64,000 nucleotides of DNA from an uncultured Gammaproteobacteria bacterium (GTDB taxonomy: Bacteria > Pseudomonadota > Gammaproteobacteria > JAADHQ01), in assembly GCA_947258755.1 (NCBI GenBank), contig CAMYJO010000017.1, positions 1 to 64,000 on the forward strand. Reading direction: 5' to 3'. This document shows positions 1 through 64,000 of this stretch, piece after piece. The position numbers and the translations under genes were made by a program. Each line of letters starts with the position of its first letter. Positions within the stretch are counted from its first letter, which is position 1. The notes under the pieces are model-generated. The model was given only the letters and a program-made list of their open reading frames with translations, was not told where the DNA came from and searched no databases.

Positions 1-348
<348 letters not shown>

Positions 349-349
349 C

Positions 350-919
350 ATGGCACGTATTAATCTATTACCGTGGCGCGATGAACTGCGCAAGGAACAA
401 CAAACCAATTTTATTATTGCCATGCTGGTAATGCTGGCTATCACCGGACTGATTATGGGTGGCGTGCATTATTATTACAATAATCGCATTGACTACCAGC
501 AATCGCGTAATGATTACCTGAACAAGGAAATCAAAAAGCTCGATCAGCAAATCAGCAAAATAAAAACATTCGAAGCGGAAAAGAAAAAACTTCAGGCCCA
601 TCTGGACATTATCCAGCGCCTGCAAAGCAGTCGCTCCGATATTGTACATCTGTTCGATGAGGCCGTACGTACATTGCCGGAAGGCGTCTACTTGAGCTCA
701 CTTAGCCAGAAAGGCAACAAACTGATTATCAACGGATCTGCCCAGTCCAATGCCCGTGTCTCCAGCTATATGTGGAACATAGAGAAGTCGGATTGGCTGA
801 CAGACCCGAAACTGAACGTTATCTCTACTAGCAAACAAGGCAGGGACAGAGTCAGCAACTTTACTCTGCAGGTGGTACAGGTGAATAAGAAGGCACAAGA
901 GACGGAGAAAAAAGAATGA
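350..919 (+). CDS. pilN: PilN, type IV pilus inner-membrane assembly protein
   Basis: A bitopic inner-membrane protein of 189 residues. The N-terminal MARINLLPWR is the conserved cytoplasmic tail that docks on PilM; one membrane segment follows at about residues 20-40, then a coiled coil (about 45-95) and a periplasmic ferredoxin-like domain that pairs with PilO. I chose the ATG at 350 rather than the in-frame TTG at 341: AAGGAG at 333-338 is well spaced from 350 but too close to 341, and 350 gives the canonical family start. It begins 1 base after the pilM stop and overlaps pilO by the ATGA at 916. Confidence 0.95.
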   Translation: MARINLLPWRDELRKEQQTNFIIAMLVMLAITGLIMGGVHYYYNNRIDYQQSRNDYLNKEIKKLDQQISKIKTFEAEKKKLQAHLDIIQRLQSSRSDIVHLFDEAVRTLPEGVYLSSLSQKGNKLIINGSAQSNARVSSYMWNIEKSDWLTDPKLNVISTSKQGRDRVSNFTLQVVQVNKKAQETEKKE

Positions 920-1515
920 GCGGTCTCGCAGACCTAAAAGATCTGGATCTGGATCTTAACAATATTGGTAACTGGCCGATTGCCATCAAGGCAATTGCAA
1001 TTGCCCTGGCATGTGCCGTGGTGGTAGGCGCTGTACTTTATCTTGATACATTCGATCAACAGGATGCACTGGAAAAAGTACAGAAGGAAGAGGACACCCT
1101 GAAGACCCGGATCACACACCGGGCCAAAAAGGCAGCCATCCTCGATGAACTGAAGGCGCAACTAGAAGAGATGCGTAGCGATTTCAAGAAACTCAGCCGC
1201 CAATTACCGAATCAGACCGAGGTACCAGAATTGTTGGTCGATATCTCTCAGACAGGGCTGGCTAGCGGCCTCGAATTCGAGTTGTTCAAGCCTAATCCTG
1301 AAATACCCAAGGATTTCTATGCCGAACTGCCAATACAAATCACGGTCACCGGTAAATATCATGAGTTTGGCACCTTTGCCAGTGGCATTGCCTCACTACC
1401 GCGCATTGTTACCCTGCACAACATAAATTTATCAAGGGGCTCCGGAGACAGCATGACAATGAATGCTACCGCCAAGACCTACCGTTATCTAGACGATGAC
1501 GAGGGGGGTAAATAA
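916..1515 (+). CDS. pilO: PilO, type IV pilus inner-membrane assembly protein
   Basis: A 199-residue partner of PilN in the periplasmic alignment complex connecting the pilus motor to the secretin. A short cytoplasmic N-terminus is followed by one membrane segment at about 21-43, a charged coiled coil (about 48-95) and a C-terminal domain of alternating strands and helices, the expected PilO plan. It starts in an ATGA overlap with pilN and its TAA stop at 1513-1515 shares a base with the pilP ATG at 1515, so the genes are probably translationally coupled. Confidence 0.94.
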   Translation: MSGLADLKDLDLDLNNIGNWPIAIKAIAIALACAVVVGAVLYLDTFDQQDALEKVQKEEDTLKTRITHRAKKAAILDELKAQLEEMRSDFKKLSRQLPNQTEVPELLVDISQTGLASGLEFELFKPNPEIPKDFYAELPIQITVTGKYHEFGTFASGIASLPRIVTLHNINLSRGSGDSMTMNATAKTYRYLDDDEGGK

Positions 1516-2090
1516 TGAACAAACAATTATTCACCCTGGGCAAGAAAAACGACGCGCTATTGGCACTGATACTGGCAATGGGCCTAAGTGCCTGCAGCAC
1601 CGATATGAGCGACCTGCACACCTTCGTTGAAACAGCTAAAAAAGCCAGCAAAGGCAAGGTAGAACCGTTACCGGAAATCAAACCTTATGAAACATTCCGT
1701 TATGCTGCCAATCATTTAAGAGATCCGTTTGAGCCCTTTTCTCCGGTACAGCAGGCCAAAGCTGTTAAGGTCGGTAGTAAAAAGAGCAGCGGCGGCCCGA
1801 GGCCTATCGAGGGTCGTGCACGCGAGGCACTGGAGTCCTACCCGCTGGATGTACTACGCATGGTCGGCGTGCTTGAGCAAAGCAATACCATATGGGCGTT
1901 ACTGAAAGGTAACGACGGCACGATACACCGCGTCAAAACCGGCAACTTTATCGGCCAGAACCACGGTAAAATACTCAGTATTAGCGAAAATAAAATCAGT
2001 TTAACAGAAATTGTACCAGACGGACTCGGTGGCTGGATTGAACGCCCAGCATCACTCGCACTGGCTGGAAGCCCGAATGAGGGGAAATAA
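1515..2090 (+). CDS. pilP: PilP, type IV pilus lipoprotein
   Basis: An inner-membrane lipoprotein of 191 residues that bridges PilN/PilO to the periplasmic N-domains of PilQ. The signal peptide ends in a lipobox LSAC with the lipidated cysteine at residue 27. A linker rich in Lys, Ser and Pro (about 45-105) leads into a C-terminal beta-sandwich (about 110-180) with the family phrase LDVLRMVGVL. Its stop is immediately followed by the pilQ start codons. Confidence 0.94.
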   Translation: MNKQLFTLGKKNDALLALILAMGLSACSTDMSDLHTFVETAKKASKGKVEPLPEIKPYETFRYAANHLRDPFEPFSPVQQAKAVKVGSKKSSGGPRPIEGRAREALESYPLDVLRMVGVLEQSNTIWALLKGNDGTIHRVKTGNFIGQNHGKILSISENKISLTEIVPDGLGGWIERPASLALAGSPNEGK

Positions 2091-2093
2091 GTG

Positions 2094-4229
2094 ATGAGTT
2101 TACATAAGAACACCAGGAAACTACCCATGACCAGAGAATATGCTTCACATCAGAAAAACAGACTGAACACGATCACTCGAAAATTGTTTCTGGTGGCTTG
2201 TTTCTGGCTAATGGGTGCGAACAGCTTTGCCGCGCAAAACAGCTTGCAGGATATCAGCATCTCATCCATGCCCGGCGACCGCGTGCAGATCACCTTAAGC
2301 ATGTCAGGACCTGCCACAAACCCCCTCAGTTTTACCATCGACAATCCAGCACGCATTGCGCTGGACCTGGCCGACACTGCCAACAAGCTCAGCAAGCGCA
2401 ACATACCCATTGGTATTGGTATGGCCAATAGCATCAACTCTGTCGAGGCCAGAGGACGCACACGTGTCGTCATCAACCTGTCGCAGCTGGTATCTTATCA
2501 AACACAGGTCAGCGGTAATAACATCATCATCAGCCTGGATGGCAGCGGTGGCGGTGCGGTAGCGAGCACACCGACCACGACAAGTGTTGCCAGTAGCAGC
2601 AAACATAGCTACATCACCGATGCTAAAAGTGAAATCAAGAATATCGATTTCCGTCGTGGCGAAAAGGGTGAAGGGCGCATCATCGTTACCTTGTCAGACA
2701 GTTCTGCCGGCATCGACATGCGTCAGGAAGGTGGTAAAATTCTGGTCGATTTCAGCAATAGCCAAATCCCCAGTGAACTGCTCCGACGTCTTGATGTACT
2801 CGATTTTGCAACCCCGGTAAAAACCATCGACACCATGACACGCGGTAACACCACCAAGATGGTGATCACACCTATTAATGATAACTATGACCACCTGGCT
2901 TACCAGACAGAAAATGTCTATACCATCGAAATCAAGCCACTGACCAAACAGCAGGTCCAGGCAGCCAAGAAAAAACGCTTTGGCTATACGGGCGAACGTC
3001 TGTCTCTGACCTTCCAAGATATCGAGGTCCGTGCGGTATTGCAGCTGCTCGCTGACTTCACTGGCCTGAACATGGTCGTTAGTGACAACGTCTCTGGCAA
3101 TATCAGCCTGCGCCTGAAGAATGTCCCCTGGGACCAGGCCATGGACATCATCCTCAAGACCAAGGGCCTGGGTATGCGTAAGACCGGCAATGTGGTCCTG
3201 ATTGCCCCCAGCGCCGAGATCGCAGCACGCGAAAAGCTGGAACTGGAATCACAGAAACAGATCGAGGAACTGGCACCGCTGCGCACTGAATGGTTCCAGA
3301 TCAACTACGCTAAGGGTTCCGAGATTGCAACGCTTTTGAAGAGCACTAATAATAATCTGTTATCCAGCAGGGGTAGCATCACTATCGATGAAAGGACCAA
3401 TACCCTGCTGATCCAGGACACCTCAGATAAACTGGCGCAGATCCGCGCGGTTATTACCAAACTGGATATTCCAGTACGCCAGGTGCTGATCGAGTCCAGA
3501 ATTGTGGTCGCCAACCGTGACTTTACTCGTAATATCGGCGTACGCTTCGGTGCCGCCGGGCGCAAGATCGATGGTCAATACACAACCACGGTCGGGGGTG
3601 GTGGCGTTACGGCGACAACCCCGAATACAGGCATTGGCGATCTGATCGTAGATCTACCGGCAACCGGTAACGCCGGCGTCATCGGCCTCGCTATCGCTAA
3701 GGCCAGCAGCGCGGTTGTGCAGCTGGAACTGTCGGCCCTACAGGTTGAAGGCGAAGGCGAGATTATCTCCAGTCCTCGCGTCATCACTGCCAACCAGAAA
3801 TCTGCCACCATCAAGCAGGGTGTTGAAATACCGTACCAGGAGGCCTCTTCTAGTGGTGCAACTTCGGTCTCGTTCAAAACTGCAGCACTCAGCTTGACCG
3901 TGACTCCACAGATCACTCCGGATGACCAGTTGATCCTTGACCTGAATGTCAACAAAGACAGTATTGGCCAGGTATTTGCCAACGTACCGAGTATCGATAC
4001 GCGTTCAATCACGACCCAGGTACTGGTGTCGAACGGTGAGACGGTTGTTCTTGGCGGTATCTATGAAGAGAACAAGGTTGATTCGAATACACGTATCCCG
4101 TTCTTTGCGGACATCCCGGTATTCGGCAAGCTCTTCCAGAGCAACTCTAAAACCAGTGATCGCACCGAATTACTTATTTTCGTAACACCGAAGATACTCA
4201 AGGATGAGCTCAAGTCTGCGATTAATTAA
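2094..4229 (+). CDS. pilQ: PilQ, type IV pilus secretin
   Basis: The outer-membrane channel through which the pilus fibre exits, about 711 residues. A signal peptide ends near residue 47. Two AMIN-type peptidoglycan-binding domains (about 50-150 and 180-285) precede the STN domain (about 305-380), a secretin N1 domain (about 395-460) and the secretin pore domain from VLIESRIVVANRDF (about 464) to the C-terminal TELLIFVTPKIL. The purine-rich GAGGGG at 2079-2084 suits either the GTG at 2091 or the ATG at 2094; I prefer ATG. It is the last gene of the pil operon, closed by the terminator at 4241. Confidence 0.95.
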   Translation: MSLHKNTRKLPMTREYASHQKNRLNTITRKLFLVACFWLMGANSFAAQNSLQDISISSMPGDRVQITLSMSGPATNPLSFTIDNPARIALDLADTANKLSKRNIPIGIGMANSINSVEARGRTRVVINLSQLVSYQTQVSGNNIIISLDGSGGGAVASTPTTTSVASSSKHSYITDAKSEIKNIDFRRGEKGEGRIIVTLSDSSAGIDMRQEGGKILVDFSNSQIPSELLRRLDVLDFATPVKTIDTMTRGNTTKMVITPINDNYDHLAYQTENVYTIEIKPLTKQQVQAAKKKRFGYTGERLSLTFQDIEVRAVLQLLADFTGLNMVVSDNVSGNISLRLKNVPWDQAMDIILKTKGLGMRKTGNVVLIAPSAEIAAREKLELESQKQIEELAPLRTEWFQINYAKGSEIATLLKSTNNNLLSSRGSITIDERTNTLLIQDTSDKLAQIRAVITKLDIPVRQVLIESRIVVANRDFTRNIGVRFGAAGRKIDGQYTTTVGGGGVTATTPNTGIGDLIVDLPATGNAGVIGLAIAKASSAVVQLELSALQVEGEGEIISSPRVITANQKSATIKQGVEIPYQEASSSGATSVSFKTAALSLTVTPQITPDDQLILDLNVNKDSIGQVFANVPSIDTRSITTQVLVSNGETVVLGGIYEENKVDSNTRIPFFADIPVFGKLFQSNSKTSDRTELLIFVTPKILKDELKSAIN

Positions 4230-4240
4230 ACAGACAGTGC

Positions 4241-4280
4241 AAAAAGCCGCAACAACCACACAGGTTGTTGCGGCTTTTTT
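4241..4280 (+). terminator. Rho-independent terminator after pilQ
   Basis: A perfect 17-bp stem (4241-4257 pairs with 4263-4279) with a 5-base ACACA loop, rich in GC in its middle and ending in six T residues. The stem has A5 on one side and T6 on the other, so it could work in both directions. It separates the pil operon from aroK and lies 11 bases after the pilQ stop. Confidence 0.95.
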
Positions 4281-4373
4281 GTGCGCGGATGATTGTATAG
4301 TTGGAGCTTGGCGCCGATAAGATATAAACTATATGGCAACATCAACCCGACCTTCGGGCCACAAGCCATATAC

Positions 4374-4913
4374 ATGACAACAACATTCAACATCTTCCTG
4401 GTAGGCCCAATGGGGGCCGGCAAGTCGACCATCGGTAAACGCCTGGCCCATTTGCTTGGGGCAGAGTTCATCGATAGCGACCGCGAGATTGAACGTCATA
4501 CCGGCGCCAATATACCGCTGATCTTTGAGCTTGAAGGCGAGTCCGGTTTCCGCCAACGTGAATCGCAGATCCTTGACGAGCTGACGCAGCGTTCCAATAT
4601 CGTATTGGCCACCGGTGGTGGCTCCATATTGTTGGCTGAAAATCGGGACATGCTGAAAAACCGTGGCAAAGTAGTCTATCTGTATACGACCGTCAACCAG
4701 CAGTTACAACGCACCCGCCGTGACCAGAATAGGCCGCTACTACAGACCAGCAATCCAAAACAAAAATTACAGGAATTGTTTGATATCAGAGACCCCCTGT
4801 ATCGACAATTGGCCACCCTGATCATCGATACCGATGGCAGGAGTATCCATTCCGTCAGCCAGGAAATCGTCAAACGCCTGAAGCTCGAGACAGTCAAAAA
4901 AACCAGCCCCTGA
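4374..4913 (+). CDS. aroK: Shikimate kinase
   Basis: Phosphorylates shikimate with ATP in aromatic amino acid synthesis; cytoplasmic, 179 residues from this start. The P-loop GPMGAGKST is at about residues 10-18, followed by the shikimate-binding DSDREIE, the FRQRE motif and the GGG loop (ATGGGS). Frame is open upstream to 4293, but the ATG at 4374 gives the normal family N-terminus and length. It follows the pilQ terminator and precedes aroB, the usual gammaproteobacterial order. Confidence 0.95.
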   Translation: MTTTFNIFLVGPMGAGKSTIGKRLAHLLGAEFIDSDREIERHTGANIPLIFELEGESGFRQRESQILDELTQRSNIVLATGGGSILLAENRDMLKNRGKVVYLYTTVNQQLQRTRRDQNRPLLQTSNPKQKLQELFDIRDPLYRQLATLIIDTDGRSIHSVSQEIVKRLKLETVKKTSP

Positions 4914-5013
4914 GCAAGACCATAAGTCGAACCATGGCGCAACAGACAAAAACAGCCACATATCTGCCTGATTGCGCTACAGTTTAGCCTCATTTCAGTA
5001 TAAAATAACAGCA

Positions 5014-6117
5014 ATGAAAACACTCAATGTAGATCTCGGACAACGTAGCTACCCTATTTATATCGGCACAGACCTGCTCGGACAGGCTGAACTGATTAAA
5101 CCGTGCATAGCCGGCAAACAGGTCCTGGTCGTCAGCAACGAAACCGTTGCTCCGTTGTATCTGGACAAGACGCTGAATGCACTCGCGGATTTTGATCATC
5201 AGCACATCATTCTACCCGATGGCGAACAATACAAAACAATGGACATCGTTGGACGAATTTTTGATCATCTGTTGCAACAACGCTTTAATCGTACCGCCAC
5301 CCTGGTCGCGCTGGGCGGTGGCGTTATCGGCGACATGACCGGATTTGCCGCAGCCTGCTACCAACGCGGAGTGCCATTTATCCAGATACCGACCACCCTG
5401 CTGGCGCAGGTGGATTCCTCTGTCGGTGGTAAAACCGGGGTCAACCACCCGCTCGGTAAGAACATGATCGGCGCATTCCATCAACCCCGCTGTGTTATTG
5501 CAGATACCAGCACCCTGAATACGCTTGATGACCGCCAACTGAGTGCCGGCATTGCCGAAGTCATCAAGTACGGGCTGATCAGGGATCCGGAATTTTTTGT
5601 CTGGCTGGAAAATAACATCGACAAACTCATGCAACGCGACAGTGAAGCACTAGCCTACGCGATTGAACGTTCCTGCATTAACAAGGCTGAAGTGGTAGCG
5701 GCGGATGAACGCGAAGGTGGACAGCGCGCTTTGCTGAATCTCGGCCATACCTTTGGCCATGCAATCGAAACGGGTTCCGGCTACGGCGTCTGGTTACATG
5801 GCGAGGCCATTGCCAGTGGCATGTACATGGCGGCCGACCTGTCACATCGCCTGGGTTGGTTGTCTGCAGATGAGTTGCGACGCATCAAGTCTTTATTACA
5901 AAAGGCCCGACTGCCGGTCGATGCACCCCTGGAATTATCGTCTCAACGCTTTCTGGAATTGATGGCGATCGACAAAAAGGTCCTGGCAGGCAAACTCCGC
6001 CTGGTATTATTGCAGGCTATTGGCCAATCCATTGTCACCGAAGATTTTGAACACAACCATTTACAAGCAATGCTGGATGAGATTCCGCGCATTGACAGCA
6101 AGAGCCTGGCCTCATGA
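5014..6117 (+). CDS. aroB: 3-dehydroquinate synthase
   Basis: Converts DAHP to 3-dehydroquinate, the second shikimate step, using NAD and a divalent metal. From the ATG at 5014 the protein has 367 residues, normal for AroB; an in-frame TTG at 4972 would add 14 residues not typical of the family. The NAD-binding [13 protein letters not shown] lies near residue 100, [17 protein letters not shown] follows, and the metal-ligand histidines are in [10 protein letters not shown] (about 240) and WLHGEA (about 261). The stop overlaps the dgt start in an ATGA. Confidence 0.96.
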
Positions 6118-7268
6118 GTAATACGTTGGCCCGATATGCAGCGAATGATGCAACATCACGCGGTCGGCGTTATCAGGAGCCATCACCTGCGCACCGCACA
6201 GAATTCCAGCGCGATCGTGACCGCGTTATTCATTCCACTGCTTTTCGCCGTCTGGAGTACAAGACCCAGGTGTTTGTAAACCACGAAGGTGATTTATACC
6301 GCACACGCCTGACACACTCCATCGAAGTCGCACAGGTTGCGCGTTCGATAGCGCGCGCATTACAGCTAAATGAAGACCTGACCGAAGCTATCGCCCTGGC
6401 CCATGATCTCGGTCATACACCATTTGGTCATGCCGGCCAGGACGCCTTGAATGATAAAATGCGTGACTACGGCGGCTTTGAACACAACCTACAATCTTTA
6501 CGCGTAATCGATGAACTGGAGGAACGTTATGCCGCCTTTCAGGGTCTCAACCTAACCTTCGAAAGTCGTGAAGGAATCCTCAAACATTGCTCGATCCCGA
6601 ATGCAAAGACACTTGGAGAACTTGGTCAGCGCTTTATTGACGGCAAACAAGCCAGTCTCGAGGCCCAGCTAACCAACCTTGCAGATGAAATCGCCTACAA
6701 TAGCCATGACGTCGACGATGGCTTGCGCTCCGGATTGATAGGCATCGATCAGTTACAACAAATCGAATTATTTGCCCAGCCTTATCTTGAAGTAAGCGAA
6801 CAATATCCACAGCTCAACGAAAGACGGACTATTTATGAAGTCGTGCGGCGCATCATCGGACGCCAGGTATCCGATCTGATAGACACCACCTCGGCGGCCC
6901 TGGAAGAAGAGCAGCCCACCGATATCGATGCCATCCGCAACTGCAACAAACCCCTGGTCATGTTCAGTGCAAACATGCGCGACATGAACCTCGAACTAAA
7001 ACGCTTCTTGCGTACCCAGCTGTACCGACATTACCGCGTACATCGAATGTCATCCAAGGCGGTTACGATTATCAGCGAACTATTTGATGCCTTTATGGAT
7101 GATACGCGACTGTTACCTCCGGACACGACTGAAAAAATAAAAATACTGGATAACGAGTTAGGCATAAGTGGCAAGGCACGTGCAGTAGCAGACTATATTG
7201 CCGGGATGACAGACCGCTACGCGATTCGCGAATACCGGCGCGTGTTTCATCCCCTGGAGCCGACCTGA
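6114..7268 (+). CDS. dgt: dGTPase-like dNTP triphosphohydrolase (HD domain)
   Basis: A 384-residue member of the dGTP triphosphohydrolase-like family, which hydrolyses dNTPs to nucleosides and triphosphate. The HD metal site is visible as THSIEVAQ (His about 68), [13 protein letters not shown] (His-Asp about 97-98) and NSHDVDDG (about 200). The N-terminal [27 protein letters not shown]-type block with [11 protein letters not shown] is characteristic of the short, Dgt-like branch rather than of E. coli Dgt, which is longer. It overlaps aroB by 4 bases. Confidence 0.92.
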
Positions 7269-7371
7269 GCATCAACATTAAGACAAAGCAGTAAAATTGA
7301 CATAATTATAGAAAATTTTAGGTATTTTCCTGACTAACGATAAAATTCATACTATGCTTTAACGGAATCGC

Positions 7372-7626
7372 ATGCGCATATATATGCAAACGGCGCAGAT
7401 GGGGGACAAGCCGCCCCGCTTCTATCACCTGCATTTGCAGGAAGACCTGCTAGAAGGTTGGACACTGGTCAAAGAAACCGGCTACCAGGGTGCTGCAGGA
7501 AGGGTGACAAAGGAGTACTATGAAAGTCGTGACAACGCGCTGGACGCATTAATCACAGCAAGGGACAAGCAAGTTAATCGAGGCTATCGCATCGTTTTCG
7601 CACAAGGTGAGCATATTGCAGAATAA
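7372..7626 (+). CDS. WGR-domain protein
   Basis: An 84-residue cytoplasmic protein that is essentially one WGR domain, a fold found in PARPs and in bacterial proteins and thought to contact nucleic acid. The pattern FYHLHLQEDLLEGWTLVKETGYQG..GRV followed by a DNALDAL helix and RGYRIV fits, although the eponymous Trp-Gly-Arg is reduced to AAGRV. An ATG is at 7372 (MRIYMQTAQ). The preceding 103 bases are very AT rich and contain a TTGACA at 7297-7302 with no convincing -10. It overlaps the next gene by 20 bases. Its specific role is unknown. Confidence 0.75.
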   Translation: MRIYMQTAQMGDKPPRFYHLHLQEDLLEGWTLVKETGYQGAAGRVTKEYYESRDNALDALITARDKQVNRGYRIVFAQGEHIAE

Positions 7627-9262
7627 CCCTGAACAGGCCGTAACAAGCATAAACGATTCGACATTACCGGCAGATGCTGCACCCTACCTGATGGCGCTCG
7701 ATATCCCGCTATCACCATTTACCAACAACATCGAGCAGAAGCCACCGTATCATGATGCCGTGCTCGAACAACTCCAGAACCAACTATTGCATCTACTCCA
7801 TTCAACCGAATTGATGCTGGTCGTCTCTGCCGAGGAAGGCGGTGGCAAGACCACCTTAATGACACTATTTCTGCAACGCGCCGATGCCTCCCTTAAGTGT
7901 TTTCCGATCACAGCCAGTGCCGCCATGATCGAGCAGGATCTATTAACGAAACTGGCTATCAGCCTTGATGTACCTGACAACCTCAATAAGGTGGCCATCC
8001 TTGATCTGTTAGAGGAGCAGGCCCTGGTCCTGAGGCAGAATGATATATTGCCGGTTATATTAATTGACGATGCGCAGCACCTTCATGCCGATACGCTTGC
8101 ATTACTTAAGCAATTGCAAGAAATGAGTGATAAGCACGGCAACAAGCTCTGGCGCATAGTATTATTCACGCGGGCTACTTACACATCTGAACTCATGCTG
8201 CACGATGCAAACATGCATTTCATTTATATGCCGGCCATGGATGAACAGCAATTAGGCAACTATCTGCAGCACCGATTGAAAATGGTAGGCTGCAAGCAGG
8301 CCTCACCTTTCTCGGAAAAAGACATTGCCTTTATTCACAAACATGCCCAGGGCAACCTTAGCCATGCGCATCTGCTTGCTCACCAGGTGCTGATCAAAAA
8401 ATTCTCTCAACCCATCAGCGCTAGCACTCCTAAAAAAACAGGCTTTTCTAAAAAACATATAATGCCCGTGGCCTTGTCCGTATCCGCCGCTGTCTTATTA
8501 TCCGTCATTCTTTTTAACCAGGATCGAATCAACGAGATAGTCGATACTGACGTAAACAGCGACACATCACAGACCCAGCAAGCGTATGAGGTCGCCATGC
8601 CGCAGGAATACATTATTAGAAAAATCCCGGATGCTGAGCCGAAACCGAAAGTGACTCTAAGCAAACCCAAACTTCAGGCAGTGCCAGCGGCAGACAAAGC
8701 CGACAGTAAAGCGCCTGCAGACACCACGACCGCCAGCAAAAAGACAATCGATGTCCCTGCCGAGCAGGCCATGGTCAAGGACAAACCCGCAAACAAATTG
8801 ACAGAAAAAGCCACAATTAAAGCTAGCGATAAAGCACAAGCTGTTGCCAGCACGGCATCAAAACCCGCGCTAAAACAGGCCAGCACAAAACAAAACCAAA
8901 CCAGCCGCACCGACAACAAGGCCTCCAGCGATCTTGCTGCGGCACTCAAACGTCACAAGATTCTTGATCGATCATGGATCTTGCAGCAAGCACCGGATGC
9001 ATATACCGCGCAGCTAATGGCTTCATCCAGACCCGATGCGCTATACAGCTCGTCCAAAAACAATGCCTTACAGAACAAAGTGGCCATTTATCGCATCCTC
9101 CGTAAAAACAAGGACTGGTATGTGATGATATACGGCAGCTATCCAAACAAGGACTCCATGCGCGCGGCGGTGGCCAAATTGCCCGCCAGCCTACGTAAAA
9201 ACGCACCCTGGCTGCGGTCTTTCAGTGCAGTGCAAGCCGAATTGCGTACCGGCAAAAAATAG
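7607..9262 (+). CDS. AAA ATPase - transmembrane - SPOR domain protein (DamX-like)
   Basis: A 551-residue protein starting at a GTG. The N-terminal part is an ExeA/GspA-type AAA domain with Walker A in SAEEGGGKTTL (about 74-84) and Walker B in VILIDDAQHL (about 146-155). One membrane segment lies at about 285-304, a low-complexity Lys/Ala/Pro/Thr linker spans about 335-445, and the C-terminus (about 460-545) is a SPOR domain that in known proteins binds denuded septal peptidoglycan. Its place after aroK-aroB matches damX in E. coli, so a cell-division role is likely by analogy. It overlaps the WGR gene. Confidence 0.85.
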   Translation: MSILQNNPEQAVTSINDSTLPADAAPYLMALDIPLSPFTNNIEQKPPYHDAVLEQLQNQLLHLLHSTELMLVVSAEEGGGKTTLMTLFLQRADASLKCFPITASAAMIEQDLLTKLAISLDVPDNLNKVAILDLLEEQALVLRQNDILPVILIDDAQHLHADTLALLKQLQEMSDKHGNKLWRIVLFTRATYTSELMLHDANMHFIYMPAMDEQQLGNYLQHRLKMVGCKQASPFSEKDIAFIHKHAQGNLSHAHLLAHQVLIKKFSQPISASTPKKTGFSKKHIMPVALSVSAAVLLSVILFNQDRINEIVDTDVNSDTSQTQQAYEVAMPQEYIIRKIPDAEPKPKVTLSKPKLQAVPAADKADSKAPADTTTASKKTIDVPAEQAMVKDKPANKLTEKATIKASDKAQAVASTASKPALKQASTKQNQTSRTDNKASSDLAAALKRHKILDRSWILQQAPDAYTAQLMASSRPDALYSSSKNNALQNKVAIYRILRKNKDWYVMIYGSYPNKDSMRAAVAKLPASLRKNAPWLRSFSAVQAELRTGKK

Positions 9263-9405
9263 TCGTTTCGCACTGTTCTGCTGTTGATCAGAGCAGGTTC
9301 AAACTGGCCTAGCACTACTGAACTAAAATTGATCAACAGGCATGCAGCCGTTATACTGCTCGCTGTTTATTTTCTTGTCTGCAACAGGCACACGCCGGAA
9401 ACGAT

Positions 9406-10482
9406 ATGAGCACATTACCCGAATTGAAAAACGACCGCCTGATCAAGGCACTATTACGGCAACCCGTAGACCGCACACCGATTTGGGTTATGCGCCAGGC
9501 AGGTCGCTATCTTCCCGAGTACCGCGCTACCCGTGCCAAGGCCGGTGATTTCCTGACATTATGCAAGACGCCCGAGCTGGCCTGCGAAGTGACCTTGCAA
9601 CCACTGGAGCGCTTCCCGCTGGATGCCGCCATTTTGTTTTCGGATATCCTGACCATACCCGACGCGATGGGGCTCGGCCTGTATTTCAGTGAAGGTGAAG
9701 GACCGCGATTTGAGCGCACCATCAAATCCGAAAAAGACATTGCCAATCTGGCCATACCTGACCCCGAACAGGAACTGGGTTATGTCATGGATGCGGTCCG
9801 TCTTATTCGCCAGGAACTGCACGGACGTGTACCCTTGATCGGTTTCAGTGGCAGCCCATGGACACTGGCCACCTACATGGTCGAAGGCGGCAGCGCCAAG
9901 GTGTTTGCCAATACCAAGGCGCTGATGTTCGATCGCCCGGATCTGATGCATCAATTGCTGGATAAGATCAGCGAGTCAGTCATACAATATGTCAACGCAC
10001 AAATCGCCGCCGGTGCGCAGGCGATTATGATATTTGATACCTGGGGCGGTGCCTTAAACACACAGAACTACATGGAATTCTCGCTCGCCTATATGAAGAG
10101 AATTGTCGATCATATTAGTCGCGAACATGAAGGACAGCGCATTCCGGTTACGCTATTTACTAAAGGCGGCGGCCAATGGTTGGAAGCCATTGCCGATAGC
10201 GGTTGTGATGCCGTTGGTCTGGATTGGACGATAGAAATTGGTGAGGCGCGTAATCGCGTCGGTGACCGCGTCGCCTTACAGGGCAATATGGACCCCTGCG
10301 TGTTGTATGCATCCCCTGACAGGATCAGACAAGAGGTTGCGCATATCCTCGAAAGCTTTGGCAAGGGCAATGGCCATGTCTTCAATCTGGGACATGGCAT
10401 CCATCCGACGATTGACCCTGAGCATACCGCGGCCCTGGTCGATGCCGTGCATGAACTCAGTGCCGCCTATCACCAGGACTAA
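9406..10482 (+). CDS. hemE: Uroporphyrinogen decarboxylase
   Basis: Decarboxylates the four acetate side chains of uroporphyrinogen III to give coproporphyrinogen III in heme synthesis. The protein has 358 residues with the signature [16 protein letters not shown] at about 24-39, [12 protein letters not shown] (substrate Asp near 87), [12 protein letters not shown] and a C-terminal [16 protein letters not shown]. Length and motifs are full. The 17-base gap to the convergent DUF2914 gene leaves little room for a terminator. Confidence 0.97.
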
Positions 10483-10498
10483 GAAAACCATGGCAATA

Positions 10499-10942
10499 TT
10501 ACTGACTGGCCTCGGTGTATGACAAGACTGCTGTAGACACCACCTGCCCTTGCTCATCCAGCACATCAACATGGATATCACCCAACCAAGATGGCAGTAA
10601 GGTCTTTTTCGACCACACCCGCCAGCGCTGACCACCTACATCAAATGCAACGTCGGCCAACACCTCGTCTTTGTAGTGCCAACGATGGGTTACCGTCTGA
10701 CCCGAAAACCCCCTGAGTTCGGTAAAAAAATACACTGTCGTTTCCGTATTTGACAGACTCAATAGATTATCGACTGGCTCATGCTCAATGATATTACTGG
10801 TAAAGTTTGCACGCCGCACCGTCCCTGCCTGAGGACTATCGACTACTGACTGTTCAACAGTGGTCGATGCAGGGGCTTCGACGGACTCGGCAGCCACTAC
10901 AGTTATATTTAGCGCTAGCAACAGCGTCATTATCAATTTCAT
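10499..10942 (-). CDS. DUF2914-domain exported protein
   Basis: A 147-residue protein with an N-terminal signal peptide (about 1-18, cleaving after VAA) and a C-terminal DUF2914 domain (about 75-145), recognised by YFFTELRGFSGQTVTHRWHYKDEV and the later WRVWSKKTLLPSWLGDIHVDVLDEQG. The domain is common in proteobacterial periplasmic proteins but has no established function. On its promoter side the minus strand reads ACTATAGTATAAAC about 25 bases before the start, an AT-rich -10-like stretch. Convergent with hemE. Confidence 0.82.
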   Translation of the reverse strand: MKLIMTLLLALNITVVAAESVEAPASTTVEQSVVDSPQAGTVRRANFTSNIIEHEPVDNLLSLSNTETTVYFFTELRGFSGQTVTHRWHYKDEVLADVAFDVGGQRWRVWSKKTLLPSWLGDIHVDVLDEQGQVVSTAVLSYTEASQ

Positions 10943-11150
10943 CCACAGGCCTCATTATTTTCTGTTTATACTATAGTGGAAAGATGAAAATTCAACATTG
11001 TTGGCTGCTCTGCAACAACACTAGCCCAATCGCCATGATAAAACAGGTCTGCCGTTAACTGGCAACTATACAGCGAGTACTTGACCACGATCAATCATCA
11101 ATTTCTGGATATTATCTATACTTTCATATAAAGCTGTCATGGAGCCTATC

Positions 11151-14100
11151 ATGGAAAAACCGGCACAAGCGACACTAGATGGCAATGAAGCGGCCGCGCG
11201 CATAGCCCATTTGTGTAATGAGGTGATTGCCATCTACCCGATCACCCCGGCCTCGCCGATGGGTGAATGGGCCGATGCCTGGTCTGCCACCGGCCAGACC
11301 AACCTTTGGGGCAGCGTCCCCGAAATTATCGAGATGCAAAGCGAAGGCGGCGCCGCCGGCGCCATACATGGCGCCTTACAGGCCGGCGCCCTGACGACTA
11401 CCTTTACCGCCTCGCAAGGTCTATTGCTGATGATTCCGAATATGTACAAAATTGCCGGTGAACTGACACCGACCGTTTTCCATATTGCTGCACGTTCGCT
11501 GGCCTGTCAGGCATTATCCATTTTTGGTGACCATAGTGATGTCATGGCCGCACGCAGTACCGGCTTTGCCATGTTGTGCTCTAATTCACCACAGGAGGTC
11601 ATGGACATGGCCCTGATCGCACAACTGGCCACACTCAGATCGAGGGTCCCGGTGCTGCATTTTTTCGATGGCTTCCGCACCTCGCATGAATTACAAAAAA
11701 TTGATCTGGTCACGGAAGATATGGTGCGCACATTGATGCCGTCAGATGTCGTACATGCACATCGACAGCGCGCCTTGTCGCCGGAGCACCCGGTGTTGCG
11801 CGGCTCTTCACAGAACCCGGACATCTACTTCCAGGCCAGGGAGACCGTAAACCCCTATTACGCCGCCATGCCTGCCCTGGTACAACAGAGTATGGATAGC
11901 TTCGCCGAATTAAGCGGCCGCCAATACCACTTATTTGATTATTTCGGCTCTGACAGTGCACAGCACATTATTATCATGATGGGGTCAGGAGCGGAAACGG
12001 CACAGGAAACGGTTGACTACCTACTCCGCAGCGGTGAAAAAATTGGCCTTATCAAGGTACGCCTGTATCGACCCTTCGATTCACAGGCGCTGATCGACGC
12101 GATCCCTGTCAGTGTCCGAAGTATTGCAGTTCTCGATCGTACCAAGGAGCCAGGCGCCGATGGCGAACCGCTCTACAAAGATGTAGTCACGGCCATCAGC
12201 CAGCACTACCAATCTGCGGATAATAAATTTACTGCCCTGCCGCAAATCTGCGGTGGCCGCTACGGCCTGTCTTCCAAGGAATTTACCCCGGCCATGGTGC
12301 GCGCAGTCTTGACCAACCTGCAGCAACACAGGCCCCGCAACTCTTTTACGATAGGCATCCATGATGATGTCAGCCATACCAGCCTGGACTGGGACAGCGA
12401 TTTCAGCACCGATGCCAATCAACAGCATTTTCAGGCTGTATTCTATGGCCTTGGCAGTGATGGCACCGTCAGTGCCAATAAAAACAGCATCAAGATCATT
12501 GCCGCTGCCACTGATCTATATGCTCAGGGTTATTTTGTCTATGATTCAAAAAAATCAGGCGCCGTGACCGTATCCCATCTACGCTTTGGCCCACAACCAA
12601 TCCATTCAACCTATCTGATCGATGAACAGCAGGCCAACTTCATCGCCTGCCACCAGCCTGTCTTTTTGCAACGCTACCCGATGCTCGACAAGGCTGCCGA
12701 GCAAGCGGTATTCCTGTTGAATTCACCTGCAGACCCGGACCAGGTATGGGACACCCTGCCGGCCACGTACCAACAAACGATCATTACACGCAAGCTACGC
12801 CTATATACTATTGATGCCTATGCAGTCGCCAGCAAGGCGGGCATGGGCAAACGCATCAACACGGTCATGCAGACCTGTTTTTTTGCCATCTCCGGCGTTC
12901 TTCCCGAAACACAAGCCATTACTTCCATAAAGGATGCGGTCCAGAAAAGCTATGGCAACAAAGGCTCCCGCATCGTTCAGCTCAACTACGCCGCCATTGA
13001 TGAAACCCTGAAGTGCCTGCATGAAATTAAGGTACCGCAACAGGTCACATCAACAGAAGAAAGCTCTACACGCGCAACAGATAATGCACCCGAATTTGTC
13101 CAACAGGTTACGGCTGAGATCATGTCCGGCCGAGGCGATCATGTCCCGGTCAGCAAATTGCCGGCTGATGGCAGCTTCCCGGTCGGCACCGCCGTTTATG
13201 AAAAGCGCAACCTGGCCCTGGAGATACCGGTGTGGGAGCCTGAGCTATGTACGCAATGCGGCAAATGCCCGCTAGTCTGTCCGCACGGGGTCATACGCTG
13301 CAAGGTCTTCAGTGAATCAGAAATAGCCACGGCACCGTCTACATTTAAATCAGAGCCGACCATTGGCAAGTTGTTTCCGCAAGGGATGCACATGAGTTAT
13401 CAGGTAGCACCGGAAGACTGCACCGGTTGCGGACTGTGCGTGGAAATCTGCCCTATCCATGACAAAAGCAATATCAGTCGCAAGGCATTGAATATGCAAC
13501 CCATCGCCGGGCTATTGGCGCAGGAGCGCGAGAACTGGTCATACTTCCTGCAACTGCCCGAGTATGACCGCAAACAAATCAAGCAATCCTCGATTCGCGG
13601 GGCCATGATCCTGCAACCTTTATTTGAATTTTCCGGCGCCTGCGAGGGATGTGGTGAAACACCTTATATCAAGCTGGCCAGCCAATTATTTGGTGACCGT
13701 ATGCTGGTTGCCAATGCGACTGGCTGCTCGTCCATCTATGGTGGCAATCTTCCGACCACACCCTGGAGCGCGAATGCCGATGGCCGAGGACCGGCATGGA
13801 ACAATTCCCTGTTTGAGGATAACGCCGAATTTGGTCTCGGTATGCGCATCGCAGTCGATAAACAATCTGAATACGCACGCGAGCTATTAATAAGATTACG
13901 TGATGCTATTAACGATAATTCACTAACAGACAGTATTCTTGAATGTACGGGCGACGACGACACCAGTATTATCGAACAACGCCTGCGCCTGCAAACACTA
14001 CGCGAACGACTAGCAAATATCGGTAATAATGATAGCGATGAGCTACTGCAAGTCATCGACTTTCTGAGTAAAAAGAGCGTGTGGATTATTGGCGGCGATG

Positions 14101-14777
14101 GCTGGGCCTATGACATTGGCTATGGCGGCCTCGATCACGTGCTGGCCTCAGGTCGCGATGTCAACATACTTGTACTCGATACCGAGGTGTATTCTAATAC
14201 TGGCGGCCAGACCTCGAAGGCAACACCTCTCGGGGCGGTAGCCAAGTTCTCAGCCGGTGGCAAACCAACACCGAAAAAAGACCTCGCCATGCACGCTATC
14301 AGCCATGAAAACGTCTATGTTGCACAGGTTGCCTATGGCGCCAAGGACACACAAACATTACACGCCTTCCACGAGGCAGACGCACATCATGGACCTTCCA
14401 TTATAATTGCCTATTCACCCTGTATTGCCCATGGTGTAGACCTGAAAAACAATCACCGCCAGCAACAGCTGGCCGTTAACAGCGGTCACTGGCCGTTATT
14501 TCGTTTTAATCCGGCAAATATTGAAGCGGGCAAAAACCCCTTACATCTGGACTCTAAAGAACCCTCCCTTCCTTACCGGGAATTCATTGAAACAGAGACC
14601 CGCTTCAGCATGTTATGGCGTTCGCAACCTGACGATGCAGAACACTACCTGCAACAGGCGCAAAAAGATGTATTGCATCGTTACCGTCATTATAAACAAC
14701 TCGCGCAACTGGATTGGACTTCTGACGCCCCGACTGCGCATGATTTAATCCAGGGCTTGACTAACAAGAAGGCATAA
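11151..14777 (+). CDS. nifJ: Pyruvate:ferredoxin/flavodoxin oxidoreductase (single-chain)
   Basis: A single chain of about 1208 residues converting pyruvate and CoA to acetyl-CoA and CO2 with transfer of electrons to ferredoxin or flavodoxin. Domains in order: N-terminal transketolase-like domain with YPITPASPMGEW, domain II, the gamma-type domain (about 410-600), a two-cluster ferredoxin domain with CTQCGKCPLVCPHG (about 700) and CTGCGLCVEICP (about 757), and a thiamine-diphosphate domain with the proximal-cluster CEGCGETP (about 831) and VLDTEVYSNTGGQTSKATP. The ATG at 11151 has GGAG 6 bases before it; an ATG at 11139 in the same frame is possible. Followed after 4 bases by its partner gene. 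Confidence 0.95.
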   Translation: MEKPAQATLDGNEAAARIAHLCNEVIAIYPITPASPMGEWADAWSATGQTNLWGSVPEIIEMQSEGGAAGAIHGALQAGALTTTFTASQGLLLMIPNMYKIAGELTPTVFHIAARSLACQALSIFGDHSDVMAARSTGFAMLCSNSPQEVMDMALIAQLATLRSRVPVLHFFDGFRTSHELQKIDLVTEDMVRTLMPSDVVHAHRQRALSPEHPVLRGSSQNPDIYFQARETVNPYYAAMPALVQQSMDSFAELSGRQYHLFDYFGSDSAQHIIIMMGSGAETAQETVDYLLRSGEKIGLIKVRLYRPFDSQALIDAIPVSVRSIAVLDRTKEPGADGEPLYKDVVTAISQHYQSADNKFTALPQICGGRYGLSSKEFTPAMVRAVLTNLQQHRPRNSFTIGIHDDVSHTSLDWDSDFSTDANQQHFQAVFYGLGSDGTVSANKNSIKIIAAATDLYAQGYFVYDSKKSGAVTVSHLRFGPQPIHSTYLIDEQQANFIACHQPVFLQRYPMLDKAAEQAVFLLNSPADPDQVWDTLPATYQQTIITRKLRLYTIDAYAVASKAGMGKRINTVMQTCFFAISGVLPETQAITSIKDAVQKSYGNKGSRIVQLNYAAIDETLKCLHEIKVPQQVTSTEESSTRATDNAPEFVQQVTAEIMSGRGDHVPVSKLPADGSFPVGTAVYEKRNLALEIPVWEPELCTQCGKCPLVCPHGVIRCKVFSESEIATAPSTFKSEPTIGKLFPQGMHMSYQVAPEDCTGCGLCVEICPIHDKSNISRKALNMQPIAGLLAQERENWSYFLQLPEYDRKQIKQSSIRGAMILQPLFEFSGACEGCGETPYIKLASQLFGDRMLVANATGCSSIYGGNLPTTPWSANADGRGPAWNNSLFEDNAEFGLGMRIAVDKQSEYARELLIRLRDAINDNSLTDSILECTGDDDTSIIEQRLRLQTLRERLANIGNNDSDELLQVIDFLSKKSVWIIGGDGWAYDIGYGGLDHVLASGRDVNILVLDTEVYSNTGGQTSKATPLGAVAKFSAGGKPTPKKDLAMHAISHENVYVAQVAYGAKDTQTLHAFHEADAHHGPSIIIAYSPCIAHGVDLKNNHRQQQLAVNSGHWPLFRFNPANIEAGKNPLHLDSKEPSLPYREFIETETRFSMLWRSQPDDAEHYLQQAQKDVLHRYRHYKQLAQLDWTSDAPTAHDLIQGLTNKKA

Positions 14778-14781
14778 TATC

Positions 14782-15792
14782 ATGAACCTGAAAACCCACT
14801 ATCTCGGCCTGCCGCTTAAAAATCCAATCGTGCCATCGTCATCACCATTGACCCATGATCTTGATCAAGCACGCCGCCTCGAAGATGCAGGTGCGGCCGC
14901 TATAGTCATGCATTCCCTGTTCGAGGAGCAAATCAGAAGTGAAGAAGAACATTACTCACGTTTCCTGCTAGATCAATCCATCGGCCATGCCGAGGCCAAT
15001 AGCTTTCACCCTGACCATGCAGACTTCAGCTCCAGCCTGGATGAACACCTTGAACAATTACAAAAACTAAAACAGGCACTCGACATCCCTGTCATTGCCA
15101 GTCTCAATGGTATTTCAGCACAAGGCTGGATTGATCATGGCAAGGACCTGGAACAAGCAGGTGCCGACGCCCTCGAGCTGAATGTTTATTATATCCCGTC
15201 CGGATCTGATCAGAACGCTGAACAAGTCGAGCAGCGTTATATCGATTTACTGAAGGACCTGCGCCAACAGGTACAATGTCCCATCAGCATGAAACTGTCC
15301 GCACAATTCAGCTCACCGGTCAATATGGTCAAAAAACTGCAACAAGCCGGCGCTAACGGTGTGGTTCTCTTTAATCGGTTTTACCAGCCTGATATCGACC
15401 TGGACACGTTACAATTCAATCACACACTTCAACTGTCCTCTTCACAAGACTCCTTACTCCGCATTCGCTGGCTGGGGATATTACGTGGGCAGGTCGATAT
15501 CTCGCTGGCAGCGACCGGTGGCTTCAGACAGACCGCTGACATCCTCAAGGCCTTATTGGTCGGTGCGGATGTGACCCACATGTGCAGCGAATTACTCGAA
15601 CATGGCGCATCACGTATTAGCACTATCCTGGAGGAATTAACACAATGGCTTCAGCAGCGTGAATATGAATCCTTACAACAATTGCAGGGTAGCATGTGCA
15701 AGGAGTGCGCCATCGACCCGGGCGTATATGAACATGCTAATTATTTCAAAATCCTCAAGAGCCATGTCTCCGCACCGGGCACTCTCAGGTAA
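14782..15792 (+). CDS. Dihydroorotate dehydrogenase-like flavoprotein
   Basis: A 336-residue FMN-type TIM barrel related to dihydroorotate and dihydropyrimidine dehydrogenases: NLKTHYLGLPLKNPIVPSSSPLT at the N-terminus, ADALELNVYYIP in the middle, SMKLSAQFSS and a phosphate-binding-like LAATGGFRQTADILKALLVGAD near the end. It differs from true PyrD in the N-terminal half and ends with a CKECAIDPGVYEHANY tail. It starts 4 bases after nifJ, so the two are co-transcribed; pairing of this family with nifJ is known in other bacteria, but its substrate is not established. I infer an accessory redox role rather than pyrimidine synthesis. Confidence 0.82.
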   Translation: MNLKTHYLGLPLKNPIVPSSSPLTHDLDQARRLEDAGAAAIVMHSLFEEQIRSEEEHYSRFLLDQSIGHAEANSFHPDHADFSSSLDEHLEQLQKLKQALDIPVIASLNGISAQGWIDHGKDLEQAGADALELNVYYIPSGSDQNAEQVEQRYIDLLKDLRQQVQCPISMKLSAQFSSPVNMVKKLQQAGANGVVLFNRFYQPDIDLDTLQFNHTLQLSSSQDSLLRIRWLGILRGQVDISLAATGGFRQTADILKALLVGADVTHMCSELLEHGASRISTILEELTQWLQQREYESLQQLQGSMCKECAIDPGVYEHANYFKILKSHVSAPGTLR

Positions 15793-15905
15793 ATTGATCT
15801 TAGACAAACACAAGCAACTAATTTACCCCCCCTTATTGCAATAGCCTACTCACCTAGGCATTATTTAGCGCATATTAATTTGAGCATTAAACATCAGGAG
15901 CAAAC

Positions 15906-16724
15906 GTGGAAAATCTAGACATTAAAACACTCATCGATACCTATTTGATTCCCTGGGGAATCAATATTGCTCTGGCCATTGCAATATTCGTCATTGGTAA
16001 ATTCTTTGCTAAAATCATTACCAATGTCATTGCCAAGTTACTAAGAAAATCCGACATGGATAGTATGCTGGTTGATTTTATAACCTCAATTCTGCGCACC
16101 GTATTATTGTTATTCATTGTCATCGCCGCGATGGACCAACTGGGCGTGAACACGACCTCACTGGTGGCCTTATTAGGTGCAGCCGGACTGGCTATTGGCC
16201 TGGCATTACAAGGGTCACTGCAAAATTTTGCTGCAGGTGTCATGTTGATTGTATTCAGACCCTTTACCGCCGGTGATTTTATTGAAGCTGCCGGTATAGC
16301 AGGCGTCGTTGAAAAAATCGGCATCTTCAGCTCCACCCTGAAAACCGGTGACAACCGTGAAATCATCGTTCCCAATGGCGCCATTTATAGTGGCGTTATC
16401 ACCAATTTCTCAGCACGTGATACCCGTCGTATTGATATGATTATCGGTATCGGCTATGACAGTGATATTCGACTTGCGCGTGACACCCTGCAGACGATTA
16501 TTGCTGCCGATGACCGCATCCTTAAAGATCCTGAAACACGCATCGCCGTTTCCGAACTGGCCGATAGCAGTGTCAATTTTATCGTCCGACCCTGGGTCAA
16601 ATCCGATGATTACTGGGACGTTAAATTTGATCTGAATGAGAAAATCAAACTCGCCTTTGACGATAAAGAGATCGCCATCCCCTATCCGCAGATGGATGTC
16701 CATCTACACAAACAGGCCTCGTAG
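15906..16724 (+). CDS. mscS: Small-conductance mechanosensitive channel (MscS family)
   Basis: A 272-residue channel that opens under membrane tension to release solutes on hypo-osmotic shock. Membrane segments lie at about 14-36, 55-78 and the pore-lining helix 82-110, whose LLGAAGLAIGLALQGSLQNFAAG has the alternating Gly/Ala pattern of MscS. The beta domain (FTAGDFIEAAGIAGVVEKIGIFSSTLKT) and the alpha/beta cytoplasmic vestibule follow. It starts at GTG with CAGGAG at 15895-15900, 5 bases upstream. Size is close to E. coli MscS. Confidence 0.93.
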   Translation: MENLDIKTLIDTYLIPWGINIALAIAIFVIGKFFAKIITNVIAKLLRKSDMDSMLVDFITSILRTVLLLFIVIAAMDQLGVNTTSLVALLGAAGLAIGLALQGSLQNFAAGVMLIVFRPFTAGDFIEAAGIAGVVEKIGIFSSTLKTGDNREIIVPNGAIYSGVITNFSARDTRRIDMIIGIGYDSDIRLARDTLQTIIAADDRILKDPETRIAVSELADSSVNFIVRPWVKSDDYWDVKFDLNEKIKLAFDDKEIAIPYPQMDVHLHKQAS

Positions 16725-16882
16725 ATACATGGCGGCAGCCCCGGCTGCCACCGTAAACCTCATCCAACCTTCTGAATTATCAGGTAATAATCGGTGACAT
16801 CAATGATCATATAATGTTAGACTTTACGTTGTTTCCAGCATAAAGGCCCCGACCAGACAGGCCATTTCAGGTAATTGACCCT

Positions 16883-18187
16883 ATGATTAAATATTCACTG
16901 CTCACCGTCGCGCTCGCCGTGATGCCGCTCAACCTCGCAGCCAAGACCTTCAATAGCGAATTCAATATCAGTGTCGACCTGAATAGTGACTGGCTTGCAC
17001 TTGGAAAAAATCAGGCCAGTAAAAATAATCTTACGGCGACGATGGATGCCCTGAAGAAAATAGGCATTAAAAAGGAAAAGGCAGAAAAGATTCTCGCGCG
17101 CATACAAGGCGCCAACGTCGAATACCTGTTTGATACAACCCAGCCTGGCACAGACTTCAATAATAACATCAGCATACAACGCGGCTCTGGCGCTACTGCG
17201 CGCACCAAGGAACAGGCCGAATCTGCCTGTAAGACCCTCGAGCCCGAGTTACAAAAACTATATAAGGAAAAAGTCAGCATTACCCAATGCGGCATGATCA
17301 ATATCGACAATCATTCCTTTATGTCATATGAATACAAGGATGCCATTCCCGGGATTGTGACGATCCAGCATGAGTTTCAGATCACTCCCAACCTGACCTT
17401 AATTACTATAGGTGGCACAAAAGCAGATAGCGTTGAACGTATTCGTAGTACACAGAAAGACATAGCCCGCGCTATCATTAAATATATTAAATCATCACCT
17501 GATTTCTTCAAAGCTACTGAAAAGGCCGCCAAGGCCATGCAACAGGAAAAATACGATGCCGCCTTTACACAATTAAAAATACTCGCCAAGGCTGGCGACC
17601 CGGAGGCCTTGTTCAACCTGGCCGTCTTTTATGAGCATGGCAAGGTTGTGAAAAAAGATATAAATAAGGCGTTTAAAACATATAACCAGGCGGCCAAACT
17701 GGGGCACCGGCATGCGATCACCAAACTGGGTGAATTCTATCTCAAGGGAATAGGCACTAAGAAAGATCCTAAAACTGCGGCCAGGATGTTCTTTCAGGCA
17801 GGCATGATGGGTGATCCAGTCGCCCAGAACTCTTTTGCAACCATGCTGTTCAATGGCGAAGGGATCAAGAAAAAGGACCCGGAAAAGGCCTTGCAATGGT
17901 TTGCGGAATCCGCCAAACAAGGTTATCCACCAGCTGCTCAGAATCTGATCAAGATATACGAAGCTGAAATAAAAAATAAAAATACCAAGGCCTACCACCC
18001 ATTGGCGATGATCTACCTACAAGGGGCCGGCGTTAAACAAGATACCGACAAGGCGCTTAAACTACTCGAAAAAGCGGCCTTTGATGGTGTCGAAGAATCA
18101 CGCAAGGCCTTGCATGAAATCTACTCCAAAGGCCTGTTCGGTGTAGCCAAAAACGAAGCAAAGGCAAACGCCTGGAAACAACAATAG
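16883..18187 (+). CDS. Secreted Sel1-repeat protein
   Basis: A 434-residue protein with a signal peptide (about 1-19) and no lipobox. Residues 20-215 form an uncharacterised N-terminal region. From about 220 to 430 there are five Sel1/TPR-like repeats of about 36 residues, for example PEALFNLAVFYEHG and AKLGHRHAITKLGEFYLKG, which usually act as protein-binding scaffolds. It stands alone, with a TATAAT at 16810-16815 as a possible -10 element but no matching -35. The function cannot be named. Confidence 0.85.
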   Translation: MIKYSLLTVALAVMPLNLAAKTFNSEFNISVDLNSDWLALGKNQASKNNLTATMDALKKIGIKKEKAEKILARIQGANVEYLFDTTQPGTDFNNNISIQRGSGATARTKEQAESACKTLEPELQKLYKEKVSITQCGMINIDNHSFMSYEYKDAIPGIVTIQHEFQITPNLTLITIGGTKADSVERIRSTQKDIARAIIKYIKSSPDFFKATEKAAKAMQQEKYDAAFTQLKILAKAGDPEALFNLAVFYEHGKVVKKDINKAFKTYNQAAKLGHRHAITKLGEFYLKGIGTKKDPKTAARMFFQAGMMGDPVAQNSFATMLFNGEGIKKKDPEKALQWFAESAKQGYPPAAQNLIKIYEAEIKNKNTKAYHPLAMIYLQGAGVKQDTDKALKLLEKAAFDGVEESRKALHEIYSKGLFGVAKNEAKANAWKQQ

Positions 18188-18344
18188 CTTATATAGCTAC
18201 CCCGAAACAGTCGAGGGCAGCGCTGAGGTAAATTGCGAGCTATTTATCGAAGGCCAGGGTCAAACCTTTCGCTGCTTTCCCTGTCGGAACGAGCACAGCG
18301 GCCATCTAGATTTACTGGCACAGATTGAAAAATCCAATCTATAG
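18147..18344 (+). other. Possible coding remnant without a start codon, containing CxxC
   Basis: A frame shifted by +1 from the Sel1 gene stays open from 18147 to the TAG at 18342-18344, running past the Sel1 stop. The last ~45 residues (from SYPETVEGSAEVNCELF to AQIEKSNL) contain a RCFPCRNEHSGHLDLL segment that reads like a small domain. There is no ATG, GTG or TTG in the open stretch. It could be the tail of a frameshifted or eroded gene, an original C-terminal extension of the Sel1 protein, or chance. Confidence 0.25.
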
Positions 18345-18363
18345 ACCAACATTGCCGACAAAT

Positions 18364-18810
18364 CTATTTCTGAAAGGATTGCGGAAACGGGTTTTCACCG
18401 TTGTGTTCAATAACTATAAAGCCATGGCCTGTTGATTTATGGCAGCTGTTACAGCTCTTGATAAACGCATTATACGCCTTCCACTGTGCCGCCGGCTGAC
18501 CTTGCTTAACCTGTTTTTCCAATATCTCGAAGTCAGGCAGAAGGATTTCCTTGACCAGCTTACCGATCTCATGCGACTTGTACTGTCCGAAGTCTTCCAG
18601 CTCTTCTATCGTTTCTTCGAGTTCATGCACATAGAAACCAGCCAGCTTGTTATTTTCCGCCTTTACCGCCAATCCGGTCTTATGCAAAAAATATTGTAAC
18701 TTGCTCATTTTCTCCACCAGGCCTGCCTCGCCACTGGCATGCGAACAAGCAGACAACATTGCCAAAGGGATAGCACATAGAAAAGCGACGGTAGCTTTAG
18801 ATTGACTCAT
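18364..18810 (-). CDS. Lipoprotein cytochrome, c'-like with C-terminal CxxCH
   Basis: A 148-residue exported protein with a lipobox LSAC (lipidated Cys22) and a single heme c motif SCNSCH at about 118-123, close to the C-terminus. The region between (about 28-115) is predicted almost entirely helical and charged. Heme binding near the end of a helical protein is the plan of class II cytochromes c (c'/c556). A membrane-anchored c' type would be unusual, and sequence identity to that class cannot be judged here. It lies 18 bases downstream of the gltD start on the same strand but appears functionally unrelated to gltBD. Confidence 0.7.
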   Translation of the reverse strand: MSQSKATVAFLCAIPLAMLSACSHASGEAGLVEKMSKLQYFLHKTGLAVKAENNKLAGFYVHELEETIEELEDFGQYKSHEIGKLVKEILLPDFEILEKQVKQGQPAAQWKAYNAFIKSCNSCHKSTGHGFIVIEHNGENPFPQSFQK

Positions 18811-18828
18811 TTATTTTTCCTTTTCAAA

Positions 18829-20295
18829 TTACGGTAATACAGAATTACCCATTAAATAGACATCGATTTCTCTAGCGGCCTCACGACCCTCATTAATACC
18901 CCAGACAACAAGGGACTGGCCCCGACGGCAATCACCGGCAGCATAGATGCCGTCAATACTGGTGGCATAGCGCCCGTACTCGGCGCGATAATTTGAGCGT
19001 TCATCGTAGTCAATACCAAGGGCATCACTTGCATAATGCTCAGGCCCTAAAAAGCCCATCGCCAGCAATACCAGATCCGCCTGCCATTGTTTCTCGGAGC
19101 CGGCGACTTCTTCCATTTTCCATTGGCCCGTCTCTTCGCTGCGCACCCAACTCACTTCAACCGTGGTCACGCTTTTTACATTACCCTGTTCATCACCTGT
19201 AAAGGCCTTACTCAGGATGCAATAGGTTCGCGGATCCTCTCCCTGTCTGGCTTCGGCTTCTTCATGACCATAATCGACACGAAAAATATGCGGCCATGCC
19301 GGCCAGGGATTGTCCTCTGCGCGCCCTTCTGGAGGCCGTGGCATCAACTCGAAATTGACCACAGACTTGCAACCATGTCTCAATGACGTACCAATACAAT
19401 CCGTACCGGTATCGCCACCACCAATGACCAGTACATGCTTGTCTTTGGCGTCAATATAATTACCATCTTTAAGCTCAGAGTCCAGCAGGCTACGCGTATT
19501 CGCAGTCAGAAACTCCATCGCAAAATGGACACCGTTTAGATTCCTGCCATCCACCGGCAGACTTCGCGGCGTAGTGGCGCCAGTGGCCAGCAACAACGCA
19601 TCATTTTCATTCTTTAACTGCACAACATCGACATCCTTGCCGACATCCACATTAGTAACAAATTCCACACCTTCATCACGCATTAATTGTACGCGACGAT
19701 CAATAATGCCTTTATCCAGCTTCATGTTAGGGATGCCATACATCAGCAAGCCCCCTATCCGGTCAGCGCGCTCATAAACTGTTACCGCATGTCCGGCCTT
19801 ATTGAGTTGCGCTGCAGCTGCAAGACCTGCTGGGCCTGAACCGATAACGGCCACTTTCTTGCCCGTACGTGCCTCGGGTACGGAAACATTAACCCATCCC
19901 TCGTCGAAGGCATGATCGATGATCGCACACTCGATATTCTTGATCGTGACTGCAGGCTCGATAATACCCAGCACACACGATCCCTCGCAAGGGGCCGGAC
20001 AGACACGTCCGGTAAATTCAGGAAAGTTATTGGTTTTGTGCAGACGTTCCACAGCATCCTTCCAACGTCCGTTATAAACCAGGTCGTTCCACTCCGGGAT
20101 CAGGTTGTCAACTGGACAGCCGGTATCTGACTGACAAAAAGGCACGCCACAATCCATGCAACGTGCACCCTGGGTTTGCAAATGCAGATCATCATGTTGT
20201 GTGTATATTTCATTGTAATCCGACAACCGTTGACTGGCGTCACGGTAGGGCTCGGTCTTACGTTCAAACTCTTTAAATCCTGTTGGTTTACCCAT
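18829..20295 (-). CDS. gltD: Glutamate synthase (NADPH) small subunit
   Basis: A 488-residue flavoprotein feeding electrons from NADPH to GltB. N-terminal cysteines C46, C49, C54 and C60 ([15 protein letters not shown]), with more near 100-108 (CPAPCEGSC), bind the two [4Fe-4S] clusters. The FAD-binding VIGSGPAG is at about 151-158, a second Rossmann motif [13 protein letters not shown] follows, and the C-terminal [26 protein letters not shown] closes the FAD site. It follows gltB by 71 bases. Confidence 0.96.
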
Positions 20296-20366
20296 GCTTT
20301 ATCTTCTTTATCTGTCTGTCTTGATGCGCAAGCTTCAGGCCCAGACCGGGCCGGCATATCATTGTA

Positions 20367-23300
20367 TTATGCCGCTGCGGCCTTTTTCTTTTGCTCTTCC
20401 AGTACACGCTTGTAATCAACCGGCATGACCTTTACAAACTGACCCAGAATCCCTTCCCAATCTTTAAGTAAACGTTGCGCGACTGCCGAGTCGGTATATT
20501 GCAGATGTTTTTCAATCATCCCCCTGAGCTCGGCGATATCATCCTTATCGCTCATAGGTTCCAATTCTACCATACCCATATTACATCGCGTCGTCAGATC
20601 ACCCTGATGGTCCCAAACGTAGGCAATACCACCACTCATGCCGGCGGCAAAGTTTCGTCCAGTCCCACCGAGAACGACAACACGACCTCCGGTCATATAC
20701 TCACAGCCATGATCGCCAATACCTTCGACCACAGCAGTTGCACCACTATTTCTTACACAGAAACGCTCTGCTGCGACACCACGTATATAGACTTCACCGC
20801 TGGTCGCGCCATACAGGCAGACATTACCGACGATAATATTTTCTTCAGCAACAAAAGTACTGGCCGCTGGCGGATAAACAATGACACGACCGCCACTCAG
20901 ACCTTTGCCGACATAATCATTAGCATCACCTTCCACCTCAAGGGTCACGCCTTTGGCAAGGAAGGCGCCGAGCGATTGACCTGCACTACCCTTAAGTTTC
21001 ACGTGCACGGTATCGTCAGGCAGCAGTGCTTCACCCTGATGCTTGGCAATTTCATGTGACAACATGGTGCCGACAACGCGATTGGTATTAATCACTGGCA
21101 ATTCGATATTGACTCTTTGACCATTTACAATCGCAGGCTGCGCCAGCTCAATCAATTGATTGTCGAGCGCCACTTCCAGTGCATGATCCTGCTTGATGGT
21201 TTGATGCACCTCTACATTAGGATGCGGTTTTTCGGCAGGGGTCAATATCGCCTGCAGGTCGATGCCATCTTTCTTCCAGTGATCAATAGCCTTGTCCATC
21301 TGCAGGCAATCGACACGGCCAATCATTTCATTGACACTACGGAAGCCCAGTTCAGCCATGATCTTACGCAAGTCATCAGCAACCATAAACAGGTAATTGA
21401 CGACATACTCCGGCTTGCCGTTGAATTTTTTACGTAGCTCCTTGTCCTGGGTAGCGATGCCGACCGGGCAGGTATTCAGATGACACTTGCGCATCATAAT
21501 ACAACCCAGGGTAATCAGCGGCGCGGTTGAAAATCCATATTCTTCGGCACCCAACATCGCAGCAATGGCAACATCGCGCCCTGTTTTCATTTGTCCATCG
21601 GTCTGGATAACGACGCGTGAACGCAAGTCGTTCATAACCAATGTCTGATGGGTTTCGGCGACGCCTAGCTCCCAGGGCAGCCCTGCGTGCTTGATTGACG
21701 TAATCGGCGAAGCCCCGGTACCACCATCATGGCCAGCAATAACGATATGATCGGCATGCGCCTTGGTCACGCCCGAGGCGATCGTGCCGACACCCGCTTC
21801 GGACACCAGCTTGACACTGATGCGCGCGGCCGGATTGGCGTTTTTCAGGTCATGAATCAACTGCGCGAGATCTTCTATCGAGTAGATATCATGATGTGGC
21901 GGTGGACTGATCAGACCGACTCCCGGTGTTGAATGGCGAATGCGTGCAATATTTTCATCCACCTTGGTGCCGGGTAACTCACCACCCTCGCCAGGCTTGG
22001 CACCCTGGGATACCTTGATTTGAATTTCATCGGCATTACTAAGATACCAAATCGTTACCCCAAACCTGCCTGAGGCCACCTGCTTTATGGCTGAACGTCT
22101 GCTATCACCATTCTCATCCGGGGTAAAACGATCGGCATCCTCACCGCCTTCACCAGTGTTCGACTTGCCACCCATGCGATTCATGGCGATCGCCAGGGTC
22201 TCGTGGCTTTCCTGCGAGATCGAACCAAAACTCATGGCGCCGGTAGCAAAACGTTTGATGATAGCCTCGACCGGCTCAACTTCGCTGATATCGATGGCAT
22301 CGCCATTGGCGCCTTCTTTGAATTCCATCAAACCACGCAAGGTACAATTACGGGTATCGTCCTCATTGGCCATTTTTGCAAAACGCCAATAGGCATTCTT
22401 GTCGCCACTCCTGGCTGCCTGCTGCAAGTTGGCGATGCTCTGCGGGTTCCACATGTGGCGATCACCATCGGCACGCCAATGCATATCACCTTGATTGGGC
22501 AAGGTTGCTTCACGTACAACATCACGCGCCGGGAAACCCAGCTCATGCCGGCGCAGGGCCTCGGTGGCCAACACTTCAAAACTAACGCCTTTAATACGGC
22601 TCGGGGTATTATCGAAACACCGTTCGATGACTTCTTCGGACAAACCAACGGCCTCGAAGATCTGCGCACCCTTGTAGGACTGCAAAGTCGAAATGCCCAT
22701 TTTCGCCATGACTTTGAGCATACCTTTGGCAACACCCTTACGATAGGCGGCAACGATCTTGTCATCGGTATCAAAACGCTCGCCCGGTAACATACCATCG
22801 CGTTGCGCCTGCCACAGGGCCTCAAATGCCAGATAAGGGTTTATGGCATCAATACCGTAACCTGTTAACAGGCAGTGATGATGCACTTCACGGGCCTCAC
22901 CGGTCTCCAGTACCAAACCAATACGTGTACGATCATGGTTACGAACCAAGTGATGATGCACGGCACCAGTCGCCAGCAAGGAACTAACAGCAACGCGCTC
23001 GGCATTGATATTGCGGTCTGATAACACCAGCAGGCTGTAACCTTCTTTTATGGCCTGCGATGCCTCTGCACAAATACGATCAAGTGCAGCGGTCAGTCCC
23101 GGACCGTTCTCGGATTTGTCATATGTAATATCAATGGTCTGCGTCTTCCAGCCACGATAATCCATATGCTTGATCGCTGCCAATTCTTCATTAGTCAGGA
23201 TGGGATGCAACAGGCGCAAACGATGTGCATGCTGCTCGGTCGAATCAAGAATGTTGGCCTCGGGTCCAATGTAACATTCCAGCGACATCACCACTTCTTC

Positions 23301-24941
23301 GCGGATTGAATCGATAGCCGGATTGGTGACCTGGGCAAACAGTTGTTTGAAATAATCGTAGATCATACGTGCCTTATCAGACAGACAGGCAAGCGATGCA
23401 TCATTGCCCATCGAACCCACCGGGTCACGTCCTTCACGCACCAACGGCAGTAACATAAACTGCATGGTTTCGGTGGTATAACCAAAGGCCTGCATGCGCG
23501 ATAACAGGCTATCCGGATCAAATTGATGCGGCTCATGGCCCGGTTCGATTTGCGACAACAGGATACGCTGGTTCGCCAGCCATTCATGATAGGGCTTGCG
23601 CGCAGCAATCTCATGCTTTAATTCTTCGTCCGGTATCATCCGTCCCTGCTCAAAATCGATCAGGAACATCTTGCCCGGTTGCAGGCGCCCTTTGAGTTTG
23701 ACGTTGTCATCGTCAACTGCCAATACGCCGACTTCGGAAGCCATAATCACACGGTCATCATGGGTCAGGTAGTAACGGCTTGGTCGCAGGCCATTACGGT
23801 CCAGGGTAGCGCCGATATATTTACCATCACTGAACACGATCGAGGCCGGGCCATCCCAGGGCTCCATTAATGACGACTGAAATTCATAAAAGGCGCGTTT
23901 TTCTTCCGACATGGCATGGTCATTCTGCCAGGCTTCGGGAACCATCATCATGACCGCTTCCTGCAGACTGCGACCACCCATTAACAGGAATTCGAGCACA
24001 TTATCAAAACTACCGGAGTCAGAAACCGACGGTTCTATGACCGGAAGAATATTTTTTATATCCTCGCCGAACAGATCGCTCTGGGCAACACCCTCACGGG
24101 CGCGCATCCAGTTGGCATTACCCAGGCGTGTGTTGATCTCGCCATTATGACTCATGAAACGTTTCGGTTGGGCACGATCCCAGGAAGGGAAGGTGTTAGT
24201 CGCAAAACGCGAATGCACCATCGCCATATGCGCAGTGAAGTCTTCATCAGCCAGATCCGGGTAAAACGGGATCAGTTGATCAGGGTTGAGCATACCTTTA
24301 TATATAATGATCTTGGATGAAAGCGAACAAAAGTAGAACAAATGAGCCTGATCAATGCTGTCATCGGCACGAATACTATGCGTACTCTGTTTGCGCAGAA
24401 TATATAATTTACGCTCAAAGGCGTCATCATCGGTGCTATCGGCGGCAGCGACAATCAATTGCTCCATATGTGGCATCGACTCACGTGCCGTAGGGCCGAT
24501 ATCCGCCTTGATCGGATCGACCGGCAGTGGCCGCCAGCCAAGTAATTTTTGTCCCGAGGCCTCGATCGCGGCATTGACCCGTTGCTTGCATTCCTCACGG
24601 TCAGCATCGTTCACCGGCAGAAAAACGATACCGGCCGCATAGCGCCCCTGTTTCGGTAATTTAACACCAAGGTCTTCACTGACTACCTTGTTCAGAAAGG
24701 CATGTGGCAGGCTGGTCATGATACCGGCACCGTCACCCGTATTCTTTTCACAACCGCAGGCACCACGGTGAACCATACGACGCAGGATGTGATTGGCATC
24801 GAGAACAATCTGGTGACTGGCCTGACCCTTGATATGGGCGACAAAACCGACACCGCAATTCTCGGTTTCATTGGTCGGGTCGTACAGACCGTGCTTGCTT
24901 GGTAAGCCGTATTGATTTAGGACCTTATAATTTTTGCTCAT
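20367..24941 (-). CDS. gltB: Glutamate synthase (NADPH) large subunit
   Basis: A 1524-residue enzyme that makes two glutamates from glutamine and 2-oxoglutarate. The class II amidotransferase nucleophile is Cys29 ([10 protein letters not shown]), so a 28-residue propeptide must be removed. After the amidotransferase domain (29 to about 430) come the central domain, the FMN/synthase domain with [11 protein letters not shown] and [14 protein letters not shown], and the [3Fe-4S] cysteines in [15 protein letters not shown] (about 1147-1158). The C-terminal GXGXG beta-helix begins near 1270. It is first in a gltB-gltD unit; the 259 bases before it hold its promoter but no clear motif. Confidence 0.96.
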
Positions 24942-25200
24942 GCTTGCCTCTGAAGATCCAGGCCGCTACCCGGAACAATGTCATGTTTTTCTCAGCCTAC
25001 TGCCACAATCCATTTGCAAACAGCGGCCGGACATTTTAGCGGATGCGGCCACTAAAAAAAAGTTTGTATGCCTTTAAAACAGAGAAAATATTGGCGTAAA
25101 TCAAGCCGTTAAAGCCCGCACCCAGCCCTATCAAATGGGAAACTAATCGTTAATAATCAATTATTTATTGGGTTTTTGGGCCGATATCAAGCCAATACGG

Positions 25201-26076
25201 CTAACTACATAAGGACAGCAACTGTTCGGTCATACGCACGGCCTGACTGCCATAGGCACCGCCAAACAGGTTATAGTGATTTAATATATGATATTGATTA
25301 TAAAGTATTTTTCGGGTCTCATAGCCATTGTGCAGGGGCCACTCCTGCTGGTAGGCGGTGTAAAATCCATGGCTAAACCCGGAAAATAACTCGGTCATAG
25401 CCAAATCGGCCTCACGATCACCATAATAGCAGGCCGGGTCAAATATGACCGGCCCGCCATCAGCAGCATAGGCGGCATTACCACCCCACAGATCACCATG
25501 CAACAGCGAGGCCTGAGGCTGGTAGTCGTCAAAAAAGTGCTCCAGTTGCACAGCCAGTTGTTCACACAAACGTACACCACGCCGCTCCAGGCCCTTGTCA
25601 GCAGCCAGCCGGGTCTGAAAACCGAGCCGATGCTGGCGCCAGAAGGCCACCCAGTCATCCGTCCAGTCATTGATTTGCGCGGTCGCGCCAATGGTATTGT
25701 CACGCGACCAACCGAATTGATCGGCGCTATGGCGATGCATTTGCGCCAGCTGCGTGCCCATGGCCTGATCATCACCGCTAGCCTGCAGCGGGATATATTC
25801 CATCAGCAGAAAGGCAGTCGATTCACTCACACCCGTCAACAAGGGCCGTGGTACTCGAATACTGTGTGTTTGTAGCATTGCCTCGAGGCCCGCGAACTCG
25901 GCCTCAAACATAGCCAGCCTGCTGGCCTGATTGAGTTTGATAAAATAGCTCTGATTTGAACCCTGGAGACGATAGGCCGTATTGATACAACCACCACCGA
26001 GCGAGTGTTTATCATCGATGCTAAAGGTCTCACCGATCTCGGCGCTGATCATACCTTCAAGTTCTGTCCAGTCCAC
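25201..26076 (-). CDS. Fructosamine kinase family protein
   Basis: A 291-residue kinase-like protein of the fructosamine-3-kinase family, members of which phosphorylate ketosamines on glycated proteins or small molecules. Visible are GGGCINTAYRLQG near the N-terminus, the catalytic LLHGDLWGGNAA and the metal-binding VIFDPACYYGDREADLAM. I place the start at the GTG at 26076, because GGAGG lies at 26086-26090 and this gives the family length; the frame is open 18 codons further. That start is inside the exonuclease gene (20-base overlap), which suggests translational coupling. Confidence 0.88.
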   Translation of the reverse strand: MDWTELEGMISAEIGETFSIDDKHSLGGGCINTAYRLQGSNQSYFIKLNQASRLAMFEAEFAGLEAMLQTHSIRVPRPLLTGVSESTAFLLMEYIPLQASGDDQAMGTQLAQMHRHSADQFGWSRDNTIGATAQINDWTDDWVAFWRQHRLGFQTRLAADKGLERRGVRLCEQLAVQLEHFFDDYQPQASLLHGDLWGGNAAYAADGGPVIFDPACYYGDREADLAMTELFSGFSHGFYTAYQQEWPLHNGYETRKILYNQYHILNHYNLFGGAYGSQAVRMTEQLLSLCS

Positions 26077-26974
26077 CTTCCCTATCCTCCAGTAAGCGTG
26101 CAAACCTTGTCGCCAGTCCGCCGCCAACACCGATTGAATTGAAAAAACGCTGTATTTTTTTATGCTCCGGCAACCATTCTAGATCGGATAATTCCACCTG
26201 CAATTTTACATCACGCTTGATTTCACTCAACTGCCTGCACAGGTAGGCCATGTCGCGATGTTGCTCCAGCAAACCCTGGGTGCGCACAGCCGCACGCATA
26301 TCCATCCCACCTACCTGTTGCAGATCCCGATACAATTGGTCGAGGTCATTAAATTGGTTCAACAATCGTTGCGCCGTTTTTTTCCCAACCCCGGGAACAC
26401 CCGGTATATTATCGGCGCTATCACCGGCCAGGGCGAGGAAGTCCGCCATCTGTTCTGGCTGCACGCCGAAGTGCTCGCTTGCTTTCTGTTGATCCAGCTG
26501 GCGGTTCTCGGCAAAATCCCAGAACAGGTCTTTGTGTCTAAGTAATTGCACCAGGTCTTTGTCGCGCGAGACAATGATGACCTGTTTATTCTTACCTCGG
26601 TGACGCTCGGCAAGGGTGCCAATCAAATCGTCCGCCTCATAACGGCGGCTAGCCATGTCCTTGATACCGACGGCACGACAGAGTTTTCGGCACAACTGAA
26701 ACTGATATTTCAATTCTTCTGGAGCAGGATCCCGATTAGCTTTGTATTGTGGATAGATTTTATTGCGAAACGATGATGACAGGCTTTCATCAAACAATGC
26801 AGCGATATGCGTTGGTTGCGACTGCTGCAGCAATTGCAGCAAAAAATGCGCGAAACCATAAACAGCATTGACCGGCCTGCCCTGTTTGTCGGTAATGCTG
26901 TCATCCATCGAAAACCATGCGCGGAATACATAGATGCTGGCATCGATCAAATATAAGCGCTTCAACTCAGCCAC
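26057..26974 (-). CDS. 5'-3' exonuclease / flap endonuclease (Xni- or PolA-N-like)
   Basis: A stand-alone 5'-3' exonuclease of about 305 residues. Metal-ligand blocks are RLYLIDASIYVFRAW, RYEADDLIGTLAER, VSRDKDLVQLL and LAGDSADNIPGVPGVGKKTAQ, the last including the helix-hairpin-helix. No polymerase domain follows. Frame is open to a TTG at 27010; I chose the GTG at 26974 because MAELKRLYLIDAS is a normal start, although neither has a strong ribosome binding site. Probably a flap endonuclease in replication or repair. Confidence 0.85.
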   Translation of the reverse strand: MAELKRLYLIDASIYVFRAWFSMDDSITDKQGRPVNAVYGFAHFLLQLLQQSQPTHIAALFDESLSSSFRNKIYPQYKANRDPAPEELKYQFQLCRKLCRAVGIKDMASRRYEADDLIGTLAERHRGKNKQVIIVSRDKDLVQLLRHKDLFWDFAENRQLDQQKASEHFGVQPEQMADFLALAGDSADNIPGVPGVGKKTAQRLLNQFNDLDQLYRDLQQVGGMDMRAAVRTQGLLEQHRDMAYLCRQLSEIKRDVKLQVELSDLEWLPEHKKIQRFFNSIGVGGGLATRFARLLEDREGGLDRT

Positions 26975-27025
26975 GTAATATTTTTTCTTATCTGTTGCAC
27001 TACTGCGCAACAGCTTGGCCCGCTA

Positions 27026-27601
27026 TTAGCGAGCACGAATCAGAATCGCATTGATATCATTGTTACGCAGCCGATTACGCGTGGCATTGATGTCCCTGAG
27101 AGAGACAAATGGCCCTATCCTGATACGGTGCCAGGTATCACCATTTACAAGCACTTTGTCTACTGACGACTCGATGCCCAGCAGCGCCAGTCTTGCCTTT
27201 AGTGTTTCAGCCTGTTGTTTTAAACGAAATGATCCGGCCTGCAGTATATAGGAGTGTTTCTTTTGCTGCGCAGATGGCTTACTCTTTTCCCTCTGTATCA
27301 GCTCCTGCTCGGGAATAACAATCTCTGATTCCGGTAGTACCGTATAAAATTCGTAACGCAGGCCCTGGTCTTCGCTGTTACTGCTTCTCTTTGGCTTTGG
27401 CTTGGATTTTTTGACGCTGTCTTTAGCTGTCGTATTTTTGCTATCTAGCTTACCGAGATTTCCAGTCATGCCTGGTTGTTGACTGAGATACACCAGGAAA
27501 GCGATCAACAAACCTATCATCAGGCCAGATAACATCCACACCCAACCCGGAACCGGTTTCTTGGCCGGTTTACGACGTGCATTTTTATAGTCGCGGGCCA
27601 T
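27026..27601 (-). CDS. SPOR-domain cell division protein, FtsN-like
   Basis: A 191-residue bitopic protein: a basic cytoplasmic N-terminus (about 1-19), one membrane segment (about 21-41), a Lys/Ser-rich periplasmic linker and a C-terminal SPOR domain (about 112-190, with YILQAGSFRLKQQAETLKARLALLG and WHRIRIGPF). The topology is that of FtsN, which activates septal peptidoglycan synthesis. Its place 3 bases after argS is the position of ftsN-like genes in many gammaproteobacteria. The short FtsN region that binds FtsA/FtsQLB is not obvious. Confidence 0.82.
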   Translation of the reverse strand: MARDYKNARRKPAKKPVPGWVWMLSGLMIGLLIAFLVYLSQQPGMTGNLGKLDSKNTTAKDSVKKSKPKPKRSSNSEDQGLRYEFYTVLPESEIVIPEQELIQREKSKPSAQQKKHSYILQAGSFRLKQQAETLKARLALLGIESSVDKVLVNGDTWHRIRIGPFVSLRDINATRNRLRNNDINAILIRAR

Positions 27602-27604
27602 CGC

Positions 27605-29365
27605 CTACATAGACTCCGGCGCCGACACGCCTAACAGTTTCAAACCATTGGCCAGCACCTGGCGGGCGGCCTCGACCAGGTTCATGCGCGCATCACGCAG
27701 GTTTTCATCATCGACCAGGAAGACATGCGCGTTATAATAAGTATGGACGCAATTAGCCAAATCGCGCAGGAAATGTGCGAGCTGATGCGGCTCGTGATTG
27801 ATCGCGGCCTTTTCGACAACCTCCGGATATTTTGCTAAGGCCGTCATCAGATCCTGTTCATGGGACTCAGTCAATAATGACAAGCTGGCCTGGCCCCGGC
27901 CAATATCACGTGACAGATTTTTTTCAAGCAACTGGCGTTTGACACTGCACAGACGTGCATGCGCGTACTGGATATAGTAAACAGGATTATCACTCGATTG
28001 TGATTTCGCAAGGTCCAGATCAAAATCCATGTGTTGCTCACACTTGCGCATGACATAGAAAAAACGCGCAGCATCATTGCCAACTTCATGACGTAATTCG
28101 CGCAGAGTCACAAACTCACCTGAACGTGTCGACATTTGTGCCTTCTCACCGCCACGATACAGGATCGCAAACTGCACCAGCAATACATCCAGCTTGGCAT
28201 CATCGTCGCCGAGCGCCTGTAGCGCGGCCCTGACACGCGGTACATAACCGTGGTGATCTGCCCCCCAGACATCGATTACCCGATCAAAACCACGTTCGAG
28301 TTTTTCTGCATGATAGGCAATGTCCGATGCAAAATAAGTGGTCTGGCCATTGTCACGCACAATCACACGGTCCTTCTCATCACCAAAGTCGGTCGACTTA
28401 AACCACAGCGCACCATTGTCTTCGTAAACATGACCGGACATTTTCAGGCGCTCGATGGCATTTTCGACCGCGCCGGAATGCATCAATGAACGTTCCGAGT
28501 ACCAGTCCTGGTAGACGATTCCGAACTCCTCGAGGTCGCGCCTGATATCCGCTAGAATCGTTTCCATCCCCAGATCAAACACCTGACGGTAGTGCTTGTC
28601 ACCCAGTAATTCCTGCGCCCGGGCAATCAAGGCATCGATGTGCACTTCCTTATCGCCACCGTCCGGCTCATCTTCCGGAACACCGATAAAAACGCTTTCA
28701 TGTGAATGCCGTAAATTATCACCATTCTGACGATGCAGGGTCGCGGCAATATCCCAGACATAGTCACCCTTGTAACCATTCACCGGAAAAGCAATCTCTT
28801 CTCCGCACAGTTCCAGGTAACGCAACCAGACACTGGATGCAAGAATATCCATCTGCCGCCCGGCATCATTTACGTAGTATTCGCGATGCACCTTGAAACC
28901 AACGGCCTCGAGCAGGTCGGCAACACTTGCGCCATAAGCAGCGCCGCGGCCATGACCGACATGCAAAGGGCCAGTCGGGTTGGCCGAGACAAACTCTACC
29001 TGTACCGCTTTACCCTTGCCGATAGCGCTGCGGCCATAGTTATCGGTGCTGGCGAGAATATCCTCGATAACCCGCTGACTCGAATCCGCAGCCAGAAAAA
29101 AATTAATAAAGCCAGGGCCGGCTATTTCCGCTTTGACCAAATCGGGTGATGCTGGAAGTTTATCGACTATCTTTTGCGCCAGCTCGCGTGGACTGCAACC
29201 GGCAGATTTCGCCAGCATCATGGCAATATTACTGGCAAAGTCACCATGCTGCTTATCCCGCGTCCTTTCTATGTTGATGCTCGCCTCGACATCGGCAGCC
29301 AGGCTACCATCCGCTTTCAATCCATCAAGTGCTTGCTGAACTAATTGTATTATTGCGTTTTTCAT
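27605..29365 (-). CDS. argS: Arginyl-tRNA synthetase
   Basis: A class I synthetase of 586 residues. It has the N-terminal additional domain (1 to about 110) that recognises the D-loop, the HIGH-type [14 protein letters not shown] near 130, and a KMSKS-equivalent region around [14 protein letters not shown], as is usual for ArgRS where the loop is not canonical. The C-terminal DALR anticodon-binding domain ends in [10 protein letters not shown]. It starts a unit with the FtsN-like gene. Confidence 0.97.
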
Positions 29366-29434
29366 AAAATCATCGGGAAAGCGTTACCGGCCTCAAATGC
29401 CGCTCATCATATCAGGGAAGACACAGCGGTAAAA

Positions 29435-29487
29435 GGTAGCATCTCATCAAGACCCTTGACTCTTTCCCCTTTCATCTTTTACCTGCA
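29435..29487. repeat. Purine-rich inverted repeat between priA and argS
   Basis: The minus strand reads GGTAAAAG at one end and CTTTTACC at the other, about 35 bases apart, with an inner TCAAG-GGT-CTTGA hairpin. It lies between the priA stop and the argS promoter region. It may act as a weak hairpin without a T run. A similar purine-rich string occurs at 43823-43858. Confidence 0.35.
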
Positions 29488-29490
29488 CCT

Positions 29491-31713
29491 CTAAAACATA
29501 TCCTGCGGGTCGATATCGAGCGACCAACGCACCTTACGCGATGATTTCAGCTGCTCAATCTGCGGCAACCAGGCCGATATCAGCCCATGCAGGTCGGCAC
29601 GCTCCGGCGACTGCAGCAACAACTGCGCACGATAACGCCCAGCACGTTTTTCCATCGGCGCCGCCACCGGCCCCAACAACATTACCTTGTCACTGCCGGG
29701 GATGTCGCTGGCGCAGGTCACGGCATCGCGTAAAAACTGTATCGGCATGGACTGTTGTGTGGCCTCTGCGCGTAACATGGCCAGGTATGAGTACGGCGGC
29801 CACTGCGCCGTCTGCCTTTCCTGCAACAGGTAACGGGATAGCGCAGGGTAATCCTGGCGTACAGCGTATTGTAGCAACTCATGCTCCGGATGGTGTGTCT
29901 GGATCAACACCTCCCCGGCACGGTCGGCGCGACCGGCGCGACCCGATACCTGCATGATCAACTGCGCCATGCGCTCGGCACTGCGAAAATCGGCACTGAA
30001 TAGCCCCTGGTCACTGTCGAGCACGGCCACCAGGCTCAGGTTCGGAAAATGATGGCCCTTGGCCAGCAACTGCGTACCCAGTAATATCTGATCACGTCCC
30101 GATTCGGCATCCTTCAGTTTTTGTTCCATCGCTCCTTTACGCCGGGTTGTGTCTCTGTCGATACGGGCAATGCGCTTGTCTGGAAACAAGCGCTGCAAGG
30201 CCTCCTCGGTACGCTCGGTGCCCTGCCCGATCGGGCGCAGATCAGCACTACCACAGGCCGGACAATGGCTGTCGGGTCGACGCTCACTGCCGCAATGATG
30301 ACAGCGCAGGCGACCGCTGGCCTGATGCAGGGTCATGTGCGCATCGCAGCGTTGGCATTGACTGGTCCAGCCACAATCATGACAGAGTAAGGTTGGTGCA
30401 TAGCCGCGCCGATTAAGGAACAACAAGGCCTGGCCGCCACTGTCGACATGCTCATGTATCTTGTTTATCAACGGTTCGGACAGACCTTCATCCAGGTGCT
30501 GGTGCTTTAAATCTACCAGGTACATAGCGGGATGCGTGGCCGCCGCGGCTCGCTCAGGCAACTCCAGCAATTGGTAGCGCTGCTGTTCGCTATTCATAAT
30601 GCTTTCCAGCGACGGTGTCGCCGAACCGAGGATTATCGGTATGTCATTATGTCGGGCGCGCACGATAGCTACATCACGCGCCGAATAACGGCAACCATCC
30701 TGTTGTTTAAAGGACAGATCATGTTCTTCATCAACAATAATCAGCCCCGGCTCGGGCATGGCCGCAAACACCGCAGAACGTGTACCGATAACAATCCGGG
30801 CCTGGCCACTTTGTGCCTGCAACCAGTTATAGGCGCGCTCGCCATCATTCAGGCCAGAGTGAAATATGGCCATGGGCACATCAAAGCGTTGCTTGAATCG
30901 TTGCATCAGTTGCGGTGTCAGGCCGATTTCCGGGACCAGGATCAATACCTGCCGCCCCTGCTGCAGGACTGTCGTCATTGTCTGCAAGTAGACCTCGGTC
31001 TTACCACTGCCAGTGACCCCATGTAGCAGAAAAACACCAAAGCGATCCAGTCCCGCCATGATCTTACTGACTGCCTGTTGTTGGGCATCATTAAGGGCGA
31101 GCCCCTGTTCCAATAGACGCACCTCGACGGCCCGATCAATCGCTAGCGCTCGGCACTCAACCCAGCCCTTGGCCTCGAGGCTGCGCATCGTCACCTTCCA
31201 GTTACCGCTGTGCGTGTCCAATTGCGCTTCAGTCAGACCATCGACTGCCTGCCGCAGTGCTGTCATCATCGCTACTTGGCGAAACGCACGCGCTGGCACG
31301 TCGGTCGATCGACCAAGCTCGGTCAGACACCAGGCAACAGGCCCGGTAATAGCCGCGGGCCTGTCTTGTCTGAGCCGTGCCGGCAAGGCGGTCGCATAGA
31401 CCTCACCCAACGGGTGATGATAGTACTGGCTGGTCCAGTGACAGAGCTGCATTAACTCACTGTTTAGAAGGGGTTTTTCATCCAACAGGTGTATGGCATG
31501 CTTGAGCCGGGCTGACTCAACACTGGAATCGGCCACCACCGCATCGATAATACCCACCAGCTTGACCCGCCCGAACGGTACCAACACCCGCAATCCTGCC
31601 CGCAGCAACTCGGGATCGGTATCATCGGGCATTAGGTAGTCAAAACATTGTCGCAGCGGTACCGGGACCGCGACCCGGATAATGGTTTTTTGCGCCTGTG
31701 CTTGCATGCGCAT
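29491..31713 (-). CDS. priA: Primosomal protein N' (replication restart helicase)
   Basis: A 740-residue superfamily 2 helicase that reloads the replisome at stalled forks. The 3'-DNA-binding domain is at the N-terminus (about 10-110), Walker A GVTGSGKTEVY near 230-240, the DEEH box near 325, and eight zinc-binding cysteines between about 440 and 490 (CHDCGWTSQCQRC, CHHCG, CPACGS). ATGs at 31713 and 31707 are both possible. It is divergent from the HD-GYP regulator. Confidence 0.96.
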   Translation of the reverse strand: MRMQAQAQKTIIRVAVPVPLRQCFDYLMPDDTDPELLRAGLRVLVPFGRVKLVGIIDAVVADSSVESARLKHAIHLLDEKPLLNSELMQLCHWTSQYYHHPLGEVYATALPARLRQDRPAAITGPVAWCLTELGRSTDVPARAFRQVAMMTALRQAVDGLTEAQLDTHSGNWKVTMRSLEAKGWVECRALAIDRAVEVRLLEQGLALNDAQQQAVSKIMAGLDRFGVFLLHGVTGSGKTEVYLQTMTTVLQQGRQVLILVPEIGLTPQLMQRFKQRFDVPMAIFHSGLNDGERAYNWLQAQSGQARIVIGTRSAVFAAMPEPGLIIVDEEHDLSFKQQDGCRYSARDVAIVRARHNDIPIILGSATPSLESIMNSEQQRYQLLELPERAAAATHPAMYLVDLKHQHLDEGLSEPLINKIHEHVDSGGQALLFLNRRGYAPTLLCHDCGWTSQCQRCDAHMTLHQASGRLRCHHCGSERRPDSHCPACGSADLRPIGQGTERTEEALQRLFPDKRIARIDRDTTRRKGAMEQKLKDAESGRDQILLGTQLLAKGHHFPNLSLVAVLDSDQGLFSADFRSAERMAQLIMQVSGRAGRADRAGEVLIQTHHPEHELLQYAVRQDYPALSRYLLQERQTAQWPPYSYLAMLRAEATQQSMPIQFLRDAVTCASDIPGSDKVMLLGPVAAPMEKRAGRYRAQLLLQSPERADLHGLISAWLPQIEQLKSSRKVRWSLDIDPQDMF

Positions 31714-31911
31714 ACTGTAACACTGTCAATGGCGCTTTGGGTCGCATTTATCGGCTTGTGTGCTATACATAAAAGACGACATACAGTTCATTGCGGACGT
31801 CCAGATCGTCAATGCCAGCGCATAAAAACAGGGCACATAACCTTAAATAGAATAACGGTTTTGACGATTGTTGATATAGATCGCATTAATTTCACACCAA
31901 CGGTAAACGTT

Positions 31912-31939
31912 TTGACAAACCTGCCGTCATAGATATAAG
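31912..31939 (+). promoter_or_regulatory. Sigma-70-type promoter for the HD-GYP regulator
   Basis: TTGACA at 31912-31917 and TATAAG at 31934-31939 with a 16-base spacer, a near-consensus pair 47 bases before the ATG at 31987. It is the best matching promoter seen in the window. Confidence 0.55.
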
Positions 31940-31986
31940 AGCAATGCGGACTTAGTGACACTCAAGGGAAAAACAAGAAAATCAGC

Positions 31987-33087
31987 ATGATAATCGATAC
32001 TGCCAATGCCAATATTTTGATTGTGGATGATCAAGAGATCAACGTCAGACTACTGGAAAAAATCCTGAGCCAGGCGGGTTACCATAATACGACCTGTCTC
32101 ACTGACCCACGTGAAGTCGAAGGACTCTATACCAGCCAACAGTTTGACCTGATCCTGCTGGATATACGCATGCCCCATATGGATGGCTTCGAGATCCTGG
32201 AAAGACTCAAACACATACACACCGATGCCTTCATTCCAGTCCTGGTTCTGACCGCTCAGAACGACATGGAAACCAGGTTACGCGCACTGGAACTCGGCGC
32301 CAAAGACTTCCTGACCAAGCCCTTTGACCAGACGGAAGTACTGCTGCGCATCAATAATCTGCTCGAAATCCGTTTAATGCATCAGCAACAGCGTAATATC
32401 AACAAGATCCTCGATGAACGCGTGAAAGAACGTACGCAAGAATTGAACGAAACCCGCCTGGAAGTCATTCGCCGTTTGGGCCGAGCCGCCGAGTTCCGCG
32501 ATAATGAGACCGGCTATCATATTATCCGCATGAGTAAATTCTCACAGATCATTGCCCGTAACTTCGGTCTCGGCGAGGAGGAAGCGGACCTGATACTAAA
32601 TGCCAGTCCGATGCACGATATAGGCAAGATCGGCATCCCCGATAACATTCTGCTGAAACCCGGCAAGCTCGACAAGCGGGAATGGGAAATCATGAAAACA
32701 CATGCCGCCATCGGTGCCGAGATCCTGTCAGGCCATGACTCGGAGCTGATGGTGATGGCGCGCCAGATTGCCCTCAACCATCATGAAAAATTTGATGGCT
32801 CAGGTTACCCCAACGGTCTATCCGGCCTTGATATCCCGGTATCAGCAAGAATCGTCGCACTCAGTGATGTGTTTGACGCCCTGACGTCTGAACGTCCCTA
32901 TAAAAAGGCATGGCCGATCGAGGATGCCGTCGCCGAAATCAGGAAATGTTCTGGCCTGCATTTTGACCCTGAGCTAGTCGAGGTCTTCCGCCAAAGCCTG
33001 CCTGAAATGCTTGAGGTACGTAACCTTTATCAGGAACAGGAACAGGATTTCGACAAAAACACCTTCAAGGAATTTCTACCCCTATAG
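31987..33087 (+). CDS. Response regulator with HD-GYP phosphodiesterase domain
   Basis: A 366-residue RpfG-like protein. The receiver domain (about 6-125) has the phospho-acceptor Asp59 in [10 protein letters not shown] and the conserved Lys in TKPFDQ. A coiled linker (about 130-160) joins it to an HD-GYP domain (about 165-345) with HDIGKIGIP (His-Asp about 210-211) and [16 protein letters not shown]. The full motif set predicts active hydrolysis of cyclic di-GMP. No histidine kinase is adjacent, so the partner must be elsewhere. Confidence 0.93.
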
Positions 33088-33213
33088 ATAGCCTCCCTTG
33101 CCCGCCATAGGCATCGACAGCTGATATGGCCATGCGCGCAGAACAATCATAAGCATTTAAATCAATAACTTGGGATTAAACCGCGAAAATAAACCAAAAA
33201 ATTTCATGACACC

Positions 33214-33240
33214 TGTCAACCGATTTGCCGCTGATACGTT
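33214..33240 (+). promoter_or_regulatory. Candidate ECF-sigma promoter (AAC-N16-CGTT)
   Basis: TGTCAACC at 33214-33221 and CGTT at 33237-33240, with 16 bases between AAC and CGTT, resemble the AAC/CGT core of promoters read by ECF sigma factors. It lies 41 bases before the repeat-protein start and upstream of the linked sigma gene, so autoregulation is possible. One site only, so the match could be chance. Confidence 0.3.
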
Positions 33241-33281
33241 TTAACAGGGGAGAACACAATTCGAACAACAGGAGAAATAAC

Positions 33282-33687
33282 ATGAAATACAGCATTCTGA
33301 GTATTGCCAGCATTTGCGCCCTCGGCCTCAGCAGCACCCTACTTGCCGCTAGCGATGACCGCGGTCAACGCATTGAAGACCGCATGGACCAACGCGGTGA
33401 TCGTATCGAACAACGTCTGGACTTACGTGGTGACCGTATCGAAGGACGACTCGATGCCCGCGGCGACCGTATCGAGGATCGATTTGACAGACGCGCACAG
33501 CGATAATGGCAAGGATGGCCTGGCTGCTCGTTTACAAAACCGTGGCGACATGATCAACAAGCGCCTGGACAGAAAAGGCGATCGCGTCAATTCACGCCTT
33601 GATCGTAGAGGTGCACGCATCAATGATCGCATGACTCGTCGCGGTGAATTTGCCCATCGTCGTATTGACCGACGTCAAGGTCGGTAA
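33282..33687 (+). pseudogene. Exported 11-residue-repeat protein, reading frame broken
   Basis: The ATG at 33282 (AGGAG 10 bases upstream) begins a signal peptide (about 1-22) followed by charged units of 11 residues of the type DxRGDRIExRL, three full copies. The frame stops at TAA 33504-33506. The same repeat then continues in the +1 frame from about 33505 (NGKDGLAARLQNRGDM, then DRKGDRVNSRL, DRRGARINDRM) to the TAA at 33685. A one-base shift near 33500-33505 joins them into one protein of about 134 residues. Eleven-residue periodicity suggests a hendecad helix or coiled coil. It may be a real mutation, a sequencing error or, less likely, programmed frameshifting. Confidence 0.75.
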
Positions 33688-33698
33688 GCTTACTGGCA

Positions 33699-34307
33699 AT
33701 GCGCTGTAGAATGCAGCATGATGATATTGCAGGTGAAACAGGCATTAAGGAAAATATTCTGGACAACACTCAGGCACTTAACCAGTTTCTGGCCGGCGTC
33801 GAACGCAAGGCCTTCAAGATCGCTGAATTTGCTGTCGGCAATCGTGAAGAGGCGCTGGACATTGTCCAGGACAGCATGCTGGGCCTGGTGCAGAAATATG
33901 CCAATAAACCCAGCGAGGAATGGAAACCTCTGTTTTACCGAATATTACAATGCCGTATTCGTGACTGCTATCGTAAAAACAAGGTCCGTTCGCGATGGAT
34001 GGGCTGGTTAAAATTTCGTCATCAAGATGATGGCGAGGAACAGGGCAATCCTATCGAAGATGTGGCCGACCCTGTTGCCAGGGAACCGCTACAAACGATT
34101 GCCAATGAAGATTCGATCGAAAGACTGGAAGCTGCGATACAACAACTACCGGCGCGACAACAACAGACCTTCATGTTGCGCACTTGGGAAGGACTGAGCG
34201 TGGCGGATACCGCCATTGCGATGTCCTGTTCACAGGGAAGCGTGAAAACACATTACTCACGAGCACTCAGCACACTGCGAAAAACACTGGAGGAACATTG
34301 GCCATGA
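33699..34307 (+). CDS. RNA polymerase sigma factor, ECF-like
   Basis: A 202-residue sigma-70 family protein with only regions 2 and 4. Region 2 is about 35-100 (AFKIAEFAVGNREEALDIVQDSMLGLVQKY and FYRILQCRIRDCYRK); region 4 is about 140-198 with LPARQQQTFMLRTWEGLSVADTA and the helix-turn-helix SCSQGSVKTHYSRALSTLRK. ATGs at 33699 and 33711 are both possible starts. It overlaps the next gene by an ATGA, as sigma/anti-sigma pairs commonly do. The order sigma, small membrane protein, DUF3106 resembles sets known from betaproteobacteria. Confidence 0.9.
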   Translation: MRCRMQHDDIAGETGIKENILDNTQALNQFLAGVERKAFKIAEFAVGNREEALDIVQDSMLGLVQKYANKPSEEWKPLFYRILQCRIRDCYRKNKVRSRWMGWLKFRHQDDGEEQGNPIEDVADPVAREPLQTIANEDSIERLEAAIQQLPARQQQTFMLRTWEGLSVADTAIAMSCSQGSVKTHYSRALSTLRKTLEEHWP

Positions 34308-34651
34308 ACGATGACGAATTCATCAGCCATGTCAAAAAGACACTGGACCAACAGACAAAAGCACTGGACGGCGAAACACTATCTAAGCTTAACCAGGCAC
34401 GGCAGCTCAGCCTGCAGCAGGCGCAACAGCCCCTCAAGCAACGCTCACCATTGGCCTGGGCACCCCTGGGCGGTATTGCCGCAGCGCTGCTGTTGACCAG
34501 TATCTTTATGTTCAAGTCAGACGAATTGACAAACCTGAGTGACAACCCCGTCGATGAGATAGAAATAATCGCCTCTTCTGACAACCTAGACCTGTATGAG
34601 CAACTGGATTTTTATTTATGGCTGCTTGAGGAGAATGCCGGTGCAGTCTAG
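34304..34651 (+). CDS. Putative anti-sigma-like single-pass membrane protein
   Basis: A 115-residue protein beginning at the ATG that overlaps the sigma stop. Residues 1-47 are a charged, helical cytoplasmic segment (MNDDEFISHVKKTLDQQTKALD), one membrane helix is at about 51-70, and a short acidic periplasmic tail follows. Arrangement and topology fit a membrane-bound anti-sigma factor (DUF3619-like), though no zinc-finger motif (HxxxCxxC) is present. Assignment is by position and shape, not by a diagnostic motif. Confidence 0.65.
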   Translation: MNDDEFISHVKKTLDQQTKALDGETLSKLNQARQLSLQQAQQPLKQRSPLAWAPLGGIAAALLLTSIFMFKSDELTNLSDNPVDEIEIIASSDNLDLYEQLDFYLWLLEENAGAV

Positions 34652-34859
34652 CGCAATACTGATAACACTTTGTCTGCTGACCTGCGCACTACCCGCACAG
34701 GCCGAACAGGCAGACGCCGGAGATTTACCCAGTGATGAATTACTCGACTTTCTTGGCCAATGGGAACAAGTCGATGGGCAGTGGATAGACCCGACAGAAT
34801 TACAGGAACTCAGCATGTTGGAGCAAGACAGTATCAAGGGTGAAAGACATGAAGACTAG
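34635..34859 (+). CDS. Small exported acidic protein of unknown function
   Basis: About 74 residues: a signal peptide (SAILITLCLLTCALPAQA) followed by a short acidic mature part with SDELLDFLGQWEQVDGQWIDP. GAGGAG at 34628-34633 could serve the ATG at 34635 or, with better spacing, the in-frame GTG at 34641. It overlaps the previous gene by 17 bases and the next one by about 11, so it is embedded in the operon. I do not recognise a family. Confidence 0.65.
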   Translation: MPVQSSAILITLCLLTCALPAQAEQADAGDLPSDELLDFLGQWEQVDGQWIDPTELQELSMLEQDSIKGERHED

Positions 34860-35406
34860 TTTATTAAAATCAATCCTGGCTATTTGCCTGATGCTATTAC
34901 CCGTCTGGGCGCAAGCCGACAGCGGCGTGGCATGGGACGCATTGAGTGAAAAGGAACGCACCATACTCAAACGCTTTGAGGGTAAATGGGATGACTTAAG
35001 CCCTCAACGTCAGTCACAACTGGAACGTGGCGCGCAACGTTGGCTGGGCATGACAGCCGAGGAACGTAAACGTGCCGGCAAGCGCCTGAAGCACTGGCGT
35101 GGACTAAGTGATGAGCAGCGACAATGGATGCGCGAACGCTTCAAACGCTTTCGCAACCTGCCAGCCGATGAACGCGAACAATTACGGAAAATGTATAAAC
35201 GTTTCTCGCAACTCCCTGAAGAAAAACGTCAGCAAATTATTAAACGCTGGAAAAGCATGCCACCAGAAGAGCGTCAGGCCCTGCGCAAACAACTAAGCCG
35301 CATGACCCCCGAGCAAAGGCGGCAATTCAGGCAGCGCTGGAAATCCATGTCACCCTCTGAACGCAGGGCTATGCGTCAGCGCTTTATGCGTAGACATGCA
35401 CACTAA
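34849..35406 (+). CDS. DUF3106-domain helical periplasmic protein
   Basis: A 185-residue exported protein: signal peptide to about residue 24 (PVWAQA), then an all-helical, strongly basic mature region with repeated units of about 22 residues built on W/F-x-x-[ML]-[STP]-P-x-E-R (for example KSMPPEERQALRK, SRMTPEQRRQF, KSMSPSERRAM). This is the DUF3106 pattern. It resembles periplasmic helical chaperone-like sensors such as CpxP/Spy in being short, helical and charged, but that is analogy only. AAGGG at 34835-34840 favours the ATG at 34849 over the GTG at 34840. Confidence 0.82.
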   Translation: MKTSLLKSILAICLMLLPVWAQADSGVAWDALSEKERTILKRFEGKWDDLSPQRQSQLERGAQRWLGMTAEERKRAGKRLKHWRGLSDEQRQWMRERFKRFRNLPADEREQLRKMYKRFSQLPEEKRQQIIKRWKSMPPEERQALRKQLSRMTPEQRRQFRQRWKSMSPSERRAMRQRFMRRHAH

Positions 35407-35436
35407 TTTCAACCCGATTATTAATTAGGATGGACA

Positions 35437-36306
35437 ATGCGACAACCTACACGTGATGACGCGCATGTCATTGTTTCCATGCCCGGATTGATTCTATATA
35501 GCCTGACTCTGCTGGGCATGAGCCTAGTGACACTGAACGCCAACGCCAGTGGCTCCCTACAGATCCAATACCTGCAGGACTCCAGCAATACCGAGGATAT
35601 CTTTATTGACCTAAATACCGAGCTGAGTAAAAAAGTCTCACTATTTGCCAGCGCGGGTATAACACGCTCACCTGTCGATGCTGCCGACCTGGACCTTGAT
35701 TACCAAAGTCTCGGCCTTGAGCTACAAATAAGTAAGCGCTTTGATGTTGAGTTTGAGATTGGCCAATATGGTCAAGGCAGGGATATCAATGCAGAAACGT
35801 TTGCGACACAGTTACGCTGGGCGACGGACGACTGGTCTTTCAGCTTCAAGCCTCAGTATAACGAATTCGAGGTCTTATTAACCACGCTGAACAGGACTAG
35901 AAAATTCGACAGCACTGGCATCGGCCTAACTTTAGGCTACTACGGCATTGAGAACTGGGAATACACACTGTCATACGATACCTATGACTATTCGTTCGAC
36001 CTGAGAATACTACCGCTGATCGCACGCATCAGAGACATATCTGCGAAAGCGCTGACAGTAGCGTATGGCCTGAAGGATCATGTTGTTAGTGCCGATATCA
36101 CCTACCTGGCCTCACAAACAGATATCACCCTCTCTTATGCCAGAAGTCAATCGGCCATCGACCACACATCATCAAACATTACATCATTGGCATTCGATTT
36201 CTATCATTACCAACCCTACAAACTAGGCATCGAACTCGGCGCTGTCGGCTCCGACATCGACACTGCCAGTTATTATGGCGGCATGACGGCAGGCTACAGC
36301 TGGTAA
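35437..36306 (+). CDS. Predicted outer-membrane beta-barrel protein
   Basis: A 289-residue protein with a signal peptide ending near residue 38 (TLNANAS), after an extended N-terminus. The mature part is a run of short amphipathic strands (SLGLELQISKRFDVEFEIGQYG, LTLGYYGIENWEYTLSYDTYDYSF) and ends in a tyrosine/tryptophan strand, GYSW, as outer-membrane barrels do. AGGATGG lies just before the ATG. It begins 31 bases after DUF3106 and is probably the last gene of the sigma-factor operon. The family is unknown to me. Confidence 0.65.
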   Translation: MRQPTRDDAHVIVSMPGLILYSLTLLGMSLVTLNANASGSLQIQYLQDSSNTEDIFIDLNTELSKKVSLFASAGITRSPVDAADLDLDYQSLGLELQISKRFDVEFEIGQYGQGRDINAETFATQLRWATDDWSFSFKPQYNEFEVLLTTLNRTRKFDSTGIGLTLGYYGIENWEYTLSYDTYDYSFDLRILPLIARIRDISAKALTVAYGLKDHVVSADITYLASQTDITLSYARSQSAIDHTSSNITSLAFDFYHYQPYKLGIELGAVGSDIDTASYYGGMTAGYSW

Positions 36307-36846
36307 TTATTCCTGCAACAAGCGACGGATCATTGATTCCGTCTGTTGATAGCGACCCTCGCCAAAATGATAGTAACGAATCATGCCCTGCTTATCGACC
36401 AGGTACATGGCCGGCCAATAACGGTTTGAATAGCGCTTCCAGATAGCAAAATCATTATCGATGGCAACCGGATATGAAATTTTATTTCGTTTTAAGTAGG
36501 CGCTGATATTGCCGATGTCGGCCTCATGCTCAAACTCGGGGCTATGCACCGCCACGATCTCGAAACCCTGCTGCTGATAGCTTGAGTACCATTGCTTCAC
36601 ATAGGGTTCTACATTGCGACAGTTATAGCAACCATAGGTCCAGAATTCCACCAAAACAACCTTGCCTTTCAGTGCTGAGTTATCCAGCGGTTTGCTATTC
36701 AGCCACCGGCTTGCAGTAATGGAGGGCGCCTTGATATTAACAAGCCGTTCAGCGGCAGATGTATCGATAGCCCGGCTATTAAATACCGCCAATAGTGTCA
36801 GCAGGAGCAACAGGTAAATAACGCCACTGGCAATTTTGCTTTTCAT
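36307..36846 (-). CDS. Membrane-anchored thioredoxin-like (TlpA/redoxin) protein
   Basis: About 179 residues from the ATG at 36846. One N-terminal membrane segment (about 5-24) anchors a periplasmic thioredoxin fold with the redox motif WTYGCYNCRNVEPY, an insert EFEHEADIGNISAYLKRNKISYPVAIDND and the cis-proline region YWPAMYLVDKQG. The family reduces or transfers electrons to periplasmic cysteines. It follows the spondin gene by 51 bases and shares its transcript, so it may act on that protein; the spondin product has two cysteines in its mature part (in QCANIPGPVCHG). Confidence 0.83.
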   Translation of the reverse strand: MKSKIASGVIYLLLLLTLLAVFNSRAIDTSAAERLVNIKAPSITASRWLNSKPLDNSALKGKVVLVEFWTYGCYNCRNVEPYVKQWYSSYQQQGFEIVAVHSPEFEHEADIGNISAYLKRNKISYPVAIDNDFAIWKRYSNRYWPAMYLVDKQGMIRYYHFGEGRYQQTESMIRRLLQE

Positions 36847-36897
36847 TGATTTCCACCATCTGCGCCCTGCGGGCATACCTGCAGGGCGCTTGTGAAA

Positions 36898-37584
36898 TTA
36901 TTCTTGCACACGTACTCGGGTGATTTTTACCATAGCCACCGGGTTACGCCAATCACGTTCGGCTGCATTTAGCTCAACAGCGTCAGCACCATGAGCATGG
37001 ATGCCGGCATGAACATGCACATAGCCTTCACCGTCTTCATCAGGCGAAGGACCTACGCCATGACAAACCGGACCAGGTATATTCGCACACTGCTCATCAT
37101 TCGCTTCACTACCGGCGTCATAGGCGACAACAAAATGTTTAGCTGTATGAAAGCCCCTGGGCAAGGAAACTGATTTCAATGCCATAAAAGCATCATTGGT
37201 CGGGATCAACATGGCCGCCATGCTTAGAAAACGCGCCCGTTTGCCGGCCTTGATGATGATTGTCCGCGACATACCCGGCTCCAACAGAGGCCCTGATGTT
37301 TTTACGCTAAAGGTTTTACCCGTTGCGGTCAGCGCCGTACTCAAGGGTTCTGTGTTGCCACTTTCGGCCAGTGTCGCCAGCTCATCACTGGCAGGTCGTC
37401 CCAGTTTAAATAGCTGCGGCCCACGTTTGTGTGTTGCCAAAAGAATCGGCGTGAAGGATTGGCCACGCGTCAGGTTGGTTACTTTCACTTTATAACTAAT
37501 CGCGTCGGCCTGCACCTGGGTGGAGAAAACGCAGACGGATGCCAGTAGCAGGGCCTGCATTTGTTTCGGTAATGATATCGACAT
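36898..37584 (-). CDS. Secreted spondin-domain protein
   Basis: A 228-residue protein with a signal peptide (about 1-26, VQADA). The mature part is a Spondin_N domain: YKVKVTNLTRGQSFTPILLATHKRGPQLFKLGRPAS, LATLAESGNTEPL and GTSRT-like GMSRTIIIKAG, with the C-terminal YVHVHAGIHA motif rich in histidine. Cys pair in CANIPGPVC. Eukaryotic spondins are extracellular adhesion proteins; bacterial members have no settled role. AGGAG lies 6-10 bases before the ATG, and an inverted repeat and a candidate regulator site lie just upstream. Confidence 0.88.
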   Translation of the reverse strand: MSISLPKQMQALLLASVCVFSTQVQADAISYKVKVTNLTRGQSFTPILLATHKRGPQLFKLGRPASDELATLAESGNTEPLSTALTATGKTFSVKTSGPLLEPGMSRTIIIKAGKRARFLSMAAMLIPTNDAFMALKSVSLPRGFHTAKHFVVAYDAGSEANDEQCANIPGPVCHGVGPSPDEDGEGYVHVHAGIHAHGADAVELNAAERDWRNPVAMVKITRVRVQE

Positions 37585-37596
37585 GGTGATCTCCTG

Positions 37597-37629
37597 TTAT
37601 TATGCAAAGGGTTCTTGAGTGCATAATAA
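37597..37629. repeat. Perfect 10-bp inverted repeat before the spondin gene
   Basis: TTATTATGCA at 37597-37606 and its exact complement TGCATAATAA at 37620-37629, separated by 13 bases. It lies between the histidine kinase stop and the spondin start, ending two bases from the spondin ribosome binding site. It could be an operator or an mRNA hairpin next to the start region. One arm also contains a TATTAT that could serve as a -10 element. Confidence 0.65.
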
Positions 37630-37653
37630 TGAACACCAGCTTTATCAGCGCAG

Positions 37654-37680
37654 TCACGATTTACTCACAAATCTGTCACG
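37654..37680 (-). promoter_or_regulatory. Candidate response-regulator site upstream of spondin gene
   Basis: Three TCAC units at 37654, 37665 and 37676, exactly 11 bases apart on the plus strand. OmpR-family regulators bind tandem half-sites at this helical spacing. The first 21 bases match the site at 39929-39949 in 16 positions. The last unit overlaps the histidine kinase stop codon. The site is 70 bases from the spondin start. Confidence 0.5.
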
Positions 37681-39151
37681 CCTGATGAATAGGTAGATGA
37701 AAACGAAATTCTGTACCCTGATTAATCCTACTGAACGCCTGAATAGTACTGCCATGCAGCTCCAGTATGCGCTTGGTGATCGCCAGGCCCAACCCGGCAC
37801 CACCACTGCTTTGCTGACGACTTTTTTCCGGTCGGTAAAAGCGCTCAAAGATCAACGGCAACTCCTTTTCAGCAATGCCGCAGCCATTGTCTTTGACCTG
37901 CACGGTTACCGCGTCATCTGCGTGAGCCAGGCTAATAATGATCTTGCCGCCATCGGGCGTATAACGAATCGCATTTTCGAGCAGGTTCTGGATTACACGC
38001 TCGATCAAACCCAGGTCCGCATACACAAACGGTAATTGTTGATCAAACTGTGTTTCGACACTGATGTTACGTTTACTGGTCATGATCCAGAACTTGTGGA
38101 TGACATCATGTACCAGCTCCGGCAATGAAAACGCCTCCAGTTTGGGCCGGGTCTCATTCGCATCCAGACGGGCCAGTTCGAACAATTCCGATACCAGATT
38201 GCCGAGACGCTGGCTGTGTTGTAACGCGGTTTCTATATACTGCTGCTTTTCCGCCTCATCCAGCTCATCACTCTTGCGCAGAATGGTTTCCAGGTAACCC
38301 TGCAAGGTCGTTAACGGCGTGCGCAGGTCATGCGATACGTTGGCAATCAATTCACGTCTCTGCCCATCGGCTTGTTTTAGTTTACTCAGTTGTCGGACAA
38401 TCGTATTCGCCATTTCATAAAAGGAGTAAGTCAGATCATCGATTTCATCTGAACACCTGTCATGGCGGATTTTAGAGTCCGATATCGCAGTAAAACCGGA
38501 TTGCTTGAACTGTTCCATCTTGCCTGACAAGGTGGCCAGTCTTTTCGTCATATAACGAAATGCCAACAAGGCCAGCAATAAAGAAAAAACCAACACAATA
38601 ACAATGACCCAGGTGCTGGCATTAATGATATGGCTGCCCATCAAATGTGAGACCACATTACTAAACCTTTCCCCGGCTAGAATAATATACAGATAGCCAC
38701 GGGTCTCTGCACCCTGCTTTAACGACACCACAGAAAATATCTTATTATTACTGATATCGCGTGGGTCTGATCCCTCTATCGGGAAACTGCGCTCACCCTG
38801 AATAAATTCCTTGATCGGTTGCAGATCAATATGCGTACGCACTATTTTTTCATGCGGCGCATTGTAACCAATGATCTTGCCGTCAGCATCAATGGAATAC
38901 AACTCTATGGCCGGGTTAATCTGCATAAAGGTATGAAACAGGTCCTGCAGCCGGTCCTCATAGACCATGCCGTTTTCAAATATTTTATATTCCTGTGCAA
39001 TGTGTGTAGCCAGATCCTTGTTCAGCTTTTGCTGTGTTTCCAATTGATACAGATGATTACTGTACAGATGCAGGAACACCAGCAAGGTCGCCAACAGCGA
39101 AAAAACGGCGAACAGTGTCAGCGCCAGTTTGGAATAGAGGCTTCTAAACAT
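37676..39151 (-). CDS. Two-component sensor histidine kinase (OmpR-partner type)
   Basis: A 491-residue membrane kinase. Two membrane segments (about 8-30 and 172-195) flank a periplasmic sensor domain of about 140 residues. A HAMP domain (about 196-255) leads to HisKA with the phospho-acceptor His in NVSHDLRTPLTTLQGYLETIL (about 273) and an HATPase with NLLENAIRYTPDGG, DNGCGI and GGAGLGLAITKRI. The response regulator gene lies 12 bases upstream. The signal sensed cannot be told. Confidence 0.93.
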   Translation of the reverse strand: MFRSLYSKLALTLFAVFSLLATLLVFLHLYSNHLYQLETQQKLNKDLATHIAQEYKIFENGMVYEDRLQDLFHTFMQINPAIELYSIDADGKIIGYNAPHEKIVRTHIDLQPIKEFIQGERSFPIEGSDPRDISNNKIFSVVSLKQGAETRGYLYIILAGERFSNVVSHLMGSHIINASTWVIVIVLVFSLLLALLAFRYMTKRLATLSGKMEQFKQSGFTAISDSKIRHDRCSDEIDDLTYSFYEMANTIVRQLSKLKQADGQRRELIANVSHDLRTPLTTLQGYLETILRKSDELDEAEKQQYIETALQHSQRLGNLVSELFELARLDANETRPKLEAFSLPELVHDVIHKFWIMTSKRNISVETQFDQQLPFVYADLGLIERVIQNLLENAIRYTPDGGKIIISLAHADDAVTVQVKDNGCGIAEKELPLIFERFYRPEKSRQQSSGGAGLGLAITKRILELHGSTIQAFSRINQGTEFRFHLPIHQA

Positions 39152-39163
39152 AGGAAGAAATCA

Positions 39164-39874
39164 TCATCGGGATGTTTGTTCGTGGAACTTATAACCCACG
39201 CCCCAAACCGTTAGCACATACTCGGGATTGGCTGGGTCGGTTTCTATTTTTGCGCGCAAGCGATTGATATGTGAATTCACGGTATGCTCGTAACCATCAT
39301 GGCCATAACCCCAGATCTGGTCGAGCAGCTGCGGCCGACTATAGACACGCCCTGGGTGGCTGGCAAAGTGTACCAGCAAGTCAAATTCCCTCGCGGTCAG
39401 ATCCACCGTCGCTCCTTTGATAGCGACCTTGCGTTTCTCTATATCGATATCCATAACACCCGCACTGATCTTGTTGTCACTATCATCATTATCAGCAGGG
39501 GCTAATAGGTCGAGGCGTCGGAAAATCGCTTTTACCCGCGCCAGCAATTCCCGAATACTGAACGGCTTGGTCATGTAATCATCCGCACCGATCTCCAAAC
39601 CCAGCACCCGATCCAGTTCGGATGTCCTCGCCGTCAACATCAGGATTGGAATATAACCATTTTGCTGTCTGATCGCGCGGCAGACTTCAATACCATCCAG
39701 TTGCGGTAGCATTAAATCGAGAATAATCAGGTCAAAATCATGTGCCAGCGCCAGCTCTAATCCCTGACGGCCATCACTGGCGACCTGGACCTCACAGGCA
39801 ATATCACCGAGGTTCACCTGTAGCAGGTGAGCTATATCAGCATTATCTTCTATTACAAGTACTTTACGACCCAT
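39164..39874 (-). CDS. OmpR-family response regulator
   Basis: A 236-residue DNA-binding regulator: receiver domain with the acidic pair ED (VIEDNADIAHLL), phospho-acceptor Asp in DLIILDLMLPQLDG (about 52) and TKPFSIRELLARV; then a winged-helix domain with LTAREFDLLVHFASHPGRVYSRPQLLDQIWG and EHTVNSHINRLRAKIE. I chose the ATG at 39874 (MGRKVLVIEDN) over a TTG at 39901. It is the first gene of a regulator-kinase-spondin-thioredoxin run. A direct repeat like that before the spondin gene lies about 55 bases upstream. Confidence 0.94.
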   Translation of the reverse strand: MGRKVLVIEDNADIAHLLQVNLGDIACEVQVASDGRQGLELALAHDFDLIILDLMLPQLDGIEVCRAIRQQNGYIPILMLTARTSELDRVLGLEIGADDYMTKPFSIRELLARVKAIFRRLDLLAPADNDDSDNKISAGVMDIDIEKRKVAIKGATVDLTAREFDLLVHFASHPGRVYSRPQLLDQIWGYGHDGYEHTVNSHINRLRAKIETDPANPEYVLTVWGVGYKFHEQTSR

Positions 39875-39928
39875 GCAGAGACGTGCTCCCAATTGTGACA
39901 AGCAGAATTAATGATAATACCCAAAGCA

Positions 39929-39949
39929 TCACGAAATCATCACAAATAT
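39929..39949 (-). promoter_or_regulatory. Candidate autoregulatory direct repeat before the response regulator
   Basis: TCAC units at 39929 and 39940, 11 bases apart, in a context very like the site at 37654 (both contain TCACGA followed 11 bases on by TCACAAAT). On the minus strand a TATTAT at 39914-39919 lies 9 bases downstream of the site, so the repeat would cover the -35 region. Confidence 0.5.
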
Positions 39950-39996
39950 AGAAGAGCATTGGCACTGAAAGTTCAATTTCAGGCCAGCGGCAGTAG

Positions 39997-40011
39997 CCCC
40001 CCCGGGGGGGG
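39997..40011. repeat. Homopolymer palindrome C7G8
   Basis: Seven C followed directly by eight G, a perfect self-complementary 14-mer, in the space between the pnt terminator and the response regulator promoter. Such tracts are prone to length change. Confidence 0.8.
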
Positions 40012-40015
40012 ATTT

Positions 40016-40040
40016 GCAAAGGCGCCGACAAGGCGGCGCC
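40016..40040 (-). terminator. Terminator-like hairpin after pntB
   Basis: On the minus strand a 7-bp all-GC stem, GGCGCCG and CGGCGCC with a 6-base loop, begins 12 bases after the pntB stop and is followed by only three T residues. It is probably a terminator of modest strength or a 3' end stabiliser. Confidence 0.55.
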
Positions 40041-40052
40041 ATTACAGACAGC

Positions 40053-41432
40053 TTAGAGTTCTTTGGTACCCTGAATGAGCTGGCTAGCCATTTCCTGGCC
40101 GTCACCATACAACATGCGGGCATTATCAGCATAAAACAGGGCGTTCTCGACACCTGAGAAACCAGCGCCTTGGCCACGTTTTATGATAATTGCATTTTTC
40201 GCATGATCGGCATTCAGAATCGGCATGCCATAGATAGGACTGTCCGGATTGCTGCGTGCAACCGGATTGACCACGTCGTTGGCGCCAATGACCAGGGCCA
40301 CATCAGCGGTATCGAACTCCTCGTTGATTTCATCGAGGTCAAAAATACGGTCATAAGGGACGCCGGCCTCGGCCAGCAATACATTCATGTGTCCCGGCAT
40401 GCGACCGGCCACCGGGTGGATCGCAAATTTGACGTCAACTCCGTTTTCGATCAGGTGTTTGGACAACTCCCATATCTTGTGCTGTGCCTGGGCCACGGCC
40501 ATGCCGTAACCGGGAATTATAATGACCTTTTCCGCAAAGGCCATCATCACTGCGGCATCACTGGCCTCGATCGGCTTCAGGCTACCTTCAACCGCGCTCT
40601 CTTCACCGCCACCGGCAGCGCCAAACGAACCAAACAATACATTCGATATAGGTCGGTTCATGGCCTTGGCCATCAATTGGGTCAACAGGGTACCAGCCGC
40701 ACCGACTACAGTACCGGCGATAATCATCGCCGCGTTGTTCAACACAAAACCCTCAAAGGCAACCGCCAGTCCAGTCAAGGCATTGTACAGTGAGATCACC
40801 ACCGGCATGTCGGCACCACCAATGGGCACAGTCATCAATACACCGAATATCAGCGCCAGCAGGAAGAACAGGATAATGACACTGACCTCGGCACCGGCAA
40901 AGGCCAGGTAGACTCCAGAGCCGATGGTGCCGGCAAACACCAGCAAGTTAAACGCCTGTTGGAACGGGAAGCGAATCGCCTTGCGTAACCAACCCTGCAG
41001 CTTGGCAAATGCGATCAGGCTGCCGCTGAACGATATCGTGCCGATCAACGCACCCAATACCGCCAGATTTATCGCCACCTGGCCATGTACTGCGGTCTCA
41101 TGCGTCGCCAGCTTAATCAATTCCACCGCTGCAATCGCTGCAGCCGCACCACCGCCCATACCGTTATATAACGCGATCATTTGCGGCATATCGGTCATAG
41201 CGACACGCTTGCCGGAGACAAAGGCAATACCGGAACCGATAATAATCGCCGCGATCATCAAACCGAAATTTTTCAGATCAGGTATGAAAAAGGTCACCAG
41301 GGTCGCAGCCACCATGCCGACGCCGGCCCAGATAATACCGTCTTTGGCTGTACGCGGAGAGCTCATGCGCTTAAGGCCGAAAATAAACAGCGCAACTGCC
41401 ACGAAGTAAACAACTTCGATAAGATTAGCCAT
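40053..41432 (-). CDS. pntB: NAD(P) transhydrogenase subunit beta
   Basis: A 459-residue membrane protein forming most of the proton channel (about nine membrane segments in residues 1-260) and the NADP-binding domain III (about 285-459) with IIPGYGMAVAQAQHKIWEL, FAIHPVAGRMPGHMNVLLAEA and VVIGANDVVNPVA. The complex couples proton movement to hydride transfer between NADH and NADP. Its start overlaps pntA2 by 8 bases. Confidence 0.96.
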   Translation of the reverse strand: MANLIEVVYFVAVALFIFGLKRMSSPRTAKDGIIWAGVGMVAATLVTFFIPDLKNFGLMIAAIIIGSGIAFVSGKRVAMTDMPQMIALYNGMGGGAAAAIAAVELIKLATHETAVHGQVAINLAVLGALIGTISFSGSLIAFAKLQGWLRKAIRFPFQQAFNLLVFAGTIGSGVYLAFAGAEVSVIILFFLLALIFGVLMTVPIGGADMPVVISLYNALTGLAVAFEGFVLNNAAMIIAGTVVGAAGTLLTQLMAKAMNRPISNVLFGSFGAAGGGEESAVEGSLKPIEASDAAVMMAFAEKVIIIPGYGMAVAQAQHKIWELSKHLIENGVDVKFAIHPVAGRMPGHMNVLLAEAGVPYDRIFDLDEINEEFDTADVALVIGANDVVNPVARSNPDSPIYGMPILNADHAKNAIIIKRGQGAGFSGVENALFYADNARMLYGDGQEMASQLIQGTKEL

Positions 41433-41730
41433 TCTTTTTCTCCTTACTGCTCTTGAACATCTCCAGCATACGTTCGGTTACTACATAACCGCCCACTGCA
41501 TTCATCGCTGCCAGTAACACAGCAAAGAAACCAACGACCTGTTCGGTCGTTGTTTCGGCGTGTCCTAATGCGATCATGGCGCCGACCAGAACGATACCGT
41601 GAATAAAATTGGAGCCGGACATCAATGGCGTGTGCAAGATGACCGGCACCTTGGCAATGACCTCGTAACCGGCAAACGCTGCCAACATAAATATATACAG
41701 TGCACTGATACCTGATATCGATTCAAGCAT
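41425..41730 (-). CDS. pntAB: NAD(P) transhydrogenase subunit alpha part 2 (membrane part)
   Basis: A 101-residue protein with three or four membrane segments, the domain II part of the alpha subunit: YIFMLAAFAGYEVIAKVPVILHTPLMSGSNFIHGIVLVGA. In E. coli this is fused to the NAD-binding part; here the alpha subunit is split in two, as in Rhodospirillum. Only 2 bases separate it from the pntA1 stop, and it overlaps pntB. Confidence 0.95.
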   Translation of the reverse strand: MLESISGISALYIFMLAAFAGYEVIAKVPVILHTPLMSGSNFIHGIVLVGAMIALGHAETTTEQVVGFFAVLLAAMNAVGGYVVTERMLEMFKSSKEKKNG

Positions 41731-41732
41731 GC

Positions 41733-42860
41733 TTATTCTCCTTCCACCAGGTTGCGGGTAGGCTCATGAAGTATTTGACCGTCACGCGTCAGAGAGGCAC
41801 CGGCAAGGATTTCATCTTCCCAGTCAGGTTTCAATTCGCCATCGACAATCATTAATTCGAGCAGGTTTTGTAAATTCTTGGCATACATCTCACTCGCATG
41901 CACAGACAACATACTGGGCACATGCTCCGGGCCATGTATCAGCACACCCTGAAAATCGACTGTCTTGCCGGACTCAGTCAGCTCACAGTTACCTCCGCTT
42001 TCTGCCGCCAGGTCAATGATCACTGCGCCAGGCTTCATGCGCTCGACCATTTCTTTATCTATCAGGCGTGGTGCGGTACGCCCGGGGATCGAAGCAGTGG
42101 TAATAACGGCATTGGATTTGGCGATATGATCGGCCAGCATATTCCGTTCTTTGTGTTTTTCCGTCTCAGTCAATTCCCGCGCATAGCCGCCTTCAGACTC
42201 GGCATCGACTTCAAGCTGCAGAAATTTTGCTCCCAGTGACTCGACCTGTTCCTTGGTCACAGCGCGCACATCATAGGCCTCAACAACCGCGCCCAGTCGG
42301 CGTGCGGTCGCAATCGCCTGCAGACCGGAGACACCGGCACCGATCACCAATACCTTGGCAGGCCTGATGGTACCTGCGGCCGTGGTCAGCATGGGGAAGA
42401 ACTGGCTGGACAGATCAGCAGCCATCAATACTGCCTTGTAACCGGCAACGGCAGCCTGCGAAGACAACACATCCATCGATTGTGCACGGGAAATGCGTGG
42501 CACCAGCTCCATGGCGATGCTGGTGATGTTGTTGTCACGCATTTTTTTGACTTGTTGCGCATGCCGATGCGGCTGCATCACTGCGATCACTATCTGGCCG
42601 GCAGACATCATTCCAATCTCTTCCTCAGTCGGTGGCTGCACCTTGAGAATCACATCAGCCTGCTCATATACCGCCTTGGCACTATCGACAAATTCGATGT
42701 CATCAAATTCTCCGTCCGGGACATAGCTGTTGTCACCCGCCCCTTTTTCAACAATGACCTTGTAAGCTTTCTTGGTATACTTTTCTGCCACGGCAGGCAC
42801 AATGGCGACACGGCGCTCACCTGCGGTAATCTCTGTGGGTATGCCTATCGTTACCGGCAT
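41733..42860 (-). CDS. pntAA: NAD(P) transhydrogenase subunit alpha part 1 (NAD-binding)
   Basis: A 375-residue soluble domain I, related to alanine dehydrogenase. Visible are GIPTEITAGERRVAIVP, a RAQSMDVLSSQA motif, the NAD-binding VLVIGAGVSGLQAIATARRLGA and the TASIPGRTAPRLI loop. First gene of a three-gene operon. The 260 bases upstream, shared with the divergent HNH gene, are AT rich near 42898-42912 (TTTATATATATAAAT), a likely promoter area. Confidence 0.96.
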   Translation of the reverse strand: MPVTIGIPTEITAGERRVAIVPAVAEKYTKKAYKVIVEKGAGDNSYVPDGEFDDIEFVDSAKAVYEQADVILKVQPPTEEEIGMMSAGQIVIAVMQPHRHAQQVKKMRDNNITSIAMELVPRISRAQSMDVLSSQAAVAGYKAVLMAADLSSQFFPMLTTAAGTIRPAKVLVIGAGVSGLQAIATARRLGAVVEAYDVRAVTKEQVESLGAKFLQLEVDAESEGGYARELTETEKHKERNMLADHIAKSNAVITTASIPGRTAPRLIDKEMVERMKPGAVIIDLAAESGGNCELTESGKTVDFQGVLIHGPEHVPSMLSVHASEMYAKNLQNLLELMIVDGELKPDWEDEILAGASLTRDGQILHEPTRNLVEGE

Positions 42861-43120
42861 GCTGACTCTCCAAATGTTATATTAGACAACTAGTTGATTT
42901 ATATATATAAATGGCAATTTCCGGGTTGCCACGATTGCCAGACCGCTCGCGCTGGCCCTGATCACTGCAAGCGCTGACATGCAGTCGTAAAAAAAGTGCG
43001 CCAATGTTAGCGGATTTTTACAGCGACGGGTAGATCAAAGCGCATAGTTTTAGGCATAACAACGGTGGTTTCAGTGGTTTTGCCATGTTAATCTCGTATT
43101 AAGTCGTCAGGAGGTGTCCG

Positions 43121-43720
43121 TTGCCGGAATTTGAACACCAGATACTACGTACTGAAATCTCAGGCATGCCACTGGAGTGGATCAGCTACCAGGATGCGGC
43201 TCGCCTGTATTTTCTTGGTCATGTCGCCTATAGCTGCGGTAGCAAACTCTACACCTTGCATGGCGGTATCAACTCGGTCAGCGGGCGCACCAGCACCCTG
43301 GAAATTAATTCCATTATTGCCACCCATGGTAACAGCAAGGCCACCCACAAGGCGCGACTTTTTTATCATACCCCATTGAATAACCCGGCCCTGTTCAAGC
43401 GTGATGCCTATTTATGCATGTATTGCGGCAATCACTTTTACCGCTCGCAGTTGTCGCGCGACCATGTCACACCGTTGAGCCAGGGTGGTCTGAATGCCTG
43501 GAATAATGTCGTCACCGCCTGCGTACGCTGCAATAATCACAAGGCCGGCAGAACCCCCGAACAGGCCGCCATGGAACTTTTGGCGATCCCGTTCACACCA
43601 ACCTATGCCGAATACATCTACCTGCAAGGTCGTTCGGTACTGGCCGATCAGATGGAGTTCCTGCGCGCGCACTTCCCGCGCAACAGCCCGTTGCATAAAC
43701 GGATAGTGGCTAGTAGCTAG
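43121..43720 (+). CDS. HNH endonuclease family protein
   Basis: A 199-residue protein with an unrecognised N-terminal half (about 1-90) and an HNH nuclease module: DAYLCMYCGNHFYRSQLSRDHVTPLSQGG (zinc cysteines and the catalytic His in RDHV), NAWNNVVTACVRCNNHKAG (the Asn and second CxxC). It starts at a TTG with CAGGAGG at 43109-43114 suitably placed. The C-terminal VASS and the TAG stop are encoded by the left arm of a dispersed repeat, so the original C-terminus may have been altered. Similar stand-alone HNH proteins are common on gammaproteobacterial chromosomes and need not be phage or restriction genes. Confidence 0.88.
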   Translation: MPEFEHQILRTEISGMPLEWISYQDAARLYFLGHVAYSCGSKLYTLHGGINSVSGRTSTLEINSIIATHGNSKATHKARLFYHTPLNNPALFKRDAYLCMYCGNHFYRSQLSRDHVTPLSQGGLNAWNNVVTACVRCNNHKAGRTPEQAAMELLAIPFTPTYAEYIYLQGRSVLADQMEFLRAHFPRNSPLHKRIVASS

Positions 43721-43793
43721 TGGCGAGTAGCTAGAAAAAACTAAGTCCAGGGTTCTGCTTTACCTCGCTACTAGCCACTCGCTACTCGCTACT
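43705..43793. repeat. Dispersed hairpin element, copy 1
   Basis: Arms at 43705-43734 and 43763-43793 are built of six-base units such as AGTAGC, GAGTGGC and CTAGTAGC and are roughly inverted copies of each other around a 28-base centre. The right arm matches the right arm of copy 2 (46020-46050) in 28 of 31 bases and the left arms match in about 33 of 36. It overlaps the 3' end of the HNH gene and lies between convergent genes. Confidence 0.8.
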
Positions 43794-43822
43794 GTTCTAT
43801 CGCGGCCAAGGACCGCTCCCCA

Positions 43823-43858
43823 GCATTCCTTTTATCTTTACCCTTTTACCTTTCCCCT
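43823..43858. repeat. Purine-rich (GGTAAAAGG-type) stretch
   Basis: The minus strand reads GGGGAAAGGTAAAAGGGTAA and continues with AAGATAAAAGGAATG. It covers the methyltransferase stop (TAA at 43846-43848). It resembles the purine string in the repeat at 29435-29487 but no long exact match is present. Confidence 0.35.
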
Positions 43859-44424
43859 GCCTTCCTCCCCACATACATCGCTTCATCGCGAAAACCCTGG
43901 CTACAATCACCGACAAGACCCTCCTCCCGGTACACCAATAATTGCATGCCAGACAGCAGCTGCAACAATTCCTGATCGGCCAGGCGATAATTGTCACTAC
44001 CGGGGCCACGCTCGGAAACGCGGCTCTGCGTAAAGGTCTGGTAAAACATCAGACCGCCAGGTCGCAGTGATTCGATCAATGCCGGAAACAACGGACGATG
44101 CAGAAAATAACTGACCACGACCACATCATAACGAGCGACTTCGGGTGGATTTTTCTCCACATCACGAAGCTGCGCATGGACATCAAGGCCGCGCGCAGCG
44201 GCCAGCTCCGCCAGGGCATCGATGGCGACATCGGAAATATCCAGGGCATCCACTTGCAGGCCATGATTCGCCAGTACGATGGCATTGGCACCACGGCCAC
44301 AGGCCAGGTCAAGCGCGCGTCCACTATCCGGTAACAAGTGCTGATTCTGTAATAGCACCTGTGCTGCTTGAACGTCAGTTACGGACTCGCCGTAACGAGC
44401 ATTCCATTTATCGCGCTTATTCAT
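43846..44424 (-). CDS. Class I SAM-dependent methyltransferase
   Basis: About 192 residues from the ATG at 44424 (MNKRDKWNARYG). Motif I ALDLACGRGANAIVLANHG (about 36-54) binds S-adenosylmethionine, followed by VDALDISDVAIDAL and YDVVVVSYFLHRPLFPALIESLRPGGLMFYQTF. It looks like the TehB/tellurite-resistance-type or thiopurine-like small-molecule methyltransferase group, but the substrate is unknown. It follows trkH after 12 bases on the same strand. The last residues (AGER) and stop fall in a purine-rich repeat. Confidence 0.85.
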   Translation of the reverse strand: MNKRDKWNARYGESVTDVQAAQVLLQNQHLLPDSGRALDLACGRGANAIVLANHGLQVDALDISDVAIDALAELAAARGLDVHAQLRDVEKNPPEVARYDVVVVSYFLHRPLFPALIESLRPGGLMFYQTFTQSRVSERGPGSDNYRLADQELLQLLSGMQLLVYREEGLVGDCSQGFRDEAMYVGRKAGER

Positions 44425-44436
44425 CGGCAACACATA

Positions 44437-45891
44437 TCAACGCCGCCAGAAACCCGGTGACAACAACACCAACAGGGTGAAGATCTCCAGCCGCCCCAAC
44501 AACATCGCAAAGGCCAGGACCCATTTGGCCGTGTCGCTGATATTGGCATAATGTTCGCCGACATCACCGAGCCCCGGACCGAGGTTATTCATGCACGCAG
44601 CAACAGCGGAAAAGGCCGTGACCTGATCCAGCCCCGTCATCATCAGGATTAGTAACATGATACTAAAGGCCGCGACATAGGCGGCGAAAAAACCCCACAC
44701 CGATTCGATCACCCGCGGTGACATACTTTTACCACCGATCTTGATCGAGATCTGTGCGTTCGGATGAATCAGTCTCAATATCTCGCGTTTACCCTGACGC
44801 AACAACAACATGAAGCGAATAACTTTCATACCACCGCCGGTCGAGCCGGCACAGGCACCAATGAAACTGATGAAAATCAACATCACCGGCAGGAATGTCG
44901 GCCATTCAAAATAGGCCGTGGTGGTGAAACCCGTGGTAGTGCCTATCGAGATTGTCTGGAATACGCCGTGATGCAGTGCACCCCAAAAATCATCTTTCAT
45001 CGTACCGCTATAATAGAGATAGCCGGTGGTAATCACCGAGGCCACTAATAAGATCGTAGTGTAGGTCCTGACTTCCGGATCCTGAAAATAATGTTTGATG
45101 TTGGTATTACGCCAGGCGACGAAATGCAGTGCGAAATTAATGCCGGCCATGAACATAAAAATAACTGCGATCACTTCAATCATTGGATTCTGGAAATATC
45201 CGATACTGGCGTCATGCGTGGAGAAGCCACCGATGGCGATCGTCGAGAAAGCATGGCCGATTGCATCGAATGCATTCATACCCGCCAACCAGTAAGCCAG
45301 GCTACAGGCAACTGTCAGACTGAGATAGATATACCATAGGGCCTTGGCGGTTTCGGTAATCCGCGGCGTTAGCTTGGTATCCTTCATCGGCCCCGGAGTT
45401 TCGGCACGATACAACTGCATGCCACCGACCCCAAGCATCGGCAATACCGCAACCGCCAGGACGATAATACCCATACCTCCCAACCACTGTAGTTGCTGAC
45501 GGTAAAACAATATCGCATGTGGCAGATCGTCGATGCCGACCAATACCGTCGCTCCGGTTGTCGTCAAACCCGACATGGATTCAAACACCGCATCGGTAAA
45601 GGACACAAACGGATTCTCTGAAAGGTATAAAGGCAGTGCCCCGGACAGACCCAATACCAGCCAGAACAAGACCACCACGACAAAACCATCGCGTAGCCTT
45701 AGTTCTTTACGAATGGATTTGACCGGCAACCAGAAAATAAAACCGGCTGTAAACGTGCACGCCAGGGAAATCAGAAACGGCATCAATTCGCCGTCCCCAT
45801 ACAGCAAGGCAATACCCGCAGGCGGCAGCATTGTGATGCTGGATAGCATCAGCAACAGACCGAAAATTCTTTGTATGGCAGTGAATTGCAC
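44437..45891 (-). CDS. trkH: Trk potassium uptake protein, membrane subunit
   Basis: A 484-residue potassium channel-like transporter with about ten membrane segments and four pore motifs, including SMSGLTTTGATV, AFSTIAIGGFSTHD, SIGTTTGFTTTAY and ACMNNLGPGLGDVG. It works with cytoplasmic TrkA, encoded just upstream on the same strand. It starts at a GTG with no strong ribosome binding site; between it and trkA lies copy 2 of a dispersed hairpin element. Confidence 0.95.
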   Translation of the reverse strand: MQFTAIQRIFGLLLMLSSITMLPPAGIALLYGDGELMPFLISLACTFTAGFIFWLPVKSIRKELRLRDGFVVVVLFWLVLGLSGALPLYLSENPFVSFTDAVFESMSGLTTTGATVLVGIDDLPHAILFYRQQLQWLGGMGIIVLAVAVLPMLGVGGMQLYRAETPGPMKDTKLTPRITETAKALWYIYLSLTVACSLAYWLAGMNAFDAIGHAFSTIAIGGFSTHDASIGYFQNPMIEVIAVIFMFMAGINFALHFVAWRNTNIKHYFQDPEVRTYTTILLVASVITTGYLYYSGTMKDDFWGALHHGVFQTISIGTTTGFTTTAYFEWPTFLPVMLIFISFIGACAGSTGGGMKVIRFMLLLRQGKREILRLIHPNAQISIKIGGKSMSPRVIESVWGFFAAYVAAFSIMLLILMMTGLDQVTAFSAVAACMNNLGPGLGDVGEHYANISDTAKWVLAFAMLLGRLEIFTLLVLLSPGFWRR

Positions 45892-45899
45892 TTTAAAAC

Positions 45900-46051
45900 A
45901 GTAGCTAGTAGCTAGTGGCGAGTAGCGAGGAAAAACGGGTGCATAGTATACATTTATATTGTTGTTCGCTTAGAGTCATATGTATCCTCTTGTTATATCG
46001 GGATGTAAGCTTATAACATCCTCGCTACCAGCCACTAGCCACTCGCTACTA
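45900..46051. repeat. Dispersed hairpin element, copy 2
   Basis: Arms at 45900-45930 and 46020-46050 are inverted copies matching in 27 of 31 bases, with an 89-base AT-rich centre. Arms are nearly the same as those of copy 1 (43705-43793). The right end supplies the trkA stop codon (TAG on the minus strand at 46051-46049). It separates trkA from trkH and could affect read-through or message stability. Confidence 0.85.
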
Positions 46052-47422
46052 GATAAAAGTAACCCCAACCTGAAACAAACGCTCGACTTCACCGATGCGA
46101 TTCTTGTCCATCAGGAACAGGATAACGTGATCCTCTGCTTCGATAACCGTATCATGGTGAGCAATAATGACATCATCACCGCGGACGATGGCGCCGATGG
46201 TCGTGCCTTTCGGTAATTTGATATCTTCGATCGTATGCCCGACTACTTTTGATGTGCGCGGATCACCATGCGCGACCGCTTCGATGGCCTCGGCCGCTCC
46301 ACGACGCAGGGAATGTACTACGACGACATCGCCTCTGCGGATCCGCGTCAATAGCGTGCCGATCGTTGCCAGTTGCGGGGATATCGCAATGTCAATGATG
46401 CCGCTCTCGACCAGATCAACGTAGGACGCACGGTTGATCAGGGACATGACCTTACGCGCTCCCAGGCGCTTGGCCAGCATGGCAGAAAGAATATTGGCCT
46501 CCTCATCATTGGTCAATGCGCAGAAGACATCGGTATTCTCAATATTCTCGTTCAGTAATAATTCCTCGTCCGCGGCGTCGCCATGCAAGACAATACTTTT
46601 ATCCAGTTCCTCAGAGAGCTTCTGTGCACGATCGAGACCACGCTCGATGATCTTGACCTGATAATTACTCTCCAGGACTTCGGCGAGTCGCTTGCCGATA
46701 TTGCCGCCGCCAGCCAGGATCACACGCTTGACCGGTTTGTCGAGTTTGCGTAGTTCACTCATGACCTTACGAATATGCTTTTGCGCAGCAATGAAAAAAA
46801 CCTCATCATCCGCCTCGATGACCGTATGTCCATCCGGGACTATCGGTCGGCCACGCCTGAAAACAGCGGCAACGCGTGCTTCAGCCTTCGGCATATGCTC
46901 ACGCAAGGTACGCAACTCATGCCCCACCAGAGGTCCACCATAGTAGGCGGAAACTGCGACCAGCTGTGCGCGACCACCGGCGAAATCCAACACCTGTAAG
47001 GCGCCGGGATTGGCAATCAAACGGTGAATGTAGTCGGTGACCAACTGTTCAGGGCTGATGGTGACATCGATAGGGAGTGCATTCGGACTGAATATCGATT
47101 CATGATCAAGGTATTCCTGCGCCCGCACCCTGGCGATCCGGGTAGGCGTGTTAAACAAAGTGTGCGCCATTTGGCAGGCAACCATATTGGTCTCATCACT
47201 ATTGGTGACGGCAATAACCATGTCTGCATCTTCAGCACCCGCGCGTCTCAATACTTCAGGATATGACGCCTGCCCGATCACGGTACGTATATCGAGTCGG
47301 TCCTGTAATTCACGCAATAGCAATTCATTGGTATCGACCAGGGTGATGTCATTGGCCTCACTGGATAGGTTATCCGCAACCGAGGAACCCACTTGCCCTG
47401 CACCCAGGATAATAATTTTCAT
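46049..47422 (-). CDS. trkA: Trk potassium uptake protein TrkA (NAD-binding)
   Basis: A 457-residue cytoplasmic regulator of TrkH with two RCK modules: the first NAD-binding motif [17 protein letters not shown] (residues 2-18), [27 protein letters not shown]; the second [18 protein letters not shown] (about 233-250). TrkA_C domains follow each. The final codons and stop come from the hairpin element. The upstream gene is the ntrX-like regulator, 26 bases away. Confidence 0.96.
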
Positions 47423-47448
47423 GTCTGTAGTCAGTCCTTATAGATGAA

Positions 47449-48816
47449 TTACGCCTGTTTGACGTCAATTCCGAGGGCGCGCAGTTTTCTGTACAGATTG
47501 GTTCGCTCCATACCGACCAACTTGGCCAGCTTGCCGACACTGCCGGCACAGGCCTGTAACTGGTGGGTCAGGTATTCACGCTCAAACTGTTCCCGAGCTT
47601 CGCGTAATGGTAAGTCAATCGCGCCACTGGGCATACCACTAACAGCAGTCTTGCCTTCGCTCTGTGTGGATAGACTGTTCTCGACTTCCTCCAGACTCAC
47701 ATCCTCACCATTGCCGAGTATGAGCAGACGCTGAACCAGGTTCTTCAGCTCCCTGACATTACCGGGCCAGATGTAATTTCTTAAGCGGTTCTGCGCGGCG
47801 ACGGAAAAACGGCGATAAGGCAGGCTTTCCTGACCAACAAAATAGTCAACATAAAAAGCAAGCAGCTCAGGGATGTCTTCAAGATGTTCACGCAAAGACG
47901 GAATACGCAAAGGCACCACATTCAGGTGGTAATATAAATCCTCACGGAAATTGCCCGCCTTGACCTCAAGCTCAAGATCTTTATGGGTAGAGGCGTAGAT
48001 ACAGACATCCACCTTGACCGGGTCAACACCGCCAACGCGCATGAAGCTTTGCCCTTCTATGGCGCTATGCAGACGTGACTGCGTATCCAGATCCATGTCC
48101 GCCACCCCCTGCAGGAACAGGATGCCGCCATTGGCCTGCTCAAGCCGGCCATAATGGATACTGTCGCCTTCTTCACTACCAAACAGTTCGACCTCGGAAT
48201 TTTCACGGGCAATACTGCCAACCGGCATGGCCACCAAGGGTCCGTCCCGGCGACTGCTGTGATTATGCATATAGCGCGCAAATATTTCCTTGCCGCTGCC
48301 TGATTCACCGGTCAACAGTACCCAGGTATCATGCAGGGCAATGCGCTTGGCCTGCTCGCGTAGTTGACGCATCAATGCGCTTTTACCTATCGGCTCCAAT
48401 AAAGGTTGCATGTGTTCGCGCAGGCCGACGTTTTCACGGCGCAGTTTGTCTGCCTCCAGGGCGCGTTCAACCGTCAATAGCAGCTTGGCTAAAGACAAGG
48501 GCTTTTCAAGGAAATCATAGGCACCGAGTCGCGTCGCCTCGACGGCGGTTTCGACCGTACCATGGCCTGACATGACAATCACCGGGAATGGTAGTTCGCC
48601 ATTTTCTGCCCATTCCTTCAATAAAGTAATGCCATCAACATCAGGCATCCAGATATCCAGCAACACCAGATCGGGGCGACGGCTTCTGCATTCCTTACGT
48701 GCAGCCTCACCGCCTTCGGCCACATCCACCTGAAAGCCTTCGTCTTCGAGGATCTCCATGACCAAGTTGCGGATATCGGGTTCATCATCGACAACCAGTA
48801 TGAAGGGCGCACTCAT
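47449..48816 (-). CDS. ntrX: NtrX-like response regulator with degenerate sigma-54 ATPase domain
   Basis: A 455-residue regulator: receiver domain with Asp54 (LVLLDIWMPDVDG), an AAA domain (about 140-360) with an intact Walker A (TGESGSGKEIFARYMH, about 165) and a C-terminal Fis-type helix-turn-helix (about 415-452, SVGKLAKLVGMERTNLYRKLRALGI). The GAFTGA loop that contacts sigma-54 is absent (ELFGSEEGDSIHYGRLEQ instead), and the Walker B acidic pair is replaced (GILFLQGVADM for LFLDE). It probably binds DNA and ATP but cannot activate sigma-54. It overlaps the NtrY-like kinase by 4 bases. Confidence 0.88.
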   Translation of the reverse strand: MSAPFILVVDDEPDIRNLVMEILEDEGFQVDVAEGGEAARKECRSRRPDLVLLDIWMPDVDGITLLKEWAENGELPFPVIVMSGHGTVETAVEATRLGAYDFLEKPLSLAKLLLTVERALEADKLRRENVGLREHMQPLLEPIGKSALMRQLREQAKRIALHDTWVLLTGESGSGKEIFARYMHNHSSRRDGPLVAMPVGSIARENSEVELFGSEEGDSIHYGRLEQANGGILFLQGVADMDLDTQSRLHSAIEGQSFMRVGGVDPVKVDVCIYASTHKDLELEVKAGNFREDLYYHLNVVPLRIPSLREHLEDIPELLAFYVDYFVGQESLPYRRFSVAAQNRLRNYIWPGNVRELKNLVQRLLILGNGEDVSLEEVENSLSTQSEGKTAVSGMPSGAIDLPLREAREQFEREYLTHQLQACAGSVGKLAKLVGMERTNLYRKLRALGIDVKQA

Positions 48817-51035
48817 GGTTCTTTCCTGGCCATTACCATTGCCTGATCCGGTTCCTCATTTGCTTTCATTGTTGTAATCACGGGTAAACGAATAGTAATG
48901 ACTGCACCCTGATCTGGCAAGTTCTCGGCGGTTACCATGCCGCCATGCTCCTCGACGATTTTCTTCACGATCGCCAACCCCAATCCGGTTCCTTTGCTTT
49001 TGGTGGTTATATAAGGTTCAAAATAATGCCCCATCGCCTGCTCCGGGAACCCGCGTCCATAGTCGCGTATCGACAGCTCAACAAAACGACAACCAGCCTC
49101 ATCCATGCAACGCGTACTGACATCAATCTTCAGTGTCTGACTGTTTTCCATTGCCTCAAGGGCGTTCTTGATAAGGTTATGCAATAGCTGTCGCAGGCGC
49201 GCAGCATCTGCCTGCACCAGCGGCTTACGCTCATCAAGCTGGCGTTTCATTTTCAGCTCGGGCATCTTGTACATCTCGGTCACTTCATAGATAAGGTCAT
49301 TGAAATCCAGACGTTGCAACTCCATCGCCGGTGCACGTGCATAATCGGTAAAGGCGTTGACCATTTCCTTCATCGCCTCAACCTGATGAACAATGGTTTC
49401 GGTAGAACGCAACAACATGCTCGCATCCTCTGTATCCATCTTATTCTGAAACTTGAACTGCAAACGTTCCGCAGAAAGCTGGATGGGTGTTAGCGGATTT
49501 TTGATTTCATGTGCGAGACGACGTGCCACCTCACCCCAGGCTGCATCACGCTGCGCCTGCACCAGTGTAGTAATATCATCAAAGACGATAACATGATCGC
49601 CGCTTTGACCCTGATCATCAACCAAGGTAGTCCCACGACACATTAACACCTTTCTGCCTGATTGGGAGAATAATACAATCTCCTCCTGCCATTGTTCCTG
49701 ACGACTTGATAAAGGCTTGAGGATAGAAATAAACCGTCGCAGAGGCCCATAGGCCAAGGCCAGATCATCAAGAGGACGGCCGCTATAATCGCGTAGATCC
49801 ACGCCCAATATTTTACTCGCAACCGGGTTAACGGTGCGGATATTCAAATCATGATCAAGCGTCATAACGCCGGAAGACAGGTTGCCCAGTATGGTCTCCA
49901 GATAGGCGCGTTGTGACTCCACCTGCTGCTGACTCTCACGCGCCTGCTGGCTGGTCTGCGCGATCCGACGTGTCATGTCATTAAACGAACGCACCAGAAA
50001 ACCCATTTCATTATTACCGGCAACGGGTAGTTGCTTGTCATAATTGCCCTCAGCTACGGCCTGGGTACCTTCGGCCAGATCCCTGACCGGCGCCATCAGT
50101 CTTTGTGCCGAGAAAAAGGCCACCCACACCGCCGAAAACAGGCTCAGTAACAACACCATCGATAAGGTCAACAAAAAGCTTCTTTTCAATTGCTCGCGCA
50201 GGTAATTGAGTTTCTTGTAGACGGTGAAATAACTTTGTACGCTACCGGCAAGTGTATTCAGGCGCTGATCGATAGGAAACAAGGCCTGCAATAGTCGTAT
50301 TTCCGTACCGGCCACACTACCGGCAGGCACCGGATACACCAAACGCACGTGGATACCGCTGTCCCTGATCGGCTCAAGACCCACGTAGTGCGTACCCTGC
50401 CTGACCTGCATCAGCACATCTTCGTCACTACGATGTGGCACCACCTTGCCGGGATCGGCACTACTGAAGGCGATAATGCGGTTATTTTTACCCAACAGGC
50501 TCAGCTCGACAGCGCCGGTACTTTCGAGCAGGTCACTCAACACCAGACCGGCATTGGTCTCCGAGACATCCAGCAACATCCCCACCACGGACGGCATTTG
50601 CCTAACCAGTTCACGTTGCCTCAGGTCCAGCGACACCTGGCTCAATTGCAATGCATCCTCAAGCGATTTTTCAATACGCACATCAAACCAGCTATCAACA
50701 CCGCGTTGCAGAAACTGCAGGGAAAAATAGTAAACGATGGAGACCGGAATCACGGACAGCAACACAAACACGGCCACCAGACGCACGGTCAGACGCGAAC
50801 CTGCTATGCCGGCGCGATACTGCCTGACCAGGTTAAACAGGCTAACACCAATCATGCCGACCAATACCATCAGGCCGGCCATGTTCAGCAAGATCAACCA
50901 GCCATATTGCTTATTGAAACGGGTCGTATTCTCGGTGGCATTACTCAGCACATACAAGGAGATCAACAGCATGACCAGCAAACCGATCATCGGCATCAGC
51001 ACACCACTCCAGCTACGGCCTAGTCGAGATCCCAT
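48813..51035 (-). CDS. ntrY: NtrY-like sensor histidine kinase
   Basis: About 740 residues. N-terminal membrane segments (three near 10-110, one near 280-300) surround a periplasmic domain; then HAMP (about 300-355), a PAS domain (ILGNLSSGVMTLDHDLNIRTVNPVASKILG), HisKA with RRLAHEIKNPLTPIQLSAERLQ and an HATPase ending in TKSKGTGLGLAIVKKIVEEHGG. This is the NtrY plan, a redox or nitrogen-linked sensor in several bacteria; its signal here is unknown. ATG 51035 (MGSRLGRSW) is preferred to the GTG at 51044. Confidence 0.92.
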   Translation of the reverse strand: MGSRLGRSWSGVLMPMIGLLVMLLISLYVLSNATENTTRFNKQYGWLILLNMAGLMVLVGMIGVSLFNLVRQYRAGIAGSRLTVRLVAVFVLLSVIPVSIVYYFSLQFLQRGVDSWFDVRIEKSLEDALQLSQVSLDLRQRELVRQMPSVVGMLLDVSETNAGLVLSDLLESTGAVELSLLGKNNRIIAFSSADPGKVVPHRSDEDVLMQVRQGTHYVGLEPIRDSGIHVRLVYPVPAGSVAGTEIRLLQALFPIDQRLNTLAGSVQSYFTVYKKLNYLREQLKRSFLLTLSMVLLLSLFSAVWVAFFSAQRLMAPVRDLAEGTQAVAEGNYDKQLPVAGNNEMGFLVRSFNDMTRRIAQTSQQARESQQQVESQRAYLETILGNLSSGVMTLDHDLNIRTVNPVASKILGVDLRDYSGRPLDDLALAYGPLRRFISILKPLSSRQEQWQEEIVLFSQSGRKVLMCRGTTLVDDQGQSGDHVIVFDDITTLVQAQRDAAWGEVARRLAHEIKNPLTPIQLSAERLQFKFQNKMDTEDASMLLRSTETIVHQVEAMKEMVNAFTDYARAPAMELQRLDFNDLIYEVTEMYKMPELKMKRQLDERKPLVQADAARLRQLLHNLIKNALEAMENSQTLKIDVSTRCMDEAGCRFVELSIRDYGRGFPEQAMGHYFEPYITTKSKGTGLGLAIVKKIVEEHGGMVTAENLPDQGAVITIRLPVITTMKANEEPDQAMVMARKEP

Positions 51036-51607
51036 ACATACCACTCACTGGCCAATAGCCATTCAGAATTGATATATGCCCAGGGTCGCATGGGTACCGG
51101 CAGTGCATTGATATCCAACGATATGCGTAGCCTGACCTGATAGTCTCCCTCTACAGGCAGGGATTTTTTCTCCACCAGCGGCAGGTCATTGACTCGACCC
51201 ATGGCCAGCAAGGCGGAATTGCGACGACTATAACTGTTTTGGATTGAACTACTGATATTGGTGACCACATACTGCTGTGACAGGGCGTGGTAGGCCACTT
51301 GATAATGTTGCTTGAAAGAGAAAATTGATTTATCCCAAAGCCATTTCCTCGGCTTGAAAATTTCGCCCTCAAGTTCAAACGTCAATGGTACGCCACTATC
51401 CAGGGCATCGATAGCGGCCTGGCTCAGGTCATAGTCGAGCTGTGCATCCAGATATAGCATCTCATGGCGCGAATGCATCGACGCCGAGAACACACGCAGA
51501 CCATACATTTCTTCTGCATATGACGGCGTTAACCAGACACTCGAGCAAATCAGCAACAGACTCTGTGCCGTTTCTAAAATACCGCGTTTAGACGATAACA
51601 AGTGCAT
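51020..51607 (-). CDS. DUF4390-domain exported protein
   Basis: A 195-residue protein with a signal peptide (about 1-31) and one DUF4390 domain: LDAQLDYDLSQAAIDALDSGVPLTFELEGEIFKPRKWLWDK, then YQVAYHALSQQYVVTN. The family nearly always lies between rsmB and ntrY, as here, and is thought to be periplasmic; its function is not established. It overlaps the ntrY start by 16-25 bases depending on the start chosen and follows rsmB by 9 bases. Confidence 0.88.
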   Translation of the reverse strand: MHLLSSKRGILETAQSLLLICSSVWLTPSYAEEMYGLRVFSASMHSRHEMLYLDAQLDYDLSQAAIDALDSGVPLTFELEGEIFKPRKWLWDKSIFSFKQHYQVAYHALSQQYVVTNISSSIQNSYSRRNSALLAMGRVNDLPLVEKKSLPVEGDYQVRLRISLDINALPVPMRPWAYINSEWLLASEWYVWDLD

Positions 51608-51616
51608 GGCATCCTA

Positions 51617-52939
51617 TCAGTTTATTTTTTCCAGACATGCATAATAAAAACCGTCCATCCCATGACTACCTGGCAAAACCTGCCTACCGGGATCACAGCG
51701 AACACCCCAGTCAGCATTGATCGGTCGTTCTCTGGCATCTGCATGATGTTGCAGGAAGGCAGCGACCTGTTGTTCATTTTCCTGTCTGAATACCGAACAG
51801 GTTGAGTATACAAGCATACCCCCTGGGGCCAGTAAGGGCCAGACGGCAGCGAGGATATCTGCCTGACGGGCAACCAGCGTTTCTATATCCGTGCTGCTTC
51901 GCAACAGCTTAATGTCCGGGTGGCGGCGGATCACACCACTGCCGGAACAGGGCGCATCGACTAGTATACGTTCAAATAGCCTGTCGCCTGCCCAATCCAC
52001 TGGTTTGGATGCATCACCGACCAACAGCTCGGCATCGACCGCGGCACGGTCGAGGTTCTCCTGTACCTGCTGCAGACGATCGCCATCACTATCCAGCGCC
52101 AGCAATTGCAATGACGGGCAGGCCTGCAACATATGCAGGGTCTTGCCACCCGGCGCACAACAGGCATCCAGCACGCGCATGCCTGCTTGCAGCTGCAGTA
52201 AACCGGCGGCCAATTGCGCCGAACTATCCTGCACGGATACCAGACCGCGGGAAAATCCCGGTAATTCATGCACATTGACGGCCTGCTCCAGGATCACGGC
52301 ACTATCGACAAATTCAGATGCCCGCGCCTTGATATCCTGTTCAGCCAGTTGTTGTTGGTACTCGGCGACTGTAGTCTGCTGTAGGTCGACACGCAGGACC
52401 ATCGGTGGACGTTGATTGTTGGCATCCAGTATCGTTTGGTAATGTTGCGGCCAGTCCTGTGCCAGGCGCGCGATCATCCAGGCCGGATGGGCATAGCGCG
52501 CTTCATCATCCTGCTGCCATTGTTCCCGTAAGGCCTCAGCATTGCGTTGATATTCCCGCAACAGGGCATTGACCAGGCCTTTGGCCCAGTGCTTGCGCAG
52601 TGCCAATACCACATCCACGGTTTCTTTGACGACCGCATGCGCGGGTACATGCATGAACTCCAGTTGATACAGACCGATCACCAGCACGCAGAAAATATCC
52701 TGATCGCGCTGCTTCAATGGCTTATTCAACAACATCGAAACGATCACATCCAGCCGGTAGTACCAACGCAGACTGCCGTAACACATCTCCTGTAACAGGG
52801 CGCTATCGGCGGGGCTGGCCAATTGCTGCTGACCTGCGGCCAGCGCCCGGGTCAGGGAATGGCCGCGTGCACTGACCTGCAACAATACCTGTGCCGCTAT
52901 CGCTCTGACAGTTTGCTTTTTTTTACCTGGTGCCGGCAT
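51617..52939 (-). CDS. rsmB: 16S rRNA m5C967 methyltransferase
   Basis: A 440-residue enzyme with an N-terminal NusB-like RNA-binding domain (about 8-150) and a SAM-dependent methyltransferase domain with VLDACCAPGGKTLHMLQ (motif I) and the catalytic pair of cysteines in DAPCSGSGVIRRHPDIKLL and STCSVFRQENEQQVAAFL. It modifies C967 in 16S rRNA. It follows fmt by 39 bases in the usual def-fmt-rsmB order. Confidence 0.96.
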   Translation of the reverse strand: MPAPGKKKQTVRAIAAQVLLQVSARGHSLTRALAAGQQQLASPADSALLQEMCYGSLRWYYRLDVIVSMLLNKPLKQRDQDIFCVLVIGLYQLEFMHVPAHAVVKETVDVVLALRKHWAKGLVNALLREYQRNAEALREQWQQDDEARYAHPAWMIARLAQDWPQHYQTILDANNQRPPMVLRVDLQQTTVAEYQQQLAEQDIKARASEFVDSAVILEQAVNVHELPGFSRGLVSVQDSSAQLAAGLLQLQAGMRVLDACCAPGGKTLHMLQACPSLQLLALDSDGDRLQQVQENLDRAAVDAELLVGDASKPVDWAGDRLFERILVDAPCSGSGVIRRHPDIKLLRSSTDIETLVARQADILAAVWPLLAPGGMLVYSTCSVFRQENEQQVAAFLQHHADARERPINADWGVRCDPGRQVLPGSHGMDGFYYACLEKIN

Positions 52940-52978
52940 TAATTTAGATGCCAGACGTTTTCAGCAAAGCGCATGAGC

Positions 52979-53908
52979 TCAGACAAGTATGTCACCATCG
53001 ATACTATGCGCATTCAGAAAGGCATCAGCGTGCATCGGCTTGCCACCCGGCAACTGTATTTTTGTTAGTCGAAGCAGCCCAGCCGTTGTGGCGACATCGA
53101 TACCCTGCTTATTACTACGCACGACCTGGCCTGGCGTATTATTGTCAGACCCCGGCTCAACCGCCAGCGCTTCCCAAACCCTGAGTACCTTGTCTTGCCA
53201 GTGACACTGAGCGACCGGCCAGGGATTGAAGGCACGCACCTGGCGCTCCAGTTCAAGTGCTGTTTTCTGCCAATCCAGGCGCGCCTCGGCCTTATCCAGC
53301 TTGGCGGCATAGCAGGCCAGCTCCCCATCCTGCGGTTCGGCTTGCAGACCGCCGGACTCGAGTTGGTCGATAGCCTCGATGATCGCACTGGCCCCCAGCA
53401 TCGACAGACGGTCGTGCAGCGAGCCTGTGGTATCATCTGCACTAATGTCGCAGCTGACCTTTAATAACATATCCCCGGTATCCAGACCCTCATCCATTTG
53501 CATGATGGTGATGCCAGTTTGCTTGTCACCGGCGAGAATGGCGCGCTGGATCGGTGCCGCACCGCGCCAGCGCGGCAGCAAGGAGGCATGGATATTCAGG
53601 CAGCCAAGGCGAGGGGCTTCGAGGATCTCGATGGGTAAGATCAGACCATAAGCCACAACCACCATAATATCGGCCTGCAGCTGGGCGAAAACCTGTTGCG
53701 CCTCGGTCTCACGCAAACTGAGCGGTTGTAGTACCGGCAGGTCCTGGCTCTGGGCAAATTGCTTGACCGGACTCGCTTGCAGCTTGCGGCCACGGCCTGA
53801 CGGCCGGTCCGGCTGGGTATAGACAGCGATCACGTCGTGCTCACTGGCAACCAATGCCTCGAGCGCAGCAACGGAGAAGTCCGGCGTACCCGCAAATACT
53901 ATCTTCAC
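52979..53908 (-). CDS. fmt: Methionyl-tRNA formyltransferase
   Basis: Formylates initiator Met-tRNA with 10-formyl-tetrahydrofolate; 309 residues. The N-terminal MKIVFAGTPDFSVAALEAL, the active-site HASLLPRWRGAAPIQRAIL (Asn-His-Asp type), and DTGDMLLK are present, with the C-terminal OB-like domain (about 208-309) from ARLDWQKTALELERQVRAFNPWP. It follows def by 23 bases. Confidence 0.97.
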   Translation of the reverse strand: MKIVFAGTPDFSVAALEALVASEHDVIAVYTQPDRPSGRGRKLQASPVKQFAQSQDLPVLQPLSLRETEAQQVFAQLQADIMVVVAYGLILPIEILEAPRLGCLNIHASLLPRWRGAAPIQRAILAGDKQTGITIMQMDEGLDTGDMLLKVSCDISADDTTGSLHDRLSMLGASAIIEAIDQLESGGLQAEPQDGELACYAAKLDKAEARLDWQKTALELERQVRAFNPWPVAQCHWQDKVLRVWEALAVEPGSDNNTPGQVVRSNKQGIDVATTAGLLRLTKIQLPGGKPMHADAFLNAHSIDGDILV

Positions 53909-53931
53909 TGCAAATAGCCTCTTTTAGCCGC

Positions 53932-54435
53932 TTATAGCGCCATTTTAGCGTTTTTTTCGAGCTTTTTCTTGATTCTTCCCTGTTTCAGCCTGGACAGGTA
54001 ATCAACAAACAATTTGCCCTTCAAATGATCCATTTCATGTTGGATACAGATCGCCAGCATGCCATCGGCCTGCATTTCAAAGGCCTTGCCATCGCGATCG
54101 AGCGCCCTAATCTCAATGGTTTCAGCCCTTTGCACCGTTTCATAGACCCCTGGCACGGATAGACAACCCTCCTCATATTCCTCGACGCCGTCAAGTTTTA
54201 GGATCATTGGGTTAATCAGGCATAAAGGCTGGTCCTTTTCTTCCGATATATCTATAACGATGACCTGCTGGTGGACGTCCACCTGGGTCGCTGCCAGACC
54301 GATGCCGGGAGCCGCATACATGGTTTCGAGCATATCGTCGACCAGCCTGCGGATGTCGTCATCGACATTTTCGACGGCTTTTGCGACTGTACGCAGACGC
54401 GGATCGGGGTGTTGGAGAATATCCAGTTTTGCCAT
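53932..54435 (-). CDS. def: Peptide deformylase
   Basis: Removes the N-terminal formyl group from new proteins. All three motifs are present in 167 residues: GIGLAATQV (about 44-52), EGCLSVPG with metal ligand Cys91 and [11 protein letters not shown] with His133 and His137. It heads the def-fmt-rsmB-DUF4390-ntrY-ntrX unit and is divergent from the LysM gene. Confidence 0.97.
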
Positions 54436-54595
54436 ATGGGTTACAAAATGAAAAATATTAGTGTAAAAATATAGATAGTTCAGCTAATCTTATGATGATA
54501 CAGGATTATAATGAGAATTCCATCCTACATGAGATGGGTTTTTTCGACTAAACTCTACAAATCTGTGCTGCTTTTAATCAGCTTAAGGGATTTAT

Positions 54596-55627
54596 ATGTA
54601 TAAGAAAAAAATTCTAGGAATATTATTGTCGTTATTTGTCTTTGGTCTGGTCCATGCCGATACGGTCAAGTTGAATCCCGACCACCCAGACCGATATGTC
54701 GTTGTTAAAGGGGACACCTTGTGGGACATCAGTGGACGCTTTCTGCAGAACCCCTGGCAGTGGCCTGAGATCTGGCACGTTAATCCGCAAATCGCCAACC
54801 CGCATCTAATCTACCCGGGCGATATCATCAGCCTGGTCTATGTCGATGGCAAACCACGCCTGATGCTGAATCGTGGCCAGGGTACATTCAAACTTACACC
54901 ACAGGGCCGCGTTATTCCGCTGGATCAAGCGATACCGACTATTCCGATCGATGCGATCAAGCAATTCCTGCTCGAACCGACCATCGTTGGCAAGGACGAA
55001 CTCGACAACGCACCTTATATCGTTGAACATAAGGGAGAGCATATCGTGTCTGCCACTAGCAACAGTGTCTATGTGCGTGGCATCAAGGATTACAACATTC
55101 GCCAATATGCTGTTGTCCGCAGAGGTAACACCTATGTCGACCCTATCAGCAAAGAAGTCCTTGGCTATGAAGCACGCTTCGTCGGCAATGCCAAACTGTA
55201 CCGTACCGGTGACCCGTCTACATTGAGATTGCTGCGTACTACGCGTGAGGCATTGATTGGTGATCGCCTACTGCCCAGCGGTGAAGAAAGCTATAACGCC
55301 AACTTTATGCCGCATGCACCCAAGGCCGCTATCGATGGCAGAATCCTGTCGGTATTGGACGGCGTCAATCAAATCGGCACCTATCAGGTCGTGGTCATCA
55401 ACAAGGGTACGCGTGACGGACTGAGCCAGGGCAGCGTCCTCGACATTCATCAGACCGGCGATACCATCCTTGATTCAGTGACTGAAAACCGCAAAGACAA
55501 GGTCACCCTGCCGGATGAAAAGGCCGGTGTACTGATGGTATTCCGCCCATTTGAAAAACTAAGCTATGCCTTGGTCATGAAGGCCAGTCGCAATATCAAT
55601 GTCATGGACAGCGTTCGCACCCCCTGA
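54596..55627 (+). CDS. LysM-domain peptidoglycan-binding protein
   Basis: A 343-residue exported protein with a signal peptide (about 1-21) and a single N-terminal LysM domain (about 34-83, YVVVKGDTLWDISGRFLQNPWQWPEIWHVNPQIANPHLIYPGDII) of the extended type. The rest (about 100-340) is beta-rich and uncharacterised. The position next to def and dprA is conserved in gammaproteobacteria. AAGGG lies about 9 bases before the ATG. It is followed by a strong terminator. Confidence 0.9.
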   Translation: MYKKKILGILLSLFVFGLVHADTVKLNPDHPDRYVVVKGDTLWDISGRFLQNPWQWPEIWHVNPQIANPHLIYPGDIISLVYVDGKPRLMLNRGQGTFKLTPQGRVIPLDQAIPTIPIDAIKQFLLEPTIVGKDELDNAPYIVEHKGEHIVSATSNSVYVRGIKDYNIRQYAVVRRGNTYVDPISKEVLGYEARFVGNAKLYRTGDPSTLRLLRTTREALIGDRLLPSGEESYNANFMPHAPKAAIDGRILSVLDGVNQIGTYQVVVINKGTRDGLSQGSVLDIHQTGDTILDSVTENRKDKVTLPDEKAGVLMVFRPFEKLSYALVMKASRNINVMDSVRTP

Positions 55628-55638
55628 CAGCAACTTAT

Positions 55639-55672
55639 AAAGCGCCCGGCCTGAAAACCGGGCGCTTTTTTT
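55639..55672 (+). terminator. Rho-independent terminator after the LysM gene
   Basis: A perfect 11-bp stem (AAAGCGCCCGG at 55639-55649 with its complement at 55658-55668), an 8-base loop CCTGAAAA and a run of seven T at 55666-55672. It begins 12 bases after the LysM stop. Confidence 0.95.
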
Positions 55673-55724
55673 ATTTCTATCTGGTCATGGAATGGCCCGA
55701 TCTGGACCTGTAAGGAGACGCGTC

Positions 55725-56843
55725 TTGAGCAACACCCCACCCGCTGAACTTAAATACTGGCTGGCCTTGCTGCGTTGTCCACGTATCGGCCCGGCCACCT
55801 TCACAAAATTGCTACAACACTTCGGCCAACTACAAGCTATCTACCAGAGCAGTACTGCACAGTTACACGAGGCGGGGCTTGAGCAAAGCAGTATCGAGGC
55901 CATACTCAAACCGGATTGGCAAGGCGTCGATACTGACCTCGACTGGCTACAGCAGCAGGACCATCATTATATAGTGACCATTGAAGATACCGATTATCCG
56001 CAGCTGTTAAGGGAAAGCCCGGCCGCGCCGCCGCTGCTATTTGTGCTGGGCAACCCACAAGTACTGAACGAGACCCAGATCGCCATGGTCGGCAGCCGCA
56101 ATCCCAGCGCCGATGGCAAGCGCACCGCCCTTGAGTTCGCACGCCATCTGTCTGCCGCCGGCCTGGCCATCACCAGCGGTCTCGCCATCGGTATTGACGG
56201 CATCTGCCATCAGGGAGCCCTGGATGCAGATGGCATTACCGTGGCGGTCACCGGAACCGGTCCAGACCGTGTCTACCCGGCACGTCATCGAGACCTGGCT
56301 CACACGATCATCGAAAAGGGGGCCATTGTCTCGGAATTCCCGATTGGCACCCAGCCCAGACCGGAAAACTTTCCGCGCCGCAATCGCATTATCAGTGCCC
56401 TCAGCATCGGTACCCTGGTGGTTGAGGCCGCCATTCGCAGTGGCTCGCTGATCACGGCCCGGCACGCCATGGAACAAGGGCGTGAGGTGTTCGCCATCCC
56501 CGGCTCGATCCATAATCCATTGGCACGTGGCTGCCATCACCTGATCCAGCAAGGCGCGAAACTGGTGGAAACCGCCGAAGATATCATCAGTGAACTCAGG
56601 CCACAGCAATCCAGGCCCATGGACACTTCGCAGGTACTTAATAATAAAGAGGAAAACAGCCCGGCCATTGATCCTGACTACCAGACGGTCTTGACCGAAA
56701 TGGGATTCTCACCAGTGGCAGTTGATGAAGTTGTACAGCGCACCGGTTTGACGGCAGAAGAAGTTTCCTCCATGATGCTGATCCTGGAGCTACAAGGCAA
56801 TGTGGCATCGAGCCCCGGAGGTTGTTATATTCGGGTTAAATGA
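55725..56843 (+). CDS. dprA: DNA-processing protein DprA
   Basis: Loads RecA onto incoming single-stranded DNA during natural transformation. About 372 residues from a TTG at 55725, chosen because AAGGAG lies at 55712-55717, whereas the ATG at 55692 precedes that site. Domains: SAM/HhH-like N-terminus (YWLALLRCPRIGPATFTKLLQHFG), the Rossmann core with AMVGSRNPSADGKRTALEFA, SGLAIGIDGICHQGAL and EFPIGTQPRPENFPRRNRIISALS, and a C-terminal winged helix (about 310-370). With the pil genes it suggests competence. Confidence 0.95.
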   Translation: MSNTPPAELKYWLALLRCPRIGPATFTKLLQHFGQLQAIYQSSTAQLHEAGLEQSSIEAILKPDWQGVDTDLDWLQQQDHHYIVTIEDTDYPQLLRESPAAPPLLFVLGNPQVLNETQIAMVGSRNPSADGKRTALEFARHLSAAGLAITSGLAIGIDGICHQGALDADGITVAVTGTGPDRVYPARHRDLAHTIIEKGAIVSEFPIGTQPRPENFPRRNRIISALSIGTLVVEAAIRSGSLITARHAMEQGREVFAIPGSIHNPLARGCHHLIQQGAKLVETAEDIISELRPQQSRPMDTSQVLNNKEENSPAIDPDYQTVLTEMGFSPVAVDEVVQRTGLTAEEVSSMMLILELQGNVASSPGGCYIRVK

Positions 56844-56854
56844 TGAGGTTTTGA

Positions 56855-57328
56855 ATGAAAGAAAACACCCTGGACGTATTACTGTACTTGTTCCAGAATT
56901 TTATGGATGGTGAGCTTGAGATAGATCCTGACCGGGATTTCCTTGAGGACCAGCTGGTTGAGGCCGGCTTTCAGCCATATGAAATCGACAAGGCCTTCCT
57001 GTGGCTGGATGACCTATCCAAACAGCAGGAAAATCAACGTGATACAAAACATAACGCCTCGTTCAGGGTTTACGCCGATGAAGAACTGTCCAGCCTGGAT
57101 CTGGAGTGCCGCGATTTCCTGCTGTACCTGGAAAACATGGGCGTGCTGACCCCGGATAATCGTGAACTCGTGATCGAACGCGTCATGGCGCTGGATTCTT
57201 ATGATTTTGATATCGAACGCCTCAAATGGGTCGTATTGATGGTCCTGTTTAATCAGGCCGAAGAGAATTCCAATTATGAATGGATTGAAAACATGGTGTT
57301 TGATAGCTCGCTGGAAAGCCTGCATTGA
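56855..57328 (+). CDS. smg: Smg family protein (DUF494)
   Basis: A 157-residue acidic cytoplasmic protein of the Smg/DUF494 family. It begins MKENTLDVLLYLFQNFMDGELEIDPD and ends in the conserved LIMVLFNQAEENSNYEWIENMVF-type segment (here VVLMVLFNQ). The gene sits between dprA and topA, its usual position. Its function has not been established; it starts 11 bases after dprA. Confidence 0.93.
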   Translation: MKENTLDVLLYLFQNFMDGELEIDPDRDFLEDQLVEAGFQPYEIDKAFLWLDDLSKQQENQRDTKHNASFRVYADEELSSLDLECRDFLLYLENMGVLTPDNRELVIERVMALDSYDFDIERLKWVVLMVLFNQAEENSNYEWIENMVFDSSLESLH

Positions 57329-57383
57329 AGACAGTTGTCGATATTTATACCTTTAATAATACACAAGCAAGAATTTATACGCG

Positions 57384-59693
57384 ATGAGTAAAAACCTGGT
57401 CATTGTTGAGTCTCCAGCAAAAGCCAAAACTATCAATAAATACCTTGGCAAGGACTTTTACGTTCTGGCCTCATACGGCCATGTGCGCGATTTGGTTCCC
57501 AAGGAAGGCGCGGTCGATACTGAACACGACTTTGCCATGAAGTATCAAGTCATCGAAAAAAACCAACGTCACGTCGACGCCATTGTCAAGGCACTGAAAA
57601 AGGCCGATGCCCTGTATCTCGCGACTGACCCGGATAGGGAAGGTGAGGCGATTTCCTGGCATCTCTATGAATTACTGAAAGATAAAAAATTGCTCGAGGG
57701 CAAGGAGACCCACCGGGTTATCTTTCACGAAATTACCAAACGCGCCATCAACGAGGCCATGGCGCAGCCGCGTGATCTATCCACTGATATGATCAATGCC
57801 CAGCAGGCGCGCCGTGCTCTCGATTATCTGGTTGGCTTCAACCTATCGCCGTTACTATGGAAGAAAATTCGCCGTGGACTATCCGCTGGGCGCGTACAAA
57901 GCCCCGCACTGCGCTTGATTGTAGAACGTGAACTTGAAATAGAAAAATTCATCGCCAAGGAGTACTGGACAGTTGAAGCGGATGTCAGCAGCAAGGGACA
58001 AAACTTCATTGCGCGCCTGACCTATCTGAACGAGAAAAAACTGAGTCAGTTCGATATCAACAATAGCGAACTGGCCATGGATGCTGAGCAAGCCTTGTTA
58101 AAAGCAGCCGCCGGCAAGCTCACGATTAAAAAGGTCGAGAAAAAGAAACGCAAACGTAATCCCACAGCGCCATTCATTACCTCGACCTTGCAACAGGAAG
58201 CGGCACGTAAGCTCGGCTTCACAGCACAACGCACCATGCGTACCGCCCAGCAACTCTATGAAGGTATCGACATCGGTGGCTCAACTACGGGCCTGATCAC
58301 CTATATGCGTACCGACTCAGTCAACCTGGCCCAGGAGGCACTGGACGAAATCCGCGAGGTCATCAGCCAACGCTATGGCAGTGACAATCTACCTGATGAA
58401 CCGCGCGTCTACAAAACCAAATCAAAAAATGCACAGGAAGCGCATGAAGCCATCCGCCCAACAGCGGCAGAACGCGTACCCGAATCAATCAAGGAACACC
58501 TGAGTAAGGATCAGTTCAAACTGTATGACCTGATCTGGAAGCGTACCGTCGCCAGCCAGATGGTGCATGCCACGATTGATACCGTCGCCGCGGACCTGAC
58601 CGCCGGTGATGAAAACATCTTCCGCGCTAACGGCTCGACCATCGTCAATCCCGGCTTCATGGCGGTTTACCAGGAAAGCCTGGATGACAAGAAAGACAAA
58701 ACAGATGATCAACGCATGTTGCCCGAGTTATTACAGGGTGAACAAGTCGATCTACTCAAGCTCAGACCCGAACAACATTTTACTGAGCCACCACCACGCT
58801 TCACTGAAGCGAGTCTGGTCAAGACGCTTGAGGAACACGGTATCGGCCGTCCTTCGACCTATGCCGCGATTATCTCGACATTACAGCATCGTGAATACGC
58901 CAAACTGGAGAAAAAACGTTTTTTCCCAACCGATGTCGGTCGCGTCGTTAATAAATTCCTGACTCAGCATTTCACCCAGTATGTCGACTATGACTTCACC
59001 GCCAACCTGGAAGATGAGCTGGACGCCATTTCACGTGGCGAGGAAGAATGGAAACCGATGCTGAAAAAATTCTGGAAGCCATTCAAGAAACTGGTGGTCG
59101 AAAAAGAAAAGAGTGTCAGCCGCCAGGAAGTTACCCAGGAAGCCATCGACGAGAACTGCCCCAAATGTGGCAAACAACTCTCGATCAGGCTCGGTCGACG
59201 CGGTAGCTTCATCGGCTGTTCGGGTTTCCCGGATTGCGATTACACGCGCAATGTCGGCGATGATGCCGAGTCTGCCGAACCTGAAATTCTGGAAGGACGT
59301 AAATGCCCCGAATGCAATTCTGACCTGATTATCCGCCAGGGCCGTTACGGCAAATTCATTGGCTGCAGTAGTTACCCGGACTGCAAACATATTGAACCGC
59401 TGGAGAAACCCAAAGATACCGGCGTACAGTGCCCCGAGTGCAAGAAAGGCAATATCCTGCAACGCAAATCCCGCAATGGAAAAATATTCTTTTCCTGTGA
59501 GCGCTACCCCGATTGCAGTTATGCGATCTGGAACGAACCCGTTGCCGAGCCCTGTCCGCTCTGTGACTGGCCGATCACAATGATCAAGACCACCAAAAAA
59601 CGCGGTACCGAACGCGTCTGCCCGCAAAAAGACTGCAAGTTTTCCGAGCCCCATGAACTCGAAGAAACCGAAGAGGCCGACGAGCAATCTTGA
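57384..59693 (+). CDS. topA: DNA topoisomerase I
   Basis: Type IA topoisomerase relaxing negative supercoils; 769 residues. The Toprim domain has SPAKAKTINKYLG (8-20) and the metal-binding LATDPDREGEAISW (about 79-92). The catalytic tyrosine is near 307 in YMRTDSVNLA. Four C-terminal zinc-ribbon units follow (CPKCGKQL..CSGFPDC, CPECNSDL..CSSYPDC, CPECKKGN..CERYPDC, CPLCDWPI..CPQKDC). It is shorter than E. coli TopA, which has extra C-terminal ribbons lacking cysteines. Confidence 0.96.
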   Translation: MSKNLVIVESPAKAKTINKYLGKDFYVLASYGHVRDLVPKEGAVDTEHDFAMKYQVIEKNQRHVDAIVKALKKADALYLATDPDREGEAISWHLYELLKDKKLLEGKETHRVIFHEITKRAINEAMAQPRDLSTDMINAQQARRALDYLVGFNLSPLLWKKIRRGLSAGRVQSPALRLIVERELEIEKFIAKEYWTVEADVSSKGQNFIARLTYLNEKKLSQFDINNSELAMDAEQALLKAAAGKLTIKKVEKKKRKRNPTAPFITSTLQQEAARKLGFTAQRTMRTAQQLYEGIDIGGSTTGLITYMRTDSVNLAQEALDEIREVISQRYGSDNLPDEPRVYKTKSKNAQEAHEAIRPTAAERVPESIKEHLSKDQFKLYDLIWKRTVASQMVHATIDTVAADLTAGDENIFRANGSTIVNPGFMAVYQESLDDKKDKTDDQRMLPELLQGEQVDLLKLRPEQHFTEPPPRFTEASLVKTLEEHGIGRPSTYAAIISTLQHREYAKLEKKRFFPTDVGRVVNKFLTQHFTQYVDYDFTANLEDELDAISRGEEEWKPMLKKFWKPFKKLVVEKEKSVSRQEVTQEAIDENCPKCGKQLSIRLGRRGSFIGCSGFPDCDYTRNVGDDAESAEPEILEGRKCPECNSDLIIRQGRYGKFIGCSSYPDCKHIEPLEKPKDTGVQCPECKKGNILQRKSRNGKIFFSCERYPDCSYAIWNEPVAEPCPLCDWPITMIKTTKKRGTERVCPQKDCKFSEPHELEETEEADEQS

Positions 59694-59750
59694 TGTCGAT
59701 ACTGCTGCGCGCTTGCACACGGCGGCAACACACCCCGTCGAGACGATAAC

Positions 59751-60305
59751 GTGACTCCCTGGCAACTCAGGCTAGCGACAAAAATCATTCACCGTGGCGG
59801 CATCATCGCCTACCCGACCGAGGCCGTGTTCGGTCTTGGCTGTGACCCGCTTGATTTCAATGCCGTCGAAACGATCTGCCAGTTGAAAAACCGTAGCCTG
59901 TCCAAGGGTCTGATTCTGATCGCATCAGACCTGGAACAGGTCAGGCCATTTACATCTGCAACACCCGCACAACTGCGCAAGCTGGAAACGAAAACCAGCA
60001 CACCGACGACCTGGATTATGCCGGCACATCCACACTGCCCGCGCTGGCTTACTGGCAAACACCAAGGCATCGCCATCAGGATCACGAAACACCCGATTGC
60101 ACAGCAACTGTGCGAACAATTGGGTCATGCGCTGGTCTCGACCAGCGCCAATATCAGCAATCACCCTGCGGCCCGCACAGCATTGGATGTACAACGCATC
60201 TTTGCAGAAAATGTGGATATGATTCTGCATGCTGACACCGGCGGCTATCATCAGGCCTCCGAGATCAGGGATGTACGCAGCAATAGAATCCTTCGCCCTG
60301 GGTAA
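59751..60305 (+). CDS. tsaC: L-threonylcarbamoyladenylate synthase, TsaC/Sua5/YrdC type
   Basis: A 184-residue enzyme making the threonylcarbamoyl-AMP used for t6A at tRNA position 37. It starts at a GTG. Motifs include GGIIAYPTEAVFGLGCDP, KNRSLSKGLILIA (the Lys-Arg-Ser-Lys nucleotide site), HQGIAIRITKHPIAQQLC and LVSTSANISNHPAARTALDV. Short form without the Sua5 C-terminal domain. It follows topA by 57 bases, the common order. Confidence 0.95.
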   Translation: MTPWQLRLATKIIHRGGIIAYPTEAVFGLGCDPLDFNAVETICQLKNRSLSKGLILIASDLEQVRPFTSATPAQLRKLETKTSTPTTWIMPAHPHCPRWLTGKHQGIAIRITKHPIAQQLCEQLGHALVSTSANISNHPAARTALDVQRIFAENVDMILHADTGGYHQASEIRDVRSNRILRPG

Positions 60306-60377
60306 GCTCTGACAAATGATAGAAAAAAAATGGTATTATTTGCCTCGGGGATAAAATAGAAAAACGGGGCATAATAA

Positions 60378-60998
60378 ATGAACAAACAAAAGACGTACTC
60401 ATTGGACAGTCTTAAATGGCTGTTGATTTCCACACTGCTTACGACAGCCACACCGGCATTTTCCGAATACTATTTTGGTGTTGACGCAACCTACATGGAC
60501 ACCAAGACATTGTTTGGCGACGGCACAGTCAATTTCGAACTGAATCCGGTACGCATAAAATTCGGCCACCGTTACCAGGAATTCGGCTGGGAGATACAGG
60601 CACTTACGCCCAGTGATGACACCGGCCTGTTCCCGGGTCTCAATACTCCGGATAAATTTGAGCTGCGTGGCGGCCTCGGTATCCTGTTCACTGTTAGCAC
60701 GCCGGGCAGGGGGTTCTATGGTGGCATCGGTTTCACACAGATCGTTTCGGATTACACTGCCTTTTTGAATGGCACATTCGTCAATACGACTGACACCGGA
60801 CCCTTTACTACGGTCAATCTTGGCGCACAATATCCGATCACAAAAAATCTACGAGTCAACTTCGACTATACATTTTATCATGGTGAAATAGACTGCCCTT
60901 ATTGCGTACCCGGTCCCAGCCTGCCTGCCGGCGTTGTCGGCACTGATCCGGATGTACGCCTGTCGACATTCGGTCTCGGGCTAAACTACTCCTTCTAG
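60378..60998 (+). CDS. Predicted outer-membrane beta-barrel protein
   Basis: A 206-residue protein with a signal peptide (about 1-29, ending ATPAFS) and a mature part of about eight amphipathic strands (YYFGVDATYMDTKTLFG, RGFYGGIGFTQIVSDYTAFLNG) ending in LGLNYSF, with a C-terminal phenylalanine as recognised by the BAM machinery. It resembles porin-family small barrels (OmpA-like or OMP_b-brl). No function can be assigned. A CxxC (CPYC) lies in a loop near residue 175. Confidence 0.7.
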   Translation: MNKQKTYSLDSLKWLLISTLLTTATPAFSEYYFGVDATYMDTKTLFGDGTVNFELNPVRIKFGHRYQEFGWEIQALTPSDDTGLFPGLNTPDKFELRGGLGILFTVSTPGRGFYGGIGFTQIVSDYTAFLNGTFVNTTDTGPFTTVNLGAQYPITKNLRVNFDYTFYHGEIDCPYCVPGPSLPAGVVGTDPDVRLSTFGLGLNYSF

Positions 60999-61020
60999 TA
61001 TCGCCAACACGGACATCACC

Positions 61021-61051
61021 TGCAATTGATGCGATCAGCGCATCAATTGTA
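61021..61051. repeat. Hairpin between the barrel gene and the DUF481 gene
   Basis: A perfect 11-bp inverted repeat, CAATTGATGCG (61023-61033) and its complement (61039-61049), with a 5-base loop. It lies 22 bases after the barrel gene stop but is followed by TAAAATG, not a T run, so it is not a standard terminator. It may stabilise the message end or be a binding site. Confidence 0.6.
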
Positions 61052-61110
61052 AAATGTTGGTTAAATCTTACCAGGGGCTTTCACCTTAGGCTCTCGATAA
61101 AAATCTTTCA

Positions 61111-61119
61111 TGCTACACT
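61111..61119 (+). promoter_or_regulatory. Possible extended -10 promoter of the DUF481 gene
   Basis: TGCTACACT, an extended -10 (TGn plus TACACT), lies 25 bases before the ATG at 61144. No clear -35 is seen, which extended -10 promoters do not need. Confidence 0.4.
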
Positions 61120-61143
61120 TCGGCCCTGATTTCCAAGGAGCGT

Positions 61144-62163
61144 ATGATGATAAAAATTTCTTCTATTCTTGCACTTTCACTGGCCTCAGCATCAGTGCTT
61201 GCAGACACCGTTACCATGAAAAACGGCGACCGCCTGACCGGCACTATTGTTAGCAAAACAGATGGCAACCTGATTTTCAAAACAGGTTTTGCCGGCGACA
61301 TAACATTAAATTGGGGCGAAATCAGTTCACTGACTACCGACAAACCAGTGGTCCTGGTACTCGACAATGACACCAGCATCGAAGCGGCTAATCTGCTACC
61401 TGGCGCTGGCGGCATGGCCAACATCCAGACAGCCAATGTCGGCAACCCGATGCAAGTCGCTCTTGGTTCGGTTAAATACATTAACCCACCAGTCGAAGTC
61501 AGTGGCAAGGGCGTCAAGGTTTCCGGACGGATCAACGCCGGCGCCAGTATCGCCAGTGGTAACTCAGACACCGAGAGCTATAACCTCGATGGTGAAGTGA
61601 TCATGCGCACCAAGCAAAACCGCACCACGGTAGGCGCCAACCTGTTTCGCGCCAGTGACAACGGCAACGACACCGAAGACAAGGCCGCTGCCTACCTGAA
61701 ATATGACCACTTCCTGAATGACAAGCAATATATCTATGGTAACACCACGTTTGCACGCGATAAATTCAAGGACCAGAAACTGAAAAGCACTATCGGCCTG
61801 GGTTATGGTCATCAGTTCTGGGAGTCCCCCAGTCGCAACCTGGCACTTGAAGCCGGCGTGTCATTTGTTAACGATGACTATTTCACCACAGCCGACGAGA
61901 ATTACACTGCTGGTCGTTGGGCAATCTTTTATGATCAGAAGATGTACAAGGATAAAATCCAGTTCTTCCACAGACATGAAGGCCTGATTGATTTAAGTGA
62001 CACCGAAAACCTGACCATCACCTCACAAACCGGCTTTCGCTTTCCATTACTGGCCGGCATGAACGCCGCTATTCAGGCCAATGTCGACTGGGACAAATCA
62101 CCTCCCGCAGGCTTTGGCAGCACTGATAGGAAAATATTGTTCAGTGTTGGCTATGCATGGTAG
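61144..62163 (+). CDS. DUF481 outer-membrane protein (YdiY-like)
   Basis: A 339-residue protein with a signal peptide (about 1-20, ASVLA). Residues 21-115 form an SHD1/LSM-like N-terminal part (TVTMKNGDRLTGTIVSKTDGNLIFKTGFAGDITLNWGEIS). The rest is a DUF481 beta-barrel (about 125-339: GASIASGNSDTESYNLDGEVIMRTKQNRTTVGANLF and a C-terminal SVGYAW). Relatives are annotated as salt-induced outer-membrane proteins; the function is not proven. AAGGAG is at 61135-61140. Confidence 0.88.
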   Translation: MMIKISSILALSLASASVLADTVTMKNGDRLTGTIVSKTDGNLIFKTGFAGDITLNWGEISSLTTDKPVVLVLDNDTSIEAANLLPGAGGMANIQTANVGNPMQVALGSVKYINPPVEVSGKGVKVSGRINAGASIASGNSDTESYNLDGEVIMRTKQNRTTVGANLFRASDNGNDTEDKAAAYLKYDHFLNDKQYIYGNTTFARDKFKDQKLKSTIGLGYGHQFWESPSRNLALEAGVSFVNDDYFTTADENYTAGRWAIFYDQKMYKDKIQFFHRHEGLIDLSDTENLTITSQTGFRFPLLAGMNAAIQANVDWDKSPPAGFGSTDRKILFSVGYAW

Positions 62164-62195
62164 TTATTTAACGCATATTGAATAATAATAGGGGC

Positions 62196-64000
62196 ATGGT
62201 CCCCTATTACAAAAAAGGCTGGTTTAAGGTACTCATAGGATTTTTTATCCTGTGTCTGCTTTTTATCAGCTTTTTGCCTTATGCCGTCCGCTACGGCATT
62301 GAACAATGGTATTTAAAGCAGGGTATCGATTCCGTTGCCATTGAAGATATTGACATCAACCTGTTTAGCGGCGAATTTCATCTTAAAAACCTGCGCGCCA
62401 GCAAGGATGGCCAGAATGCCGTGACCCTGGCTAATGCAACCGTCGCGTTTGAATGGCTGCCTTTATTTAAAAAACGCCTGACAATATCTCAACTTCATCT
62501 CGATGGATTAAATACCGGTATCCGCCAAAATAAGGACGGCAGTATCGATGCCGCTCAGGTGCGACTAGCACAACAGCAGCAAACAACCGAGAAAGAAGAA
62601 TCAGCCTGGGGTATTGGCCTTCAAGCAGTATCGGTGAATGATGCGCATTTTGCCCTAAGCACACCGGCACAAAAGGCCAATGTCATTATTGACCATATCA
62701 GCCTGGACAAACTCGAAAGCTGGTCTGAAGCGGGCAGTCAGGTCGAATTTTCCGGCAGTATCAATAACTCTCCGTTAAACATCACGGCTACTTTGCGCGC
62801 GTTCACTCAAGCCCCCGACATTAAGGGGCGACTGAAGATCGCAAAGCTGGATATCGCGCCTGCCGCTCTACATCTGCAAAAGCAACTGCAAGAACTGGGC
62901 GGACAACTGGATATCGATGCCGACTTTAACATTACCCACCAAACAGGTAAGAAAACGCAAATAGCATCGGATGGTACGCTAGGCCTGGTTAATCTATCAG
63001 TCAAGCTGGCCGATGGACACATTGCTACCGATCGCATCCAGTGGCAAGGAAAAATCAATCTGCAACTAAGCGACAAATCCAGCCTGCTCGATTATCTACT
63101 CCAAGGCAAGATCGATAGCGAAAATGTCGAGTTCTCGGGTAGTGCCCAGCAAGCTTATCGCTACCGCCATAACAAGCTTAGCTGGGACGGCACGGTCAAG
63201 CAGATAGATGATACTACTGGTCAGACACAGGTCACGGGAGCCATTGACGCACAGAATATCAACTTGCAGGACTCAGGCAGTCAACAAGAACTGATACACA
63301 GTGAAAAACTTACTATCAAAGAGATCGACCTTATCACTGGGCAAAACTTCAGCGCCAAACAGATAACACTGAAAAATCTTCGTACTTTATCAACCGCCAA
63401 TACCAGCAAGAGCAAACAACGACCGGCGCTGCTCCAGGCCGGCGGACTCAGCATTGACATGGCTTCATTTTCCACTGACAAAAGTCTACAAGTCGGCAAT
63501 ATTCGTCTACAGGATGCATTGATTCATATTAACAAACGTAAAGACGGTCAACTTGACCAGCTGGCTACGCTCACCTCCCCCAAAACCAAGGCCAAAAAAA
63601 CAACAGCAGCCAAAGACAAGACAGATACGTTGCAACTATTGGCACGCTTACTGGAAGTTGCCGGTAACAGCAAGCTTATATTTATCGATAACTCAGTCAC
63701 CCCTGCATTTAAAACCGAACTTTTGATTGCAAAGGCCAGTATCAGCAATATCGATTCATCGAAACCGCGAAGTGCAAGCCCGTTCATACTCGAAGCTAAG
63801 TCTGGCAAGTACGCTAATGTAAACGTCGATGGCGATGCCTATCCTTTCAGCACTCCATTAAGCCTGAGACTCAATGCTAAACTTAAAAATCTCAGCCTTC
63901 CAAGTCTGTCCAGCTATAGCGCCAAGATGATCGGTTATGATATGCGTAGCGGCCAACTCAGCGCGACAATCAAAGCCAATATTAAAAAAGGGAAAATCGA
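62196..64000 (+). CDS. AsmA-like DUF748 protein (N-terminal part, runs off the window)
   Basis: A frame open from the ATG at 62196 to the window end, at least 601 residues. Residues 1-12 are cytoplasmic and one membrane segment is at about 11-30. The periplasmic part has AsmA features: short repeated beta strands (IDSVAIEDIDINLFSGEFHLKNLRA, VTLANATVAFEWLPLFKKRLTISQLHLDGLNTGI). The last visible stretch, LSLPSLSSYSAKMIGYDMRSGQLSATIKANIKKGKI, is the DUF748 repeat signature. AsmA-like proteins are thought to move or bind phospholipid between membranes. It follows the DUF481 gene by 32 bases with a poorly spaced ribosome binding site. Confidence 0.85.
   Translation, partial: MVPYYKKGWFKVLIGFFILCLLFISFLPYAVRYGIEQWYLKQGIDSVAIEDIDINLFSGEFHLKNLRASKDGQNAVTLANATVAFEWLPLFKKRLTISQLHLDGLNTGIRQNKDGSIDAAQVRLAQQQQTTEKEESAWGIGLQAVSVNDAHFALSTPAQKANVIIDHISLDKLESWSEAGSQVEFSGSINNSPLNITATLRAFTQAPDIKGRLKIAKLDIAPAALHLQKQLQELGGQLDIDADFNITHQTGKKTQIASDGTLGLVNLSVKLADGHIATDRIQWQGKINLQLSDKSSLLDYLLQGKIDSENVEFSGSAQQAYRYRHNKLSWDGTVKQIDDTTGQTQVTGAIDAQNINLQDSGSQQELIHSEKLTIKEIDLITGQNFSAKQITLKNLRTLSTANTSKSKQRPALLQAGGLSIDMASFSTDKSLQVGNIRLQDALIHINKRKDGQLDQLATLTSPKTKAKKTTAAKDKTDTLQLLARLLEVAGNSKLIFIDNSVTPAFKTELLIAKASISNIDSSKPRSASPFILEAKSGKYANVNVDGDAYPFSTPLSLRLNAKLKNLSLPSLSSYSAKMIGYDMRSGQLSATIKANIKKGKI

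Follow-up and report, generated by a model that had tools for sequence, protein, structure and literature searches.

A SigAb-family ECF sigma factor operon with DUF3619 and DUF3106 partners in an uncultured gammaproteobacterium, and the predicted regulon of exported proteins in its relatives

Positions 33282 to 36306 of the window, by which we mean the whole 64,000-nucleotide stretch of DNA analysed here, encode a sigma factor in company with a membrane protein and a set of exported or outer-membrane-like proteins, an arrangement that raises the question of which signal this sigma factor answers and which genes it serves. An earlier note, made from the sequence by itself, had read the locus as an envelope-stress circuit in which helical proteins signal to a membrane anti-sigma factor, and had described the gene set as one without assigned function. 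The latter description no longer holds, as the orthologous genes of Acinetobacter baumannii, sigAb-aabA-aabB, have now been characterised (Bacon et al. 2025, PMC12153292). The idea of a circuit appears to be largely right and its core already known, and what appears to be new is the breadth of the system and its predicted regulon. We consider it highly probable that the locus is the operon of a SigAb-family ECF sigma factor in which a DUF3619 protein serves as the brake and a DUF3106 protein as a co-brake, stress releases the sigma factor, and exported proteins are its targets.

Gene content of the locus

The six features listed in the earlier note were all confirmed, on the + strand and in the order it gave. 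The reading frames are tightly packed: the sigma factor and DUF3619 genes overlap by 4 nt, the DUF3619 and small acidic protein genes by 17 nt, and the small acidic protein and DUF3106 genes by 11 nt, and the barrel-like gene starts 30 nt downstream of the DUF3106 gene. The sigma factor (33711–34307, with 33711 as the likely start, taken from congeners, in a frame open from 33699) matches NCBIfam NF006550 with 235 bits against a cut-off of 173. The membrane protein (34304–34651, 115 aa), the predicted AabA-type anti-sigma factor, matches Pfam DUF3619 at an E value of 9e-5, just over the cut-off, and is built of a basic N-terminal part, one transmembrane helix, and an acidic periplasmic tail that contains an invariant Phe and an invariant Trp.

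The AabB-type periplasmic DUF3106 protein (34849–35406) is basic and is composed of short-helix repeats of about 18 residues; the median charges are −10 for the DUF3619 tail and +17 for DUF3106. An AF2 model of the DUF3106 protein, computed from two sequences, consists entirely of helical hairpins at low confidence (mean pLDDT 60). The earlier note had likened this protein to the CpxP and ZraP type, a kinship that the sequences do not support, as a PDB profile search related DUF3106 neither to these nor to any other solved protein; the DUF3619 profile likewise found no related family among solved structures, and a literature search returned no mention of DUF3106 or DUF3619. Compared with genome G002, the sigma factor, DUF3619, and DUF3106 genes are all under purifying selection, with dN/dS of about 0.1, 0.2, and 0.1, respectively.

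The small acidic exported protein (34635–34859, 74 aa) carries the motif PSxELLEFLGxWExxxGxWxDP and belongs to no family in Pfam or NCBIfam; its gene sits between those for DUF3619 and DUF3106 in about 63 of 99 loci. We considered that it might mimic the DUF3619 tail, since both contain an LExLExL-like stretch, and profile comparison gave this idea no support. The outer-membrane-barrel-like protein (35437–36306, 289 aa) ends in Trp, as do 16 of 17 ORFs related to this protein, and found no family in a Pfam search; its AF2 model from two sequences is unusable (pLDDT 33). A barrel gene lies immediately 3′ of the DUF3106 gene in about 15 of the 99 loci.

Distribution, promoter, and relation to SigAb

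Among 370 sampled gammaproteobacterial genomes, 100 encode DUF3106 above the cut-off. The earlier note had proposed a comparison of DUF3106 neighbourhoods, and in a census of 99 loci (98 fetched, plus the window) the expected partners recur: 95 of the loci contain the sigma factor and 97 contain DUF3619, and those without DUF3619 are contig ends. The note had also stated that its reading would fall if the genes did not occur together in other genomes, and this refuting condition is clearly contradicted by the census. The order sigma factor, DUF3619, DUF3106 is constant wherever all three were found. Co-occurrence of the three is far beyond chance, and such operons are present in over a quarter of the sampled genomes. 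The set is not confined to betaproteobacteria, where the note had placed it; Acinetobacter carries it as well. As judged by orthology, this distribution shows a SigAb switch that is widespread in gammaproteobacteria, contrary to the Acinetobacter-specific label given to it previously (PMC12153292). In about 25 of the 99 loci, priA (29491–31713 in the window) is a neighbour of the operon, encoded on the other strand; this is an old conserved neighbourhood in which a functional link is not obvious.

For an unbiased search for the promoter, pairs of words separated by a spacer were counted in the 700-bp regions ahead of 95 sigma genes. The pair GTCAA-N17-CGTT is exact in 63 of the 95 regions, compared with 17 of 95 for the next unrelated pair, and the fuller form TGTCAACC-N15-CGTT, whose spacer lengthens to N16 in ten cases, precedes 85 of 93 operons when up to one mismatch is allowed, versus 0 of 93 shuffled ones. 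In the window, the predicted ECF promoter TGTCAACC-N15-CGTT occupies 33214–33240 on the + strand, 42 nt before the first start codon; it is the sole match with up to one mismatch (0.16 expected) and is conserved in the three congeners. Where a gene has been inserted between promoter and sigma factor, the motif precedes the inserted gene, which in the window is the hendecad gene. This conserved GTCAACC / CGTT promoter does not match the RpoE type, GGAACTT / TCAAA. Beyond the operon, thioredoxin-like and Spondin_N-domain genes on the − strand (36307–37584) converge on it; the pair is present in just two of the three congeners, and no second motif site occurs in the window. The published ECF classification may, we presume, already list this sigma group under a number of its own, with a promoter prediction.

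The same core promoter had been defined by mutagenesis for A. baumannii SigAb as GTCAAC-16/17-CGTT (PMC12153292); our motif was derived independently of that work, before its core was known to us, and the A. baumannii locus (L290) bears TGTCAACC-N16-CGTT. A protein search of plasmid records led to A. baumannii records, which are chromosome-sized except for one of 561 kb, and we identified sigAb-aabA-aabB there by gene order, protein sizes, and promoter rather than by locus tag. In these records a sigma factor, a small transmembrane protein, and a DUF3106 protein follow one another in the same overlapping order. The window sigma factor is 40% identical to SigAb over 172 aa, and their NF006550 equivalog scores are equal, at 235 and 237 bits. 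In the sigma factor tree, both fall into one group of 92 sequences (support 100/100) apart from the CnrH-like copper sigma factors, the place of SigAb inside the group being unsure because of its long branch. DUF3106 is recognised by Pfam in both organisms (E values of 3e-32 in the window and 2e-9 in A. baumannii). The N-terminus of AabA aligns with the DUF3619 profile (E value of 9e-7), and the Pfam DUF3619 model itself misses AabA, so that what links the two is their position, their topology, and a short match at the N-terminus. In its position, its overlap with the sigma gene, and its single-helix topology, the window DUF3619 protein resembles AabA, and its anti-sigma activity is predicted by this analogy. 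Taken together, the sequence comparisons indicate that the core operon is orthologous to sigAb-aabA-aabB, with its gene order and promoter conserved.

The hendecad gene and the predicted regulon

The first feature, which the earlier note had taken for an exported protein of 11-residue repeats, is real in its periodicity and is not an intact gene. A lag of 11 gives the strongest autocorrelation in the repeat protein, a value reached by none of 2000 shuffles, and the sequence describes a charged amphipathic helix with one apolar stripe; weak matches of the hendecad profile to apolipoproteins were read as this common periodicity and not as homology. The frame from 33282 ends at 33506 after 74 aa, truncated by a frameshift, and the later repeats run in another frame (33494–33687, + strand), still reading as coding. 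Relative to the three congeners, where the gene is a single uninterrupted ORF of 142–155 aa, 8 nt are missing at about 33494 (33490–33506). Programmed frameshifting was rejected for the split gene, as the 8 nt are absent by comparison with all three congeners.

A broken first gene could mean that the operon is decaying in the window organism, the disrupted hendecad gene and a missing second target marking a lost output. The 8-nt deletion itself fits such a course, as do the single exact promoter site in the genome and a search of that genome in which no intact hendecad copy was found elsewhere, the split gene returning two matches in two frames. We nonetheless regard decay as improbable: the sigma factor, DUF3619, and DUF3106 genes are under purifying selection, and the second half of the broken gene, read in its shifted frame, looks constrained to a similar degree as the sigma gene (dN 0.13, dS 1.39, a ratio of about 0.1). 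Because this half is still constrained, the break would be either recent or an assembly error.

In other genomes the hendecad gene lies immediately upstream of the operon in about 15 of the 99 DUF3106 loci. Of 30 hendecad genes, 29 are preceded by the motif with at most one mismatch, including several located well away from the sigma operon. DUF3106 is present in 28 of the 33 genomes that have a hendecad gene, compared with 106 of 370 overall (Fisher P 2e-12). The hendecad protein was cast in the earlier note as a sensor; since its promoter is kept when the gene is unlinked from the sigma gene and the gene is missing from most sigma operons, it looks instead like an output of the sigma factor. 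Once exported, it may bind membranes, or metal or other cations.

These observations bear on a more general reading, a response to envelope damage of the RpoE/RseA or CpxP-like kind in which helical proteins, the hendecad protein included, would detect misfolded proteins of the envelope and relay this to the anti-sigma factor. Such a reading would account for a periplasmic helical partner and a membrane anti-sigma factor sharing an operon, and for predicted targets that are envelope proteins. It is hard to reconcile with a hendecad gene that marks output, with a DUF3106 family unrelated to solved proteins, CpxP and ZraP among them, and with the behaviour of the one orthologue examined, which was activated by copper and not by the other conditions assayed and did not recognise RpoE promoters (PMC12153292). 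We therefore think a general damage signal, as the earlier note had it, quite unlikely, and return to a SigAb-type switch with exported proteins as output.

Across 80 DUF3106-bearing genomes, the exact motif occurs at 113 sites, compared with 18 for the reversed pattern, and 35 genomes that match neither DUF3106 nor the sigma factor contain 2. Within the loci that were read, 118 sites divide into 28 directly before a sigma gene and 90 others; 48 of these 90 have the start of an exported protein within 330 nt downstream, compared with 51 of 600 random positions. About 40 of the 118 sites are either intragenic or followed by nothing that a crude signal-peptide rule recognises as an exported protein. 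DUF4382 lipoproteins of about 490–640 residues, identified through Pfam for one representative and through shared sequence for the rest, bear the motif in 13 further genomes and in all three congeners. Single cases include EF-hand, His-rich, Cys-rich, glycine-rich, and helical proteins and a second barrel-like protein. On this distribution of promoter sites, it is very likely that the sigma switch drives odd, charged, repeat-built exported proteins.

In one locus (L037, positions 3293 and 3782), tandem motif-driven exported proteins rich in His, Arg, and Asp are encoded just upstream of the sigma operon. In six others (L115, L128, L129, L131, L135, and L030), a DUF4382 lipoprotein gene with its own motif copy lies just past the barrel gene, an adjacency from which the two products may work together. 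Eleven loci (L195, L208, L219, L224, L225, L228, L236, L238, L246, L251, and L258) have sites without a close downstream ORF of at least 50 aa, although in L208 a hendecad gene is present in an over-extended frame. Some of the ORF-less sites may be promoters of small RNAs, since one such site in A. baumannii drives the small RNA SabS (PMC12153292). In the genome of the window organism, the operon promoter is the sole exact site, and a search allowing one mismatch gave further sites that are mostly intragenic and none that is convincing; with this single site and a broken hendecad gene, the regulon in this organism may extend no further than the operon.

Proposed mechanism and comparison with known systems

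In A. baumannii, AabA (DUF3619-like) and AabB (DUF3106) both inhibit SigAb, AabB is modelled as wrapping the periplasmic end of AabA, and SigAb is autoregulated and has relA and a small RNA as its direct targets (PMC12153292). These results bear out the earlier proposal of a sigma factor, a membrane anti-sigma factor, and a periplasmic helical partner acting as one circuit. The promoter core, autoregulation, the anti-sigma activity of both partners, and the copper response were demonstrated in that orthologue only and would extend to the window organism by analogy. There, the DUF3619 anti-sigma factor would hold the sigma factor at the inner membrane, and the basic periplasmic DUF3106 protein would bind the acidic DUF3619 tail and so keep the brake closed. 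Envelope stress (copper or another metal, to go by one tested relative) would open the brake, and the freed sigma factor would transcribe from TGTCAACC-N15/16-CGTT promoters. Its own operon would be the first target, giving positive autoregulation together with fresh brake; in relatives that have them, hendecad proteins, DUF4382 lipoproteins, EF-hand, His-rich, and helical proteins, and a barrel would follow, presumably with a protective role. Copper is our best guess for the signal in the window organism because it acts in one tested relative and because copper operons surround the nearest outgroup sigma factors.

A broader proposal, which we find possible but doubtful, makes SigAb the Acinetobacter representative of a sigma system found across the class. 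The chief task of that system would be to stock the periplasm with charged proteins built of repeats (hendecads, EF-hand, His-rich, Cys-rich, helical) and with DUF4382 surface lipoproteins, all of which would buffer or bind metal or other cations; in this view the small acidic exported protein would be another regulator, the third, in competition with the anti-sigma tail for DUF3106. A very common, uncharacterised operon is in any case now placed beside the experimentally studied SigAb system. The motif of its promoter is well enough defined for direct targets to be predicted across dozens of species, and hendecad exported proteins, DUF4382 lipoproteins, and the small acidic neighbours of DUF3106 gain a first functional context as predicted members of a stress regulon.

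Among known systems, CnrH-CnrY-CnrX of Cupriavidus and the CnrH-like copper operons of sphingomonads share with the window operon an ECF sigma factor, a very small membrane anti-sigma factor, and a periplasmic helical partner. The sphingomonad plasmid sigma factors are the next relatives found, at about 30–35% identity, and those of L291, L292, and L293 are the closest outgroup to the SigAb family that was identified. On these three plasmids, a CnrH-like sigma factor, a small protein, and a periplasmic heavy-metal sensor adjoin copC and copD, and a copper oxidase and copB are also present on two of the three. Their sigma factors form a separate branch of the tree, their gene order differs, and their partner belongs to a heavy-metal sensor family and not to DUF3106. 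A strict metal switch of the CnrYXH type, in which DUF3106 would itself be a metal-binding sensor like CnrX, draws on these copper operons with their periplasmic sensor, on the modelling of AabA-SigAb after CnrY-CnrH, and on the activation of SigAb by copper (PMC12153292). DUF3106 proteins, however, contain few His or Cys residues and matched neither CnrX nor the heavy-metal sensor family in Pfam or PDB profile searches, and the sigma gene opens the operon here but closes it in CnrH-like operons; we judge a sensor of this kind unlikely and prefer DUF3106 as a co-brake.

RpoE-RseA-RseB of Escherichia coli follows the same logic of sigma factor, membrane brake, and periplasmic co-regulator, but with another sigma family and promoter, an RseA about twice as long, and an RseB unrelated to DUF3106. 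CpxP, Spy, and ZraP are likewise small periplasmic helical proteins with LTPEQ-like turns, but the DUF3106 profile has no match to them in the PDB and no LTXXQ hit appeared in the Pfam scan. The SigAb system of A. baumannii has the NF006550 sigma factor, the overlapping order of sigma factor, small transmembrane protein, and DUF3106, and GTCAAC-16/17-CGTT before the operon in common with the window. Its DUF3106 protein is shorter, and the window adds the upstream hendecad gene, the small acidic exported protein, and the barrel; the predicted regulon in relatives of the window organism consists of exported proteins, whereas that of A. baumannii comprises relA and a small RNA.
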